Shown one piece after another: positions 1-64,000 of a stretch of DNA of 64,000 nucleotides. How positions within the stretch are numbered: the stretch's first letter is position 1; each line of letters starts with the position of its first letter. The stretch covers positions 1-64,000 of the forward strand of contig JAJEHX010000050.1 of the NCBI GenBank assembly GCA_022823465.1, given 5' to 3'. Made by a program: the position numbers and the translations under genes. The notes under the pieces are model-generated. The model made no database searches, was not told the origin of the DNA, and saw only the letters and a program-made list of their open reading frames with translations. The stretch is from Candidatus Latescibacterota bacterium (GTDB lineage Bacteria; JAAXHH01).

Positions 1-84
1 TGCTTCAGGACTGCGGCCGGCGCGTACCAGGTCGACCATCTGCTGGCGGAAGGCCGCCGGATAGGGGGCATGGGATCTGGGCAT
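1..84 (-). CDS. IS3-family transposase OrfA, N-terminal 28 codons (runs off the window)
   Basis: This ORF is too short for the track. Read on the minus strand it begins MPRSHAPYPAAFRQQ and continues with MVDLVRAGRSPE. That is the characteristic N-terminus of the helix-turn-helix OrfA of IS3-family elements, which binds the terminal repeats and is followed by OrfB made through programmed frameshifting. A good ribosome binding site (AAAGGAGAG) lies 5-6 bases before the ATG. The gene continues past position 1, so whether the element is intact cannot be judged. It points away from the truncated hsdR, which it appears to have interrupted. Family recognition is from memory of the motif. Confidence 0.8.
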   Translation of the reverse strand, partial: MPRSHAPYPAAFRQQMVDLVRAGRSPEA

Positions 85-134
85 GTGGCTCTCCTTTCAA
101 ACACAAGAAGTTACATGTCCACTAAACCGGGTCA
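1..134 (-). mobile_element. Left end of an IS3-family insertion sequence
   Basis: The stretch between the hsdR stop and the transposase start is about 50 bases, the usual length of an IS3 left end. On the minus strand it reads TGACCCGGTTTAGTGGACAT, starting with TG as most IS3 ends do. The hsdR frame ends on the TGA that forms this presumed boundary. The other end and the target duplication are outside the window, so the exact edge (about 131-137) is inferred. Confidence 0.6.
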
Positions 135-2156
135 ACTCCAGGCCTGGATCAGCCCGTGGTGCTTGAGGTTCTTGTCTACGTAGAGCGTGTTGAGATACAT
201 GGCGTCGAAGCCAGTGAGGAGCATGTCGACGACTATGGTGATGTCGATCTTCTCGGCGCCCTTTTTGGGCAGATCGAGGTTGGGGAACTGCTGGTACTTG
301 ATGCGCTGCTGGACGTCCTGGTAGTAGAGGTCGAAGTTACTTAAGTCGTAGTTGGTGCCGTACTGCTCGTTGTAGTCGTCGATGATGGCCTTGAGCGCGG
401 TCTTCTTGGCCTCGGGGTCTTGCTGGTTGTCCTTTTTCTCCTGGGGGAGGTCCTCTTGAATCTGTTGGACGTCCTTGTTGCCCTCCGCCGGCGGCGAGAA
501 GACGGCGGCGACCTTGAGGGGTACGAACTCGGGGTCGTCGGCCTGGCGTTCGGCTTGTAGCTTCTTGAAGACTTTGTGGTACTCGATCGCGTCGTTTATT
601 GAGGCGGTGGCCAGCAGCGCGTTGAAGCGTCGGCTTCCGGTCACGGCATCGTGCTTGTCGAGGATGGCCTGAGCGACCGCTTGCTTGGCGAGAGGCTTCT
701 CGGGCTTGAGGGCAGCGTCCTCCTCTGGCCTGTAGTAGTCGACATTAAAACGGAGCACGTGCTGATCCTCGATCGCATGTGTGATGGTGTAGGCGTGAAG
801 CTCATGCTGGAAGAGGTCACTGGTAGTTCGCAGGGTGGCGACGTCTCCCTCTATTTGCCTAGCGGTCGCGTTCTGCTCGAAGATCGGGGTGCCGGTGAAG
901 CCGAAGAGCTGGGAGTTCGGGAAGAACTCCCTGATGGCCTGATGGTTCTCACCGAACTGAGAGCGGTGGCACTCGTCGAAGATGAATACCATCCGCTTGG
1001 ATCGGAGCTGCTCGAGCTGTTGCTTGAACGGTGACCGCCCCTGTGCGATGTGCTGCTGGTTGTGCTTGCTGTTCTCGTCGAGCGCAAGCCCGAGCTTCTG
1101 AATGGTCGTGACGATGACCTTGTTCGCGTAGTCGTCGGACAGGAGGCGGTCGACGAGCGCGGCCGTGTTGGTGTTTTCCTCGACGCAGTTCTCCTGGAAC
1201 TTATTGAACTCCTCGCGGGTCTGGCGGTCGAGATCCTTGCGGTCGACGACGAAGAGGCATTTGTGGATGTTCTCATTGGTCTTTAGCAGCGTCGAGGCCT
1301 TGAAAGAGGTGAGCGTCTTGCCCGATCCGGTTGTGTGCCAGATGTAGCCGTTGCCGCTGTTCTGGTCGATGCAGTCGACGATGGCCTTGACGGCGTAGAT
1401 CTGATACGGGCGCATCATGAGAAGCTTCTGCTCGCTCGCTAAGAGGACCATGTACTTGCTGATCATGTAAGCAAGTGTGCACTTGGCTAGGAATCGGTCT
1501 GCGAAGTCGTCGAGGTGGGTAATTTTGGTGTTGTCCTCAGCCGCGAACTGGTAGATCGGAAGGTACCGTTCGTCCGCGTCGAAGGAGAAGTGCCGCTTGT
1601 TGTTGTTGGCAAAGTACCACGTGTCCGATTGGTTGCTGACGATAAAAAGCTGGACGAAGCACAGGAGCGTCTTGGTGTATCCGTTACCGGGGTCGTTCTT
1701 GTAGCCGACGATCTGCTCCATCGCCTTTCGCGGGCTGATTCCAAGCGTCTTTAGCTCGATTTGAACGACGGGAATGCCGTTGATCAGGAGCATGACGTCG
1801 TAGCGATGATGGCTGTTGTCCGTATTGATCTGGATCTGATTGACGACCTCGAAGGTGTTCTTGCACCAGTCCTTGATGTTGACGAGGGTGAAATTGAGCG
1901 GCGTCCCGTCGTCGCGCTCGAACGCTTCCCGATTACGGAGCGACTGGGCGGCTACGTAAACGTCTTGTGTGACAATCTTGTCGAGGAGCCGAGCAAACTC
2001 GCCATCAGTGAGTTTGACATGGTTCAGGGCCTCAAACTTTTCCCTGAAGTTTGCTTCGAGCTTGGCTCGATTGGTGATGTCGGGTCGATACTCGTACTTG
2101 AGTTCCTGTAGTTTCGTAACCAGCTTCTCTTCGAGTTGGCTTTCGGGGATGCTCAT
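132..2156 (-). CDS. hsdR: Type I restriction enzyme R subunit, truncated by the IS
   Basis: This is the ATP-dependent translocase/nuclease subunit of a type I restriction system. Visible parts are an N-terminal PD-(D/E)xK nuclease (RYD near residue 119, IELK near 135), Walker A TGSGKT near 277, the Walker B-type DECH box near 394 and helicase motif III FTGTP. The protein stops at 674 residues within what should be motif VI (LIQAWS, where family members read LIQAFSRTNR). Normal HsdR proteins are about 1000 residues, so the end of helicase lobe 2 and the C-terminal assembly domain are missing. The stop coincides with the IS end. The start ATG overlaps the TGA of the upstream hsdM remnant (ATGA), showing former translational coupling. 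Restriction activity is very unlikely. Confidence 0.9.
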   Translation of the reverse strand: MSIPESQLEEKLVTKLQELKYEYRPDITNRAKLEANFREKFEALNHVKLTDGEFARLLDKIVTQDVYVAAQSLRNREAFERDDGTPLNFTLVNIKDWCKNTFEVVNQIQINTDNSHHRYDVMLLINGIPVVQIELKTLGISPRKAMEQIVGYKNDPGNGYTKTLLCFVQLFIVSNQSDTWYFANNNKRHFSFDADERYLPIYQFAAEDNTKITHLDDFADRFLAKCTLAYMISKYMVLLASEQKLLMMRPYQIYAVKAIVDCIDQNSGNGYIWHTTGSGKTLTSFKASTLLKTNENIHKCLFVVDRKDLDRQTREEFNKFQENCVEENTNTAALVDRLLSDDYANKVIVTTIQKLGLALDENSKHNQQHIAQGRSPFKQQLEQLRSKRMVFIFDECHRSQFGENHQAIREFFPNSQLFGFTGTPIFEQNATARQIEGDVATLRTTSDLFQHELHAYTITHAIEDQHVLRFNVDYYRPEEDAALKPEKPLAKQAVAQAILDKHDAVTGSRRFNALLATASINDAIEYHKVFKKLQAERQADDPEFVPLKVAAVFSPPAEGNKDVQQIQEDLPQEKKDNQQDPEAKKTALKAIIDDYNEQYGTNYDLSNFDLYYQDVQQRIKYQQFPNLDLPKKGAEKIDITIVVDMLLTGFDAMYLNTLYVDKNLKHHGLIQAWS

Positions 2157-2346
2157 ATAGTCTTTCCCAATTCATTAATCCGATCTTCATACCGCTTGAG
2201 AACAGCGTATTGGGTTGGCTCCAGGACACAATTTAGCCGACACAAGACGACCATAGGCAACATGATCTGGAACGATACTGAGGAGGTTGATACGGTCTCC
2301 TGAGCCGGTTAACGATGTCCCAGATTATGGCTTTCAGATCCTCGTG
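2153..2346 (-). pseudogene. Remnant of HsdM-type methyltransferase N-terminus, frameshifted
   Basis: Hand translation upstream of hsdR gives, in one minus frame, HEDLKAIIWDIVNRLRRPYQ followed by PPQYRS. In the next frame it gives IMLPMVVLCRLNCVLEPTQ and then YAVLKRYEDRINELGKTI, ending in the TGA that overlaps the hsdR ATG. Joined together this matches the start of type I methyltransferase subunits (roughly FIWSIADLLRG...VILPxTVLRRLDCVLEPT). A frameshift lies near 2270, no start codon is evident, and the entire catalytic domain and any HsdS gene are absent. The fragment is therefore what remains after a large internal deletion. The match is to a remembered consensus, not to a search. Confidence 0.6.
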
Positions 2347-3138
2347 CGTGTGAGTATTCACGGTGATGTGGCCCTGCGTCGTTGGACCGTCCAACGACAA
2401 AGTGAAGATGGACTCCGACTTATTGTGAGAGCCTTCGGGAAATTCGTGCTGTATAAACGTATGTATATACTTTCAGGGGTGGATATTACACTATCTGGCT
2501 CATTTCCGCAAGATTAAGGATTGATGCTAAGATGGACGGCCTTGGCCGCTGTTGGTACGAAGTGTCCAGGACGTCTAGGTCCTTGAGTTGCTTATTGGAC
2601 GCGTTGGCTTAGGAGGGGGTGCCTTGGCAGGGGCTGAGATTCCAGTTCATACCGCTACGTCCTATAGCGGTATGAACTACGAAAGGTGTTTCAAGAAAAC
2701 CGCCTGATTCCCAAGCTGTCCACGAAAACGGAGTAATTTCAGGCCCGGACCCAAGAGATGATCTCCGTCGTATTGGTTCAGGTGGTTCGGGTTGTCAACG
2801 CGACACACCTCGGTCTCTTGCGCAACGTTCGTAATGTGCCGACGGAACTATGTCGAAATCGGAAACGCGCTCTGTGATGCGATTTCAGGGTGGGGTAGTT
2901 TTGTGGTGGGATATCCCAAACCGGGTTTTACCGTCACGGGGGAAAGCACGAGCTTTGGCAGCAAAATCCGGAGGCTGGCCACGGTGGCCAACTGGACAAG
3001 TCAGGTCACGCCAGTTCGGTCAGTTATGGAACCCATCGAGGGGGTTTTTTGATGATGTTCTTAACGACTACGATGTAGATCACTTACTTGGTAAATTCTA
3101 GAATGGCCAGCAGTTTCAATTACAACTCACTTGCTACT
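2347..3138. other. Intergenic stretch without a convincing gene
   Basis: About 790 bases between the hsdM remnant and the next minus-strand gene. The plus-strand ORFs here (76, 83 and 86 codons) overlap in different frames, have no clear ribosome binding site and resemble nothing I recognise. The only defined structure is a long palindrome at 2644-2678. Likely decayed mobile DNA. Confidence 0.5.
2644..2678. repeat. Perfect 14-bp inverted repeat with 7-base loop
   Basis: The arms AGTTCATACCGCTA and TAGCGGTATGAACT are exact reverse complements separated by CGTCCTA. No T-run follows on either strand, so it is not a typical intrinsic terminator. It could be a binding or recombination site, or an end of a small non-autonomous element. 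Confidence 0.7.
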
Positions 3139-3756
3139 TCAACTGCCGGTTATGACTTTGGCCTCAAACTCTAATTCGTAACCCGCGTAATTGATAGACC
3201 AGTGGCCGTTTGAATCGGCACTTTTTTCAAATTCGCTACTATGAACCAAAAGGATCTTGTCTTCATTGGAAATCTTCTGCCCAATGGTGGCTGCTGTCTC
3301 GTCGACGATAGGTTTTAAGATGCCACTCATGGTTGGCACGTGTTTGACCACATTATTGATCACTTCCCCGAACGCGTCGCCTAGTTTATCCAGCCAACCT
3401 TCTCGATCGACGTCGAAAACAGTTACACGTAGCTCGTACATTTCCGCGGCTTTAAACCGGAACAGTTTTCCCCACGCTCCAGCCTTCGCGAAGTCAACTT
3501 CTGGTTCATATCCGCCCTGTCCGTTTTCTTTACGGACTAGATGCCTGTCGGGCTTGGATTTCTTTTCCCTATTTTCTTTCTCCGAGCACTCCCAGTATAG
3601 ATTAAAGCCCGGCAGGACCACAGTGTGGATCCCATATTCGCCCTCATGGTCCTTATGGCGCAGAGCCACTTGTAGCCGGAAGTTGGCTTTGTCATCATCA
3701 AGATCATCTGGAAATTTGAATTTGGTAATCTCGACAGAATATGCGCGGTTACTCAT
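3139..3756 (-). CDS. Hypothetical protein, possible C2-like beta-sandwich
   Basis: A 205-residue protein that I do not recognise. The track start is 31 codons upstream, but the internal ATG (MSNRAYSVEITKFKF) has a strong AGGGAG site five bases before it, so I choose it. The sequence alternates short beta-prone stretches with charged loops. A middle segment, YELRVTVFDVDREGW, followed by an amphipathic GDAFGEVINNVVKHV helix, resembles lipid- or calcium-binding C2 folds, though this is only an impression. There is no signal peptide or membrane segment. It lies alone in the accessory region with lower GC than the core genes to the right. Confidence 0.6.
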   Translation of the reverse strand: MSNRAYSVEITKFKFPDDLDDDKANFRLQVALRHKDHEGEYGIHTVVLPGFNLYWECSEKENREKKSKPDRHLVRKENGQGGYEPEVDFAKAGAWGKLFRFKAAEMYELRVTVFDVDREGWLDKLGDAFGEVINNVVKHVPTMSGILKPIVDETAATIGQKISNEDKILLVHSSEFEKSADSNGHWSINYAGYELEFEAKVITGS

Positions 3757-4330
3757 TGCAATCTCCCTTTCTACTTCGCATAATGATTGATATGGAATCA
3801 TTAGTACTACTTGATCGACTCTACCTCCAAATATCCCCCTGATAGTCATCTTCCGCCGTCAATGTTTCGCGTCGACTGAATTCCAATGCCTCCGTGAGCA
3901 TTTCGATCAGGCTCTGGATTAATATCTCGTGCGTTCGTTCTTGGCAGTTGAGGCCAAGCCCTTCCTCAATCCATCCACCCCACACCGCTGTGTTACATCA
4001 ATGCCGTGTATTCCATAGTCCAGCTTTTTTTGACGGTGATTAAGGTCTAAGAACAACCAGCATCCAGAAACCGCTGTTCTATGAAGTTGCCGTTGATCCA
4101 GAGAGTTCAAAGCGTTGAATTGAAACGAAGGCACAGGTACCGGAGAAAGGCTCTGTCTAGTATGATAAAGTGGTCTTTTCGAATCCAATGGGTTGGATCC
4201 AAATACCTGAAGACCCTGAGTACCTGTAACTACAGTTTGATGTAGACGGGGGGAATCGATAAACGAACTGAAGTGCCTTATTTACAGCAATTAACAATTA
4301 CTTATACTGATTATATCCACACATTGGAAA
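3757..4330. other. AT-richer intergenic stretch, no gene supported
   Basis: About 570 bases. One minus ORF of 89 codons (3919-4188) lies here, but it has low-complexity, non-protein-like composition and no ribosome binding site, so I leave it out. I see no hairpin, repeat or RNA gene. Confidence 0.4.
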
Positions 4331-4609
4331 TCACTTGAAATAGTTTAATAGACCAACTACAACAGCCCCTGCTGCCCCAAGCATTGAAAGCCCGGCTGCC
4401 CCGGCACCAACCAATACCCATATCTTAATGTTGGCGACATCTTCTTTTGTTGCAGTATTTTGAAGTTTTTCTTCAATTCGGCCTAGTTTTACCCGAATGT
4501 TATCTGCACCGTAGTACAGATCATCTTGAACCTGTCTAATGAAACTCTGGATTTCAGCTTGGGAAATCTCGGGTTCTTCAGGTGCTCTTCTCGACTTTGG
4601 ACTGTTCAT
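4331..4609 (-). CDS. Small membrane-anchored protein with coiled-coil stalk
   Basis: A 92-residue protein if translation starts at MNSPKSRRAPEEP. The track start 19 codons earlier lies deep inside the upstream gene. Residues about 15-60 form a heptad-like helix (IRQVQDDLYYGADNIRVKLG, then RIEEKLQNTATKEDVA). They are followed by one hydrophobic helix, ending LLNYFK. This is the layout of small tail-anchored proteins. Its start overlaps the end of the 96-residue gene upstream by about 30 bases, so the two are probably co-translated. Function unknown. Confidence 0.6.
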   Translation of the reverse strand: MNSPKSRRAPEEPEISQAEIQSFIRQVQDDLYYGADNIRVKLGRIEEKLQNTATKEDVANIKIWVLVGAGAAGLSMLGAAGAVVVGLLNYFK

Positions 4610-4868
4610 TATCCATCCAATCCCATAGTTCACCAGGGCCGTATCCATATACCCGATCTGCTTCAACGATCATCCCTGACACAGGATGTTTGTTAACTTC
4701 CGGATCCATGTCAATCAGTTTACCAAGTTCGGACATTTTGCCGTCGAAGAAGACGAAATAGACCGGTGATTCTTCCTTAATTGGGAACGGTAACTCGGTT
4801 ATCTTCTCATGGATCTCTTTGAATTCTTCCTCTGAGTTACTGTCAAACACAACAACAGCATACAACAT
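4578..4868 (-). CDS. Hypothetical 96-residue soluble protein
   Basis: Acidic protein beginning MLYAVVVFDSNSEEEFKEIH with a GGAG site eight bases before the ATG. It has an alternating beta-alpha pattern (AVVVFDS, helix, YFVFFDGK, helix, VSGMIVEADRVYGYG) suggestive of a ferredoxin-like fold. I do not recognise the family. It overlaps the coiled-coil membrane protein downstream, which suggests a two-gene unit whose products act together. Confidence 0.6.
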   Translation of the reverse strand: MLYAVVVFDSNSEEEFKEIHEKITELPFPIKEESPVYFVFFDGKMSELGKLIDMDPEVNKHPVSGMIVEADRVYGYGPGELWDWMDNEQSKVEKST

Positions 4869-5025
4869 TTTAAAGACTCCGGTTCATACAAACATCATCA
4901 TCAATTAACTGGCTTTAACTGTCTATTTGAAGATATAGGGCAGACTTGCGTTAACTGTCAATACCTCTTTCTTCGTATTGGAAGGAGATTTCAAGTCGGT
5001 ATTCGCTGACTTGAAAATTACAGGG

Positions 5026-5349
5026 CTATCGATTCGGACGAGTCGCTTCATGGACAAGCGTCTTTGTCCGCTCTATCGATTGCAAGAAGTAAGGATTCTT
5101 GACGGCGGAGCCGACAACCAGGTCCACGGGCCTTCCAAACAGTTGCTGCAGGTCTTCTAACAGTCCGAAGTAGGTGTCCGCGTAAGCCTTGTATGCTTTT
5201 GGCTGGAACTCTACGAGGAAGTCTAGATCACCAGCGTCATGTAGTTTGGATGAAGTTACGGCCGACCCAAACAGCTCAAGACGCTGCACGCCGTAATTCA
5301 GACAAAGGCTTCTAACTGAGTCAGCCTGGTTTTGTATGACTGGAATCAT
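5026..5349 (-). CDS. MNT-type minimal nucleotidyltransferase
   Basis: A 107-residue nucleotidyltransferase of the polymerase-beta superfamily. The signature LFGSAVTSSKLHDAGDLDFLV contains the GS motif followed by the DxD metal-binding pair, and a third acidic position occurs in RPVDLVVG. Such MNT proteins usually pair with an adjacent HEPN toxin, which they neutralise by AMPylation. No HEPN gene (RxxxxH motif) is visible on either side, so this is an orphan or the partner was lost. It is the last gene before the tmRNA and lies in the accessory region. Confidence 0.8.
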   Translation of the reverse strand: MIPVIQNQADSVRSLCLNYGVQRLELFGSAVTSSKLHDAGDLDFLVEFQPKAYKAYADTYFGLLEDLQQLFGRPVDLVVGSAVKNPYFLQSIERTKTLVHEATRPNR

Positions 5350-5415
5350 CTCAGATTCTTTGTATTGATACGGAGACCGTTCGGCCTCTTGTAAGAGTTG
5401 TTGGTGTTGAATTGA

Positions 5416-5777
5416 TGGAGGTGGGGGGAATCGAACCCCCGTCCGAAAGTGCCTAAGCAGAAACGTCTACATGCGTAGCCTGTTGTTTAATCTCGTTCCG
5501 GAGAACTCCAGCAGGCAGGATTTAACCGGAACCAGCCTCAGTTGAGTCTCGCCTGGCGCCCTGAGGCGCGACACCCGGCCAGCCTGCTTTATCGACGCCT
5601 TTGAACATCCCGCAGGCGGGGTTGATCAAAGACGGGCTGCTCTAACTAATGTCAGGCAGCCATTGCATACGAAGGTTCGTCTGCAGATAAATTTGTTCCC
5701 AATGGTTTAACGAGGTTTTTGGGGACCTCGGCACGCAGTTCCTACCGCAACCACTCCCGTCGAATCCTTTCACCCCC
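5416..5777 (-). ncRNA. ssrA: Transfer-messenger RNA (tmRNA)
   Basis: The 5' end GGGGGTGAAAGGATTCGAC and the 3' end GGGGGTTCGATTCCCCCCAC form the tRNA-like domain, with a seven-pair acceptor including one G-U. The discriminator is A and CCA is not encoded. The open frame reads about NLSADEPSYAMAA and then TGA. YAMAA matches the hydrophobic-AA degron expected of SsrA tags. The resume codon is uncertain: the frame before N is ACA, giving TNLSADEPSYAMAA. The length of about 362 nt is normal. tmRNA rescues stalled ribosomes with SmpB. The 3' end is a common integrase target, and the accessory DNA at 1-5400 abuts it. Confidence 0.95.
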
Positions 5778-5786
5778 ATGTCAAAG

Positions 5787-5815
5787 AAGGTAGGCCTTTC
5801 GGACGCTCCTGTCAA
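5787..5815 (-). promoter_or_regulatory. Promoter of ssrA
   Basis: On the minus strand TTGACA is followed after 17 bases by TACCTT, placing the transcription start a few bases before the tmRNA 5' end. Confidence 0.7.
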
Positions 5816-5870
5816 ATCCACCCATGCGCACTCATGCGCGGAGGCAGGGCTTCATCACAGGAACGTCCAG

Positions 5871-5943
<73 letters not shown>

Positions 5944-5949
5944 ATTCCA

Positions 5950-6022
5950 TGAGCGCGGAAGGAATCGAACCTTCGACCCACAGATTAAAAGTCTGTTGCT
6001 CTGCCAACTGAGCTACGCGCCC
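5950..6022 (-). tRNA. tRNA-Lys (anticodon TTT)
   Basis: A 73-base cloverleaf with acceptor GGGCGCG/CGCGCTC, containing one G-U pair. The anticodon loop CTTTTAA has anticodon TTT. It lies six bases upstream of tRNA-Lys(CTT), so the pair is probably processed from one transcript and reads both lysine codons. Confidence 0.95.
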
Positions 6023-6035
6023 TCGCAGGCGAAGC

Positions 6036-6064
6036 AAGATAAGTGATTTCACCCCGAACGTCAA
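6036..6064 (-). promoter_or_regulatory. Promoter of the tRNA-Lys pair
   Basis: TTGACG, a 17-base spacer and TATCTT on the minus strand, ending about 14 bases before the tRNA-Lys(TTT) 5' end. Confidence 0.7.
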
Positions 6065-6193
6065 CCTAATTCCAGTTTGGCCGAGGGTCGCATCAGGCCC
6101 TGGCCAACCCTGATTTCAGCGCCTGTTTCGCTCAGCGCCAAACCTCGTTAGATGCGACTGTCGCCTGCAACGGCAGCCGTGCCTCGGGCCTAC

Positions 6194-7483
6194 CTACAGA
6201 AATATGGTCGCGTCGCGGTGCGAACCCACTGAAACGAGGTTCACCTTCGATTTCACCAGTTCGGCGATACGCTCGATGTACGATTTCGCTTCCTTCGGAA
6301 GACCGTCCCACGTCCGGATGTGCCCGGTAGGCTGGTTCCAGCCCTCCATTTCTTCGTAGACGGGCTCGCACTGTGCGAGGACATTCGCATCGTTGGGCAG
6401 GTGGCGGACCACGTCGCCGTTCAGTTTGTAACCCACGCACAGCCGTAGCGTCTGGAGACTGTCCAGCGTGTCGAGGCGGGCAAGCGCCAGGCTGTCGATG
6501 CCGTTCACCATGACGGCGTAGCGAACGACCATGGCGTCGAACCAGCCGCAGCGACGCGGACGGCCCGTCGTCGCGCCGTATTCGCCCGCCATGCGCCGGA
6601 ACTCGTCGCCCCACCGGGAGGGAAACTCCGTGGGGAAGGGTCCGTTCCCTACCCGAGTGGTGTACGCCTTGGCTACGCCAATGACTTCGTCGATGCGCGT
6701 CGGGCCCACGCCGGCGCCCATGCAGGCGGCGCCCGTGGTCGTGTTGGAGGACGTGACGTAGGGATAGGTGCCGTGGTCCACGTCCAGCAGCGTGCCCTGG
6801 CTGCCTTCGAAGAGGATCTCTTTGCCGGCGTCGATCGCCTCGTTGAGGTATTCCGACGTATTCGTCACGAACGGACCGATCTGCTCGGCGAAGGCCAGGT
6901 ATTCCTCGATGATCCGGTCCGCGTCGAGCGCTTCCGTCTGGTAGACGGCGTCGAGGAGCTGGTTGGCGTCCTCGATGTTTCGCTGCAGCTTCTCTCTCAA
7001 CACGCCGTGGTCGTGCAGGTCGACGATGCGTATGCCCTTGCGGGCGGCTTTGTCCGCGTAGGCGGGACCGATCCCCCTGCCCGTCGTGCCGATGCGCTCT
7101 TCCTCCTGCCTCCGCTCCTCCCCGACCCGGTCGATCAGCTTGTGGTACGGCATGATGAGATGGGCGTTGTGGCTGATGAACAGGCGTCCTGCCACGTCGA
7201 TGCCGTGCGATCCGAGCATCTCTATCTCTTCCATCAACGCTTCGGGGTCGATCACCGTGCCGTTGCCGATGACGCAGGTCTTCTCCGGCCGGATGATGCC
7301 GACGGGAATGAGATGCAGGATGTACTCCTGGTCTCCCACCTGGACGGTGTGCCCGGCATTGGCCCCGCCCTGGAACCGCACGACGACGTCGGCCCGCTCA
7401 CTCAGGAAATCGACGATCTTGCCCTTGCCTTCGTCGCCCCAGGCTGCGCCTACGAGAATGCGAACGGCCATTGGTTTCTTCAT
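6194..7483 (-). CDS. purA: Adenylosuccinate synthetase
   Basis: Joins IMP and aspartate using GTP, the first committed step to AMP. Visible motifs are the P-loop-like GDEGKGK (residues 16-22 from this start) with the catalytic aspartate, FQGGANAGHT with catalytic His45, TTGRGIGPAY, GSQGTLLDVDHGTYP and GNGPFPTE. The length of 429 matches the family. The track start adds 15 unlikely residues. The choice is between MKKPMAVR (taken; AGGAG lies very close) and MAVRILVG four codons later, with the site 15 bases away. The gene stands alone between the tRNAs and a divergent cluster. Its leader holds a promoter, a terminator-like hairpin and imperfect tandem repeats. Confidence 0.97.
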   Translation of the reverse strand: MKKPMAVRILVGAAWGDEGKGKIVDFLSERADVVVRFQGGANAGHTVQVGDQEYILHLIPVGIIRPEKTCVIGNGTVIDPEALMEEIEMLGSHGIDVAGRLFISHNAHLIMPYHKLIDRVGEERRQEEERIGTTGRGIGPAYADKAARKGIRIVDLHDHGVLREKLQRNIEDANQLLDAVYQTEALDADRIIEEYLAFAEQIGPFVTNTSEYLNEAIDAGKEILFEGSQGTLLDVDHGTYPYVTSSNTTTGAACMGAGVGPTRIDEVIGVAKAYTTRVGNGPFPTEFPSRWGDEFRRMAGEYGATTGRPRRCGWFDAMVVRYAVMVNGIDSLALARLDTLDSLQTLRLCVGYKLNGDVVRHLPNDANVLAQCEPVYEEMEGWNQPTGHIRTWDGLPKEAKSYIERIAELVKSKVNLVSVGSHRDATIFL

Positions 7484-7503
7484 GCTCCTTACGCGATGCC
7501 CGG

Positions 7504-7619
7504 ACGGCCGATGCCGCGTGTACGGCAAAGATACCGCGCTTCACGGCCGATGCCGCGCGTTACGGCCGATGCTGCGTTTCACGGCAGAGATGCCGCGGCG
7601 TTACGGCAGACCGGCATCC
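7504..7619. repeat. Six imperfect 18-22 bp tandem repeats in the purA leader
   Basis: Six consecutive units begin ACGGC and most continue with a form of GATGCCGCG (for example ACGGCCGATGCCGCG and ACGGCAGAGATGCCGCG), ending in T-rich trinucleotides. Unit lengths differ (18, 21, 19, 19, 22, 17), so this is not a CRISPR. The array lies between the predicted purA transcription start and its start codon. Confidence 0.7.
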
Positions 7620-7637
7620 GGGTCCATAAACAACAAA

Positions 7638-7661
7638 AGGGCGAGTCATAAGACCCGCCCT
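7638..7661 (-). terminator. Terminator-like hairpin in the purA leader (possible attenuator)
   Basis: AGGGCGGGTC and GACTCGCCCT pair over ten positions with one mismatch around a four-base loop. On the minus strand the hairpin is followed by TTTTGTTGTTT. It sits about 20-40 bases after the predicted purA transcription start, so it would act on the purA transcript before the gene. Confidence 0.5.
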
Positions 7662-7685
7662 CGAGACCATAGATCTTACGGTGTA

Positions 7686-7714
7686 ATGAAAATAGCACGA
7701 ACCAGGGGTGTCAA
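7686..7714 (-). promoter_or_regulatory. Candidate purA promoter
   Basis: TTGACA, a 17-base spacer and TTTCAT on the minus strand. The -35 is perfect and the -10 matches four of six positions. It predicts a leader of roughly 195 bases. Confidence 0.45.
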
Positions 7715-7867
7715 GAGAAAAGGCGGCCGTTGACTTTACTTTCGTTGCGCTAATTATGTGTATAACATCTTTCCATACCGGGATAACGAAAACTGCACCA
7801 GGTAAACGAAAATGGCGATGTCCCATGGCGCGGCGCCGGTGCTGCGGTCCAGGGAGTGACGGGCGGC

Positions 7868-9865
7868 ATGAATCCATCCACGGCAAACCAGCGAAGTGCG
7901 AAGTTGCATCCCGGCGGCGGGGCGCAGGGAATACCCGTCTTCCATCCCGTCTCGGCAGGCCTGACCGTCCGTGCGGTCGCCCTCGGCATGGTGCTGTCCG
8001 TGCTTGTTACGCTGTGGACGATCCACTCCGCCTACGTGATCCACGCTTCCTTCATTACCATCTCCCACCTGCCCATCGCCGCCCTTTGCCCCCTGGTCCT
8101 GGTCGTGCTGGTGCTCAACCCGGCCCTGAAGGTCGTCGTTCCCGGCCGATCGCTGTCGCGGCCGGAGATCCTCGTCATCTTCTTCATGGTGTTTACCGCT
8201 TCCGCAATCCCGGGCTGGGCTTTCAGCACCTACGCCCTCTCCGTGATCAGCGGTCCCCACTATTTCGCGTCGGCCGAGAACCGCTGGGCGGAACTGTTCT
8301 TCGACTACCTGCCGGCCTGGCTCGTAGTCTCCGACCGGGGCGGCGCCGTCACCTGGTTCTTCGAAAGCCTTCCCCGTGGCCAGGCCGTTCCGTGGCGGTA
8401 CTGGGTGATTCCCCTCTTCTGGTGGGGCACCTTTTATACGGCCATATTCTTCGTAGGCGCGTCCCTCATGGTCATCCTCCGGAAACAGTGGATCGAACAC
8501 GAGCGGTTGACCTTTCCCCTGGCCCAGGTTCCCCTGATGCTCATCGAAGGCAGCGAAGAACGGACGATCATGCCCCGGATCGCCCGTACGCGATCGTTCT
8601 GGGTCGGGTTCGGCTCCACCCTGGCTGTCATGGCCTGGAACGCGGGCGGCTACTTCACAGCGTGGCCCGCCATCCCGTTGGGGAACCCGGCGACCGTAAA
8701 CCTCTCTCTGGGCGAAGCGTGGCCGCCGGTCATGATCCGCTTCAACTACCTGTTGATGGGCATCGCCTATTTCACGCGGACGGATATTCTCTTCAGCGTC
8801 TGGTTCTTCTACCTGGTGCAGCTGATCGAACAGGGCGTCATGGGCCGGCTGGGCGTGTCGAACGCCCGGGGCGTGGTGGATCTGCAGCATTTCGCGGGTT
8901 TCCTGGTCTTCGTGCTGTTCACGGTCTGGATGGCCCGGCGGCATCTGCGCAGGGTGTGGCAAAAGTGCCTGGGCGGTGCGAAGGACCTGGACGATTCACG
9001 GGAGTTCTTTTCATACCGAACCGCGGCGATCGGCCTGGTCGTCGGCGTCGTCTTCATGGTGGGGTGGCTGCAGGCTTCCGGCATGTCGTTGTGGCTCACC
9101 TGCCTGTTCCTCGGCTTCCTCATCGTGGTTTACCTGGGCGTGACGCGGATTGTCGCGGAAACCGGGCTCGCCGGGCTGGACCTTCCCCACAACGACGTAA
9201 ATACGGCGACCGTCCGTCTACTGGGAACGGAGGGCCTTGCGTCCCGGGACCTGACGGTGCTTTCGCTGGCGAATGCGTACGGGCGCAACTGGCGAACCCT
9301 GGGCATGTGTTCCATGGCCCACGCGGCCAAGGTGGGCGACCGAATGGGCGGGGTGGGCAAGGGCGTGTACCTCGCGATCGCGTCGGCCCTGGCGCTTACG
9401 TTCCTGACATCTGTGGTGTATACACTCCACCTCGCTTACCGGGGCGGCGCGTTCGAGTTCACCGAACCCGCCTTCGTGGCCGGCGCCCGGGGGGTATGGG
9501 ACGGGTTGGAGATGTGGATCCGCAACGCGCAGGTCCTCTCGCCCATTGAGCGGGCTTCCTTCGGTGCCGGTGCCGTGACGGCTTTCCTGCTGGCCGTAGC
9601 GCACCACCGGTGCCCCTGGTGGCCCCTGCACCCGGTGGGATTCGCCGTCGCCATGATCGGCGGCGTACGCAAGAGCGTCGTCGCAATTCTGCTGGTCTGG
9701 TTCGTGAAGGTAATCATATTGAGGGTGGGCGGCGAGTCCCTCTACCGGCGTGGCCAACCCTTCGTCATCGGCGTGATTGCGGCCTACGCGGTGGGTGTTC
9801 TACTGTCCTATTTCGTGGATGTAATCTGGTTTCCGGGGAACGGCCATGCGATACACGGCTGGTGA
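7868..9865 (+). CDS. Large multipass membrane protein (DUF6785/OPT-like)
   Basis: About 665 residues with a dozen or more hydrophobic helices, such as VALGMVLSVLVTLWTIHSAY and PEILVIFFMVFTASAIPGW. It resembles the big oligopeptide-transporter-like proteins annotated DUF6784/DUF6785 in Planctomycetes, Poribacteria and Latescibacteria; the assignment is from memory. No substrate can be read from the sequence. The track begins at a GTG, but the ATG four codons later has AGGGAG about 12 bases before it. It is the first gene of a plus-strand trio with a glycosidase-like propeller and a sugar isomerase, which suggests uptake or export of a carbohydrate or related organic compound. Confidence 0.75.
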   Translation: MNPSTANQRSAKLHPGGGAQGIPVFHPVSAGLTVRAVALGMVLSVLVTLWTIHSAYVIHASFITISHLPIAALCPLVLVVLVLNPALKVVVPGRSLSRPEILVIFFMVFTASAIPGWAFSTYALSVISGPHYFASAENRWAELFFDYLPAWLVVSDRGGAVTWFFESLPRGQAVPWRYWVIPLFWWGTFYTAIFFVGASLMVILRKQWIEHERLTFPLAQVPLMLIEGSEERTIMPRIARTRSFWVGFGSTLAVMAWNAGGYFTAWPAIPLGNPATVNLSLGEAWPPVMIRFNYLLMGIAYFTRTDILFSVWFFYLVQLIEQGVMGRLGVSNARGVVDLQHFAGFLVFVLFTVWMARRHLRRVWQKCLGGAKDLDDSREFFSYRTAAIGLVVGVVFMVGWLQASGMSLWLTCLFLGFLIVVYLGVTRIVAETGLAGLDLPHNDVNTATVRLLGTEGLASRDLTVLSLANAYGRNWRTLGMCSMAHAAKVGDRMGGVGKGVYLAIASALALTFLTSVVYTLHLAYRGGAFEFTEPAFVAGARGVWDGLEMWIRNAQVLSPIERASFGAGAVTAFLLAVAHHRCPWWPLHPVGFAVAMIGGVRKSVVAILLVWFVKVIILRVGGESLYRRGQPFVIGVIAAYAVGVLLSYFVDVIWFPGNGHAIHGW

Positions 9866-9914
9866 AGTAAGAGCAGATTACCGGTTTCCGGAACCAATGG
9901 AAAGGTGTAGCTGA

Positions 9915-11450
9915 ATGTTCGATGAAAACGCCGCGCCAAGGCCCTTTCTGGACTGGTACGGAATCTGGCCCGGGCACACAGGCGCGGGAGCGGACGGACT
10001 GGGTCTGTCCCAGGATCCTCCGACGGGCGAGTTGCGTCTGCGGGTGCAGCCGCCCGATATTTCAAGCCCGTTTATCCAACCCGAAAGGCCCTGGGAGTCC
10101 AGCCTGCTAATGCCGTTCTGCGTCATCCGGGAAGGGGAGGTCCTGAGGATGTGGTACAGGACGGCGGGCGACGACGGCAATCCGTACATCGCCTGCGCGG
10201 AAAGCGCCGACGGGTTCGACTGGCGCCGTCCCGGACTCGGGCTGCAGGAATATGGAGGGACCCGTTCCAACAATCTGCTGCACCCGGCAACCTATTTCGA
10301 TTTCCACTCCATCTTCGTCGATCCTTCGGCGCCGCCATCTGAACGGTACAAGGGAATCAGCACCCAATCTGAAATCACCGTGGACGGCATCCTCCGCGAC
10401 GACGTGAGGGAAGGGGAGTTCTTCGACGATCTGGTCACGGGCATGGTCGACCGGGGCCGAGGGAACGAGGAGATCGCGGAACGGCTCGAACTGTGGCATC
10501 CTTACGTCACGGGCGCCGTTTCTAACGACGGTCTCGCGTGGAAGGTGCGCGACGCTCCGCTGATGCGTCTCGGCAAGACGCATCTCGACACCCAGAACAT
10601 CGCGGCGTTCGATGTGGCGCGGGGGGAGTATGCAGTCTATCTGCGCGGCCGCCAGGACGACCGGAGGGCTGTCGTGAAGACGGGCGGGCCGGACTTCGGT
10701 GGATGGCCGCCGCCGCGGTTCGTTTTCATGGCCGACACCCTCGATCCGATCGATGACGACGTCTACGACAGTTGTTACTGCCGTTATCCGGGTACCGACC
10801 TGCACCTGATGTTCCCGTCCTTCTACCATCGCAAGAGCGCGACGCTGGATATTCATCTGGCCACAAGCCGGGACGGCGACCTCTGGAGCCGTCCGGAGCG
10901 CAGGCCGATTATCGGGCGGGAACAGGGAGGACAGCCATACATGGCCGTTTACGCGAAACCCAACCTGGTTCCCCTGAACGACAGGAAGTGGGGCCTCATG
11001 TACTGCGGAACGCCTGTCAGCCACGACATCCGGCGCTTTCCCGGTTGCGACCGCGGCGCGATCATGCGTTCCTTTGAATACCGGTGGGCCACCTGGGACC
11101 GGGATCGCCTCGTGGCGCTCGAGGCGCCGGGCGAGGCGCGGTTCACCCTGAACGACACCGCCCGGATCGGGACGCCGTGCAGCGGACGGGAACTCAGGCT
11201 GAATTACCATACGGAGCCCGGCGGATGGATTCGGGTGGGTCTGGTCCAGCCCCAGACGCCCTATGCCCTGGTGCGCCCGCAGTTGCCCTACGACGGCTTC
11301 AGCCTCGACGAGGCCGACCCCCTGTCCGGAGACGACCTGTCGGGCGTGGTTTCGTGGAACGGAAAGCGCGACTTGTCCGCCTTTCGCGGAAGACCTGTTT
11401 CGGTGGCCATCCATATGAACCGGGCGAAATTGTACTGCGTGTCGCTTTGA
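9915..11450 (+). CDS. Glycosidase-like five-bladed beta-propeller protein
   Basis: 511 residues without a signal peptide. Repeated blade motifs are visible: LLMPFCVIREGEVLRMWYRT, YIACAESADGFDWRRPGLGL, AVSNDGLAWKVRDAP and LATSRDGDLWSRPERRPI. This is the SxDGxxW pattern of GH32/GH43/GH130-type propellers. A C-terminal beta-sandwich (LNYHTEPGGWIRVGLV...) also fits GH32-like architecture. The classic GH32 WMNDPNG motif is not visible, so the catalytic class is uncertain. The ATG lies 49 bases after the membrane protein and the next gene follows by 32 bases, so the three form an operon-like group. Confidence 0.7.
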   Translation: MFDENAAPRPFLDWYGIWPGHTGAGADGLGLSQDPPTGELRLRVQPPDISSPFIQPERPWESSLLMPFCVIREGEVLRMWYRTAGDDGNPYIACAESADGFDWRRPGLGLQEYGGTRSNNLLHPATYFDFHSIFVDPSAPPSERYKGISTQSEITVDGILRDDVREGEFFDDLVTGMVDRGRGNEEIAERLELWHPYVTGAVSNDGLAWKVRDAPLMRLGKTHLDTQNIAAFDVARGEYAVYLRGRQDDRRAVVKTGGPDFGGWPPPRFVFMADTLDPIDDDVYDSCYCRYPGTDLHLMFPSFYHRKSATLDIHLATSRDGDLWSRPERRPIIGREQGGQPYMAVYAKPNLVPLNDRKWGLMYCGTPVSHDIRRFPGCDRGAIMRSFEYRWATWDRDRLVALEAPGEARFTLNDTARIGTPCSGRELRLNYHTEPGGWIRVGLVQPQTPYALVRPQLPYDGFSLDEADPLSGDDLSGVVSWNGKRDLSAFRGRPVSVAIHMNRAKLYCVSL

Positions 11451-11482
11451 TTCATGGCGGCGCCAGATAAGGAGCGTTTTTC

Positions 11483-12289
11483 ATGTATTCATGCATCAAC
11501 GGCGCGACGACCATGCCCTATACGCTCGAACAGGATCTGGAAGCCGCGGCGAAGGCGGGGTTCGACGCCGTGGAGATCTGGTCCAGGAAGCTCGATGCCT
11601 ACCTTAAAATCCACGATGCCGGAGCATTGAAGGCGCTGCTGGATGCCCACGGGTTGCGCGCGGCCTCGCTCTGTCCGTACGGGCTGGTGGGGTTCTCCGA
11701 CAACCGGGAACAGCTGCAGGCCATCGAACGCGCGGCAGCGGTGGCCGCGGGGATCGACTGCCCCGCCCTCCTCGTATGCGCCGACGCGCCGCCGGACGGC
11801 ATGGGCCGGGACGAAGCCTTTGATACCATGGCCACCGCGGCTTGGCACTACGCGGAACGGGCCGCCGCCCACGGCGTGAAGATCGCCATCGAGCCCCTCG
11901 GACGGCATCCCTTCATCCCGGGTCCTCGGGAAGCCCTGGAGGTGATCGAACGGGCCGGACACGGCAGTCTGGGGCTGATGATGGATTTCTTCCACTACTA
12001 CAAGTCGGGTGTCCCGCTCGCGGATGTGCTGTCCATCCCCACCGAGTTGCTGTTGATCGTCCACGTCGACGACTGCGAGGACCTGCCGCAGGCCGATTTA
12101 ACCGACCAGCATCGCGTCTACATGGGCGAAGGCGTGATCCCACTAAGGTCACTGCTGGATGCACTCGGATCGAAGGGCTATGAAGGCGCCCTGTCCGTCG
12201 AGATCTTCCGGGAGGAATACTGGGAGAAGGACCCGGTGGAAATATCCGTCGCCGCGAAAGCGGCCTACGACCGGATGATGGAAGCCTGA
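11483..12289 (+). CDS. Sugar phosphate isomerase/epimerase (xylose isomerase-like TIM barrel)
   Basis: 268 residues of the AP-endonuclease/xylose isomerase superfamily. The metal-binding residues are placed as expected: Glu in AIEPLG, Asp in MMDFFHY, His in VHVDD and Glu in SVEIFREEYW. The start has a clear AGGAG site. Family members isomerise or epimerise keto sugars or inositol derivatives; the substrate cannot be told here. As the last gene of the membrane protein and propeller cluster, it probably processes the same carbohydrate. Confidence 0.85.
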   Translation: MYSCINGATTMPYTLEQDLEAAAKAGFDAVEIWSRKLDAYLKIHDAGALKALLDAHGLRAASLCPYGLVGFSDNREQLQAIERAAAVAAGIDCPALLVCADAPPDGMGRDEAFDTMATAAWHYAERAAAHGVKIAIEPLGRHPFIPGPREALEVIERAGHGSLGLMMDFFHYYKSGVPLADVLSIPTELLLIVHVDDCEDLPQADLTDQHRVYMGEGVIPLRSLLDALGSKGYEGALSVEIFREEYWEKDPVEISVAAKAAYDRMMEA

Positions 12290-12390
12290 CTGCGCAAGCT
12301 ACGTTCAAGGAAGTGATTGCCGCCGAGGCCGGCCCCGGGTCGACTTCGGCAGTCCCCGGCCCATGTTCTTTCCCCTAATCCCGAAACAAG

Positions 12391-13923
12391 CTATTCCGTT
12401 TCCGGTTTCCTGTACCGCAGGTTCAGGGTCTTCGGATGGGCGGCCCGGGCCTCGTCGAGGCGGCTGACCGGCGTGGTGTGGGGGGCGTTGCGGACGAGCT
12501 CCGGATCGTTTTCTACTTCTTCGGCAATGGCGGTCATGGCGTCGATGAACTGGTCGATGGATTCCTTGCTCTCGGTTTCCGTGGGTTCGACCATGGCGGC
12601 CTCGGGGACGATAAGCGGGAAGTAGATCGTCGGTGCGTAGAAACCGTAGTCGAGCAGCCGTTTGGCGATGTCGAGCATCCTGACGCCGTGCTCGCGGAAC
12701 CGGGTGCCGGAGGCCACGAACTCGTGCTGGCAGGGCACTTCGGCCGGAATGGGCGTCTCCTTCTGCGCGCCGTGGACGAGGACGGTGCGGGGGTAGTGTT
12801 TCTCCAGGCGCCGCATGATGTAGTTGGCGTTCAGGATGGCGTTCTCGCTCACCTGGCGCAGGCCGTCGGGACCGTTGGCCCGGATATAGGCGTAGGCCCG
12901 GACCATCATGCCGAAGCTGCCGCCGAAGCTGCGGACGCGGCCGATGGAATCCGGCCGGTTGTAGTCGAATCGGTATGTGTCGCCGTCCTTCACCGGCACG
13001 GGTGTCGGCAGGAACCGGACCAGGTCGCTCCGCACCCCGACGGGTCCCGCCCCCGGGCCGCCGCCGCCGTGGGGCGTGGAAAAGGTCTTGTGCAGGTTGA
13101 AGTGGACGACGTCAAACCCCATGTCGCCGGGCCGGGTTATGCCGAGGACCGCGTTGAGGTTCGCCCCGTCCATGTATAGCAGGGCCCCCGCGTCGTGGAC
13201 GATGTCCGCGATGGTGCGGATCTCCGATTCGAATAGGCCGAGCGTATTGGGATTGGTGAGCATGAAGGCGGCCGTTTCCTCGTCGATCAGCTCCGCCAGC
13301 CGGCCGGTGTCCACGAGCCCGTGGGCATTGGTCGGGATCTGCACCGTTTCGTAGCCCACCAGGGTGACGCTGGCCGGGTTGGTGCCATGGGCCGAATCGG
13401 GGATGATGACCTTGCGCCGGGCATGTCCGCGGTTCTCGTGGTAGGCCCGCATGATCATCAGGCCGGTCAGTTCGCCGTGGGCTCCGGCGGCGGGCTGCAG
13501 CGAGACTCCGTCCAATCCGGCGATTTCCGCCAGGTAATGGGATAGTTCGTACAGGAGCTGGAGGCTGCCCTGGCAGGTTTCGTCCTGCTGCATGGGGTGC
13601 AGGCGCGCGAATCCCGGCAGGGCGGCCATGTCCTCGTTGACCTTCGGGTTGTGCTTGATGGTGCACGAACCCAAGGGGTACATGGCTCGGTCCGGATGAT
13701 AGTTCAGCGTGGACAGCCGGGTATAGTGGCGGACGACGTCGACTTCGCTGACCTCCGGCAACTCAGGTGGTACGTCGCGCATGTCCCCGGCGGGCAGATA
13801 GGCCGCAAGGGGTCTCGCGGGTACGTCCGGCTCCGGCAGCGATACGCCCCGTCTTCCAGGCGAACTCAGTTCAAATACGAGCGGTTCCGACAATGTGTGT
13901 CCTCTCCGGATACGTTCGTTCAT
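12391..13923 (-). CDS. gcvPB: Glycine dehydrogenase (decarboxylating) subunit 2
   Basis: PLP-bearing subunit of the split P-protein of the glycine cleavage system, which decarboxylates glycine and passes the aminomethyl group to GcvH. The PLP lysine is in [16 protein letters not shown]. Other family blocks are [29 protein letters not shown] and [10 protein letters not shown]. About 510 residues, normal for the subunit. The track start is a TTG; the ATG eight codons later ([15 protein letters not shown]) has GGAG nine bases before it. It is the last gene of the efp-acc-gcv unit. No gcvT (aminomethyltransferase) is present in the window. Confidence 0.96.
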
Positions 13924-14009
13924 ACTCGGCGGCTCCACGCCCGACAAACCGTCTTCGTCTGCCCCTGTTGGCGGCTCCGCGCCCGCAGATCCGCTTTCCC
14001 CGCCACAAC

Positions 14010-15353
14010 TCAGCTGAATCGGCCCAAAGTTTCGACCAGCCGGTCGATCTGGGCGCGCGTCCGCCGCTCCGTCACCGCGATCAGCAGGCCGTTTTCCAGT
14101 TCCAGCGACGGGAACCGCCCCAGGTCGATGCCGGTCAGCAACCCCTCCTCCGCGAGGCGGGTCACGATCTCGCCGGGGGGTGCCGGCGTCCGTACCACGA
14201 ACTCCTTGAAGAACGGCCGGTCGAAGGCGAGTTCATAGCCAGGCAGTTCCGCGATGCGCTCGGCCGCGTAGTGGCTCTTGTGGAGACACAGCTCCGCGAC
14301 CTGCCTCAACCCCTCTTTTCCGATCAACGACAGGTAGATCGTCGCCATCAGGGCGTTGAGCTGCTGGCTGGTGCAGATGTTCGACGTCGCCTTGTCCCGC
14401 CGGATGTGCTGTTCGCGGGCCTGCAGCGTCAGGACGAACCCGCGGCGGTTTTCCTGGTCGACGGTCTGTCCCGCGATGCGTCCGGGCATGCGCCGGACGA
14501 AGCGGTCCCGCGCCGCGAAGAAACCCAGGGCCGGTCCGCCGTAACTCACGTGATTCCCCATGGACTGCCCCTCCCCCACGGCGATGTCCGCGCCGTAGGC
14601 GCCGGGCGATTCGATGACCCCGAGGGAGATCGGGTCCACGGCCATGACCAGGAGGGCGCCCGCGGCATGCACGACCCGTTCCAGGTCCCGTATGGATTCC
14701 AGGCAGCCGAAGAAATTGGGATGCTGGACGATGACGCAGGCCGTGTCGTCGGACAGGGCGGACGCGAGCCGGTCAGGGTCCAGCGTGCCGCCGGTACAGG
14801 GCAGCGTCTCCACCTCGATGCCCGGTCCGTGGGCGTAGGTATATACCGTTTCGACGTAGTGGGGGTGCAGGCCGCCCGCCAGAAGCACGCGGTCGCGCCG
14901 CGTCGCCGAGCGGGCCAGCAGCGCCGCCTCCGCCGTCGCCGAGGCGCCGTCGTACATGGAAGCGTTGGCCACGTCCAGGCCCGTCAGCTCGCAGATCATC
15001 GTCTGGAATTCGTAGATGCCCTGCAGCGTCCCCTGGCTCACTTCCGGCTGGTAGGGGGTGTAGGAGGTCAGGAATTCCGAGCGGCCCGCGAGGTGCCCGA
15101 CCGCGCTGGGAACGAAGTGGTCGTACATGCCGCCGCCAACAAAGGACGCCATCCGGTCGGCCGAGCCGTTCCGGGCGGCCATCTCGCCCATCGTATCGTG
15201 GAGTTCGAGTTCCGACAGGGCGGGCGGGAGGTCGAGCGGACCGTCGAGCCGGACGCCGGTCGGGATGACGGTCAGCAGTTCTTCGACCGACCCGATGCCG
15301 ATGGCTTCCATCATGGCCTGGCGGTCGGCGTCGGTATTGGGAATGTACGTCAT
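14010..15353 (-). CDS. gcvPA: Glycine dehydrogenase (decarboxylating) subunit 1
   Basis: Partner of GcvPB in the split P-protein. The real N-terminus is [19 protein letters not shown], giving 447 residues as usual. The 633-residue track ORF includes 186 arginine-rich residues that merely read through gcvH in another frame. Recognisable blocks are [46 protein letters not shown] and [18 protein letters not shown]. It lies between gcvH and gcvPB in the same direction. Confidence 0.96.
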
Positions 15354-15394
15354 GGATGCTCCGCAGGAGCCGGCCTCTGAAGGCGCCGTTGCGC

Positions 15395-15502
15395 TCAGGT
15401 GCCGGTGAAGGGGTGGTAGTCCGCGGCCCCTCAGGCGCCGGTGAAGGAATGGTAGTCCGCGGCCCCTCAGGCGCCGGTGAAGGTGCGGTAGTCCGCGGCG
15501 GT
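15395..15502 (-). repeat. Three 36-bp tandem copies of the gcvH 3' end, each with a stop codon
   Basis: The last 12 codons of gcvH, including TGA, are followed by two further copies in the same frame. The three copies encode ADYRTFTGA, ADYHSFTGA and ADYHPFTGT, each closed by TGA. Stops fall at 15467, 15431 and 15395, exactly 36 bases apart. Confidence 0.9.
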
Positions 15503-15847
15503 CATCAGACTGGTGAAGACGCCCGCGTCGTCCACCTTGAGCCTGATCATCCATCCGTCGCCGTAGGGATCCTGGTTGACCGCTTCGGGGTTGTCTTCCA
15601 GGTCGTCGTTCACTTCCGTCACGGTGCCGCCCATCGGACTGTAGAGATCCGACACGGTCTTCACGGCCTCCACCGCGCCGAAGACGCCCATCTCGGCCAC
15701 GGTATCGCCTTCCGAGGGCAGTTCCACGAAGACGATATCTCCGAGTTCGGACTGGGCGAAGTCCGTGATGCCGATAGTGGCGACATCGCCTTCCAGACGC
15801 ACCCACTCGTGTTCGGTCGAATAGCGGAGATCCTCGGGCGTGTTCAT
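15467..15847 (-). CDS. gcvH: Glycine cleavage system H protein
   Basis: Lipoyl carrier that shuttles the aminomethyl group between P, T and L proteins. The lipoyl lysine lies in EAVKTVSDLYSP, with GDIVFVELPSEGD before it and EVNDDLEDNPEAVNQDPYGDGWM after it, as in all H proteins. It has 126 residues from MNTPEDLRYSTEHEWV. The track start 17 codons earlier lacks a ribosome binding site. The final ADYRTFTGA and stop codon are tandemly duplicated just downstream. It precedes gcvPA in the efp-acc-gcv unit. Confidence 0.96.
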   Translation of the reverse strand: MNTPEDLRYSTEHEWVRLEGDVATIGITDFAQSELGDIVFVELPSEGDTVAEMGVFGAVEAVKTVSDLYSPMGGTVTEVNDDLEDNPEAVNQDPYGDGWMIRLKVDDAGVFTSLMTAADYRTFTGA

Positions 15848-15903
15848 GCGGTCCTTTCTCCGGCGCTCCAGTCCATTGCGGACCTCGTAACCGGTCATAA
15901 TCT

Positions 15904-15996
15904 ATCTTCAACCTGTCGGGCTCATATCTTCAACCTGACGGGGTCATCGATTCCTCACAGCAGGCCATATCTTCAACCTGACGGGGCCATCGATTC
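15904..15996 (-). repeat. Duplicated accC 3' end
   Basis: A 28-base segment covering the accC terminus and stop (15969-15996) recurs at 15926-15953 with one mismatch. A partial third copy is at 15904-15920. Spacings are 43 and 22 bases, so reading frame is not kept. Confidence 0.8.
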
Positions 15997-17319
15997 GACA
16001 AAGTCCGTATCCGCTTCTCCGGAACGGAAGGTCGGGTGTTTCAACATGAACTGATGGAACGGTATGGTCGTATTTATGCCTTCGACGATAAACTCGTCCA
16101 GGGCCCGTTCGGTCCGCGTCAGCGCCTCCTCCCTGTCCCTGCCCCAGACGATCAGTTTCGCCAGCATGGAATCGTAGAACGGGGTGACCACGTACTCGGC
16201 GTGCACGTGGCTGTCCACCCGCACCCCGTATCCGCCCGGCGTGTGAAAACTGGTGATCTCGCCCGTGGAAGGCATGAAGTTCCGGTCCGGATCCTCGGCA
16301 TTGATCCGGCATTCGATGGCGTGTCCGCGCAGTTGGACGTCTTCCTGAGAGAACCCCAGGGGATAGCCCGAGGCCACCCGGATCTGTTCCTTTACGAGGT
16401 CCTGCGAAACGACCATTTCCGTCACGGGATGTTCTACCTGGATGCGCGTGTTCATTTCCATGAAGTAGAACTGGCGGTCCTCTGTCACGAGGAACTCGAC
16501 GGTTCCCGCGTTCTCGTAGTCGGTCGCTCGCGCGGCGCGCAGGGCGGCCTCTCCCAGCCCGGAACGGAGGTCGTCGTCCACAAAGGGGGACGGCGACTCT
16601 TCGATGAGCTTCTGCCGGCGCCGTTGTATCGAACAGTCCCGCTCGCCGAGGTGGACGACCTGCCCGTGCCGGTCGCCCAGGACCTGGACCTCGATATGCC
16701 GGGCCTTTTCAATATATCTTTCCAGGTAGAGCGCGGGGTTGTTGAAGGCGTTCTGGGCCTCCCGGGAAGCCAGGCGGAAGGCTTCGCGCAACTCGTCTGC
16801 GTCGCGGACGATGCGGATACCACGTCCGCCCCCGCCGGCGGAAGCCTTGATCATCAGGGGAAACCCGATCTCTTGGGAAGCCTCCACCGCGGTGTCCTCG
16901 TCGGCGACGGTGTCCTCCGTGCCGGGAATGGTGGGTACGTCAGACGCCGACATCGTCTTTCGCGCTTCGGCCTTGTCGCCCATGAGGCGGATGGCCCTGG
17001 ACGGCGGTCCGATGAAGGTGATGTCGCAGGATTCGCAGACTTCGGCGAAGTGGGGGTTTTCGGACAGGAACCCGTATCCGGGATGCACGGCGTCGGCGTT
17101 CATGATTTCCGCCGCGCTGATGATGTGGGGTATGTTCAGGTAGCTGTCGTTCGGCGCGTTGCTTCCGATACAGACCGCCTCGTCGGCGAAGCGGACGTGG
17201 AGGGCGTCCTGGTCCGATTCGGAGTGAACGGCCACCGTCGCGATGTTCAACTCTTTGCACGAGCGGATGACACGCAGGGCGATCTCGCCGCGGTTGGCGA
17301 TGAGGATCTTCTGAAACAT
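15973..17319 (-). CDS. accC: Biotin carboxylase subunit of acetyl-CoA carboxylase
   Basis: ATP-grasp enzyme that carboxylates biotin on AccB. It starts [20 protein letters not shown], the invariant N-terminus. The glycine-rich ATP loop [33 protein letters not shown] and the catalytic block [16 protein letters not shown] are all present. 448 residues, full length. It follows accB by six bases, so the two are co-expressed. accA and accD are not in the window. The same AccC-AccB pair could also serve propionyl-CoA carboxylation. Confidence 0.97.
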
Positions 17320-17325
17320 CGATGC

Positions 17326-17793
17326 CTATGCCGGTTCGATCAGAAACAACGGTTGGCCGTACTCGACGGGCTGGGCGTCTTCCACCAGGATGGCCATCAC
17401 GCGCCCGTTCAATTCGGACTGGATGGGGTTCATCAGTTTCATGGCTTCGATGATGCACAGCTGCTGGCCGGCGCTGATCCGGTCCTGCTCCTGAACGAAG
17501 GGGTCGGCGTCGGGCTCGGGTGACCGGTAGAAGGTACCCACCATGGGCGAGGTCACCTCGACATATGTACTGTCGGCAGAGGTTGCCGGACCGTTGTCCG
17601 ACGACACGTTCTCCGCCGGCGGTACGGCGGCCGCGGCGGGAGGATCCGCCACGGGGGGGGGTACGGCGGCCGCGGTCGCGCCGGGCGTCATGCGGACGAT
17701 CCGGATCTTCCGGTCGCCCTCGGCCACCTCGACTTCCTGGATGTCCGTATCCCGCAGCGTTTCGATCAGCTTGAGCACCTCATCGATTCCCAT
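17326..17793 (-). CDS. accB: Biotin carboxyl carrier protein of acetyl-CoA carboxylase
   Basis: 155 residues from [13 protein letters not shown], with AGGAG eight bases before the ATG. The track adds 20 upstream codons. An N-terminal helical region is followed by an Ala/Pro-rich hinge (residues about 40-75) and the biotinyl domain ([20 protein letters not shown]). The biotinylated lysine lies in EAMKLMN. It is the swinging carrier between AccC and the carboxyltransferase. BirA, which would biotinylate it, is encoded at 38.4-39.2 kb. Confidence 0.96.
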
Positions 17794-17815
17794 GACAGGC
17801 TCCTCGGGAGGGCGG

Positions 17816-18373
17816 TTACACCCGCTCCACGTATTCGCGGGACCGCGTGTCAATTCGCAGCACGTCGCCCGGGTTGATGAACAGCGGGACCTGCACCACG
17901 GCGCCGCTCTCGAGCGTGGCCGGCTTGGTGCCGCCGGTCGCGGTGTCTCCGCGCATGCCCGGATCGGTCTGCGTCACTTCCAGCTCGATGAAATTCGGCA
18001 TCTCGATGCCCACGACACCCTGGTCCGCGGTGAGCAGTTCGAGTGTCATGCTATCCTTTATGTAATCCTTGTTGTCGCCGATGAGGGCCGCACCGACGGG
18101 TACCTGTTCGTAGGTCTCCAGATCCATCATGTAGTACATGTCGCCGTCGGTGTACTGGAACTGGGCCTTGCGGCGTTCCACCCGGACGTCTTCCAGTTTG
18201 TCCGAGGCCTTGTACGTCTTGTCGATCACGGACCCGGTATGTATATGCTTCAGACGGGTACGCGAGAAGGCCGTTCCCTTGCCGGGCTTAATATGCTCGC
18301 AACCCGTTATAAGGTATATGGACCCATCGATCCTTATGGTCATTCCGGTGCGCAGGTCTGTCGCGTTTACCAT
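17816..18373 (-). CDS. efp: Elongation factor P
   Basis: 185 residues from [17 protein letters not shown], comprising a KOW-like domain and two OB domains. It binds between the ribosomal P and E sites and relieves stalling at polyproline. The tip loop reads [21 protein letters not shown], with the modifiable lysine in PGKG. No EpmA, EarP or other modification enzyme is seen nearby. The track start 21 codons earlier overlaps nothing useful and lacks a site. It sits directly downstream of tRNA-His and upstream of accB. Confidence 0.96.
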
Positions 18374-18427
18374 AGGATTCGGCTGGCCTCCTTTACCCGC
18401 TCCGGGGGAAGGCATCCCCGCCTGCAG

Positions 18428-18502
18428 GGTGGGCAACGGGATTCGAACCCGCGACCTCCAGAGCCACAGTCTAGCGCTCTAACCAACTGAGCTATGCCCA
18501 CC
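18428..18502 (-). tRNA. tRNA-His (anticodon GTG)
   Basis: The cloverleaf has an eight-pair acceptor, GGTGGGCA/TGCCCACC, including the extra G-1 typical of tRNA-His. The anticodon loop CTGTGGC gives GTG, and the T arm is CGGGTTCGAATCCCG. CCA is not encoded. Confidence 0.95.
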
Positions 18503-18524
18503 ATCGACTACGAATCGAGCAGGC

Positions 18525-18554
18525 AATATAGACGCCGCGCCGTCCTGCTGTCAA
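18525..18554 (-). promoter_or_regulatory. Promoter of tRNA-His and probably the efp-acc-gcv unit
   Basis: TTGACA, an 18-base spacer and TATATT on the minus strand. It ends about 22 bases before the tRNA. Confidence 0.75.
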
Positions 18555-18630
18555 GGGATTTGTCGGAGATCCGGCGCTCGTCCGGCGAGGTTCCGGGAAG
18601 GGTCCCCGCTCCGTGAACCGCCGCCGTAAA

Positions 18631-19539
18631 TCACCCGCCCTTCAGGGAGGAAACGCCCGGCGGCGCACCGGACGCCGAAGCTTCGTCCATGGTCTCGAAG
18701 ACCGGCGCCGCTTCCTCCAGGGGACGGCGGATGAACGTCTTCGGCAGCCGCACGTCGATGTCCGCGGGCCGCAGCCCCCGGTTGACCGACTGTGTTCTGT
18801 AGGTCAGTTCCATGGCGCCGGACCTCCCGCCGTTCCGTGTCATGCGTATCGATCCCGGCCGCCAGATCCCGTTGATTTTCCGAAAGCGTTCGAACGTCCG
18901 CACCACGGATTCCCTTCTCTCGGGGGATTCCCGGACCTCCCGGATGACTGCCATTTTTTCCGTGTCGATCCACAGTGACAGGTCGTCGCCGCCGTCCTGC
19001 AGCGTAACGGCTGCCTTTCCTCCCTCATAGCGGTACTCAACGATCCGCATTTCGGCGTACCTGCCGGGTTCGACGGCCCCGGTTACGGCGTAGCGGACGT
19101 CCTCCAGCGTCAGGTCCAGCCCGGGTATGGGGGTATCCCCCGTCCCGGGTGTTCCTTCGAAGACGGTGTTTTCACGGGGCAGGTAGAGCCGTACCCTACG
19201 GTCATGGATGAGGAGGACTGCGGGAACCTGGAACAGTGGGCCCTGTACGTCGATGCGGAACCGTGCGGGACTGAGGTACCGGATCCGAAGCGACGCCCGG
19301 CCCCGCCGTCCTTCGAAGGAAGTTTCGATACGCGCGCTGCTTCTTAAATCCAGCAGGCGCGCCGAGGCCTCATCCATCTCTTGCAACAATAAACCAACGG
19401 GCAGATGGCCCGGTTCGGAATGTGGCGGTCGGCAGGATAACAAGGAGCACAGCAGGAGACCGGCGCAGGCGAGTATCCACCCCCGCCACCCCCGCTGGCC
19501 ACGGCCTGACCGAGGCAGGCCGATCCTTTTACCTGGCAT
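18631..19539 (-). CDS. Outer-membrane lipoprotein of the LolA/LolB-like fold (DUF4292-type)
   Basis: About 302 residues. A hydrophobic signal ends in the lipobox LLCSLLSC near residue 36. The rest is a beta-rich sheet (ASLRIRYLSPARFRIDVQGP, VRLYLPRENTVFEG, RIVEYRYEGGKAAVTLQDGG, RESVVRTFERFRKINGIWRP) typical of lipoprotein carriers and MucB-like domains that cradle acyl chains. Its start overlaps the stop of the TPR gene by 11 bases, so they are coupled. A role in lipoprotein or lipid handling at the outer membrane is inferred. Confidence 0.75.
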   Translation of the reverse strand: MPGKRIGLPRSGRGQRGWRGWILACAGLLLCSLLSCRPPHSEPGHLPVGLLLQEMDEASARLLDLRSSARIETSFEGRRGRASLRIRYLSPARFRIDVQGPLFQVPAVLLIHDRRVRLYLPRENTVFEGTPGTGDTPIPGLDLTLEDVRYAVTGAVEPGRYAEMRIVEYRYEGGKAAVTLQDGGDDLSLWIDTEKMAVIREVRESPERRESVVRTFERFRKINGIWRPGSIRMTRNGGRSGAMELTYRTQSVNRGLRPADIDVRLPKTFIRRPLEEAAPVFETMDEASASGAPPGVSSLKGG

Positions 19540-21862
19540 CTTGCAGTTTCTGCAGAATCTCTTCGGATTCCTCGGGGGTCACGTCTTCCATCTCGAGGGC
19601 GCGCTCCCAGTAGCGGATGGCGCTCCTGGTCATGCCGAGCCGGCTGTAAATGTCCCCGAGGTGGTCGTGTACCGTGGCGCTCGTATCTTCGAACTGGAGA
19701 GCTTTTTCCACGTAGAACCGCGCTTTCCGGTAGTCGCCCAGCCTGAAATACACCCATCCCAGGCTATCCAGGAATGCCCCGTTCTCCGGGCTCTGCTCGA
19801 GCGCTTTCTCGATCATCACCTTGGCTTCATCCAGTCGCAGGCCCCGGTCGGCCAGTATGTATCCCAGGTAGTTCAGTGTGTAGATGTCGTCGGGATCGAT
19901 GGCCAGGGCGGTCTCGAATGTGGCTACGGCTTTGTCGAACTGGCCCGACTGGTCGTAGTTCTGCGCGAGCAGGAAATGGAGGCGATGGTTGGCCTGGAAG
20001 CGCGCTACCGCCTGTTCCGCGATCTCGATGGCTTCCTCGTATTTTTCCTGCTCCGTGTGGGCGTAGCCGAGGTAGAACCACAGCTCCGGATTCTCCGGAT
20101 CGATTTCGAGACCGTCCCGAAGGATCCGGATACCGCCTTCGAAGTCTTCCTGGCGCAGGTGGACCAGGCCGAGGTTTACCCATCCCCTCCCATCCGCCGG
20201 ATTGAGGTCCGTCACCTTTCGAAAATGCGTCCCCGCCTGTTCGAATGCCTCGCGGGACAGGTAGCTGACGCCCAGGTAAAGGTGAAGCTCGGGAATCTCC
20301 GGCAGGATCGACAGGGCCTGGCTGAGCACGCGCTCCGCCTGTTCGTGCTTGTCCTGGCGCAGATAGGCCAGGCTCAGGCTGATCCATCCCCGGGGATCGT
20401 GGCGGTTTATCCCGATGCTTTTCTGTGCCTGGTCGATGGACTGGTTGTACATTTCGTTTTCCAGGTAGATATTCGCCAGGTTCAGGCGAAGGGTGACGTC
20501 GTCGGGCAGCGACTCCACACCTTCTTTCAAGGCGGCGATCCCGTCCTGCAACATGCCCTGTTCCATGAGGGCGTATCCCAGCGCTATCCGGCTTCGCGCA
20601 TGCCCGGAATCCACACGGATGGCCGACTTGTACGCGTCGACGGCAAGCGGATAAGCGCCGGACTCCTGGTAAATGAAACCGAGGTGCATGAAGAGATCGG
20701 GGTTTTCCCCCATGACCCCCAGGCCTTCTTTCAGCGTGTTCGCGGCCTGTTCAAGGTTCCCGGCACCCTGGTACGCCCGGCCGAGGTTGATCCAGTGTTT
20801 CGCTTCTTCCCCGTTCAATGAGACGGCCTTCGTCAATGGAGCGACGGCCTCCTCCGGCTTGTCCTGGCTGAGCAGCGCATCTCCGAGGGCTCCGTGGAGT
20901 TGCGGCGCGTCCGGATGAACATCCAGGCCTTCCCGGAGGGTCTCCAGCGCCTGATCGGCATGGCCGCCGGCCTGGTAGGCCTCGCCCAGTTCCGCCCATA
21001 TTGCCGGAGAAGTCCGGTTGGACTCGAGCAGCAGCCGGTACTCGGCAATCGCTTCGTCGGGCCTGCCCAGAAACCTCAGGATCCGCGCCAGCCGGCGTCT
21101 CACGGCCGCTTCGCGGTCGGGTCCCAGGGCGATGATCTCCCGGTACATGCCCACGGCCCTGTCCCATTGCCCCCTTAACTCGTAGATCTCCGTCAGGGCC
21201 ACCCGCGCCGGTATGGAATCCGGGTAGTCGTCGAGGACCTTCTGCAACGCGATGACCGCCTCGTCGTACATCTCCCTCTTCCGGTAGGCGTCGGCCAGTT
21301 TGAAATGGAATTCGGGGTTGCGGGGGGCCAGGCGGCTCAGCGTTTCCAGGGCGCGCAGGGCGGCCTCCCCGTCGTTCAGGCGTTCCGCCAGTTGCGACAG
21401 GGCGATGTGGGCTTCGATGTTTCCCGGTTCCAGCGCGACGACACGCTCGAAGGCGGCCCGGGCCGGCAGGTACCTGCCCAGGTCGCCGTTGTATCTTCCC
21501 AGCACGAGCCACGCGTCCGTCGCCGTCGAATCCAGTTCCACCGCCTTGCCGGCGTGCTCCCGCGCGTTGTCGCGTTGGTTCACGCGGTAGTAGTCCACGG
21601 CCAGGGCGGTGTGGATCTCGGCAGAGGTCGGATCGTACTCCAGGGCCTGCAGATAGGATTTGATCGCGTTGGCCGGGTCGTTCTGCGCGTCGTAGAGGCC
21701 GCCCTGGGCATAGTATTCCAAGGCCTTGGCGCGGTTCACCTGGCCGAGGGCCTGACGAGAGGGATGGATGCCGGCCGTCACCACGCAGGCCAGCAGGATG
21801 CCCCAGGCCGCGGTTCTCGCGGCCGACCGACTTTTCGCCGTCATGTTCGCACCTGTCATCAC
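19529..21862 (-). CDS. Secreted or periplasmic TPR-repeat protein
   Basis: 777 residues. A signal-like segment (TAAWGILLACVVTAGIHPSR) is followed by a nearly continuous solenoid of roughly 20 tetratricopeptide repeats, each with the W-LG-Y-A-P spacing (for example WINLGRAYQGAGNLEQAANT and WFYLGYAHTEQEKYEEAIEI). Such solenoids scaffold protein complexes. It follows rseP by four bases and overlaps the LolA-like lipoprotein, so an envelope function is inferred. I cannot name a specific partner. Confidence 0.8.
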   Translation of the reverse strand: MMTGANMTAKSRSAARTAAWGILLACVVTAGIHPSRQALGQVNRAKALEYYAQGGLYDAQNDPANAIKSYLQALEYDPTSAEIHTALAVDYYRVNQRDNAREHAGKAVELDSTATDAWLVLGRYNGDLGRYLPARAAFERVVALEPGNIEAHIALSQLAERLNDGEAALRALETLSRLAPRNPEFHFKLADAYRKREMYDEAVIALQKVLDDYPDSIPARVALTEIYELRGQWDRAVGMYREIIALGPDREAAVRRRLARILRFLGRPDEAIAEYRLLLESNRTSPAIWAELGEAYQAGGHADQALETLREGLDVHPDAPQLHGALGDALLSQDKPEEAVAPLTKAVSLNGEEAKHWINLGRAYQGAGNLEQAANTLKEGLGVMGENPDLFMHLGFIYQESGAYPLAVDAYKSAIRVDSGHARSRIALGYALMEQGMLQDGIAALKEGVESLPDDVTLRLNLANIYLENEMYNQSIDQAQKSIGINRHDPRGWISLSLAYLRQDKHEQAERVLSQALSILPEIPELHLYLGVSYLSREAFEQAGTHFRKVTDLNPADGRGWVNLGLVHLRQEDFEGGIRILRDGLEIDPENPELWFYLGYAHTEQEKYEEAIEIAEQAVARFQANHRLHFLLAQNYDQSGQFDKAVATFETALAIDPDDIYTLNYLGYILADRGLRLDEAKVMIEKALEQSPENGAFLDSLGWVYFRLGDYRKARFYVEKALQFEDTSATVHDHLGDIYSRLGMTRSAIRYWERALEMEDVTPEESEEILQKLQDAR

Positions 21863-21866
21863 GTGT

Positions 21867-23189
21867 TTACCGGAATATCCGCGTAACGTCGTTGAATACG
21901 ACGAACACCATGAGCAGCAGCAACAGGGCCATGCCCGTCTGCTGCCAGATCAGCCGGTACCTGAGGGAAAGCGGACGCCGGATCAGCTTCTCGACGCCCA
22001 GGATGAGCAACTGGCCGCCGTCCAGCGCGGGTATGGGCAGCAGATTGAGTATGGCGAGGTTAATGCTCAGAAAGGCCATGAAACTGAAGAGACTGCTTGC
22101 TCCCTGGCGTGCGCTGTCTCCAGCCATCTGGGCGATGGCGATGGGACCGCCCACGGAGTCGGTGGACACCTGGCCCATGACCAGTTTCTTGACAAAACCG
22201 AGTATGGTGTAGGTGACGGCCGCCAGTTGCGTTCCGGCCAGGCCGACGGAAGAGATCATCCCTATCGGACTGCGCTTCACGTGGTCCTGCTGTGTAATGC
22301 CGATCTGGCCGATGTCGATGACGTCCCCGGTCTCCGGATCCAGATCCTGGGCCGTATTGGGGATGACGCTCACCTGGTGAGGTTGACCGTTCCGGCTCCA
22401 GGACAACGTGGTGGCCATGCCCGGCCGTCCGCGAATCTGTTCGACCATCTCGTACCACTGCGTAACCGGGACGCCGTCAACCGAAGTAATGACGTCCCCG
22501 GACCTCAAACCCGCCTTCTCCGCGGGAGAATCCGGTATGACCGTGCTCACGGCCGACGCCCGGAAGTAGTCCAGGCCGGCCATCCGTTCCGCCGGCCCCA
22601 ATCCGTCATACCTCACTTCAACCGTGCGGTCCTGTCCGTCGCGTCGCACCTTCATCGCCAGGGACGCCGCCGTACCGGACGTGAGCCGGTCAAAGACGTC
22701 GTCCCACGTATCGACGGGCGCCTGGTCGATCTCGAGTATTTCATCGCCGACCTGCAATCCCGCCGCGGCGTAAGGGCTTCCGCTGTCCACCCGGCCGACG
22801 GTAGTCGTGTCGACGAGCATCACACCCATGGTCACGTAGAACAGCCAGAATATGATGAAGGCGAGGACGAAATTCGCCCCGGGACCCGCCGCGATGACGA
22901 AGGCGCGCGCGCCCACGGACTTAGACTGGAATTCCCAGGGTTCGCCGCCGCTTTCTTCCGACTGGGCGTCGGGTTGCTCTCCGGCCATTTTCACGTAGCC
23001 GCCCAGGGGGATCCACGAGATACAGTACTCGGTGTCTCCTACGGTCTTGCCGATCATCTTGGGCGGGAACCCCAGGGAGAACCGCTCCACCCGGATTCCC
23101 ATGCGCTTGGCCGCCAGGAAGTGGCCCAGTTCATGGAAGAAGACCAGCAGTCCGAGGACGAATATCGCCGATAGCACGGTGGTCAGCAT
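21867..23189 (-). CDS. rseP: Site-2 protease RseP (RIP zinc metalloprotease)
   Basis: Membrane metalloprotease that cleaves transmembrane substrates such as anti-sigma factors and signal peptide remnants. HELGH at residues 19-23 supplies the zinc ligands and catalytic Glu. The LDG motif is in NLLPIPALDGGQLL near the C-terminus. Two PDZ domains occupy the middle (VDSGSPYAAAGLQVGDEI and VIPDSPAEKAGLRSGDVITS). Four membrane helices, 440 residues, a normal length. It follows dxr, as in many bacteria (uppS-cdsA-dxr-rseP). Confidence 0.95.
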   Translation of the reverse strand: MLTTVLSAIFVLGLLVFFHELGHFLAAKRMGIRVERFSLGFPPKMIGKTVGDTEYCISWIPLGGYVKMAGEQPDAQSEESGGEPWEFQSKSVGARAFVIAAGPGANFVLAFIIFWLFYVTMGVMLVDTTTVGRVDSGSPYAAAGLQVGDEILEIDQAPVDTWDDVFDRLTSGTAASLAMKVRRDGQDRTVEVRYDGLGPAERMAGLDYFRASAVSTVIPDSPAEKAGLRSGDVITSVDGVPVTQWYEMVEQIRGRPGMATTLSWSRNGQPHQVSVIPNTAQDLDPETGDVIDIGQIGITQQDHVKRSPIGMISSVGLAGTQLAAVTYTILGFVKKLVMGQVSTDSVGGPIAIAQMAGDSARQGASSLFSFMAFLSINLAILNLLPIPALDGGQLLILGVEKLIRRPLSLRYRLIWQQTGMALLLLLMVFVVFNDVTRIFR

Positions 23190-23294
23190 GCTTGGTATTC
23201 CGTTCCTTTCTTATCGTTTCTCACTCGTTTTTCATACCGTCGAAACGCACTCCGCGCGACGAATTGCATGACGGAAATATACAGGCGGACGCCT

Positions 23295-24464
23295 TCACCC
23301 GGCAATCAACTTTTTTGCGCAGTACGCCCGGGTCCACCGGTCTGCCGCCACAATGGATTCCAGCGTGACGGGCTCCGGACGTTCCAGGCGGTCCGGCGCA
23401 GCCGCGTGCCGGTCCATGGCATCGGCGATGATGCCCGGTATGTCGGTAAACCCGATCCGGTGCTGGAGGAAGGCCTCCACGGCCATTTCGTCGGCCGTAC
23501 TCAACACGGCGGGCGCGGTGGCTCCCCGGCGGCTGGCCTCGTAGGCAAGTCCCAGGCAGGGAAACGTGTCTACATCGGGCGGGTCCAGGGTCAGGGACCA
23601 GTTCCGCGTGATGTCGAACCGGGGCCAGGGGGTTTCCAGGCGTTCCGGGTACGAGAGGGCGTACTGGATCGGTATGCGCATGTCGGTGGGGCCCAACTGC
23701 GCCAGCAACGACCCGTCGGCCATCTCGACCATGGAATGGATAATGGACTGGGGATGGATCACCACGTCGATTTTCGACACGGGGAGGTCGAAGAGCCAGT
23801 GGGCTTCGATGACCTCGAATCCCTTGTTCATGAGCGTCGCGGAATCGATTGTAACCTTGCGTCCCATGTTCCACGTCGGATGGTTCAGCGCGTCTTTCGA
23901 AGACATCCGCGTCAGATCTTCCGGGTCGCTGTTGCGGAAGGGGCCGCCCGACGCCGTCAGGATCACGCGCTCGATCCGGTCCGGGTCCTGCCCGGCGAGG
24001 CACTGGTGCACCGCGCAATGTTCGCTGTCCACGGGGAGGATATCCACGCCGTTCCGCCGCGCCGATTCCATGACGATCTCCCCGGCCATGACCAGGATCT
24101 CCTTGTTGGCCAGTCCGATGGTTTTGCCCGCTTCGATCGCCTTGAGCGTCGGGACGAGGCCCGCGCTCCCCGGAAGGGCGCTGATCACCATGTCCACGTC
24201 GGGGTGGGTGACTGCTTCGATCAATCCTCCCACGCCGGTGTGGATCGACGGCGGGCCGGAACCGCGGGCGAGCCTGTCCGCACTGTCCCCGTCGTTGACG
24301 GCGACCATGCGCGGTCGGAACCGCGCGATCTGCGGCTCCAGCAGATCGACCCGGGTATTGGCCGTCAGGCTGTGGGCCGAATACCGGTCCGGAAAGGCCG
24401 CGATGACGTCCAGCGTTTGCGTGCCGACGGATCCTGTAGCACCCAGGATCGCGATGCGCTTCAT
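23295..24464 (-). CDS. dxr: 1-deoxy-D-xylulose 5-phosphate reductoisomerase
   Basis: Second enzyme of the MEP isoprenoid pathway, converting DXP to MEP with NADPH. The start MKRIAILGATGSVGTQTLDV carries the Rossmann GxTGSxG motif. The metal and substrate blocks PVDSEHCAVHQCL, TASGGPFR and NHPTWNMGRKVTIDSATLMNKG are intact. 389 residues. The track start is a TTG ten codons earlier that lies inside the cdsA-derived repeat array. It feeds UppS two genes upstream with isoprenoid precursors. Confidence 0.96.
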   Translation of the reverse strand: MKRIAILGATGSVGTQTLDVIAAFPDRYSAHSLTANTRVDLLEPQIARFRPRMVAVNDGDSADRLARGSGPPSIHTGVGGLIEAVTHPDVDMVISALPGSAGLVPTLKAIEAGKTIGLANKEILVMAGEIVMESARRNGVDILPVDSEHCAVHQCLAGQDPDRIERVILTASGGPFRNSDPEDLTRMSSKDALNHPTWNMGRKVTIDSATLMNKGFEVIEAHWLFDLPVSKIDVVIHPQSIIHSMVEMADGSLLAQLGPTDMRIPIQYALSYPERLETPWPRFDITRNWSLTLDPPDVDTFPCLGLAYEASRRGATAPAVLSTADEMAVEAFLQHRIGFTDIPGIIADAMDRHAAAPDRLERPEPVTLESIVAADRWTRAYCAKKLIAG

Positions 24465-24489
24465 GGTATCAAGACGCTCCGTTTCGGTT

Positions 24490-24577
24490 CTCAACCTGCC
24501 GCGTAGATCAGTTCAACCGTCCGATTAGACCAGCTCAACCGGCCACGTAAGCCAGCTCAACCGGCCACGTAGACCAG
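24490..24577 (-). repeat. Four exact-length 22-bp tandem copies of the cdsA 3' end
   Basis: The unit CTGGTCTACGTGGCCGGTTG (plus AG) includes the cdsA stop codon. The four copies occupy 24556-24577, 24534-24555, 24512-24533 and 24490-24511 and diverge progressively with distance from cdsA. The array fills the whole space between cdsA and dxr. Confidence 0.9.
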
Positions 24578-25399
24578 ATAGTAATATACGAAAGGCGCCG
24601 CGAAGAACACGCTGTCGAACCGGTCCAGGATGCCGCCGTGACCCGGGATGACGCGGGAGGAGTCTTTCAGACCCGCGTCCCGCTTTACCAGGGATTCCAC
24701 GAGATCGCCTATCTGGGCGGCCATGCTGCCCGCGGCGCCCAGGACGACGCAGTGAAGCGGGCTCAGAAAGGGAAACAGCGCGTAGCGGAGTCCGAACATG
24801 AACGCGACGGCGCCGATAAGACCGCCTATGGTGCCTTCGACGGTCTTGGCCGCGCTGACCCTTGGCAGCAGCTTGTGGCGCCCCAGCAGCCTGCCCGCGA
24901 AATAGGCGAAGGCGTCGTAGGACCAGGGAATGGCGAATGCAAGCAGGACCGGCGCCATGATCCGCTCTCCCTCTGAAAAAACGGCCGGATCGCCGGCCGG
25001 CCACTTGCCCAGCAGAATCAGGTGGCTGCCGAGGAGTCCGATATAGATCACGCCGAATACGGTGGCGGCCACGTTCTGAAAGGGCGAACCTGCGCCTGTT
25101 CTGAATACCTCCGCCGAGGCGGACAGGAGCAACAGGGCCGTGAGGATCAGCGGCGCGTGGCTGCCCGCTTCAAGCCAGGCGTCGAGACACAGCAGTAGTG
25201 CCGCGGGGACGCCGATGTACCAGTTTGGATCGATGTCTTTGGCCGCTGCGATCCCGTGGTATTCACGCAGGCCGAAGAGCACGACGAGGGTGACGAACAC
25301 GAAGAGGCCCGTACCTGCGGTCCAGCAGAGGTACGCGATGCACGGGAGGAACACCGCACCCACTATGACACGGACCCAAGTCTCCGGAAAGGCCGCCAT
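24557..25399 (-). CDS. cdsA: Phosphatidate cytidylyltransferase (CDP-diacylglycerol synthase)
   Basis: Integral membrane enzyme making CDP-diacylglycerol from phosphatidate and CTP, the branch point of phospholipid synthesis. Its 280 residues contain about eight helices. The signature begins SLVKRDAGLKDSSRVIPGHG and runs into GILDRFDS, and AAKTVEGTIGG precedes it. It is placed between uppS and dxr, as is usual. Its final codons and stop are repeated three more times downstream. Confidence 0.95.
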   Translation of the reverse strand: MAAFPETWVRVIVGAVFLPCIAYLCWTAGTGLFVFVTLVVLFGLREYHGIAAAKDIDPNWYIGVPAALLLCLDAWLEAGSHAPLILTALLLLSASAEVFRTGAGSPFQNVAATVFGVIYIGLLGSHLILLGKWPAGDPAVFSEGERIMAPVLLAFAIPWSYDAFAYFAGRLLGRHKLLPRVSAAKTVEGTIGGLIGAVAFMFGLRYALFPFLSPLHCVVLGAAGSMAAQIGDLVESLVKRDAGLKDSSRVIPGHGGILDRFDSVFFAAPFVYYYLVYVAG

Positions 25400-25413
25400 G
25401 GAGATTCACTCCG

Positions 25414-26190
25414 TTACGCGCTGTGAGAAGAGAGTTGCTCGCCGGTTCTCCCGAAACGGCGCTCCCTGGACTGGTAGTCTCTGACGGCTCCGATGAAGTG
25501 GCTTCGCGAGAAATCGGGCCACAGCACCGGAGAAACCAGGATTTCCGTATAGGCCAGTTGATACAGCAGGAAGTTGCTGATCCGCATCTCGCCGCTGGTC
25601 CGGATCAGCAGATCGGGGTCGGGCAGGTGCTCCGTATACAGGTAGGACGCGAAAAGCGATTCGTCGATGGCTTCGGGATTCAGCCTGCCGGCCTGGACGT
25701 CCATGGCGATACACTGCGCGGCTTCGACGATCTCCTGTCTCCCGCCGTAGTTCAGGGCGAAATTCAACAGGAGGCGGTCGTTGCCTGCCGTCTGCTCCGT
25801 GATCTGCCGAATGACCTGCCGGTTGGATTCCGGCAGTTCGTCCCACCTGCCCAGGAAGGAGACCCGGATGCCGTGCTTACTGGCTTCATCGAAGGCGCCG
25901 CGCAGCGATTCGACAATCAACTGCATGATGGAGGCGACTTCGTGCCGGGGCCTGTTCCAGTTCTCGGTCGAAAACCCGAAGAAAGTGAGTATGCCGACGC
26001 CGAACTCTCCGGCGCACCGGATCATCTCGCGAACGGAGTCCACCCCCGCGGAATGCCCCTCGTCCCGCGCAAGCCCCCGCTTCTTCGCCCATCGCCCGTT
26101 GCCGTCCATGATGAACGCGATGTGGCGGGGCATGCGCTCCGGATCCAATCCTTCTGAGACCGCCTGTTCTTTCTCTGCGTCTCGACCCAC
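25414..26190 (-). CDS. uppS: Isoprenyl transferase (undecaprenyl diphosphate synthase)
   Basis: cis-Prenyltransferase that builds the C55 lipid carrier for peptidoglycan and O-antigen. The start of the fold HIAFIMDGNGRWAKKRG holds catalytic Asp29. GFSTENWNRP and the C-terminal RTSGEMRISNFLLYQLAYTE and FVxPVLWPDF-type blocks are present. 258 residues. The ATG used by the track is plausible; a second possible start is MPRHIAF, 19 codons later. It stands between frr and cdsA. Confidence 0.95.
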   Translation of the reverse strand: MGRDAEKEQAVSEGLDPERMPRHIAFIMDGNGRWAKKRGLARDEGHSAGVDSVREMIRCAGEFGVGILTFFGFSTENWNRPRHEVASIMQLIVESLRGAFDEASKHGIRVSFLGRWDELPESNRQVIRQITEQTAGNDRLLLNFALNYGGRQEIVEAAQCIAMDVQAGRLNPEAIDESLFASYLYTEHLPDPDLLIRTSGEMRISNFLLYQLAYTEILVSPVLWPDFSRSHFIGAVRDYQSRERRFGRTGEQLSSHSA

Positions 26191-26242
26191 GTCACCCCCG
26201 AATGTACACTGGCGGGTAAGGACCCGGCTGGCCGGCTTCCGT

Positions 26243-26803
26243 CTATATCTCCAGGATTTCCTGTTCTTTGACCGATATGGCGCTGTCGATGGAGGAGGTA
26301 TGTTCGTCGGTGAGATCCTGGATGGTCTTCTGGTGCCGTTTGCTTTCGTCTTCCGACAGCCGGTGGGCTTTTTCCTCGGCCTTGATGCGCTCGTTCATTT
26401 CCCTGCGTACGTTCCGGATACCGATCTTGCCCTCTTCACCCTGCTTCTTGATCAATTTCACGTATTCGAGCCGGCGCTCTTCGGTCAGCGCGGGAACCGG
26501 CAGATGGATGACGTTCCCATCGGAATTCGGCATGAGTCCCAGGTCGGAAGTCTGGATGGCCCGTACGATTTCGGCGACCATCTGCTTGTCCCAGGGCTGG
26601 ATCGAGATCGTGCGCGCGTCCGGCGTGTTTATGGTGGCGACCTGGTTGATGGGGGTCATAGTCCCGTAGGCTTCCACCTGGACGTTGTCCAGCAGGGCGG
26701 GATTGGCCCGGCCCGCCCGGACGCCGGCCAGCTCCATGCGAAGCACTTCGACCGACTGATCCATCTTTCGACTGGTTTCTTTGATGATCTCATTCGCTTC
26801 CAC
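26243..26803 (-). CDS. frr: Ribosome recycling factor
   Basis: Splits post-termination ribosomes together with EF-G. Its 186 residues form a three-helix bundle with a beta-alpha-beta insert: VRAGRANPALLDNVQVEAYG, INQVATINTPDARTISIQPW, and the C-terminal helix with KDLTDEH-type heptads. The track start is a TTG; a GTG six codons later (VEANEIIKETSRKMDQ) gives the family's usual 185-186 residues and follows CGAGG, so I prefer it. pyrH, which usually lies between tsf and frr, is missing here. Confidence 0.94.
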   Translation of the reverse strand: MEANEIIKETSRKMDQSVEVLRMELAGVRAGRANPALLDNVQVEAYGTMTPINQVATINTPDARTISIQPWDKQMVAEIVRAIQTSDLGLMPNSDGNVIHLPVPALTEERRLEYVKLIKKQGEEGKIGIRNVRREMNERIKAEEKAHRLSEDESKRHQKTIQDLTDEHTSSIDSAISVKEQEILEI

Positions 26804-26862
26804 GATACACCTCGCTGGCAACGGAAAGCCGGTATCGTTCTTACCGGCAAGGGGTTTCGGCG

Positions 26863-27459
26863 CTATTCTCCACCCAGTTCGTACCGGACGAACCGTCTTA
26901 CCATGATGTTCTCGCCCAGCGTGGCCACCGCTTCCGTGATCAGGTCACGCACCGTCTTGTCGGTATCCCGGATGAAGGGCTGTTCCAGCAGGCAGTTTTC
27001 CTGGTTGAATTTTTCTATCCTGCCCTGGACGATCCGTTCGATGATGTGATCGGGCTTGCCCTCGTTCCGGGCCTGGTTCCAGTATATCTCCCGCTCCTTG
27101 TCCAGCACGGCCTCTTCGATCTGGTCCCGGTCCACGGCGATAGGCCGCGTGGCCGCCACCTGCATGGCGATATCGTGTGCCAAAGTTTGAAAGGACTCGT
27201 TCCGGGCGACGAAATCGGTCTCGCAATTCATCTCGACCATGGTGGCGATACGGCTGCCTGGATGGATGTAGGTATGAATGATGCCCTCTTTCGCTTCCCG
27301 GGCGCTTTTCTTGGACGCCGCCATGATGCCCTTTTCACGCAGGAGCGTAACCGCCTTTTCTATACTGCCTTCGGACTCTTCGAGGGCCCGCTTGCAGTCC
27401 ATCATTCCGGCGCCGGTCTGGTTCCTCAGGGTTTTTACGTCGCTTGCTGATATAGTCAT
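26863..27459 (-). CDS. tsf: Elongation factor Ts, short form
   Basis: Guanine nucleotide exchange factor for EF-Tu. The N-terminal UBA-like domain (VKTLRNQTGAGMMDCKRALE) and the TDFVARNESF motif that contacts EF-Tu are clear. At 198 residues it is the short form with one core subdomain, as in Thermus, not the roughly 280-residue enterobacterial type. It lies 70 bases after rpsB, the conserved pair. Confidence 0.95.
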   Translation of the reverse strand: MTISASDVKTLRNQTGAGMMDCKRALEESEGSIEKAVTLLREKGIMAASKKSAREAKEGIIHTYIHPGSRIATMVEMNCETDFVARNESFQTLAHDIAMQVAATRPIAVDRDQIEEAVLDKEREIYWNQARNEGKPDHIIERIVQGRIEKFNQENCLLEQPFIRDTDKTVRDLITEAVATLGENIMVRRFVRYELGGE

Positions 27460-27529
27460 GAATTCATGAAGCTCTTAGCGAATATCAATCATCCGCTACG
27501 GCCGCCTTTCTTCGGCCACGAATCAGGCG

Positions 27530-28270
27530 TCAGGCCTGCTCTTCGACTTCCTCGACCGGTACTTCATCCGACGGAACGGGCCTGCCCGAGTTGCGCAGTC
27601 CTTCCTCCACGGCGCTCGCCACGACTTCCGTGATGAGGCTGATGGACCTGAGCGCGTCGTCGTTTCCGGGAATGGGATAATCGATCAGGTCGGGATCGCA
27701 GTTCGTATCCAGAATGCTGACGATGGGGATCTCCAGGGTATTCGCCTCTGCGACGGCGATGCGTTCCTTCCGGGCGTCCACCACGAAGATGACGCCGGGC
27801 AGGTCGCGCATGTCACGGATTCCGCCCAGGACCTTCTGCAGGCGCTCGCGCTCCTTTTCCAGGCTCGCGGCTTCCTTTTTCGTGAGCGCGTCCATGGTGC
27901 CGTGCTCTTTCATTTTCTCGAGCTCTTCCAGCCGCTTGACGCTGGTCTGTATCGTCTGGAAATTCGTCAACATGCCACCGAGCCAGCGCTCCGCGACGTA
28001 GAACCCGCCGCACCGCTGCGCCATTTCGATAATGATGGGCCGGGCCTGCTTCTTCGTTCCTACGAAGAGGACGGACTGCCCTTTCTCGACGGCGCTGCGC
28101 ACGGCGTTGTACGCGATTTCGATCTGGCTGAGCGTCTTCTTCAGATCTATGATGTATATATTGTTACGCTCAGCGAATATGAACTGTTTCATCTTCGGGT
28201 TCCAGCGCCGGGTCTGGTGACCGAAGTGAACGCCCGCGTCCAGCAAATCCTGAATGGTAGGAATCCCCAT
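27530..28270 (-). CDS. rpsB: Ribosomal protein S2
   Basis: 246 residues, small subunit protein uS2. It starts [20 protein letters not shown]. The blocks [33 protein letters not shown] and [20 protein letters not shown] are invariant in the family. The C-terminus is an acidic tail ([10 protein letters not shown]). First of the rpsB-tsf pair and directly after rpsI. Confidence 0.97.
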
Positions 28271-28323
28271 TGGCGGCTCTGATCTCCTTTGTATGGCAGG
28301 CGGATAGGCCTGCGTCCCGTGAA

Positions 28324-28728
28324 TTAACGCTTCGAGAACTGGAAGCGCTTCCGTGCGCCGGCCAGTCCGTACTTCTTGCGTTCCTTTATACGTGAATCCC
28401 GCGTCAGCATGCCCGCTTCGCGCAGCGGCGCGTGGAGGCTTTCGTCCATGTCCTTCAGCGCTCTCGCGATGCCGAGCCGCAACGCCCCGGCCTGGCCGGT
28501 CTTGCCGCCGCCGAAGGTCCGGGCAAACACGATCACCTGGTCGTTCATCTCGGTGAGCACCAGGGGTTCCTCAATCGCGGCGACGAGGCCGGGCCGATCG
28601 AAGTAGTCGAGCAGCGGCTTGTCGTTGACCTGGTGGCTCGCGCCTTCCTTCTTCGCACGCAGCCAGACCTTGGCGATCGCGCGCTTCCTCCTGCCCACCG
28701 CGTGGTGTCCATGGGTATCCGAATTCAT
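28324..28728 (-). CDS. rpsI: Ribosomal protein S9
   Basis: 134 residues, uS9. It starts with a short extension and then [15 protein letters not shown]. It ends in the basic [17 protein letters not shown] tail, which reaches into the P site and contacts tRNA. It is 15 bases after rplM, the universally linked partner. Confidence 0.96.
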
Positions 28729-28743
28729 GCTTCGTTACGCTCC

Positions 28744-29172
28744 TTATATGTCCAGCGCGACCGGCTTCTGGGCGCTGTGGGGGTGTTCCGCGCCGGCGTA
28801 CACGCGGAGTTTACGAAAAATCTGGCGGCCAAGGGCGTTGTGCGGCAACATGCCCTTGATGGCCATACGCAGCGCACGGTCGGGATGGCGGGCGGCCATG
28901 CGTTCGTAGCTGATCGTCTTCAGACCGCCGGGATAGCCGCTGTGGCGATAGTAGAGCTTGTTCTGCGGCTTCTTGCCGGTCAGCACCACCTTTTCCGCGT
29001 TGATGACGATGACGTGGTCGCCGGTGTCCAGGTGCGGCGAGTAGATCGGCTTGTGCTTGCCGCGCAGGATCTTGGCCACTTCGCTGGCCAGCCTGCCCAG
29101 CACCTTGCCGTCGGCGTCCACGACGTGCCAGTCACGCGTCAGGTCTTCCTTTTTAACCGTCGGTGTCTTCAT
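28744..29172 (-). CDS. rplM: Ribosomal protein L13
   Basis: 142 residues, uL13, starting [20 protein letters not shown]. The track start 14 codons earlier runs into mtnA. Family blocks are [40 protein letters not shown] and [11 protein letters not shown]. The ATG has AGGAG upstream, inside the intergenic gap after mtnA. Confidence 0.97.
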
Positions 29173-29189
29173 GAATGGTACACGCTCCT

Positions 29190-30260
29190 TTACCCGGTAA
29201 CGTAAGGTTCCCATACCTTGTGTGACAACGCGTCGAGACTTTCGGCGTACGGCTGCCTGGCCACGCCGCGTTCGGTGATGATCGCAGAAACGTAACGGGC
29301 CGGGGTTACGTCGAATGCGGGATTGTACACCTCCACCTCCTCGGGTGCGGTGCGTCCGCCCGGCCCCTGGGTGATTTCGGTGGCTTCGCGTTCTTCGATC
29401 GGGATTTCGTGGCCCGATGCTATGGAAAGATCTATGGAAGAGAAGGGCGCCGCCACGTACAGGGGCACCTCGTGGGCGTCGGCCAGCACGGCCACGCCGT
29501 AGGTGCCGATCTTGTTGGCGACGTCGCCGTTGGCGGCCACGCGGTCCGCGCCCACGATCACGCAGTCGATCCGGCCTTCCTTCATGACCTGGGCGGCCGT
29601 GTTGTCGCAGATGAGCGTTACGCCGATGCCCGCGCGGGCAAGTTCCCAGGCCGTCAGCCTGGCGCCCTGGAGAACCGGTCTCGTTTCGTCCGCGAACACG
29701 TGAATTCGTTTTCCTTCGTCATGGGCCTGGTACACCACGGCCAGGGCCGTACCGGTGCCGGACGTGGCAAGCGCGCCGGCGTTGCAGTGCGTGAGCACCG
29801 TCTGGCCGGGACGCAGCAGCGCAGCGCCGTGTTCTCCGATCAGCCTGCAGGTGGTTTCGTCTTCCGCCTGGATCGACTGCGCTTCCCTCAGCAGGGCGCG
29901 TTTGATATCCTCCGCGGGCACCCCGCGATGTTCCCGGACAGTCCGTCTCATCCGATCCAGGGCCCAGAACAGGTTTACCGCCGTGGGCCTTGTCGCCGCG
30001 AGGACATCCGCGGCCTCGTCGACTTCCCGGCAGATGGACGCGTAATCGTCAGCGCGGCTGTGCTGGACCCCGACGACGACGCCAAATGCCGCCGCGACTC
30101 CGATGGCCGGTGCGCCGCGTACTTTCAGTCGCCGGATGGCTTCCGCTACGGACTGAAAATCCCGGCAGGTCTCATAGATGATTTCGCCGGGCAGGCGCGT
30201 CTGGTCCAGCAGCACCAGGGCGCCTTCGTCGTGGTCCCACCGGATGGTCGTGAAATTCAT
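29190..30260 (-). CDS. mtnA: S-methyl-5-thioribose-1-phosphate isomerase
   Basis: Converts 5-methylthioribose-1-phosphate to the ribulose form in methionine salvage. It belongs to the eIF2B-like fold. The catalytic cysteine is in [19 protein letters not shown] and the catalytic aspartate in [30 protein letters not shown] is at the N-terminus. 356 residues. It follows a PfkB kinase by about 30 bases, and that enzyme might act on a related ribose compound. Confidence 0.93.
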
Positions 30261-30292
30261 GGCAGTTCCTTCTCCATGGGCACAGGCGCAGT

Positions 30293-31195
30293 TCAGGGCG
30301 TGATCATCTCCAGAAATCGATCGTGGCGGTCCGAAATTTCATCCCCGGTAAGCGATGCCAGACGCCGGACACTGAAATCTTCCACGTTGAACGAAGCCAT
30401 GACGCTGCCGTGCACCATGGCGCGTTTCAAAGCATCTTTGCCTGCGTCGTCGCCCGACCGGGCGAGGTAACCCATGAAACCGCCCGCAAATGCGTCCCCC
30501 GCGCCCGTCGGATCGATTACGGAAGAAACCGGGTAGGCAGGGAGGGCGAACCAGCTGTCTTCGGTGCGGAGCGTGGCGCCGTGTTCTCCTCTTTTGACGA
30601 CAACCGCCCGCGGGCCGAGGTCGAGGATGCGGTCCGCCGCCCGCACAAGGTTGTGGTCATCCACCAGTTGACGGGCTTCGCCGTCGTTTATGATCAGCAC
30701 GTCCACCCGGTTCAGCATCGACAGCAGGGCCTCCCGTTTCCCGTCGATCCAGAAGTCCATGGTGTCGCAGGCGACGATACCCGGTCGGCCCGACTGGGTC
30801 AGCACTTCAAGCTGCACGTCCGGGTCGAGATTCGCCAGGAACACGTGATCGTGCTCGCGATGCCGGTCCGCCAGAACGGGCCGAAATCCGGACAGCACGT
30901 TCAACTGCGTGTCGGTCGTGCGCCGGTCGTTCATGTCGGCGGCGTATTCGCCCGCCCAGCGAAAGGTCCTGCCTTCCCGTATCTCCAGACCCGATATGTC
31001 GACCTGTCTCTCCCGCAGGAAATCCAGGGCGTCCAGGGGGAAATCTTTCCCCACGACCGCGATGACGTCCACCGGCGCGTAGAAACTGGCGGCCGCTGAA
31101 AAATAGGTCGCCGAACCTCCTATCGCGTCGCTTGCTTCTCCTTCCGGCGTCTTCACCGAATCAAAGGCCACCGTACCGACTACGAGTATGCCCAA
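30293..31195 (-). CDS. PfkB-family carbohydrate or nucleoside kinase
   Basis: 300 residues of the ribokinase fold. The N-terminal [12 protein letters not shown] block and the C-terminal [18 protein letters not shown] motif (anion hole and catalytic Asp) are intact. The substrate is not diagnosable by eye. The neighbouring mtnA suggests a methylthioribose or adenosine-type substrate, but this is only context. It starts four bases after rsfS ends. Confidence 0.88.
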
Positions 31196-31198
31196 TTC

Positions 31199-31630
31199 CT
31201 ATGCCTCGCGTTCCAGCGCGTCCACCCTGTCCGCGGCGGTGCCCGCGTCGGGCCGGCGTATGATCTCACCCGTCGCGGCGTCCGTCGAAACGGCGACCCG
31301 GGGCGCGTCGCCCCAGAGTCGTTCGAGTCCGTAGAAAGCGCGGACTTCGGCCCTGAACACGTGGATCACCACGTCCACGTAATCGAGCAGGACCCATCGC
31401 CAGCTTTGCTTGCCCTCCGTGTGCCACGGGGCCGTCTCGCGCTCCTTGAGATCTACCGTCACCTGCTCGACGACCGCCTTGATCTGCGGTTCGGAACCGG
31501 CTGTCCCGATGACGAAGTAGTCCGCTATGGAGGAGAGCCCCCTGAGATCGATAATCATCACTTCCGCCGCGTTCTTGGCCAGCATGGAAAGGGCCGCCTG
31601 CTCCGCGATTTCCTGCGATGCCAGTGCCAC
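31199..31630 (-). CDS. rsfS: Ribosomal silencing factor RsfS
   Basis: 143 residues of the RsfS/Iojap family, which binds L14 and blocks subunit joining when nutrients are scarce. The blocks VMIIDLRGLSSIADYFVIGT, EGKQSWRWVLLDYVDVVIHVF and FYGLERLWGDA are diagnostic. The C-terminal roughly 35 residues are an unconserved extension. It follows the LytR_C protein by two bases. Confidence 0.95.
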   Translation of the reverse strand: MALASQEIAEQAALSMLAKNAAEVMIIDLRGLSSIADYFVIGTAGSEPQIKAVVEQVTVDLKERETAPWHTEGKQSWRWVLLDYVDVVIHVFRAEVRAFYGLERLWGDAPRVAVSTDAATGEIIRRPDAGTAADRVDALEREA

Positions 31631-31632
31631 GG

Positions 31633-32154
31633 TCAGTCCTTCTCGTCGTGAAACAGCAGTTCGTCGTAGTCCTTGCCGATCACCACGGATACGTCCACCA
31701 TGCGTTCATCGTTTCGCTGGAGCAGTACGTTAGGCGTTCCCAGCGCGCCGCCGACCGCGCGGGCCGCACTGGACGGTCCGTTCTTTCCCCTGCGGTCCAG
31801 CACGATCGTTTCGCGGTACTCGAAGTGATCCGCATTGTCGATGTTGACCACGTCGAACCCCCGCGCTCTGAGGAAACGCATGACCCGTTGCCCGATACCC
31901 CGTTCCCCGCATCCGTTCAGGACCTCCACCTGGACCTGAAAGGCCGAGGGGTCGAGGACCGGCTCGGCGGATCGTCCGGCGGACGAATTGTAAGCGGACG
32001 AGGTCGCCACAGAGTAAACCAGGTAGGCGTTCAGTCCGATCAAAAGAACGATGGCGCCTTCGAGCAATCGAACGCGCCATCGGCCTCCGCGCCGGTGTCC
32101 GTCCGAAGCGTCGTCCTGCCGGCTCGCGGTGGTTTGGACAGCTTGTCTCGCCAT
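31633..32154 (-). CDS. Membrane-anchored LytR C-terminal domain protein
   Basis: 173 residues from MARQAVQTTASRQDD; the track begins at an upstream TTG. A single N-terminal membrane helix (LLEGAIVLLIGLNAYLVYSV) leads to a periplasmic domain with VQVEVLNGCGERGIGQRVMR and VLLQRNDERMVDVSVVIGKD. That is the LytR_C fold, which occurs at the end of LytR-CpsA-Psr enzymes or alone. The catalytic LCP domain is absent. In many genomes such a gene precedes rsfS, as here. A cell-envelope role is inferred. Confidence 0.85.
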   Translation of the reverse strand: MARQAVQTTASRQDDASDGHRRGGRWRVRLLEGAIVLLIGLNAYLVYSVATSSAYNSSAGRSAEPVLDPSAFQVQVEVLNGCGERGIGQRVMRFLRARGFDVVNIDNADHFEYRETIVLDRRGKNGPSSAARAVGGALGTPNVLLQRNDERMVDVSVVIGKDYDELLFHDEKD

Positions 32155-32359
32155 GACAGAGCCCACACGGTTCACGTCCGGATTCCGGCCTGCACGGGGA
32201 CCGTGTGACAAACGATCTTGGTTTTCCAAAGAATACCGGAGAGCGTACTAGGGGAAAACACCAGGAAGGGAAACATAGGTAGGGTACCAACAGTTCATCA
32301 TCGACCGACTCCTTTCACCATGCGATCCCCCTTTTCTACCCCGGCCTTGACACAATTCT

Positions 32360-32390
32360 GCCTGTCAAATCGAACCCCGGTTCGACAGGC
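32360..32390 (-). repeat. Hairpin in the 260-base leader upstream of the LytR_C-rsfS unit
   Basis: The outer arms GCCTGTC and GACAGGC and the inner arms TCGAACC and GGTTCGA pair, with a two-base AA bulge and a two-base loop. No T-run follows, so it is not a simple terminator. Confidence 0.6.
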
Positions 32391-32419
32391 GGAACTCATC
32401 TCGCTTTCCAGACCCCTAA

Positions 32420-32448
32420 TATATACTGGCGGACGTGGAAGGTGTCAA
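32420..32448 (-). promoter_or_regulatory. Strong promoter for the LytR_C-rsfS-mtnA-ribosomal superoperon
   Basis: A perfect TTGACA, a 17-base spacer and TATATA on the minus strand. The -35 overlaps the stop codon of the glmU-like gene. The predicted start near 32413 leaves about 260 bases before the first gene. Confidence 0.75.
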
Positions 32449-33227
32449 CTGTTTTTTGCCTGGTCGGAGGCGCGATCGCGGTTGTGTTCCAGCAGCCACG
32501 ATTCGGCCGCCGACAGATGTTCCGGCGTGTTAATCCCGATGGTCTCTTCCGGCGTCCCGGCCGGCGCGTCCGCAACGCGGTGGCCCTGCCGGCGCAGGAT
32601 CTCGATGGTATCCGTCAGATAGAATTCGCCCTGCCTGTTCTCCGGCGTAAGCCGGTCCAGGGCCTGTAACAGCCGGGTTGGCTCGAAACAGTACGTACTG
32701 GTGTTGATCTCCCTGAGCGCGCGCTGCTCCGCGGTGGCGTCCTTTTCCTCGACGATCCGGTCGATGCGTCCCGCTTCGTCTCGAAGGATGCGCCCCAGGC
32801 CCGTGGGATCGTCGAAGTGGGCGGTAAGCACCGAGGCTACGGCGCCTTCCCGGCGGTGTGCGCGCATCAACGAGGCCAGGGTGGCGGGACGGATCAGGGG
32901 CGTGTCGCCGGCGAGAACGAGGATGACGCCCTTTTCATCGGCCAGCAGGGGCGCCGCCTGGCGAACCGCGTGCCCGGTACCCAGTTGTTCTTCCTGTACG
33001 GCGAATTCCACGGACATTCCGGCCAGCTCGCGCCGTACCTCGTCGGCCTGGTGTCCGACGATGACGATGATCCGCCGTGACCGGAGCGCCCGCGCGGTGT
33101 CGAGCACATAATGAATCATGGGCCTGCCGTTCAGCCTGTGCAGCACCTTCGCCAGGTCGGAGTGCATCCGGGTGCCTTTCCCGGCGGCCAGGATCACTGT
33201 GATCAGATCGCTGTTTGCTTCTTCCAT
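32445..33227 (-). CDS. GlmU-like sugar nucleotidyltransferase, uridyltransferase domain only
   Basis: 260 residues with the pyrophosphorylase signature VILAAGKGTRMHSDLAKVLH, LVLAGDTPLIRP, EQLGTGHAVRQAAPLL and GEFYLTDTIEILR. These match the N-terminal domain of GlmU, which makes UDP-GlcNAc from UTP and GlcNAc-1-phosphate. The C-terminal left-handed beta-helix with acetyltransferase activity is missing, because the gene stops after the linker helix. The acetylation step must come from another protein, or this enzyme uses a different sugar phosphate. Confidence 0.9.
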   Translation of the reverse strand: MEEANSDLITVILAAGKGTRMHSDLAKVLHRLNGRPMIHYVLDTARALRSRRIIVIVGHQADEVRRELAGMSVEFAVQEEQLGTGHAVRQAAPLLADEKGVILVLAGDTPLIRPATLASLMRAHRREGAVASVLTAHFDDPTGLGRILRDEAGRIDRIVEEKDATAEQRALREINTSTYCFEPTRLLQALDRLTPENRQGEFYLTDTIEILRRQGHRVADAPAGTPEETIGINTPEHLSAAESWLLEHNRDRASDQAKNS

Positions 33228-33257
33228 CGGGTCTCCCGAAGTTTCCGCTGATCTGTC

Positions 33258-33752
33258 TTACGGTTCCGCGAGGCGGCGGACGAAATGGTCCACGGGTTTC
33301 AGGTCTTCCAGCAGATCCGATACGGTCCGCCCGCGCACCGGGTGGATCAGCTCCGGATGGATCTCCGATAGCGGAACGAGTACGAAGGCCCGCTCCGTCA
33401 TGGCGGGATGGGGCAGTTCGAGGCCGGGAAGATCGAGGACCAGGTCGTCGTATAGCAACAGGTCGAGATCGATTTCACGGGGCCCGTTTCTCCACGACGT
33501 GGAGCGGCCGAGGCGCCGCTCGATTTCCTTGAACGCATCCAGCAACCGCGCGGGCGTCAGGGTGGTTTCCAGCAGGGCCGCGCCGTTGACGAAGTCGGAT
33601 TGGCTGGCATAGCCTACCGGCCGCGTTTCATACCATGACGAGCGCCGCAGAACCCGGATCCCGGGATGTTCGCCCAACTCGTGCACCGCCCGCCGGCACC
33701 ATGCGATCCGATCCCCGATATTGCTGCCCAGTCCCAGGGCGACAGATGCCAT
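33258..33752 (-). CDS. folK: HPPK (2-amino-4-hydroxy-6-hydroxymethyldihydropteridine pyrophosphokinase)
   Basis: Transfers pyrophosphate from ATP to the pterin in folate synthesis. 164 residues. GLGSNIGDR, RSSWYETRPVGYASQSDFVN and the metal-binding GPREIDLDLLLYDDLVLD are all present. It lies nine bases after folB, the preceding pathway step. Confidence 0.95.
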   Translation of the reverse strand: MASVALGLGSNIGDRIAWCRRAVHELGEHPGIRVLRRSSWYETRPVGYASQSDFVNGAALLETTLTPARLLDAFKEIERRLGRSTSWRNGPREIDLDLLLYDDLVLDLPGLELPHPAMTERAFVLVPLSEIHPELIHPVRGRTVSDLLEDLKPVDHFVRRLAEP

Positions 33753-33760
33753 TTCGCACC

Positions 33761-34147
33761 TTACCGGCCGGTACTTTCCGTCTCTCTGCTTCTATTCAGC
33801 TCGACCTCGACGGCCCCTGTACGCAGGACCCGGGCCACGGCGGGCTTTCGCAGTCTCACCGCGACACGGCCCACCTGGGGGTAGGCGGACAGCAGTTCGT
33901 CCGCCACGCGTCCGGCGACCGCTTCCAGCAACCGGTGCGGCCTGCCGCCGAGGATCCGTTCCACGCGCAGGCAGACGTCTGCGTAGTCCACGGATTCGGC
34001 CAGGCTGTCCGTGCGGGAAGCTACCGAAAGATCAAGGCGCAGTCCGACATCGGCTTCGAAGACTTGCCCTTGTGTCCGTTCCCGGGCAGTCGCGCCATGA
34101 TGGCCAAAAGCGCGAATGCTCCGTACGCTGATCCAGTCTTCGGACAT
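33761..34147 (-). CDS. folB: Dihydroneopterin aldolase
   Basis: 128 residues of the tunnelling-fold family. It cleaves dihydroneopterin to glycolaldehyde and the hydroxymethyl pterin used by FolK. It starts MSEDWISVRSIRAFGHHGATARER, where the family reads GxHGxxxxE. DYADVCLRVERILGG and LLEAVAGRVADELL match the second half. It overlaps no neighbour and precedes folK. Confidence 0.93.
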   Translation of the reverse strand: MSEDWISVRSIRAFGHHGATARERTQGQVFEADVGLRLDLSVASRTDSLAESVDYADVCLRVERILGGRPHRLLEAVAGRVADELLSAYPQVGRVAVRLRKPAVARVLRTGAVEVELNRSRETESTGR

Positions 34148-34160
34148 GAGGTCGATTCGT

Positions 34161-35408
34161 TCAGGCCAGGCTGACCGCCGGGAAGGCCCGCTTGCGCAAC
34201 CGGAAACGGGACATCAGCCGGTCCATGCGTTCCAGTACGGTCTGTATCTGGGATTCGTTGACGTTGAAGGCCATTCGGACGTATCCCTCGCCGAATTCGC
34301 CCAGGTACACACCGGGCACGACGAACACGCCCGCCTTGCGCAGCAGGATGCTGAACCGAACGGAAGAATAGCGGGGCGGTACAGGAAGCCACAGGTAGGG
34401 ACCGCCTCTGGGTGCACGCAGGTTCCAGCCGAGGTCCCGCAGTCCCGATACCATCAGGTCCCGCCTTAACTGGTATTTCGAAGCCGCCTCTTCGACGTGC
34501 CTGTTCAATTCCGGAAACTCCGCGGCCGCGGCCGCCTGCAGGCCGGGAAGCAGCGGGGCGTGCAAATGGGCGGTCAACTGGGACATGGCGGCCAGGGCGG
34601 AGGGATTGCCGACCGCCACGCTCAGGTCGCGGAACACACCGCCGGGCAGCGTGGAAAGGGAGAACAGCTCGATACCGACGTTCATCGCGCCGGGCGTCTG
34701 TAGCAGGCTGGGCGCTTCGATCCCGTCGTAAGTCAGAAAGTGCTGGGTGGCGTCGTGACAGACGATGATGTTGTGACGTCGTGCGAAATCGACCAGTTCC
34801 CGGAAGAACGAATGGTCCGCCACGGCCCCCGTGGGATCGTTCGGATACCCGATATACATCAGCTTCGCCTGGCTGGCGACGCGGGGCTCGATCTGCTTCA
34901 GGTTGGGCAGGAAATCGTTCCGTCCGTGCAGGGGATAGGATTGGATCTGTCCGTTCGCCAGTACGGCGCTGGTTCTGTAAGCCGGATGGGCCGGGTCGGG
35001 GACCAGCACGGTTTCACCGGGGTTTACCAGCGCCATGGCCACGCTGGCCGGTCCCGCGGCGGCGCCCGCGAAGGGCAGGACGTGGACGTCCGGATCGATC
35101 TCCACGTCGAACCGGTACGCGAACCAGTTGCTGAACATCCTTCGGAACTCCGCGCCGGCGAGCCAGCCCGCCTGGGTCGGATCCTCTGGTCCGCCTGGCC
35201 CGCCTGTTCCGTCAGCGACCGTCATGGCGTTGAATGTCCGCTCTATCGCTTCGCGTCGGATGGGGGTATCGGTGGAGCCCGTGGTCAGATCTATGGGCTC
35301 GATCCCCCTGGCGGCCAGTCTTATGAGATATCGGGAATGTTCCAGGGGACGGTTCAGCGGGACCTGGTGAAGCCGTTCCGCGCGTTCTATAACCACAGGG
35401 TTTCTCAT
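34161..35408 (-). CDS. Class I/II aminotransferase homologue lacking the PLP lysine
   Basis: 415 residues of the aspartate aminotransferase fold. Conserved elements are YPNDPTGA (Asn190), the cofactor-ring aspartate in VCHDATQHF (Asp219) and the C-terminal substrate arginine in GYVRMAFNVNES. The position that should hold the Schiff-base lysine (usual motif SLSKxxxMxGxRxGxxVG) reads SLSTLPGGVFRDLSVAVG, so Thr253 (ACG) replaces Lys (AAG). The GxRxG anchor is also changed. Transamination is therefore unlikely; it may bind a ligand or regulate. It has its own promoter after the groEL terminator and a good GGAGAG site, followed by folB and folK. Confidence 0.85.
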   Translation of the reverse strand: MRNPVVIERAERLHQVPLNRPLEHSRYLIRLAARGIEPIDLTTGSTDTPIRREAIERTFNAMTVADGTGGPGGPEDPTQAGWLAGAEFRRMFSNWFAYRFDVEIDPDVHVLPFAGAAAGPASVAMALVNPGETVLVPDPAHPAYRTSAVLANGQIQSYPLHGRNDFLPNLKQIEPRVASQAKLMYIGYPNDPTGAVADHSFFRELVDFARRHNIIVCHDATQHFLTYDGIEAPSLLQTPGAMNVGIELFSLSTLPGGVFRDLSVAVGNPSALAAMSQLTAHLHAPLLPGLQAAAAAEFPELNRHVEEAASKYQLRRDLMVSGLRDLGWNLRAPRGGPYLWLPVPPRYSSVRFSILLRKAGVFVVPGVYLGEFGEGYVRMAFNVNESQIQTVLERMDRLMSRFRLRKRAFPAVSLA

Positions 35409-35461
35409 GGTCTCTCCGTCGCCCAGGACATGTCTCGGAAGTTCGTTGCCGGTCTTCGTGG

Positions 35462-35490
35462 AATATAGAAGCGGGGCAGGTCCGCAGCAA
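35462..35490 (-). promoter_or_regulatory. Promoter of the aminotransferase-folB-folK unit
   Basis: TTGCTG, a 17-base spacer and TATATT on the minus strand, directly after the groEL terminator. Confidence 0.6.
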
Positions 35491-35491
35491 G

Positions 35492-35522
35492 AAAAAACCC
35501 CGGTGTCGCCACCGGGGTTTTT
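35492..35522 (-). terminator. Intrinsic terminator of groEL
   Basis: The stem CCCCGGTG/CACCGGGG around GCGA is flanked by A and T runs (AAAAA...TTTTTT). It lies about 45 bases after the groEL stop. Confidence 0.85.
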
Positions 35523-35564
35523 CTGGAACCGGCAGTCGACCGGTTCTTTATCGTTTCATCCCGC

Positions 35565-37199
<1,635 letters not shown>

Positions 37200-37309
37200 C
37201 TATGATTTCCCGGGTATTCCGGGTGTTCTAAGATCGAGACGAACCCCAGGTTGTACGTTATTCGAGGTCGCCTAAATACTTGTATCTACAACACGTAGCG
37301 AATGCATAA

Positions 37310-37336
37310 TTAGCAGTCAATTGTCCAGTCTGCTAA
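37310..37336 (-). promoter_or_regulatory. CIRCE-like operator (probable HrcA site)
   Basis: TTAGCAGTC, nine bases, GTCTGCTAA. The 9-9-9 geometry equals CIRCE (TTAGCACTC-N9-GAGTGCTAA) with one mismatch in the left arm and two in the right. It overlaps the last bases of the -10 and lies about 125 bases before the groEL ATG. Confidence 0.75.
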
Positions 37337-37363
37337 TATAGGAAGCGTCATTGGGTGATGCAA
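37335..37363 (-). promoter_or_regulatory. groEL promoter
   Basis: TTGCAT, a 17-base spacer and TATATT, immediately followed by the CIRCE-like palindrome. Confidence 0.65.
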
Positions 37364-37525
37364 GTTTTTTTTGTTTCGGGTCGTTCGTGTTTTGGGCGTT
37401 CGCCGGTGATTTGGAGTTGTGTGGCGCTCGCATGCGTGTCTTCGTGACGTTCCGACACGTCGCGTCCGGCTTACCGGCAGGAAGCGCGCGCAGCCCGAGG
37501 CCGGCATCCGATCCTCTGCTGCGGA

Positions 37526-38377
37526 TCAGGCGCTCCGCCGCAGCACGCCGATATAGATCAGCGCGGTGGCGAACATGATCAGGCTGTAGGTCGCCGCAGG
37601 CATGGTCGCGAGCCCGCCGCCGAACAGCATGACCGCGACCGCAATCGCGAGCGTCCCGTTCTGGATGCCGCATTCGATCGCAATGGCAGTCCGCTGGGTC
37701 GGCCCGGAGGCGAACATCCGGGCGAGAAACCAGGCGACTGTCATCATCAGCAAGTTGAGCACGAGCGTGACCGGTCCGGCCTGCGCGAAATAGGAGACGA
37801 TGTTGGCGCGTTGATCGAAGATCGCGCCGGCGAGAACGAGCACCAGCAGCACCGCGGAGACCTTGCGCGCCGCCGGTTGGAACCTGATTGCGAAGCCTTC
37901 CGCGAAGCGGCGGATGGCAAGACCGATCAGCACCGGAACGGCGACAATCAGGAAAACGCCGAGTGCGGCGCCGGCGACCGATATGTCCTTCTCCGCCGAA
38001 TCGCCGATGAACTGCCCGTAGGCGAAGACCACGATGACCGGAATAGTAATTACGCTTGCCAGACTGATCACCGCGGTCAGCGAGATCGACAGCGCGACAT
38101 CGCCGCGCGCAAACGCGGTAAGGATATTGGAGGTCGGGCCGCCCGGCGCGGCGGCGATGATCATCAGGCCCAATGCGAGTTCCGGCGCCATAGGCCAGAC
38201 GCTGGCGAGGACGAAGGCAACCGCCGGCAGCAGGACGATCTGGGAGAGGGCACCCACCGCGAAGTCGCGCGGCCGGCGCACCACCCGGACGAAATCGTCG
38301 AAGGTGAGCCCGAGCCCAAGCCCAAACATGATGAAGGCGAGCGCCAGTGGCAGCGCGACGTCGACAAGTAATCCCAT
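37526..38377 (-). CDS. Bile acid:sodium symporter (BASS) family transporter
   Basis: 283 residues with nine to ten hydrophobic helices. Family blocks are MFGLGLGLTFDDFVRVVRRP, the APGGPTSNILTAFARGD crossover motif and ECGIQNGTLAIAVAV, whose Glu-Asn pair matches the sodium-binding motif. BASS proteins import organic acids such as pyruvate, pantoate or sulfonates with sodium; substrate unknown here. Codon use (many GCG, ATC and AAG-poor stretches) and the phrase patterns resemble Alphaproteobacteria more than its neighbours, so transfer is possible. AGGAG lies 11-12 bases before the ATG. It stands between groEL and birA without coupling. Confidence 0.88.
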   Translation of the reverse strand: MGLLVDVALPLALAFIMFGLGLGLTFDDFVRVVRRPRDFAVGALSQIVLLPAVAFVLASVWPMAPELALGLMIIAAAPGGPTSNILTAFARGDVALSISLTAVISLASVITIPVIVVFAYGQFIGDSAEKDISVAGAALGVFLIVAVPVLIGLAIRRFAEGFAIRFQPAARKVSAVLLVLVLAGAIFDQRANIVSYFAQAGPVTLVLNLLMMTVAWFLARMFASGPTQRTAIAIECGIQNGTLAIAVAVMLFGGGLATMPAATYSLIMFATALIYIGVLRRSA

Positions 38378-38397
38378 GAGACTTGGCCACTCCTTTT

Positions 38398-39237
38398 CTA
38401 ATTCAGGTTATCCGTGCGGAGTTTGATGGATCCGGAACGGATGGCAAGAGGGCCACCGTCCCGCCGGTCGAGCACCAGGCCGCCCTCTTCGTCGACGCGG
38501 GACACGCGGCCGGCGGCTCCGGCGGGACTGTCGGCCTCGACCGTCCGTCCGCGCCAGGCGAGCCGGGCGTCGACCTCGGCCAGCATGGACGCGGGCCCGG
38601 AGGCCAGGTAGTCCCCGTAGGCGGTTTCGAAGGAGGACATGATTGCCAGGAACAGGTCCTCGCGCGCCACGGGGCCGCCCGATTCGATGCGGAGCGACGT
38701 GGCGGAATCGGAGATCTCGTCCGGAAACAGATCGCGAGGATGATTTACGTTGATTCCCATGCCGACCACGATGACTGGTTCGTCACCGGCTACGACGCGG
38801 GTCTCCGCCAGGATGCCCGCGACCTTGCGGTCCCCCATGAGCAGGTCGTTCGGCCACTTGATCTGCACGGCCACGCCGGTGGCCGCTTCCAGGACGCGGG
38901 CGACCGCGGCGGCCGTGCACAGCGTAAGCGGCGGGGCCAGGGCCGCGGACAGCCGGGGCCGCAGCAGGACGGAAGCCCAGATACCGCATCCGGGGGGCGA
39001 GAACCATCCGTAACCGCGCCGGCCCCGGCCGGCCGACTGCTCATCGGCCAGGCAGACCGTCCCGTGCGGCGCGCCGCGCCCGGCCAGGTCCAGGATCACG
39101 TCGTTGGTGGAACCCACCCGATCGCTGTATTCCAGTATGCGGCCGAAGACCCGCGATGACAGCTTTGCGCGCATGCGGACCGCATCGTATCGGTCCTGGG
39201 GTCCTGCCGACTCATCGCTCGGGGGAGGGAGTTTCAT
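38398..39237 (-). CDS. birA: Biotin-[acetyl-CoA-carboxylase] ligase
   Basis: Activates biotin to biotinyl-AMP and attaches it to AccB. Catalytic motifs are ADEQSAGRGRRGYGWFSPPG, IKWPNDLLMGDRKVAGILAE and GINVNH. 279 residues with no N-terminal winged helix, so it is a monofunctional group I ligase that cannot act as the biotin repressor. It follows nadC by about a dozen bases in the nadC-nnr-cca series. Confidence 0.94.
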   Translation of the reverse strand: MKLPPPSDESAGPQDRYDAVRMRAKLSSRVFGRILEYSDRVGSTNDVILDLAGRGAPHGTVCLADEQSAGRGRRGYGWFSPPGCGIWASVLLRPRLSAALAPPLTLCTAAAVARVLEAATGVAVQIKWPNDLLMGDRKVAGILAETRVVAGDEPVIVVGMGINVNHPRDLFPDEISDSATSLRIESGGPVAREDLFLAIMSSFETAYGDYLASGPASMLAEVDARLAWRGRTVEADSPAGAAGRVSRVDEEGGLVLDRRDGGPLAIRSGSIKLRTDNLN

Positions 39238-39249
39238 GGTCGTTCCGTT

Positions 39250-40128
39250 TCAGGTGGAAGCAACCACGTTCAGGCTGATGTCGAGCGCCGGCGCGGAGTG
39301 GGTCAGGGCGCCGACGGATATCATGTCGACGCCCGTATTCGCGATCGCCCCGATCCGTTCCATCGTGATCGCGCCCGATGCTTCGATCACGATGGGCTGG
39401 TCCGGCCTACTGGCGGCCCGGATTCGCGCGACCGCCTTCCTCATTTCCTCATCGTTCATGTTGTCCAGCATGATCCAGTCCGCCCCGCTTCGCACGGCCT
39501 CGTCGACCTGGTCCAGGCTGCCCGTTTCCACCTCGATTTCATACCGCGCGTCCGCTCGCTTCATGTTCGTTCTGCACGAGCGAACCGCGGCGGCGATGCT
39601 ACCCGCGGCGGCGATGTGGTTGTCCTTGATCAGCACCATGTCGAAGAGGCCGTGGCGGTGATTGGCGCCGCCGCCGTGCAGTACGGCCCTTTTCTCCAGT
39701 TCGCGCAGGCCGGGCGTGGTTTTGCGGGTGTCCACGATACGCGCGCCGGTATTGCGCACGGCATCGACGTATTGCCGGGTCGTCGACGCGATGCCGGATA
39801 GATGGCGCATGAAGTTCAGCGCCGTGCGTTCACCGGTGAGCAACGATCCCGCGGCGCCCCTCACCTCGGCGATGGGCCGTCCGGGTTCCACCCGGTCGCC
39901 GTCGGACAGCAAGGCCTGGAACTCCAGGCTGGCGTCCACCTCCCGGAACGCCAGACTCGCGGGGAACAGTCCGGACAGGATGCCGGTCTGTCTGGCCTCG
40001 AACCGGGCGCTGGCTACAGTACCGGGCGCCAGCGTCCACTCGGTCGTGACGTCGCCGTCTCCCACGTCCTCCCGCAGGGCGCGGGCCACGATCTCCTTGA
40101 GCGAATCCAGGTCGAACTTCGTGTCCAC
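39250..40128 (-). CDS. nadC: Nicotinate-nucleotide pyrophosphorylase (quinolinate phosphoribosyltransferase)
   Basis: Makes nicotinate mononucleotide from quinolinate and PRPP in de novo NAD synthesis. The blocks DTRKTTPGLRELEKRAVLHG, GGANHRHGLFDMVLIKDNH and IEVETGSLDQVDEAVRSGAD are diagnostic. 292 residues. Neighbouring nnr repairs NAD(P)H, so the two share a cofactor theme. Confidence 0.95.
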   Translation of the reverse strand: MDTKFDLDSLKEIVARALREDVGDGDVTTEWTLAPGTVASARFEARQTGILSGLFPASLAFREVDASLEFQALLSDGDRVEPGRPIAEVRGAAGSLLTGERTALNFMRHLSGIASTTRQYVDAVRNTGARIVDTRKTTPGLRELEKRAVLHGGGANHRHGLFDMVLIKDNHIAAAGSIAAAVRSCRTNMKRADARYEIEVETGSLDQVDEAVRSGADWIMLDNMNDEEMRKAVARIRAASRPDQPIVIEASGAITMERIGAIANTGVDMISVGALTHSAPALDISLNVVAST

Positions 40129-40145
40129 TTCGGACCGCCCCTTCG

Positions 40146-41717
40146 TTACGGTGAACCCCGCCCTTCGCCCGCATTCAGGAACGCGCCGGGCAGATGGTCT
40201 ATGAGATCGCCGGCCACAAGGCTGTGCGTACCTACGGCCTCCGCGCCGAGATCTCCGGCCAGGCCGTGGAGGTAGACGCCCAGGCGGGCCGCGTCCCAGG
40301 CGCAGAGTCCCTGTCCGAGCAGGGCGGCGATGACCCCCGTGAGCACGTCGCCCGATCCCGCGGTGGCCATGCCCGGGTTCCCCGTGGGATTCACGGAGAC
40401 CTTTCCGCAGGGCGAGGCCACCAGCGAGGCGGCGCCCTTGAGCACGAGGGTAAACCGCAGGGATCCCGCCGCCTGCCTCGCGGCGGCAACGCGGTCCGCC
40501 TCGATTTCTTCGACGGCCATGCCCGTCAGCCTGGACAGTTCGAACGCATGGGGCGTCATGACGACTTCCGGCCCAAGGCCGGACAGGTCGCCCGCGTGGC
40601 CGGAGAAGGCATTCACGCCGTCGGCGTCGATGACGACCGGCCGCTCGCTGTTCGCGATGACGCGGCGGACCAGGGAAGTCGTTTCATCGTGACGCGTGAG
40701 ACCCGGACCAATGGCCAGCACGTCAGACCAGGAGAGCAGCGATTCGATATCCGGTTCGGCCTCGAGAGAGAGCGATCCCCCGGCGGTTTCAGGCAGGCCG
40801 CGCAGCATCACTTCGGTGTGCCTGGCCGTCAGGGCGCCCACGAGGCTTTCGGGCGTTCCAAGCATGACCATGCCCGCACCGCTACGCAGGGCCGCCCGGG
40901 AAGCCAGCGTAGCCGCTCCCGCCATGCCGGCCGATCCGGCGACGATGGCCACCCTTCCGCGGCTTCCCTTGTGGTCGTCCGGCAGGTGAACCGGGATCAG
41001 GCCGGCCATTTCGTCGCGTTCCGGCATGGCGAGGTACAACCCTTCCGCTTCTACGGCCCGGTCGGGAAAACCAATGTCCGCGACCTCCACGCCGCCGCAC
41101 CAGGAACGGCCGGGAAAGGTGGCCAGGTCGACCTTCATGAGACCGATCGCGAGGGTGTGGTCGGCGCGGACGCAGGTCCATTCACTGCTGGGGCGGGACT
41201 GCGGATATCCACATCCGGGCGCCAGGCCCGAAGGGGTGTCCACGGAAAGCACAGGAGAGGAACTGAGGTTGATTTCGGAGATGGCGGCGCCGTAGGGGTC
41301 CCGGGGCGGCCCCTGCGTTCCGGTACCCAGCAGCGCGTCGATGATCATCGACGGCGGCCGGTCGGGCAGGCCGAGCGGACCGTCGGGCAGGAAGTCCGGG
41401 GACAGGCCGGCTTCCTCGAGCCGCACCAGGTGCCTCGCGGCGTCTCCCGAAACTTCCATCCTGCCGGCCAGCACGTGACAGGTAACCGAAGCGTCCCAGA
41501 GATGGAGATACCGGGCGGCCACGAACCCGTCGCCCCCGTTGTTCCCCTTTCCGCACGCCACGGCAATCGACTTGCCGGCTACGCCGCCCAGCAGCTGTTT
41601 CGCGGTTTCGGCTACCCGGCAGCCCGCTCTTTCCATGAGTTCAAAGCCGGACACGCCGCAGTCTTCGATGGTCCGGCGATCAATCGACCGCATCTGCGTG
41701 GTGGTACAAAGCATCAT
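40146..41717 (-). CDS. nnr: Bifunctional NAD(P)H-hydrate epimerase / ADP-dependent dehydratase
   Basis: Repairs hydrated NAD(P)H. The N-terminal YjeF_N epimerase domain (residues about 1-215) has GNNGGDGFVAARYL. The C-terminal ribokinase-like dehydratase domain has GSAGMAGAATLASRAALRSG, LVLKGAAS and the catalytic NPGMATAGSGDVLTG. 523 residues, the usual fused length. It follows cca and precedes nadC. Confidence 0.95.
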   Translation of the reverse strand: MMLCTTTQMRSIDRRTIEDCGVSGFELMERAGCRVAETAKQLLGGVAGKSIAVACGKGNNGGDGFVAARYLHLWDASVTCHVLAGRMEVSGDAARHLVRLEEAGLSPDFLPDGPLGLPDRPPSMIIDALLGTGTQGPPRDPYGAAISEINLSSSPVLSVDTPSGLAPGCGYPQSRPSSEWTCVRADHTLAIGLMKVDLATFPGRSWCGGVEVADIGFPDRAVEAEGLYLAMPERDEMAGLIPVHLPDDHKGSRGRVAIVAGSAGMAGAATLASRAALRSGAGMVMLGTPESLVGALTARHTEVMLRGLPETAGGSLSLEAEPDIESLLSWSDVLAIGPGLTRHDETTSLVRRVIANSERPVVIDADGVNAFSGHAGDLSGLGPEVVMTPHAFELSRLTGMAVEEIEADRVAAARQAAGSLRFTLVLKGAASLVASPCGKVSVNPTGNPGMATAGSGDVLTGVIAALLGQGLCAWDAARLGVYLHGLAGDLGAEAVGTHSLVAGDLIDHLPGAFLNAGEGRGSP

Positions 41718-41743
41718 GATTAAAACTCGCAGTCCGGACCGCG

Positions 41744-43129
41744 TTACGCGCCGTCCACTCCGGTCAGGTCGTCCGCGGTATCGTCGTAGAGTAGTTTCCG
41801 GGCCTGGTCCCTGTTCCGAATATCATGCATCACCTGAATCGTTTCAAGCTTATCCAGCATGCGGCCGATTTCCGGTCCCGCCGGGATATCCAGATCGTCC
41901 ATGATGTCGGCGCCGTCCAACAGCAGGCCCCTCGACCGCACCGTTCTGTGCCGGCCGTACAGCCGGATCAGCCGATCCACGACTTCACCGAGGCTTCCCG
42001 CCTCCGCTTTATCCGCGTCCGTTCCATGGGCCAGTGCCAGCAAGGCGGCGCCGGGCGTTTCGTCCTTCGTCCCGCGGATAATCCGGCACAGCGCTTCGTC
42101 GTCCGTCTGCCGGGACGCGGCCCCTTCGAGCAGCCTCTTCGCTCCGAAGACCAGCTGGTGCAGCGCCCGTCTTTCCCGGTTGCTGAGCTTCAGCCGGTCG
42201 GCTGTCCTTTCGACGGTATCAAGCGCCGGGTCTACGCCGTTTTCCGGGATGAAAAACAGCACGAGGGAAGCGAATCGAAGGATCCAGTTGGAGGACCGGT
42301 CTCCGGGTAGCCTGGTGTCGTGACCGGAAAGCAGGGCGTAGAGACCGTGATCCTCCAGGAAGACGTCCCTGGCCAGAAACCGGTCCATCCGTTCAAGACG
42401 CCGGTTCAGCACCGCTTTCGCCGGTCCCGTCCAGCCGGGGAAGAGGGCTCCGAACACTCCTGCGTCCGTCATGGCGGATACCCGGCCCGCCGTGCTGCGC
42501 GCGCCCAGGATCAGGGCCAGTTCATACAGAAGGCGTTCGCCTGAGACCTCACGCAGGCCGTCGGGGCATGTCGCGATCCAGGAGGCCGTCTCCGGGGTAA
42601 TGTCCAGATCGAACTGGCCGGCAATCCGGTACGCCCTCAAAATACGGAGCGGGTCGTCGCGGAAGGACTGCCTGGAGAGGGCTTTCAGCTTTCGCGAGTC
42701 GAGGTCTTTCTGGCCGTACAGCGGATCGATGACCGACGGCCTGCCATCCAGGACGCCCGCCACGGGGACGGCCATGGCATTGACGGTAAAATCACGTTTG
42801 TTCAGGTCTTCCACGAGCGTATCGCCCTTGAAAGACGAGATATCGATCGTATATCCGGATCGCAGCACGATACGCCCGGTCCTGTCCGTGTCGTCCAGCG
42901 GTACGAAGGGGCGCCGCAGCCGGTCCGCCAGCATCCGCCCCAGCCTCAGTCCGTCTTCGGCGAGCGTCAGATCCATGTCACGGACCCTGCGGCCCAGGAT
43001 GGCGTCCCGCACCGAACCCCCCACGACATAGATTTCCTGATCCACCTCTGCGCACAGATTGCTCAATTCGGCGGACAGTCGCGAATGGACCTTGAACAGG
43101 GACTGGATATGATCGGCAAGGGCAGGCAT
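41744..43129 (-). CDS. cca: tRNA nucleotidyltransferase (CCA-adding) / poly(A) polymerase family
   Basis: 461 residues of the class II family. The head domain has YVVGGSVRDAILGRRVRDMD, with the DxD catalytic pair. RRDFTVNAMAV and DPLRILRAYRIAGQFDL follow, where bases and tRNA are recognised. All tRNA genes in this window lack an encoded CCA, so such an enzyme is required. The family also includes A-adding and poly(A) enzymes, so exact specificity is not certain. First gene of the cca-nnr-nadC-birA series. Confidence 0.9.
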   Translation of the reverse strand: MPALADHIQSLFKVHSRLSAELSNLCAEVDQEIYVVGGSVRDAILGRRVRDMDLTLAEDGLRLGRMLADRLRRPFVPLDDTDRTGRIVLRSGYTIDISSFKGDTLVEDLNKRDFTVNAMAVPVAGVLDGRPSVIDPLYGQKDLDSRKLKALSRQSFRDDPLRILRAYRIAGQFDLDITPETASWIATCPDGLREVSGERLLYELALILGARSTAGRVSAMTDAGVFGALFPGWTGPAKAVLNRRLERMDRFLARDVFLEDHGLYALLSGHDTRLPGDRSSNWILRFASLVLFFIPENGVDPALDTVERTADRLKLSNRERRALHQLVFGAKRLLEGAASRQTDDEALCRIIRGTKDETPGAALLALAHGTDADKAEAGSLGEVVDRLIRLYGRHRTVRSRGLLLDGADIMDDLDIPAGPEIGRMLDKLETIQVMHDIRNRDQARKLLYDDTADDLTGVDGA

Positions 43130-43245
43130 CGAAATTCGAAGGGTGTGCGGCCGCGTTTTTGGAGAGGAGGACGACAGAAGGTCGAGGATGACCGGCGAAG
43201 ACTCGGCCGGGTAACCATGTGGCCGGTCGGGCCGGATACCACGGA

Positions 43246-43274
43246 ATACTAGGCCGCTGTTCCCTCTGTGTCAA
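43246..43274 (-). promoter_or_regulatory. Promoter of cca
   Basis: TTGACA, a 17-base spacer and TAGTAT on the minus strand. Confidence 0.65.
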
Positions 43275-43287
43275 GGGGATTTGTGGG

Positions 43288-43317
43288 TTGACAGGCTGGA
43301 GCGTTTCGGCCCATCTT
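43288..43317 (+). promoter_or_regulatory. Promoter of hisA and the REC-GDH/kinase cluster
   Basis: TTGACA, an 18-base spacer and CATCTT on the plus strand, about 63 bases before the hisA start. It is divergent from the cca promoter 14 bases away. Confidence 0.5.
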
Positions 43318-43380
43318 TAACGCAGGTTCCGTGGTTTGAAAGCGCATGGACCGACAAGGTTCAGGAGGGTGGTACACCAG

Positions 43381-44115
43381 ATGCAGCTCTATCCGGCCAT
43401 CGACATACGACAGGGGCGATGCGTCCGACTTCTCCGGGGCAGGACGGACCACGAGACGGTGTATAGCCAGTCCCCGGAGGAAATTGCACAGAAGTGGAAG
43501 GAGCAGGGAGCCACCTACCTGCACGTGGTCGACCTGGACGGTGCCTTCACCGGCGCCGCGGGCAACAGGGCGAGTGTCGTCCGCATGCTCGAACGGGTCG
43601 AGATCCCGATACAACTCGGGGGAGGCATTCGAACGCCGGAATCGGTGGAGAAATGGCTGGCCCTGGGGGTGCGCCGCGTCATTCTGGGCACGGCGGCCGT
43701 GGAGCACCCCGAAATAGTGAGACAGGCGGTGGACCGCTGGGGAGCGGAGCGCATCGTCGTGGGAATCGACGCGAAGGCGGGGCGGGTCGCGGTAAACGGA
43801 TGGACGTCCGGAACATCGTGTTCCTCCCTCGAACTGGCGCATGCCATGAAGGCGGCCGGGGTCCGCAGGATCATCTACACGGAGATCGATAGGGACGGCA
43901 CGATGAACGGGCTGGATACCGGGGCGACGGCGCGTCTTGCCAGGGAAAGCGGATTGCGGGTGATCGCGTCGGGGGGCGTGGCGTCGCTGGACGACCTGGA
44001 ACGGGCCTCCAGGTCCGTCGCGGACGGCCTGGAGGGCGTGGTGCTCGGGAAATCCCTCTACGAAGGTACGATAGACCTGTCGGAAGCCGTGCGCAAGTAC
44101 CAGTCGGATTCCTGA
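43381..44115 (+). CDS. hisA: ProFAR isomerase of histidine synthesis
   Basis: 244 residues from MQLYPAIDIRQGRCVRLLRG, with GGAGG in front; the track adds 15 codons. The TIM barrel has catalytic Asp8 in PAIDIRQG, the phosphate loops GGGIR and ASGGVASLDDL, and the second catalytic Asp in TEIDRDGTMNG. It isomerises ProFAR to PRFAR. No other his genes are close. It lies 25 bases before the receiver-GDH fusion and appears to share its transcript. Confidence 0.95.
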   Translation: MQLYPAIDIRQGRCVRLLRGRTDHETVYSQSPEEIAQKWKEQGATYLHVVDLDGAFTGAAGNRASVVRMLERVEIPIQLGGGIRTPESVEKWLALGVRRVILGTAAVEHPEIVRQAVDRWGAERIVVGIDAKAGRVAVNGWTSGTSCSSLELAHAMKAAGVRRIIYTEIDRDGTMNGLDTGATARLARESGLRVIASGGVASLDDLERASRSVADGLEGVVLGKSLYEGTIDLSEAVRKYQSDS

Positions 44116-44140
44116 ATCCAGGGAGCCGAGAGAGGAAACC

Positions 44141-45787
44141 ATGGCGGAAAACACCATCGAAGTCCTGATGATCGAAGACAACCCAGTGCACGTGCAGTTG
44201 ATACGCCATTTCATGGATTCCAGCCGGTTGAAGACCCGGCTTCACGTCGCGGGAACGCTCCGCGAAGGATTGGACCTGATCGAGCGGGAGTCCTTCGACG
44301 TGGTGCTGCTGGATCTGGTCCTGCCCGACAGCGCGGATCTTGACACACTCCACAGCGTCCGGGCGGCCGCGCCGGACCTGCCGGTCATCATACTGACCAG
44401 TCTGGACGACGTGTCCCTGGCCGCCACGGCCGTGGAATCGGGCGCCCAGGACTATATCGTAAAGACCCAGGCCAACACCACCCTGCTCTCCCGGTCCATC
44501 CACTATGCCATTGAGCGCGTGCGCGCGCGTAGCGGCGAATGGGATTCGGCCATGTTCAAACTGGCCCAGCAGCAGTTTCTGAAGGCTGCGCAGATCATGG
44601 GGCTGGACGAGAACATCCGGGAGAGGCTGCTCTTTCCCCAGCGGACCCATATCGTGACGCTTCCCTTCCGGCGGGACGAATACCACCTCGTGGAAAATGT
44701 CTTCGGATACCGTGTGCAGCACCTGCTCACCATGGGGCCTACAAAGGGCGGCATACGTTACCACGAAGACGTAAACCTGGGGGAAGTCTCCGCCCTGGCC
44801 ATGTGGATGACCTGGAAGTGCGCGCTGATCAACCTGCCCTTCGGCGGCGCCAAGGGCGGCGTCCGAATCGATCCGACCGACCTGTCCCGCCGCGAGTTGC
44901 AGCGCCTCACCCGGCGCTTTACATCGGAAATCATTGATATCATCGGACCGGACAAGGATATCCCGGCCCCCGACATGGGCACCGACGAGCAGGTCATGGC
45001 CTGGATCATGGACACGTACAGCCAGCAGGCGGGCTACACCGTACCGGGCGTGGTTACCGGCAAGCCGGTCGTGCTCGGCGGATCCCTGGGACGCCGCGAG
45101 GCCACAGGCCGTGGCCTGGTCTACCTGATCGAGGCGGCCGCGGACCACATGGGCATGTCGCTCGACGGCGCCACGGCGGTGGTTCAGGGCTTCGGAAACG
45201 TGGGCAGCAATACGGCGCGTTTTCTGGATGAGGACGGGGTCAGGGTGGTCGCGGTCAGCGACGTCACCACCGGGATCTACAATGCCAACGGGCTGTCGCT
45301 GAAAGACGTCTTCAAATACTGCGAGGAAAACCGTTTCCTGTCGGGTTATCCCGAGGCCGACGAAGTCACCAACGAAGAACTGCTCGAACTGCCCTGCGAC
45401 ATCCTGGCGCCGGCCGCGTTGCAGAACCAGGTAACCGGCGACAACGCGGACCGGCTGAAGTGCAGGCTTCTGGCCGAAGGGGCCAACGGTCCGACCACGC
45501 TCGAGGCGGACGAGATACTCGGGGAAAAGGACGTTTTCATCCTGCCGGACGTGCTGGGCAACGCGGGGGGCGTGACCGTCTCATACTTCGAGTGGGTGCA
45601 GGATACCCAGAACTACATGTGGACGCTCAAGGAAATCAACAGCCGGCTGCACAACATCCTCATCGACGCCTTCGGACGGACCGTCCACCGTGCTGCCGAA
45701 GATAAAATCGATATGCGCACGTCGGCGTTGATAGAGGGGATCAACCGGGTGACCCAGGCGAAACTGCTCCGGGGGATTTTCCCCTGA
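44141..45787 (+). CDS. Response-regulator receiver domain fused to glutamate dehydrogenase
   Basis: 548 residues in one uninterrupted frame. Residues 1-125 are a complete receiver: acidic pair Glu12/Asp13, phosphoacceptor Asp58 in VVLLDLVLPDS, Thr86 and Lys108. Residues about 135-548 are a full family I glutamate dehydrogenase: GPTKGGIRYH (Lys202), TWKCALINLPFGGAKGG (Lys226, catalytic Lys238), PAPDMGT (Asp278), NAD-loop VVQGFGNVGSN and VTVSYFEWVQ (Ser481). It interconverts glutamate and 2-oxoglutarate plus ammonia. GAGAGG lies just before the ATG. A hybrid kinase with HPt follows after 69 bases, so phosphorylation of Asp58 probably controls the enzyme; that link is inferred. Confidence 0.93.
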   Translation: MAENTIEVLMIEDNPVHVQLIRHFMDSSRLKTRLHVAGTLREGLDLIERESFDVVLLDLVLPDSADLDTLHSVRAAAPDLPVIILTSLDDVSLAATAVESGAQDYIVKTQANTTLLSRSIHYAIERVRARSGEWDSAMFKLAQQQFLKAAQIMGLDENIRERLLFPQRTHIVTLPFRRDEYHLVENVFGYRVQHLLTMGPTKGGIRYHEDVNLGEVSALAMWMTWKCALINLPFGGAKGGVRIDPTDLSRRELQRLTRRFTSEIIDIIGPDKDIPAPDMGTDEQVMAWIMDTYSQQAGYTVPGVVTGKPVVLGGSLGRREATGRGLVYLIEAAADHMGMSLDGATAVVQGFGNVGSNTARFLDEDGVRVVAVSDVTTGIYNANGLSLKDVFKYCEENRFLSGYPEADEVTNEELLELPCDILAPAALQNQVTGDNADRLKCRLLAEGANGPTTLEADEILGEKDVFILPDVLGNAGGVTVSYFEWVQDTQNYMWTLKEINSRLHNILIDAFGRTVHRAAEDKIDMRTSALIEGINRVTQAKLLRGIFP

Positions 45788-45856
45788 TTGCCGCCAGCCC
45801 GCATGGTCCACATGGCCGCAGGGCCCGCACAGCCTGCGTTCACCCGGAGGTAGGCC

Positions 45857-48800
45857 ATGGATACGACGGAAATCAATGGGGCGTCGACGGAAATCGATGG
45901 GGCATGGGTGCGGTTGCTGCAGAAGGCCGCTTACCTGTGCAGCGGGACCGTCATCGCGTGTTCCGTGCTCGTACTCCTCGGCTGGCAGTTCGATCTCGCC
46001 GATTTGCGGGGTTTGATCAACCCCGGCCGGGTGCCCATGAACCCGCTCACGGCCGCGGCCTTTCTGCTGGCCGGCGGTACGCTGTGCGCCTTGCTTCCCA
46101 GGAACGCTTCCGCGTACCGCAGGTGGACGGGTTTCGCCGGCGCGGCTCTGCTCATGACACTGGGGGCCGTCAAGCTCCTCGACGTCGACCTGGGCGGTCA
46201 GGGGATCGACCAGTGGCTCTTCGCGGAGTCCCTGAGCGGAAACCGCATGGCCCCGCACACCGCCTTCACCTTCATGCTCGTGGGCCTGGCCCTCCTGCTG
46301 CTCGACCTGCGCGGTCCGAGGCACTGGCTGTCTCACGTCTGCGTCATGAATGCCGGGATCATCGCCCTGCTCTCCCTGGCCGGGGCGATCTACAGTACCC
46401 TGGTGCTGTACAGGGTTTCCGGCGTGATTCCCATCACGCTCAACACCGCACTGGGTTTCGGCGTCCTCTGCGTCGGCATCTTCTGCGCGCGGCCCCGCCG
46501 TGAACCGGCCGCCACGCTGGTCAGCGCCACGGCCGGCGGCCTCATGGCCCGCCGCCTCCTTCCCGCCGCCTTTCTCATCCCTATTGTCCTCGGCTGGGTG
46601 CAGTTTCAGGGAGAAAGAGCGGGATACTACGGGGTGGAGTTCGGCCACTCGCTCTTCGTGGTCTGCAATGTGATTGCCTTCAACATCCTGATCTGGTGGA
46701 ACGCCCGTTCGATCGGTCAGATCGACGCGGAACGCACGCGGATCGCCCACGAGCTGCATCGGCAGAACGCCCTGCTGGAGCAGACGGCCCACGACATGGT
46801 CCTGTTTCAGCAGGAACTCCAGGAAGCCAAGGAGTCGGCGGAGGAGGCCAGCAGGACCAAGAGCGAGTTCCTCGCCAACATGAGTCACGAGATCCGCACG
46901 CCCATCAACGGGATCACCGGCATGACCCAGCTGATGCTGAACACGGAACTTTCGTCCCGGCAGCGGGAGTTCATGCGGCTGATCGATCAGTCCACGGCGT
47001 CGCTTCAGGGCCTGTTGAACGATATCCTGGATTTCTCGAAAATCGAGGCGGGACGCCTGGAACTCGAATCGATCCCCTTCGAACTGCGGGAGCGTATCGC
47101 CAATACGGTTCAGGCCATGTCGATCCCCGCGTCGGAAAAAGACCTGGAACTGGCCTACCAGGTATCTCCGGACGTTCCCGATTACCTGGTGGGCGATCCG
47201 GGCCGGTTGAGCCAGGTCGTGATCAACCTGGTTGGAAACGCCATCAAGTTCACGGATTCGGGAGAAGTGGTCCTTTCCATGGCGCTGGGTTCGGAAACGA
47301 AGGACGCCGTGACGCTGTCCTGCTCGGTATCGGACACCGGCATCGGCATACCCGAGGACAAGCAGAAACTGATCTTCGACGTATTCAGCCAGGCGGACAG
47401 TTCCATGTCGCGCAAGTACGGAGGTACAGGCCTGGGGCTGGCCATCTGCGCTCAGTTGACGGCCATGATGAATGGCCGTATCTGGGTCGAAAGCGAAGTG
47501 GACCGGGGAAGCACGTTCCATTTTACCGTCGAAATGCAAAAACAGCCCGGCGCAGTCGAAAAGACGGTCGTCGACGCAGGACCGCTGTCCGGCCTGCGGG
47601 TGCTCGTGATCGACGATCATCCCACAAACCGGCGGTTCCTCGTCGATATGCTGACGGAATGGTCCATGAAGCCGGCGGAAGCGGGCACGGGCATTGAAGC
47701 CCTCGCCGCGCTCTCCGGCGATGACGGCGAAGCCATCCAACTGGTCCTGCTGGACGAGACCATGTCGGAAATGGAAGACTACGGGCTCGCCCGGGAAATA
47801 ACCCGATGCGTCGGTGGAAGAAATCTCGACGTCATCCTGCTGGTTTCCGCCGGACGGGAGGCAGACCCGGACTACGGCAGGTCGTTTGGCATCGCCTGCA
47901 CGGTCAGCAAGCCCGTCAAGCAGTCCGACCTGCTTAACGCCATCATGGAAACCGTGGCCGGCACGTGCGGTCCCGCCCTGGAAGAGGGCTCCAATGGTAC
48001 GGCGGAGGGAGTCCTGCCGCGCCGTATCCTCCTGGCCGAGGACGGTGTCGTGAACCAGCGGGTCGCCGTGCTCATGCTGGAGTCCCGCGGCCACGATGTT
48101 ACGGTGGCGAACAACGGAAGGGAAGCGGTCGACCGGTTTAAAACGGCCGCCTTCGACCTGATCCTGATGGACGTGCAGATGCCCGAGATGGACGGCCTGG
48201 AGGCGACGCGGACGATTCGCGGCCTGGAAACCGGCGACGTCCATATCCCTATCATCGCCATGACGGCCCACGCCATGCGCGGCGACCGGGAGCGGTGCCT
48301 GGAGGCCGGCATGGACGACTACCTGTCCAAGCCCATCCAGGCACAGTTGTTGTACGCTGCGGTCGAGAGCGTCCCGGCTGGATCAGGAGCAGTTTCCGGT
48401 AAGGCCTCACCTCCGGCCGTTCACCGGGACACCGCACCTCCCGTGACGGAATCTACGCCGCCCCCGGCAGAGCCGTCCGGCCCCACCGGTCACACGATGG
48501 CAACAGACCCGGCGGTGATCGATTGGGAAAAGGCCGTCACGCAATTCGGCGGAGACGAAGGCGTGGTTTCGGGACTGGCCGAACTCTTCGCAGCCGAATG
48601 CCCGCGTCTGACGGCCGCGATGCGCGAGGCGATCGACGCGGGGAACGCGGCCGATCTGAGGTTACATGCCCACACGTTGAAGGGTTCCGCCGGGGTATTC
48701 ATGGCACAGCGCACCGTGAACGCCGCGCAACGCCTGGAGCAGATGGGCAGGGACGGAAACCTGGACGGCGCGGAAGAAGCACTGACGGCGCTCGCGGCGG

Positions 48801-48871
48801 AACTCGACCGGCTGACGCATGTACTCGCGGAACGCGTTGCCTCGGCGAAACAGCAGTCCGAAGACGCCTAG
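45857..48871 (+). CDS. Membrane hybrid histidine kinase with two receivers and HPt
   Basis: 1004 residues. About eight N-terminal membrane helices (1-285) form the sensor, without a recognisable extracellular ligand domain. A coiled coil is followed by HisKA (His344 in [12 protein letters not shown]) and HATPase_c ([25 protein letters not shown]). Receiver 1 has Asp633 in VLLDETM, receiver 2 has Asp772 in [13 protein letters not shown], and the C-terminal HPt has His939 in [10 protein letters not shown]. This is the BarA/GacS-type relay layout with an extra receiver. The start has GGAGGT six bases away. The nearest receiver outside the protein is the one on the adjacent glutamate dehydrogenase. 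Confidence 0.94.
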
Positions 48872-48934
48872 CGCGGGAGTCGCCTGGTCCGCCGCCCGGT
48901 CCGGTCAGTCCATTGCCGCACAGGCCGTCCAACC

Positions 48935-50629
48935 TCACAGCTTCTTGCCGTAGCGCTCCAGGTACTTGTTTTCCGCTTCAATCGGTCCGATGAGGAGAAT
49001 CTCGCTTTCGCTGGGGAGTTTCATCGACGGCGGGGGACTCACGATGTTCTCTTTGCCTGTAAAGACGGCCGTGATGTAGCAGCCCGTTTCCTGGTAGATC
49101 TGCGATTCGGCGATGGTCTTGCCGGCCAGTTCCAGGGGAAGCCTGACACGAAAGAAGTTCAATCCCTCCGTGATCATGACGATGTCGTTTCGCTTGAGCA
49201 GGTTCAGGATGATATTGGCGCCCATGGAAGCGTAGGACATGACGAAATCGGCTCCTGCCCGGTGCAGGGCTTCCACGTTTCGTTCCTGTTTCGCCCGGGC
49301 GATGATCTGGATATCCGGCCGCAGCTTGCGGCAGTATATCGTGAGGTAGATGTTCATGTCGTCCTCATGGGACGTGATGATGACGGTAGGCGCTTCCATG
49401 AGGCCGGCTTTCTTCATGGTCTCGATGTCCGCCGCGTCGCCCAGGATGTAGTGCCTTTCGTCACGGATCCGGTCCGCCTGCTGCTCGATGATCCGGTAGT
49501 CCAGTCCGCTTTCCGCCAGCGTGTACCCGGCCGAACGCCCTACGCGGCCGCCTCCGATGATGACAAGAGGCGGATCGGATATGTTGTATATGGCGAAAAG
49601 TTCGTTGTAGGAAGTGATCTGGCTTTCCGTGCCCATGAGGACCAGAATCATCCGTTCGGTCAGCGGCGTGTCGGGGGTAATGACCTGGAACCTGCCCCGC
49701 TCCCATACGCCGACGACCGTGACGCCGGTCAGTTCACGAAGCCGCGTTTCGCGCAGCGTCTTGCCGATGAGCGGGGTATCCACGATGCCCGCGTCTGCCA
49801 CCATCAGGTCTTCGACGTTTCCGAGTACGTGAGACATGGAGTCCACGCTCGAAGCGAGCCGGGCGAGGAGCTGTCCCATCTGCTGACCCAGTTGGATCAC
49901 GTGGGTGCAGCCCGCCAGTTCGAGGATATCCACGGAATCGGGAGAATTCGCCGTGGCCAGGATGGGGACGTCCCGGTTGATGTTCCGGACCGTGAAGGCA
50001 ATGCTGGTATTCAGCGTATCCTTGCCGGTGGCGACGATCAGCGCGGCCTGGTCTGCGTTTGCGCGTTGGTAGGTCTCCGGGTTGTCCAGATCCCCGAACA
50101 CGACATTGAGTTCCCGGTCGTGCAGGCGCAGTGCATCTTCCAGGTCGGGTATGATGAATACATAGTCGTTCCCGTACTGCTTGAGCCTGGCGGCAAGGGC
50201 CCTCGTCACCTCGTCGTAATGCGTGATGATCACGTGGTCCTGGAAGGCCGGTTCCAGCGATCTGGGCGCGCGCGCGATGGAGTGGGCGCTGAGCCAGGGC
50301 CGGTAGATGAACTCGACAAAAGCCACGGGAAGTACGATGATCAGCGTCGTCAGGCCGGTCAGCAGGACGCACAGGGAGAAAATCCGTCCCAGGTCGCTGG
50401 TGAAGACGATATCGCCGTACCCGAGCGTGGTCATCGTGACCAATGTCCAGTAGAATCCGGTGAACCACGTATGTTCCCGTCCTTCCATTTCCTGGAGTTC
50501 GTGAAAGAGGAAGGTATAGCCCAGTATCAACAGGAAGAGGAAGATGAAAAACCTGTAGAAGAACTTCAGGTTTCCCGATCCGATCGTCGTGCGCAGCACG
50601 CCAAGGTACTGTCTGATGAAGGTCCGCAT
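48935..50629 (-). CDS. Potassium channel with two RCK (TrkA) modules
   Basis: 564 residues from MRTFIRQYLGVLR; the track extends 68 unlikely codons upstream. Two membrane helices flank the selectivity filter TMTTLGYGDIVF. Then come TrkA_N (DHVIITHYDEVTRALAARLK), TrkA_C, a second TrkA_N (VIIGGGRVGRSAGYTLAESG) and TrkA_C ending near LLIGPIEAENKYLERYGKKL. This is the layout of ligand-gated potassium channels such as GsuK and MthK relatives. It converges with the kinase gene and is a separate unit. Confidence 0.9.
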   Translation of the reverse strand: MRTFIRQYLGVLRTTIGSGNLKFFYRFFIFLFLLILGYTFLFHELQEMEGREHTWFTGFYWTLVTMTTLGYGDIVFTSDLGRIFSLCVLLTGLTTLIIVLPVAFVEFIYRPWLSAHSIARAPRSLEPAFQDHVIITHYDEVTRALAARLKQYGNDYVFIIPDLEDALRLHDRELNVVFGDLDNPETYQRANADQAALIVATGKDTLNTSIAFTVRNINRDVPILATANSPDSVDILELAGCTHVIQLGQQMGQLLARLASSVDSMSHVLGNVEDLMVADAGIVDTPLIGKTLRETRLRELTGVTVVGVWERGRFQVITPDTPLTERMILVLMGTESQITSYNELFAIYNISDPPLVIIGGGRVGRSAGYTLAESGLDYRIIEQQADRIRDERHYILGDAADIETMKKAGLMEAPTVIITSHEDDMNIYLTIYCRKLRPDIQIIARAKQERNVEALHRAGADFVMSYASMGANIILNLLKRNDIVMITEGLNFFRVRLPLELAGKTIAESQIYQETGCYITAVFTGKENIVSPPPSMKLPSESEILLIGPIEAENKYLERYGKKL

Positions 50630-50711
50630 GAAGAGTCCCGTTTTTCCGGAAACAGTCCGATTGCACAATGAGCATACTTGATCGCGTCGGACGCCGTACT
50701 TCGACCGTATC

Positions 50712-50740
50712 AGTCTAAAACCATCCACCAGCACTGTCAA
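50712..50740 (-). promoter_or_regulatory. Promoter of the potassium channel gene
   Basis: TTGACA, a 17-base spacer and TAGACT on the minus strand, about 85 bases before the ATG. Confidence 0.6.
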
Positions 50741-50764
50741 GCCCGTAGCACTGTCAAGCCCGTA
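50731..50764. repeat. Two 17-bp tandem copies containing the -35 box
   Basis: GCACTGTCAAGCCCGTA occurs twice in a row. A shorter third piece (AGCCCGTAG) follows. Each full copy contains TGTCAA, the complement of TTGACA. Confidence 0.85.
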
Positions 50765-50967
50765 GGGAGAGCCCGTAGATGAAAGCCGCATCCCGCGCGT
50801 TTTCTCCCGGGTGCGAACAGGCAACGGCTTCACCTCTTGTTTTTCCCTTGCACCGGCGTCCCCTGTTCCTGTACCCTGCCGATGTATATTATATACCGGT
50901 CCGGTCGCGCCACAGGCGGCCGGCGGTCTGCCCCTTGTTTAATCTCTAATGAACGAAAGCGTGGACC

Positions 50968-52338
50968 ATGAAGAACGTCATATCATACCTCGAATCCCAG
51001 CGGCCCCGGGCCCTGGAGGGCCTGAAGGAATTCCTCCGCATTCCCAGCGTGAGCACCCATCCCCATCACCGCGACGATCTCCGGCGATGCGCCCGGTTCC
51101 TTGCCGATGAACTGGAACGGATCGGCATGGAAAACGTGGCCGTGAACCCCACGGACGGCCACCCCATCGTGACGGCGGACTGGCTGGGTGCGCCGGGGAA
51201 GCCCACCGTCCTCTTCTACGGCCACTACGACGTGCAGCCGGCGGAACCCTTCGAGCTGTGGGAAAGCGATCCCTTCGATCCCGTGGTCCGGGGTGACAAC
51301 CTGTACGCCCGCGGGTCGACGGACGACAAGGGGCAGGTATGGGTCCACGTGAAGGCGCTGGAGGCCCACCTGCGGGAGAACGGCCGCCTTCCGGTGAACG
51401 TCCGCATGCTGATCGAAGGGGAGGAAGAGGTATCGAGCGAGAACCTGGAAGCCTATCTGGAATCGCACAGGGAAGAACTGGCGGCGGACGTGGTGGTCAT
51501 TTCCGATACGTCCATGTTCGGCTACGATCAGCCTTCGATTGGATATGCCCTGCGGGGCATGGCCTACATGGAGGTTCGGCTGGAGGGGCCAAACAAGGAC
51601 CTGCATTCGGGCATCTATGGCGGCGCGGTGCCCAACCCGCTCAACGTCCTGTCGGAGATCCTGGCAGGAATGGTGGACGACGACGGACGGATCACGGTAC
51701 CCGCGTTCTACGACGACGTCTTGCCGCTGGGCGACGAAGAGCGCGCGTCACTTGCCGCGCTGTCCTTCGACGAGGCGGGCTTCGCCGGAGAACTGGGGTT
51801 GCCCGGAACCACGGGTGAGAAGGGGTTCTCGACCCTGGAGCGCCTCTGGACCCGGCCCACCCTGGACGTAAACGGGATGCTGGGCGGATTCACGGGAGAA
51901 GGTTCGAAAACCGTGATCCCTTCAAAGGCCATGGCGAAGGTCAGCATGCGTCTCGTGCCGGACCAGGATCCCGACAAGATCGCCCGGGCATTCACGGACT
52001 ACGTCAAAAGCCTCGCACCGCCTTCGGTGAAAGTGGAAGTCATCTGTCACGGCACGGGGAAACCGGTACTCACGGCGCGGGACCATCCCGCGGTGACAGC
52101 CGTCCACGAGGCCATTACCCGGGGCTTCGGCAAGGAGCCCGTCTACATCCGGGAGGGCGGCAGCATCCCGGTGGTGGCTATGTTCGAGGAGCAACTCGGC
52201 CTGCCCACGGTCCTGATGGCTTTCGGCCTGCCCGATTGCGACGCCCACGCGCCCAACGAGAAGTTCCACCTGCCCAATTTCTACCGGGGCATCGACAGCG
52301 CGGCCTGGTTCTACGAGGAATACGGCCGGCGGCACTGA
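50968..52338 (+). CDS. M20-family dipeptidase (CNDP2/DapE-like)
   Basis: 456-residue zinc aminoacylhydrolase. The metal sites are FYGHYDVQP (His and Asp), STDDKGQ (bridging Asp), EGEEEVSS (catalytic Glu and ligand) and the late His in CDAHAPNEK. The dimerisation lid includes KDLHSGIYGGAVPNP. It is closest to the cytosolic nonspecific dipeptidase/carnosinase group. No signal peptide, so it acts on imported peptides. Confidence 0.92.
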   Translation: MKNVISYLESQRPRALEGLKEFLRIPSVSTHPHHRDDLRRCARFLADELERIGMENVAVNPTDGHPIVTADWLGAPGKPTVLFYGHYDVQPAEPFELWESDPFDPVVRGDNLYARGSTDDKGQVWVHVKALEAHLRENGRLPVNVRMLIEGEEEVSSENLEAYLESHREELAADVVVISDTSMFGYDQPSIGYALRGMAYMEVRLEGPNKDLHSGIYGGAVPNPLNVLSEILAGMVDDDGRITVPAFYDDVLPLGDEERASLAALSFDEAGFAGELGLPGTTGEKGFSTLERLWTRPTLDVNGMLGGFTGEGSKTVIPSKAMAKVSMRLVPDQDPDKIARAFTDYVKSLAPPSVKVEVICHGTGKPVLTARDHPAVTAVHEAITRGFGKEPVYIREGGSIPVVAMFEEQLGLPTVLMAFGLPDCDAHAPNEKFHLPNFYRGIDSAAWFYEEYGRRH

Positions 52339-52461
52339 CCCGGACTCTATCGGGCCCCGGATCAGATCGAAGCTCTCTCGAATTGCGTCTTTGATTTTCG
52401 CGTTGAATGGGTTGTGCTTCGCCTTGCGCGCTACGCGGACGACTACCCGGCCTGGCCAGGC

Positions 52462-53763
52462 CTACGCGGACCGTCTGGCGGCCGCCCGTTTCTCCATGGC
52501 GTCCACGGAGGTCGCCACGGCGGCGTCGCCCGTGACGTTCACGGCGGTGCGGCACATGTCGAGGATGCGATCGACTCCGAGGATCAGCGCGATGCCCGCG
52601 GCCGGCACGCCGATGGTCTCGAGGATGATGATCAGCATGATGATCCCCGCGCCAGGCACCGCGGCAGTGCCGATGGAGGCCAGGACGGCCGTGAGGACGA
52701 TCTGCAGCTGGGCGGTCATGTCGAGCCCGAGCCCGAGGGCCTGGGCGATGAAAACGGCGGCCACGGCCTGGTAGAGCGCCGTGCCGTCCATGTTGATCGT
52801 GGCGCCGAGGGGCAGGACGAAGGAGGAGACCTCCTTGGAGACCCCGAGGTTACGCTCACTCACATCCATGGTAACGGGAAGCGTGGCTCCGCTGGAACTG
52901 GAGGAGAAAGCCAGGAGCTGGGCCGGGGCGATCCCCCGGAAGAATCGGATGATCTTCATGTCGGAGAAGATTTTCAACAGAAGCGGGTAGGTAACGATGC
53001 CGTGGATCAGCAGCCCAATGAGGACCACCATGCAGTAAAAGCCCAGGGCCCCAAGGAGTTCACCCACGGCGGACAGGTCGTCCCGAGCCACCTGGTTGAT
53101 GGTCTTGGCGATCAGGGCGAAGACCCCGATGGGGGCGACGACCATGATCATGTGCACGATCTGGATGATGACCGACGTGAGCCCGCCGAAGAAATCCACC
53201 AGGGGCTTGCCCTTGTCGGCCGGAATCAGGACCAGGGCGATGCCGAATAGGAGGGAGAAGAAGACGACCTGGAGCATGCGGCCGTTGTTGCTCAGGGCGC
53301 CGAAGATGTTATCGGGCGTCATGTCCACGAAGACCTGCAACGGCCCCCGCTCCCTGGCCGTTTCGGCTCGTTCCATGTCCGATTCCGCGTCGGACTGGTA
53401 GGCCGCCTGAAGCTGCTCCTGCAGTCCTTGGGGCACGCCCGTCCCGGGTTCGAGCAGGTTGACCATGACGAGACCGATGGTCACGGAAACGGTCGTCGTG
53501 ATGATGTAGATGGCGATCGTCCTACCCCCGATCCGGGACAGTTTCTTCACGTCCGACAGGGATGCGACGCCCATGATGAGCGAGCCCAACACGAGGGGAA
53601 CGGCGATTACCTTGAGCAGGTTCAGGAAGATGTCGCCGAAGGGCGTGATCCAGTCTTCGGTGAACTGGCTCCAGCCCATGGCCGCGGAGAGTAATCCGTA
53701 CAACAAGCCCAGGATCAGGCCGATGATGATCTTCCAGTGCAGGGGCAGGCGCCATAGATTCAT
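52462..53763 (-). CDS. Dicarboxylate/amino acid:cation symporter (DAACS, GltP/DctA type)
   Basis: 433 residues with eight helices and two re-entrant loops. The serine-rich hairpin FSSSSSGATLPVTM and the substrate loop GATINMDGTALYQAVAAVFIA are diagnostic. Family members import glutamate, aspartate or C4-dicarboxylates with sodium or protons. It starts 26 bases after the E1 beta gene in the same direction. Confidence 0.93.
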   Translation of the reverse strand: MNLWRLPLHWKIIIGLILGLLYGLLSAAMGWSQFTEDWITPFGDIFLNLLKVIAVPLVLGSLIMGVASLSDVKKLSRIGGRTIAIYIITTTVSVTIGLVMVNLLEPGTGVPQGLQEQLQAAYQSDAESDMERAETARERGPLQVFVDMTPDNIFGALSNNGRMLQVVFFSLLFGIALVLIPADKGKPLVDFFGGLTSVIIQIVHMIMVVAPIGVFALIAKTINQVARDDLSAVGELLGALGFYCMVVLIGLLIHGIVTYPLLLKIFSDMKIIRFFRGIAPAQLLAFSSSSSGATLPVTMDVSERNLGVSKEVSSFVLPLGATINMDGTALYQAVAAVFIAQALGLGLDMTAQLQIVLTAVLASIGTAAVPGAGIIMLIIILETIGVPAAGIALILGVDRILDMCRTAVNVTGDAAVATSVDAMEKRAAARRSA

Positions 53764-53789
53764 ATCGCGTTTTACTCCGGTTACGGTGC

Positions 53790-54791
53790 TTAGACCGGGA
53801 CGTCGTGGAACAGGCCCTGTACGGTCCGGACCAGCTTTTCCTCATCAGGAATGGTCTGCGGTTCCAGTCCGGGACTGAATGGCACGGGTACGTCCATGGC
53901 GCCGAGGCGCTTGACGGGGGCGTCCAGGTAGTCGAAGGCCTCGTCGGCGATCCGGGAGGCCAGTTCGCCGGTGACCCCGTAGCTCTGGTAGGCTTCGTCG
54001 ATCACCACGGCGCGGCTGGTCTTCTCGACGGAACGCACGATGGTGTCCATATCAAGGGGCGACAGCGTCCGGGGATCCACGACCTCGGCGCTGATTCCCT
54101 CCCGTTCCAGTTCGTCCGCCGCCTTGAGCGCGGTGTGCACCATGCTCGAGGTGGCGACGAGGGTCACGTCGCTTCCTTCCCGCTTGATATCCGCCACGCC
54201 GAAGGGAATGGTATAGTCCTCGACATCAGGAACCGGACCCTTCAGGCCGTACATCATCTTGTCTTCGTAAATGACGGTGGGGTTGTCGTCGCGAATGGCG
54301 GTCTTGAGCAGTCCCTTCAGATCGGCCGGCGTGGAGGGGATGGCCACCTTGACGCCGGGAATGTGGGACAGCCAGGCCTGCAGGCTCTGGGAGTGCTGGG
54401 CCGCGGAGGATCGTCCGGCGCCGATCGTGGTCCGAATCGTCAGCGCGCAGCTGGCCTGACCCCCGGTCATGTAGCACATCTTGGCCGCCTGGTTGACGAT
54501 CTGGTCCATGGCGATGGTGATGAAGTCGCCGAACATGATTTCGACGATGGGGCGCATGCCCGTCAAGGCCGCGCCAACCCCCGCGCCCATGATGCCGGCT
54601 TCCGAAATGGGCGTATCCCGTACCCTGTCCTCGCCGAATTCGTCCAGCAGCCCCACGGTGACCTTGAACACGCCGCCCGCCACGGCCACGTCCTCTCCCA
54701 TGAAGAAGACGGTCCCGTCCCGCCGCATTTCCTCCGCGATGGCCTCGCGGACGGCTTCTCCGTAGGTGATCTGGCGCTCAGGCAAAGACAT
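53790..54791 (-). CDS. pdhB: Pyruvate (2-oxoacid) dehydrogenase E1 component, beta subunit
   Basis: 333 residues. It starts MSLPERQITYGEAVREAI and has FMGEDVAVAGGVF, TPISEAGIMGAGVGAALTG and MRPIVEIMFGDF, all typical of the TPP-binding beta chain. It overlaps the end of the alpha gene by 14 bases, so the chains are made together. E2 and E3 genes are not adjacent. Acetoin dehydrogenase E1 is very similar and cannot be excluded. Confidence 0.92.
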   Translation of the reverse strand: MSLPERQITYGEAVREAIAEEMRRDGTVFFMGEDVAVAGGVFKVTVGLLDEFGEDRVRDTPISEAGIMGAGVGAALTGMRPIVEIMFGDFITIAMDQIVNQAAKMCYMTGGQASCALTIRTTIGAGRSSAAQHSQSLQAWLSHIPGVKVAIPSTPADLKGLLKTAIRDDNPTVIYEDKMMYGLKGPVPDVEDYTIPFGVADIKREGSDVTLVATSSMVHTALKAADELEREGISAEVVDPRTLSPLDMDTIVRSVEKTSRAVVIDEAYQSYGVTGELASRIADEAFDYLDAPVKRLGAMDVPVPFSPGLEPQTIPDEEKLVRTVQGLFHDVPV

Positions 54792-55797
54792 GATCGGTCA
54801 CCTCCCCGGCTTCGGGGTAGGGGGATTCGTTCGCAAAGGCCACGGCGTCTTCCACCCGTTTCGTAATGGTCGTGTCGATGGATTCCAGTTCGGCCTCGTC
54901 CACCATGCCCGCCTTCATCATGCGCCGGGCGAAGCGGGGTATGGGATCCTTTGCGAGCCAGGTGTCCGTTTCTTCCTGGGTCCGGTAGGTTTTTTCCGGG
55001 TCGCCGTCGCCCACGTGGTGCCCGCGGTACCGGTAGGTCTTGTTCTCGATCAGGCAGGGTCCCTCGCCGGCCCGGGCCCTTTCAACCATCTCCACGGCGG
55101 TCTGGTGTACGGCGACCGCGTCGTTACCGTCGACCACCATCGCCGGCATGTCGAAACCCGCGGCCCGTTCGGCCACGTGTTCCCTGACGGCCGTCACGTC
55201 CTTCGCGGCGGTATATTCCCCGTAATGGTTGTTTTCGCAGACGAACAGGACGGGCAGCGACCAGACGGACGCCAGGTTGGCGGATTCCAGGAAGGCGCCC
55301 TGGTTGATGGCGCCGTCGCCGAAGAAGCACACGGCCACCTGCCCGGTGCCGCGCATCTTGCCGCTCAGGGCCGCGCCGGTCGCCATGCCCATGCCGCCTC
55401 CCACGATCCCGTTCGCGCCCAGGATCCCGAGGCTCATGTCGGCGATGTGCATGGTGCCGCCCTTCCCCCGGTTGTAGCCGTCGACCTTGCCCATCATCTC
55501 CGCCATCATGCGGTCGACCTTGCCGCCCTTGGCGATCAGGTGGCCGTGGCCCCGGTGGGTACTGGTGAGGTAATCGTCGTCATTCAGGGCGGAACAGATG
55601 CCCACGGCCGAGGCTTCCTGGCCGATATACAGATGGGCGAGACCACGCATCAGGCCCTGCGTATACACTTCCAGCACGGCTTCCTCGAACCGCCGTATGG
55701 TCAGCATCTTCTCGTAGATTTCCCGGCAAAGCGGCTCGGGCAGCGGCAGCGTTCCCTCGTCGCTGGAGGTGGTAATCAACTCCAGGGATTCCGACAT
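54778..55797 (-). CDS. pdhA: Pyruvate (2-oxoacid) dehydrogenase E1 component, alpha subunit
   Basis: 339 residues. The TPP motif starts GDGAINQGAFLESANLASVW and ends CENNHYG (GDG...NN). YLTSTHRGHGHLIAKGG and TYRYRGHHVGDG carry the conserved histidines and the regulatory-loop region. Decarboxylates pyruvate and transfers hydroxyethyl to the lipoyl E2. AGGAG lies ten bases before the ATG. A thiamine transporter gene lies just upstream. Confidence 0.93.
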   Translation of the reverse strand: MSESLELITTSSDEGTLPLPEPLCREIYEKMLTIRRFEEAVLEVYTQGLMRGLAHLYIGQEASAVGICSALNDDDYLTSTHRGHGHLIAKGGKVDRMMAEMMGKVDGYNRGKGGTMHIADMSLGILGANGIVGGGMGMATGAALSGKMRGTGQVAVCFFGDGAINQGAFLESANLASVWSLPVLFVCENNHYGEYTAAKDVTAVREHVAERAAGFDMPAMVVDGNDAVAVHQTAVEMVERARAGEGPCLIENKTYRYRGHHVGDGDPEKTYRTQEETDTWLAKDPIPRFARRMMKAGMVDEAELESIDTTITKRVEDAVAFANESPYPEAGEVTDHVFA

Positions 55798-55995
55798 GTT
55801 TCAAGCGCTCCTGAAAGTAGCGGCGAAAATGACATTCGGGTTCAGGCGGACGGTCTCATAATACGGACGGGCGGACGGCCAGGCAAGAGGAAAAAAAAAC
55901 CGCATGACGGCCGTATCATGGTGTTCGTTCACGACGATTGCGGCATCCCGGACCAGCCGGTCTGGTCCGATGCGAAACCCGGCCCCGGCCCAGGT

Positions 55996-56631
55996 TCACT
56001 CGTTCCGGTCCGGCGCAAAACCCCGGTTGATCCGGCGAATCAGCGGAGGGGCGAAGAGGATCATCAGGATGGTCTCGGGAACGACGACACTGGCGTTATA
56101 CAGCAGGGCGTAGAGCCACGGCGCCGTCCATTGCTGGAGTAAGGGAGAAAGGGTGATTCCGGAGTAATCCCGGACCAGTTCGTAGACCTGCCGGTTCAGT
56201 TCAGGAGGCGTAAAGGCCGCGAAATAGACTGCGCCTGATACCACGTGGCTTGCCAGCCGGAGCGTCCCGGCCACCAGGATCCCGAGGCGGGGCCAGGAGG
56301 GGAAGCAGCCGACGATCCCCAGCAGGGCGTAGGGCAGCAGGTAGTCCAGGACGACCTGGACAGGGTGCAGTATGACGGGATCGACGATCAGGGTGACCAG
56401 GCCCGCGGCCAGGCCGCCGGCCATGCCCGCCCTGGGGCCGTACGTGACAGCCAGGTAGACCAGGGGCAGGAACTTAAGCGACAGCGAGCCGCCCCACGGC
56501 AGCCGGTACAGGCGGATGAAGCCGAGGAGCACGGCGAGCGCGACGGCCACGGCCATGGCCGTCAGGCGGCGCGTGCTATCGGTCCTGGCCGTCGCCTGCG
56601 GATTCGCTTTCTTCGGGCTCGTGCTTGCCAT
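55996..56631 (-). CDS. thiT: Energy-coupling-factor thiamine transporter S component
   Basis: 211 residues with about six helices. Blocks similar to ThiT/YuaJ are LKFLPLVYLAVTYGPRAGMA, HPVQVVLDYLLPYALLGIVG, ASHVVSGAVYFAAF and YALLYNASVVVPETIL, all of which line the thiamine pocket. It needs the shared EcfAAT module encoded elsewhere. It overlaps the LON-domain gene by about 55 bases if the first ATG is used; a later start would remove the overlap. The product TPP is the cofactor of the E1 enzyme encoded next. Confidence 0.82.
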   Translation of the reverse strand: MASTSPKKANPQATARTDSTRRLTAMAVAVALAVLLGFIRLYRLPWGGSLSLKFLPLVYLAVTYGPRAGMAGGLAAGLVTLIVDPVILHPVQVVLDYLLPYALLGIVGCFPSWPRLGILVAGTLRLASHVVSGAVYFAAFTPPELNRQVYELVRDYSGITLSPLLQQWTAPWLYALLYNASVVVPETILMILFAPPLIRRINRGFAPDRNE

Positions 56632-57238
56632 GTCCGTTCATGTCGGCCAGACGCTTCATCTTTTCCTGCTCACCCAGTTTCTGCATCGTATCGAGAAGCG
56701 CCGTGTCGAGTTTCCTGATCCGTTCCGTAGTCGAAGTCAGTTCCAGCAGGGACTGCCTGTCCTGCAGGACCATATCGAGCGTCGACGCGATAATGAATGA
56801 AAAGTGCACCGGGTCGAAGATGCCCCGGATGGCGCCTACGCCCCTGGTCTGAAGGCGGATCATCTTCTGGTAGGCGTTCAGGACCTTCTTCAGCAGGTCG
56901 GAGGGGATGTCCTCGCTGTCGTCGTCGAAGTACTCCACGACCGCTTCCAGGTAGGATTCGCGGTTCAGCACGTCGAGGACGCGGAACCGTCTCCGCCCCT
57001 CGGTGAGGATATCCATGGACCCGTTTTCAAACTGCCGCAGGATCTGCGTGATCCGGGCGGTGCAGCCCACCTGGCAAAGCTGGGTTTCATGAAGAAGGAG
57101 AATGCCGAATTCCATCTTCTCGTCGAGGCACTTCTGCACCATTTCCTTGTAGCGGGACTCGAATATGTGGAGGTGCAGGGGCATGCCCGGGAACAATACG
57201 GTATTAAGCGGGAAGAGCGGTATTTCGCGTGTATTCAT
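56576..57238 (-). CDS. LON substrate-binding domain protein
   Basis: 220 residues that consist of the N-terminal domain of Lon protease only: REIPLFPLNTVLFPGMPLHL, HIFESRYKEMVQKCL and a helical second half. No AAA or peptidase domain follows. Such stand-alone proteins (YcgB/LonN-like) are common but their role is poorly known, perhaps as adaptors. It overlaps the ThiT gene. Confidence 0.9.
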   Translation of the reverse strand: MNTREIPLFPLNTVLFPGMPLHLHIFESRYKEMVQKCLDEKMEFGILLLHETQLCQVGCTARITQILRQFENGSMDILTEGRRRFRVLDVLNRESYLEAVVEYFDDDSEDIPSDLLKKVLNAYQKMIRLQTRGVGAIRGIFDPVHFSFIIASTLDMVLQDRQSLLELTSTTERIRKLDTALLDTMQKLGEQEKMKRLADMNGHGKHEPEESESAGDGQDR

Positions 57239-57434
57239 GGCGATGTGGCGTACGAGAAAATGACGCGGAATCTCACTGTTGAGGTGGAATACGTGCGTTG
57301 CGTGGCGGGTCGAATTTCCAGGAGTCGCCGCTCGCGAAGAAACGTGGACGGGACACGCGCATCTTAATCAGGCCCCGTCGGACGTGTCAACGGAATTCGG
57401 CCCGCGGCCGGTGTTTCGCGAAGCCAGTTCCTGC

Positions 57435-57462
57435 TTGACGGCCCCCGGCCTCCGGCTATATT
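57435..57462 (+). promoter_or_regulatory. Promoter of the methylmalonyl-CoA mutase gene
   Basis: TTGACG, a 16-base spacer and TATATT, about 65 bases before the ATG. Confidence 0.6.
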
Positions 57463-57526
57463 ACGGTGTTGCTTCCGGGTGTAACTGAAATAGTTTGGCG
57501 CAATTAGGTCTGGCCTGGCGGATGTT

Positions 57527-59173
57527 ATGGACGAGACCCTGAACAGCAAAAAGCCGGAGGAAGGAGAGCAGGGCGGGCGCCCCCTTCGCAAGCCCTCCTT
57601 TACGAATATCTCCGGGTCTGCGGTGGAGGCGTTGTATACGGCCGGTAACCGGTCCGGTTCCGACTACCTGCGGGACGAAGGCTTCCCGGGGCAATTCCCC
57701 TATACGCGCGGGGTGCACGCTTCACTGTACCGTGGCCGGCCATGGACCATCCGGCAGTTCTCCGGATTCGGTTCCGCGGCGGATTCCAACACCCGTTTCA
57801 AGTTCCTCCTGGATCAGGGACAGGACGGCCTGTCCGTAGCCTTTGACGTGCCCACGCTGATGGGTTTCGATTCCGATCACCCGTCGTCGGAAGGGGAAGT
57901 GGGTGTTTGCGGGGTCGCGGTCGACACGCTGGAGGACATCGAGATCCTGTTTTCCGGCATCCCGCTGGACCGGATCAGCACCTCCATGACGATCAACGCG
58001 CCCGCCGCCGTACTGCTGGCCATGTATCTGGCCATGGCGGAGAAACGGGGCGTTCCCTGGACCGCGCTTAGGGGCACGCTGCAAAACGATATCCTGAAAG
58101 AGTACATCGCCCAGAAGGAGTGGATCTGCCCACCCGCCTCGGCCCTGAAGTTCGTCGCCGATACGGTGGTCTTCTGCACGGAACGGGTACCGCAGTGGAA
58201 TCCCGTCAGCATCAGCGGGTATCACATCCGGGAGGCGGGGGCGACGGCCGCCCAGGAACTGGCCTTTACCCTGGCGGATGGTTTCGCCTATGTCGACGCG
58301 TGCCTGGCCGCCGGCCTTGCCGTCGATCAGTTCGCCGCGCGGCTGTCCTTCTTCTTTAACGCCCATATCGACTTCTTCGAAGAGATCGCCAAGTTCCGGG
58401 CCGCGAGGCGGATCTGGGCGCGTCACATGCGCCGGCGGTACGGCGCCCGGTCGGAACGGTCCCGGATGCTGCGCTTCCATACCCAGACCGCGGGATGCAG
58501 CCTGACGGCCCAGCAACCGGAGAACAACATCGTGCGTACGGCGGTGGAAGCCCTGTCCGCCGTGCTGGGAGGCACCCAGTCGCTCCATACCAACGCGCTG
58601 GATGAAGCCTACGCCCTGCCGTCGGAACAGGCGGCCCGCATCGCCGTACGGACCCAGCAGATCATCGCCCACGAAACCGGAGTGGCCGATACGGTCGATC
58701 CCCTGGGCGGATCGTACTATGTCGAATCTCTCACGGACCGGCTGGAAGAGGAGGCCGAGGCCTATTTCGAGCGGATCGACGCCCTCGGGGGCATGGTGGC
58801 GGCCATCGAGGCGGGATTCCCCCAGCGGGAGATCATGGCCGCGGCCAACCGGTACCAGGAGGAGATCGAAAACCGGGACCGGATCGTAACGGGCGTGAAT
58901 GAATTCGTCTCCCCGGGGGACGGCGATATCGAAACGTTGCGCGTCGACCCGCGTATCGAACGGGAACAGCGAGATCGTCTCGACTCGGTAAGGCGAAGAA
59001 GAAACAGCCTGGAAGCGGACAAAGCGCTCGAGACGCTGGGCGCCGCGCTGCGGAACGGGGAAAACCTCATGCCCGCGATGCTGGAGGCGGTCAAGGCCTA
59101 CGCGACGCTGGGAGAAATCGTGGGCGTGTTGCAGGAAGTGCACGGGCTGTACGAGGAACCCGTCGTCTTTTAA
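57527..59173 (+). CDS. Methylmalonyl-CoA mutase, large (catalytic) subunit without B12 domain
   Basis: 548 residues. FPYTRGVHASLYRGRPWTIR, QFSGFGSAADSNTRFKFLL, SISGYHIREAGATAAQELAF and HTQTAGCSLTAQQPENNIVR are the substrate-channel and catalytic blocks. The cobalamin-binding domain (DxHxxG) is absent, so a separate small subunit must exist outside the window, as in archaeal and some bacterial enzymes. It interconverts methylmalonyl-CoA and succinyl-CoA; related mutases (isobutyryl- or ethylmalonyl-CoA) are possible. The start has GGATG-type pairing only. Confidence 0.9.
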   Translation: MDETLNSKKPEEGEQGGRPLRKPSFTNISGSAVEALYTAGNRSGSDYLRDEGFPGQFPYTRGVHASLYRGRPWTIRQFSGFGSAADSNTRFKFLLDQGQDGLSVAFDVPTLMGFDSDHPSSEGEVGVCGVAVDTLEDIEILFSGIPLDRISTSMTINAPAAVLLAMYLAMAEKRGVPWTALRGTLQNDILKEYIAQKEWICPPASALKFVADTVVFCTERVPQWNPVSISGYHIREAGATAAQELAFTLADGFAYVDACLAAGLAVDQFAARLSFFFNAHIDFFEEIAKFRAARRIWARHMRRRYGARSERSRMLRFHTQTAGCSLTAQQPENNIVRTAVEALSAVLGGTQSLHTNALDEAYALPSEQAARIAVRTQQIIAHETGVADTVDPLGGSYYVESLTDRLEEEAEAYFERIDALGGMVAAIEAGFPQREIMAAANRYQEEIENRDRIVTGVNEFVSPGDGDIETLRVDPRIEREQRDRLDSVRRRRNSLEADKALETLGAALRNGENLMPAMLEAVKAYATLGEIVGVLQEVHGLYEEPVVF

Positions 59174-59223
59174 GTCGCGCCGGCTGTTCGGCCGTGCGTC
59201 ATATCTCAAAGGAAACCAACTAC

Positions 59224-60405
59224 ATGCCTCGTGCCAACAAGGGACTGTCCACCCGCTCCGTGCATGGCGGGGAGCATCGCGACAAACCGTTTTCCTCGGT
59301 GACCAATCCCATTGTACAGACGTCCACGTACGTGTTTCAGAATACCCAGGAACTGATCGACTACACGACGGGAGAAGTCGACCGGGAAGAATACGGACGC
59401 TACGGGAACCCCACCAAGTCGGTGGCGGAGCGCAAGATCGCCGAGCTGGAGGGCGGAGAGGACGCTGCCCTCTTTTCTTCCGGCATGAGCGCGTTCACGT
59501 CCGTGCTGCTCGCCATACTCTCCTCTGGAGCCCACGTGATCGTCATGGACGAGTGCTACCGGCGCAGCCGCCAGTTCTGCAGGCAGATCCTTCCGAGATA
59601 CAACATCGACGTGACCTTCGTGGAGACGGGTAACTGCGAGGAACTGGCGTCGGCGATCACCGATAAAACCCGGCTCATTGTATCCGAGTCGCCCACGAAT
59701 CCGTACCTGAACGTGATCGACCTGGAACAGGTCGCCGAGATCGCCGCGAGGCACCGCGTCAAGGTGCTGATCGACGGCACTTTCGCCACGCCCTACAACC
59801 AGAAGCCCCTGGATTTCGGGATCGACCTGGTCCTTCACAGCGCCACCAAGTACCTGGGCGGCCACAACGACCTGCTTTCAGGCGCCGTCGTAGGCAGCGC
59901 ATCCCTCATCGCCGCCATCCGCGAGTTCCGCGACGTCACAGGCGGTATCGTCGATCCCCACGGCGCGTACCTGCTGATCCGGGGGCTGAAGACCTTCGCT
60001 CTGCGCATGGAACAGCACAACGCGAACGGCATGGCCGTCGCCCGTTTTCTGGACGGCCATCCCCGCATCCGGAAAACGTACTACCCCGGCCTGGAAAGCC
60101 ACGCGGGCCATGAAACGGCGCGCCGGCAGATGAGCGGTTTCGGGGGCGTGGTGAGCTTCGAGGTCGACGGCGACATGGAAACGACCATCCGGTTCATCGA
60201 CGCGTTGCGCATTCCCTACATCGCACCGAGCCTGGGCGGCGTGGAGAGCCTCATCGAACAGCCCGCCATCATGTCGTTCTATGAAATGGACCGGTCCGAA
60301 CGGCTCGAAATCGGCATCAAGGACGAACTCGTCCGGTTTTCGGTGGGTATTGAAAACGCCGACGACCTGATCGCCGACCTGGAACAGGCCCTCGGAAAGA
60401 TCTAG
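59224..60405 (+). CDS. Cys/Met metabolism PLP enzyme (cystathionine synthase/lyase family)
   Basis: 393 residues from MPRANKGLSTRSVHGGEHRD, with AAAGGA 11 bases before; the track adds ten codons. The fold type I motif SATKYLGGHND carries the PLP lysine. YGRYGNPTKSVAERKIAELE, SSGMSAFTSVLLAI and SPTNPYLNVIDL are family blocks. It could be cystathionine gamma-synthase, beta-lyase or O-acetylhomoserine sulfhydrylase; the by-eye evidence does not decide. It lies 50 bases after the mutase and is probably co-transcribed. Confidence 0.88.
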   Translation: MPRANKGLSTRSVHGGEHRDKPFSSVTNPIVQTSTYVFQNTQELIDYTTGEVDREEYGRYGNPTKSVAERKIAELEGGEDAALFSSGMSAFTSVLLAILSSGAHVIVMDECYRRSRQFCRQILPRYNIDVTFVETGNCEELASAITDKTRLIVSESPTNPYLNVIDLEQVAEIAARHRVKVLIDGTFATPYNQKPLDFGIDLVLHSATKYLGGHNDLLSGAVVGSASLIAAIREFRDVTGGIVDPHGAYLLIRGLKTFALRMEQHNANGMAVARFLDGHPRIRKTYYPGLESHAGHETARRQMSGFGGVVSFEVDGDMETTIRFIDALRIPYIAPSLGGVESLIEQPAIMSFYEMDRSERLEIGIKDELVRFSVGIENADDLIADLEQALGKI

Positions 60406-60504
60406 GCGAATCCCCGGCTGAAGTTTCGAGAGGTATTCCCCTTTATACAGACCTGTCCATTCATTCCGTGACGTATGTGAACCAACATTGCCGGCAAGGC
60501 TACG

Positions 60505-60987
60505 ATGCACAAAAAACCAGAAGCAGGCCCAGAAGGTAAATTGATTGAACGGTTTGTGTTTGCGGTTGAACATATGAATCGCTTGATGTTCACTGGGCGT
60601 ATTTCTGCACTCAAACGATTGGATTTAAATGCTCACCAGATTAACACGCTATTCCTGCTGGATTATTTCGGCCCGCTGAAGATGAGTGCCATTGCCGGGG
60701 AATTGGGCACTTCAATCGCACACACGACGATCATTGTAAAGAACCTTGTTCAGAAGGAATATGTGAAGCGGAACTCAAATCCAAATGACCGAAGAGTGGT
60801 AATCTGTGAATTGACCGATCGGGGCAGGAAGGCTACGGAAGTGTTCTTAAGTCACGCGCGGAAGCGAGCTGCACGGGTGGTGGAAAAGTGGGATATGGTG
60901 AGTCTGGAGTCGGTGGTGAAGTCGTTGGAGTTATTGTGGAAAACTGAAGACGAAGTACTGAAATCAGAACATCCCAATACGCTATAG
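60505..60987 (+). CDS. MarR-family transcriptional regulator
   Basis: 160 residues with the winged helix LKMSAIAGELGTSIAHTTII, then VKNLVQKEYVKRNSNPND and RRVVICELTDRG, as in MarR (DxRxxxxxLT). A C-terminal helix provides dimerisation. Base composition is clearly more AT-rich than both neighbours, and it abuts tRNA-Gln, hinting at acquired DNA. Its target is unknown; the PLP enzyme and mutase are the closest same-strand genes. Confidence 0.85.
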   Translation: MHKKPEAGPEGKLIERFVFAVEHMNRLMFTGRISALKRLDLNAHQINTLFLLDYFGPLKMSAIAGELGTSIAHTTIIVKNLVQKEYVKRNSNPNDRRVVICELTDRGRKATEVFLSHARKRAARVVEKWDMVSLESVVKSLELLWKTEDEVLKSEHPNTL

Positions 60988-61018
60988 ATAATTTAGTTAA
61001 TAACTATTAAATACCAAA

Positions 61019-61090
61019 CTCCGGGGCCAGGACTCGAACCTGGATAGCCAGAACCAAAATCTGGTGTCCTGCCAATTGAACGACCCCGGA
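61019..61090 (-). tRNA. tRNA-Gln (anticodon TTG)
   Basis: The acceptor TCCGGGG/CCCCGGA is intact. The anticodon loop TTTTGGT gives TTG between CCAGA and TCTGG. The T arm is CCAGGTTCGAGTCCTGG. CCA is not encoded. Confidence 0.94.
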
Positions 61091-61114
61091 ATGTGCACGA
61101 TCCAGCAGATGTCG

Positions 61115-61531
61115 TCAAGGACCGGTCGGTGTTTCGGACCGGAAGACCTCCACCCGCGAGGCGACCTCGCAAGCCCCCGTCTCCGCATCTCTTTCAGCCC
61201 GGTACCGGAGAACGGTGTCGGCGGAGACTTCCACCGAGTTACGGACGACACCCGAACAGGTGGGCGATTCCACCGACAGGATGTGCGTCCCGGTCTTTAC
61301 CGATCGAAACTCCGTGTATGCGCCTACAGGAAGTTCCCTGGCGTCCCCCGCCAGATCGACACGTATGGCTTCGGTACTCTCCAGCGTATTGTAAACAGTC
61401 AGCACGAAGGTGTCTTCGCCCCCGCAGGACGCGGCCAGAAAAACCGCGGCCAGCAGTACGGCCGCCCCGCCGGCTCGCCGTCGAGCGGATCCGGATCCGT
61501 CGATTTCATCCATAGACTTACCCGAGACCAT
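61115..61531 (-). CDS. Small secreted lipoprotein
   Basis: 138 residues. The hydrophobic signal GGAAVLLAAVFLAAS ends in Cys36 followed by GGED, a lipobox (LAASC) without the inner-membrane Asp+2. The mature part is about 100 residues of beta-strands (TFVLTVYNTLESTEAIRVDL, TEFRSVKTGTHILSVESP), resembling a small immunoglobulin-like domain. The start could also be the internal ATG (MDEIDGSGS). Function unknown. It has its own promoter and stands between tRNA-Gln and the divergent peptide-binding protein. Confidence 0.75.
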   Translation of the reverse strand: MVSGKSMDEIDGSGSARRRAGGAAVLLAAVFLAASCGGEDTFVLTVYNTLESTEAIRVDLAGDARELPVGAYTEFRSVKTGTHILSVESPTCSGVVRNSVEVSADTVLRYRAERDAETGACEVASRVEVFRSETPTGP

Positions 61532-61621
61532 TCCATCCGGGGCGTCGCCCGATCATCGCCGTTTCTCCCGTCGGATCCGGACCATTCGATGTCGCATCGC
61601 CTTACCATCCGGCTCCGGCTC

Positions 61622-61650
61622 AATCTACCCGGGCAGTCGCCGGGTGTCAA
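61622..61650 (-). promoter_or_regulatory. Promoter of the small lipoprotein
   Basis: TTGACA, a 17-base spacer and TAGATT on the minus strand. Confidence 0.65.
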
Positions 61651-61677
61651 TCGGAAGTTGCCCAGCTGTCCGCGTTA

Positions 61678-61730
61678 CCCTGCGTCGCGCGTTGACCAGT
61701 GGTACGTGTCGCCCTGCGCCGCGCGTTGAC
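61678..61730 (+). repeat. 19-bp direct repeat ending in TTGAC
   Basis: CCCTGCGTCGCGCGTTGAC at 61678 recurs at 61712 with one change (T to C). Spacing is 34 bases. Confidence 0.75.
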
Positions 61731-61754
61731 ACCGTCCCTGGGGACCTAATCTAC

Positions 61755-61783
61755 TTGACATGACCTCCAATCGTCTGTAAAAT
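61755..61783 (+). promoter_or_regulatory. Promoter of the peptide-binding protein gene
   Basis: TTGACA, a 17-base spacer and TAAAAT, about 55 bases before the ATG. One of the best promoter matches in the window. Confidence 0.75.
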
Positions 61784-61837
61784 GGAGTAACTCACAAGAT
61801 TCCCTCCTGCAGATCAGGTTTTACTAGGCGGTAATTC

Positions 61838-63475
61838 ATGCTGAAGGTACGGCATTCCCTAGGCAAACACCTGCTTGTTTACACGTTCATCCCGGCCTTG
61901 CTCGTCTTCTCGATGCCGGATTCCGTCCGCGGCCAGGCTGCAGAGCGTTCCGTCCCGCATGGCGGCGTGGTCACCATCGGCAAGGTCGCCGCCGGGGACC
62001 TCACCTTCCACCCCCTGTTCAACAGCCTGGGCGTGGAAAGAGAGATCGCCGCGCTGATCTACGGCGAAGGCCTGCTGCGCGTAGACGAATCGGGTGTTCC
62101 GTCAGACGGCCTGGCCTATCTGCCCATCAAGCTTTCCGACGGACGGGACTGGGTTTTCCGGCTGAAGCAGGGGGTTGAATTCCACGATGGAGAACCGCTG
62201 ACCGCCGATGATGTGATCTTCACCTACACGCGATACAAGGCCTCCCGCGTGTATGATCCCGTCTTCCACCGTTATTTCCAGAACATCGAGCAGCTTTCCG
62301 CCCTGGATCACCAGACGGTCCGAATCATCATGAAGTCGCCGGTCGAGGCCTTTCCCAATCGGCTTGCGACGCTGCCCATTCTGCCCAGGCACCAGATGGA
62401 ACGAGGCCTTTTCGCCGATGCCGGCGCGCACCTGGAAACGACCCGGCCCATCGGACTGGGACCGTACAGGGTCGAGGCCTGGCCCGCTCTCGATGTCGTA
62501 ACGCTCACGGCGAATGAACGCTGGCATCGGGGCCGCGCAAACCTTGACAGGGTGGTCTACAGGTTCTACCCCACCTCCGAAGCCCTGCAGGCGGCCTTCA
62601 TCATGCGCGAGGTCGATCTCATCGAGGTGGAACGCGACGGCACGCTCAGGGACCTGAAACGGGCCCGATCCGACGCGAAAATACAGGCGATCGTTCCGGC
62701 AAACCGCGCCTTTGCCGCGGTCTTCTATAATCATCGGGATCCCTTGCTTTCCCAGTCGGCCATACGCCGGGCGCTGACCTACGCCACGAACCGCGAGCGC
62801 ATCCTGGACGAGGTGCTGGTCCGCGGCGCCGGGGTACTGGCCCATAGTCCGATTCATCCGGAGTTCGAGTTCAAAGGCGGCGACATGGGATTCGACTACA
62901 GGCCGCGCGAGGCCCGTGAAATGCTGCGTCTCCAGGGATGGAGCGACAGCGACGGAGACGGGTTTCTCGACCGGGAAGGGCGCCCCCTCCGATTCGAACT
63001 GCTGTTCCCCCGAGGGCAGGCCTCCGCCGAGAAGACGGTGCGGGTCATCAGGCTGAACCTGAACCACGTCGGCATCCGGGTCGTACCCGTACCCGTCACC
63101 CAGAAAGAACTGGTCCAGCGGCTCAGTGTCGGCAGTTACGAGGCCGCGCTGTTCGTTCAGGATTTCGAACCCACCGCGGACGATCTGTACGCCGTGTTTC
63201 ATTCGGAAAGTATCGGACTGGGCAACATGCTCGGATACCGCAGCCGCCAGGTCGACCGCAATATCAGTTTCCTCTTCGGGCTGCCCGATCAGCAACGGGC
63301 CGGCCCCGTCTATCAGCAGCTCGAGATGTTGTTGATCCGGGACCAGCCCTGTATGTTCCTCTACTTCGTCGATACCCGGTACGTCGCGTACAACCCCGCC
63401 CTGCAAAACCTGGGCTCCCCGGGTGAAGCGCTTCGATCGCCCGCAGCCTGGTTCCGGACCGCGTACGCTCCTTGA
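61838..63475 (+). CDS. ABC transporter substrate-binding protein, family 5 (peptide/nickel type)
   Basis: 545 residues with an N-terminal signal (LLVYTFIPALLVFSMPDSVR...QA). It has the SBP_bac_5 pattern: FHPLFNSLGVEREIAALIYG, WVFRLKQGVEFHDGEPLTAD, DVIFTYTRYKAS and FYNHRDPLLSQSAIRRALTY. Such periplasmic proteins bind oligopeptides, dipeptides or other small ligands. No permease or ATPase genes follow. The next gene is a membrane sensor starting 14 bases on, so this protein may serve sensing rather than uptake. Confidence 0.9.
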   Translation: MLKVRHSLGKHLLVYTFIPALLVFSMPDSVRGQAAERSVPHGGVVTIGKVAAGDLTFHPLFNSLGVEREIAALIYGEGLLRVDESGVPSDGLAYLPIKLSDGRDWVFRLKQGVEFHDGEPLTADDVIFTYTRYKASRVYDPVFHRYFQNIEQLSALDHQTVRIIMKSPVEAFPNRLATLPILPRHQMERGLFADAGAHLETTRPIGLGPYRVEAWPALDVVTLTANERWHRGRANLDRVVYRFYPTSEALQAAFIMREVDLIEVERDGTLRDLKRARSDAKIQAIVPANRAFAAVFYNHRDPLLSQSAIRRALTYATNRERILDEVLVRGAGVLAHSPIHPEFEFKGGDMGFDYRPREAREMLRLQGWSDSDGDGFLDREGRPLRFELLFPRGQASAEKTVRVIRLNLNHVGIRVVPVPVTQKELVQRLSVGSYEAALFVQDFEPTADDLYAVFHSESIGLGNMLGYRSRQVDRNISFLFGLPDQQRAGPVYQQLEMLLIRDQPCMFLYFVDTRYVAYNPALQNLGSPGEALRSPAAWFRTAYAP

Positions 63476-63489
63476 CGGCGCGTAATCCC

Positions 63490-64000
63490 ATGTTTCCCAA
63501 TAGTTTACGAGAAGGCTTGCGGCCACGGCTGCTTGTATCCCATATCACCCTGGCCACCATTCCGGTGCTTATTGTCGGTCTGCTCCTCCTCGCCACGGCC
63601 GGCCGTTCGATAGAAGATGCGGTAGCCGACGGCAACCTCGAGGTTGCGCGCAGGGCAAGCAACGAGATCCGCCTCTACATCGAGCAGGCGCGTCGCGTGA
63701 TCGACCTGGCCGCGGACAACATGGACATGATCGACGCCACGGACGCGGTGTACCAGAAACTGATCGACAACCTGGTCATCCGTCAGGATTTTCTCAGTGA
63801 ACTGGCCGTGCTGGACCTGGCGGGCCGGGAGTTACTGACCACCCGTCTCGAAGGGCCGCTTGCGACGCGTGCGGACCTGGAACTCCCGTCGGACGAAGCC
63901 ACCGCGATCTCCCCGGTGTTCATTTCCGGCGATGGGCTGCCCGCGGTGATGATCACCGTGCCCGTGCGCCGGTTCGACGAGCACACGGGATATCTGGCCG
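63490..64000 (+). CDS. Membrane sensor protein, N-terminal part (likely histidine kinase or other transducer)
   Basis: Not in the ORF track because it runs off the end. It reads MFPNSLREGLRPRLLVSHI, then a membrane helix LATIPVLIVGLLLLATAGRS. An extracytoplasmic helix follows (EIRLYIEQARRVIDLAADNM), then an alpha/beta segment ending PVFISGDGLPAVMITVPVRR. This matches the start of a dCache sensor domain as found in histidine kinases and cyclases. At least 170 residues are visible. It begins 14 bases after the substrate-binding protein. The output domain is beyond the window. Confidence 0.75.
   Translation, partial: MFPNSLREGLRPRLLVSHITLATIPVLIVGLLLLATAGRSIEDAVADGNLEVARRASNEIRLYIEQARRVIDLAADNMDMIDATDAVYQKLIDNLVIRQDFLSELAVLDLAGRELLTTRLEGPLATRADLELPSDEATAISPVFISGDGLPAVMITVPVRRFDEHTGYLA

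Follow-up and report, generated by a model that had tools for sequence, protein, structure and literature searches.

In the window (the whole stretch of 64,000 nucleotides that was analysed), a gene on the minus strand encodes a homologue of class I/II aminotransferases, which the Pfam model Aminotran_1_2 matches at 117.5 bits. Its frame starts with ATG and runs through 415 codons, and an open reading frame check found zero internal stops. The folate genes folB and folK lie on one side and groEL on the other (Table 1). A scan for promoters and terminators in this DNA found sites no more numerous than in shuffled sequence, and a Pfam search showed the protein to be free of fused output domains, DNA-binding ones included. 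Beside folK, another minus-strand gene (32445-33227), conserved across the order, encodes a GlmU-type uridylyltransferase domain alone, with 260 amino acids and without the acetyltransferase half.

Table 1. Genes, codons and protein segments discussed in the text, with their positions in the window
Feature	Position	Strand	Basis or remark
Putative dapL-derived pseudo-aminotransferase, 415 aa	34161..35408	-	ORF, profile matches, orthologues and predicted model
folB (dihydroneopterin aldolase)	33761..34147	-	13 bp downstream of the pseudo-aminotransferase gene, co-directional
folK (HPPK)	33258..33752	-	Ancestral dapL neighbour
groEL	35565..37187	-	Upstream neighbour at every orthologous locus with a long enough contig
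Codon ACG (Thr253), PLP-lysine column	34650..34652	-	Alignment
Asp261 codon, PLP-phosphate Arg column (Arg266 of AspAT)	34626..34628	-	Alignment
Asp191 codon, PLP-ring Asn column (Asn194 of AspAT)	34836..34838	-	Alignment
Gln222 codon, O3' Tyr column (Tyr225 of AspAT)	34743..34745	-	Alignment
Gly/Pro-rich stretch (GGPGGP), residues 66-87	about 35148-35213	-	Variable length among genus members
Basic C-terminal tail SRFRLRKRAFPAVSLA	34164..34211	-	Clade-specific, absent from Lys-bearing homologues

The gene is present in all 16 sampled genomes of the phylum, at full length in 15 and, in one, only as a C-terminal piece at the edge of a contig. This sample spans five genera and consists entirely of MAGs, with the relatives deposited mostly as Candidatus Latescibacterota and some as Gemmatimonadetes or Zixibacteria; sponge-associated Latescibacterota have been described previously (PMC12993501). 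In a quick tree, which did not place the exact sister group, the 15 full-length orthologues are monophyletic within the family of LL-diaminopimelate aminotransferase (DapL), with an SH-aLRT value of 100 and a stem of 1.33 changes per column. Both of the best NCBIfam models for the window protein represent this enzyme, and its scores fall below the cut-off of each (309.7 bits for PRK09276, cut-off 507; 304.3 bits for TIGR03540, cut-off 593). Members of the clade score 304-396 bits against TIGR03540, and seven tested homologues from outside score 579-651 bits, six of them over the cut-off.

Gene order also points to dapL. Outside the phylum, folK is found near the gene at 58 of 70 loci, mostly directly downstream, and dapB at 35 of 70, both counts being lower bounds because some flanks are short. 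All 16 loci of the phylum have folB-folK downstream and lack dapB, so that the order dapB-dapL-folK elsewhere compares with [dapL*]-folB-folK here. Based on the tree placement, the DapL scores of the outside homologues and the retained position of folK, we regard the gene as dapL by descent and its product as the positional descendant of DapL. Since linkage to folK is common to Lys-bearing dapL genes, the folate neighbourhood is inherited and historical, and gives no evidence for a folate role; we rejected a folate function suggested by folB-folK on this ground.

The segment FSLSTLPGGVFRDLSVAVG of the window protein lies in ungapped register with the lysine stretch of the family, placing Thr253 exactly at the Schiff-base lysine. 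The alignment and the intact frame thus confirm the earlier note, which had reported threonine instead of the PLP lysine in an uninterrupted protein of 415 residues. In close homologues outside the phylum (from Omnitrophota, Desulfobacterota-type, Nitrospirota and other groups), this column is lysine in 43 of 43 cases. None of the 15 full-length orthologues has it; their residues are valine (nine), methionine (two) and threonine, serine, isoleucine and phenylalanine (one each), the serine belonging to the orthologue of G013 and the phenylalanine to that of G014. This difference is more than chance and shows that the loss of lysine is fixed in the clade. On whether threonine is itself fixed, the answer is different, as it is unique to the window genome among the 15 orthologues; with a column that is unconstrained (T/V/M/S/I/F), the idea of a specific new catalytic threonine is unsupported. 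We also looked for a replacement lysine elsewhere and found none convincing. Only Lys182 and Lys358 are invariant among the 15 orthologues, both outside the active-site loop and in columns where lysine is also common among Lys-bearing homologues. The conserved protein, with no convincing substitute lysine, is presumably a non-transaminating homologue or pseudoenzyme, as had been proposed from its sequence.

Other columns of the cofactor site have changed as well. They are named here after the residues of E. coli AspAT (Arg266, Tyr225, Asn194 and Tyr70). The phosphate-binding arginine, present in 43 of 43 outside homologues, is aspartate in 14 and glutamate in one of the 15 clade members, a more extensive alteration of the GxRxG anchor than had been claimed. 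The Tyr225 column holds glutamine or histidine in all 15. Residue 191, at the column of the PLP-contacting asparagine before Pro-Thr-Gly (Asn194), is aspartate in all 12 members of the genus and asparagine in the three deeper relatives; Asn190, previously listed as retained, is its neighbour and not the asparagine in contact with PLP. The remainder of that list holds, as Asp219, which pairs with the pyridine nitrogen, and Arg378, the C-terminal substrate arginine, are invariant (15/15). In the genus, the stacking aromatic column is His141 and a variable Gly/Pro-rich stretch occupies the position of the Tyr70-bearing arm, while the phosphate-cup Ser-Lys is altered in most orthologues. More of the old PLP site is kept in the three deeper relatives than in the genus, which looks like stepwise decay of the site.

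These changes bear on whether the protein could still hold PLP non-covalently, as a sensor, regulator or store of the cofactor. The invariant Asp219 and Arg378 and the predicted intact fold would suit such a role, but we consider it improbable given the acidic residue at the phosphate-arginine column and the lost Tyr225 column in all 15 orthologues, the changed Asn194 and stacking-Tyr columns in the genus, the partial loss of the phosphate-cup Ser-Lys and the lack of a fused output domain. The PLP-binding pseudoenzyme suggested earlier is disfavoured for the same column changes, while a ligand sensor is still a live option. From the sequences, we infer that proteins of the clade would not bind PLP. 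As a counterpoint, Arabidopsis DapL variants K270N and K270Q have been crystallised with ligands, according to PDB titles; aminotransferase lysine variants can thus still hold PLP adducts, making the loss of PLP less certain.

The gene has a median dN/dS of 0.20 (Nei-Gojobori, 66 pairs within the genus), which is lower than those of its folate neighbours folB (0.33) and folK (0.24); the values for nadC and birA are 0.27 each, and for pfkB and groEL 0.14 and 0.05. This shows purifying selection for some function, without saying which. With parts of the cofactor site lost from a carefully preserved protein, it probably now has another, non-catalytic job. A read error, an assembly artefact or a decaying pseudogene might be suspected in a sample where every genome is a MAG, yet it has almost negligible probability: 15 assemblies agree on the absence of lysine with different codons, the frames are intact, synteny is kept and dN/dS is low. 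The AlphaFold2 model is confident (pLDDT 85.1, pTM 0.84) and has fold type I, predicted to be intact, with the loop of the former lysine poorly determined (mean pLDDT of 61 for residues 251-260). Because Lys-bearing relatives were included in the alignment used for modelling, it shows compatibility with the fold and not the state of the pocket. The nearest solved fold found by Foldseek is BacF (TM 0.83); of the solved structures, BacF (PDB 6l1n) and PDB 2x5d come closest in both sequence and fold (TM 0.76-0.84), and both align a lysine where the window protein has threonine.

Precedents for lysine-less fold-type-I proteins exist. In ColD, a GDP-4-keto-6-deoxymannose 3-dehydratase, the PLP lysine is naturally replaced by a fixed histidine and the cofactor chemistry continues. 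New enzyme chemistry of this kind, with Thr253 or another pocket residue substituting for lysine, could account for the purifying selection and for Asp/Glu261, a conserved acidic pocket residue new to the clade. We nevertheless judge it highly improbable, as the threonine occurs in the window genome only, six different residues share the column among the 15 orthologues, and the clade has neither a fixed histidine nor, in contrast to ColD, a constrained column and a phosphate anchor.

The clade has acquired conserved features of its own, with 39 positions that are invariant within it yet rare in the family. They include Arg346, Arg351, Arg357 and Tyr368, all in the small domain, as well as Arg401, Arg403 and Arg405 in the new basic C-terminal tail. 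LCB1 of eukaryotic serine palmitoyltransferase is a fold-type-I subunit without the PLP lysine and an obligate partner, although it belongs to the alpha-oxoamine synthase family and its partner is known, whereas none is known for the window protein. By analogy with LCB1, the protein might be a non-catalytic subunit in a heterodimer with a Lys-bearing aminotransferase, shaping or regulating the active site of the latter. The genome has about 19 further strong matches to class I/II aminotransferases, and at least one DapL-like paralogue, conserved within the genus, still has its lysine. In the clade, the regions that make up interfaces in fold-type-I proteins, namely the N-terminal arm and the small domain, are highly conserved. 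These observations would be consistent with such an arrangement. It seems unlikely, however, since no close paralogue is found (the best aligns over part of the length at 27% identity), none is adjacent, and in the genus the arm expected to supply Tyr70 to the adjoining active site has become a Gly/Pro-rich stretch that is variable.

The pathway context of the gene has also changed. In comparison with DapL (TIGR03540/PRK09276), its best-matching family, the window protein shares fold, length, the gene position beside folK, Asp219 and Arg378, but the clade has lost the catalytic lysine, the phosphate arginine and Tyr225, scores only 304-396 bits against the cut-off of 593, and lacks the DapL pathway context, as the genus has no dapB. 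A profile search of the phylum genomes found no gene over the cut-off of either DapL model, and a Lys-bearing DapL paralogue elsewhere in the phylum was rejected on this basis. Searches with two dapB models found the gene missing from 12 of 12 genus genomes and from G013, with only weak matches of about 20 bits. The three genomes that have dapB (G012, G014 and G015) are exactly those with a tetrahydrodipicolinate N-acetyltransferase (DapD_Ac) over cut-off, and dapA-dapB-dapD are grouped together in G014. All but one of the 16 phylum genomes have LysW over cut-off, and in the window genome it is clustered with LysX-, ArgC/LysY-, LysW-aminoadipate-kinase- and ArgD/LysJ-like genes, a cluster that probably serves the synthesis of lysine and not of arginine. 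Across the phylum, the DapL step is bypassed, either by acetyl-type DapD (three lineages) or through loss of dapB together with a lysine-type LysW cluster. The LysW cluster contains two adjoining LysX-like ATP-grasp genes (L246, G000:C42, 5415-7102), one over and one under the LysX cut-off.

Taken together, we consider it quite likely on sequence grounds that the clade is a monophyletic, PLP-free pseudoenzyme derived from DapL and retained for a role other than transamination. The product of a vertically inherited dapL would have lost its PLP site ahead of the diversification of the sampled phylum; since then, the protein would have been kept in a folded, PLP-free and non-transaminating form. 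DapL may have become redundant, with decay of the cofactor site following, and selection may then have acted solely on another property of the dimer. Most likely, the dimer would use the retained Arg378 and its pocket, which is now acidic, to bind an amino acid or a small carboxylate, or it would dock to a partner by way of the conserved Arg-rich surface that is new at the C-terminus. The ligand or docking mechanism on its own is possible but falls somewhat short of probable. More tentative still, and rather doubtful, is the broader reading of a ligand receptor or assembly factor: a PLP fold that would have turned cofactor-free once, phylum-wide, and come to matter after replacement of the lysine pathway, involving the new acidic pocket (Asp219, Asp/Glu261 and, within the genus, also Asp191) and the Arg-rich surface.

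In the open papers searched, we found no description of a lysine-less DapL or a DapL pseudoenzyme. Another homologue of a PLP enzyme without the PLP lysine, Rv3778c of Mycobacterium tuberculosis, is an expressed relative of cysteine desulfurases that was judged non-catalytic, with its retained function unknown (PMC12910592); it belongs to the cysteine desulfurase subfamily and is unrelated to DapL. The protein studied here is probably a clean example from nature of an enzyme that has outlasted its own reaction, with the step bypassed, the cofactor site gone and the protein kept throughout the phylum. Annotation based on similarity could mislabel the gene as LL-DAP aminotransferase, which could give false support for the DAP pathway in these uncultured bacteria.

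Of the 16 phylum genomes, 15 have a MurE match over cut-off, so peptidoglycan is probably made. In the MurE at L224 (G000:C46:69892-71286), the DNPR motif is kept and the usual GHE reads RGDT, as in the genus. The genus genomes with RGDT-type MurE are those without dapB, and their wall diamino acid may have changed. Diaminopimelate epimerase domain matches were found in G001, G002, G003 and G006, all genomes without dapB.
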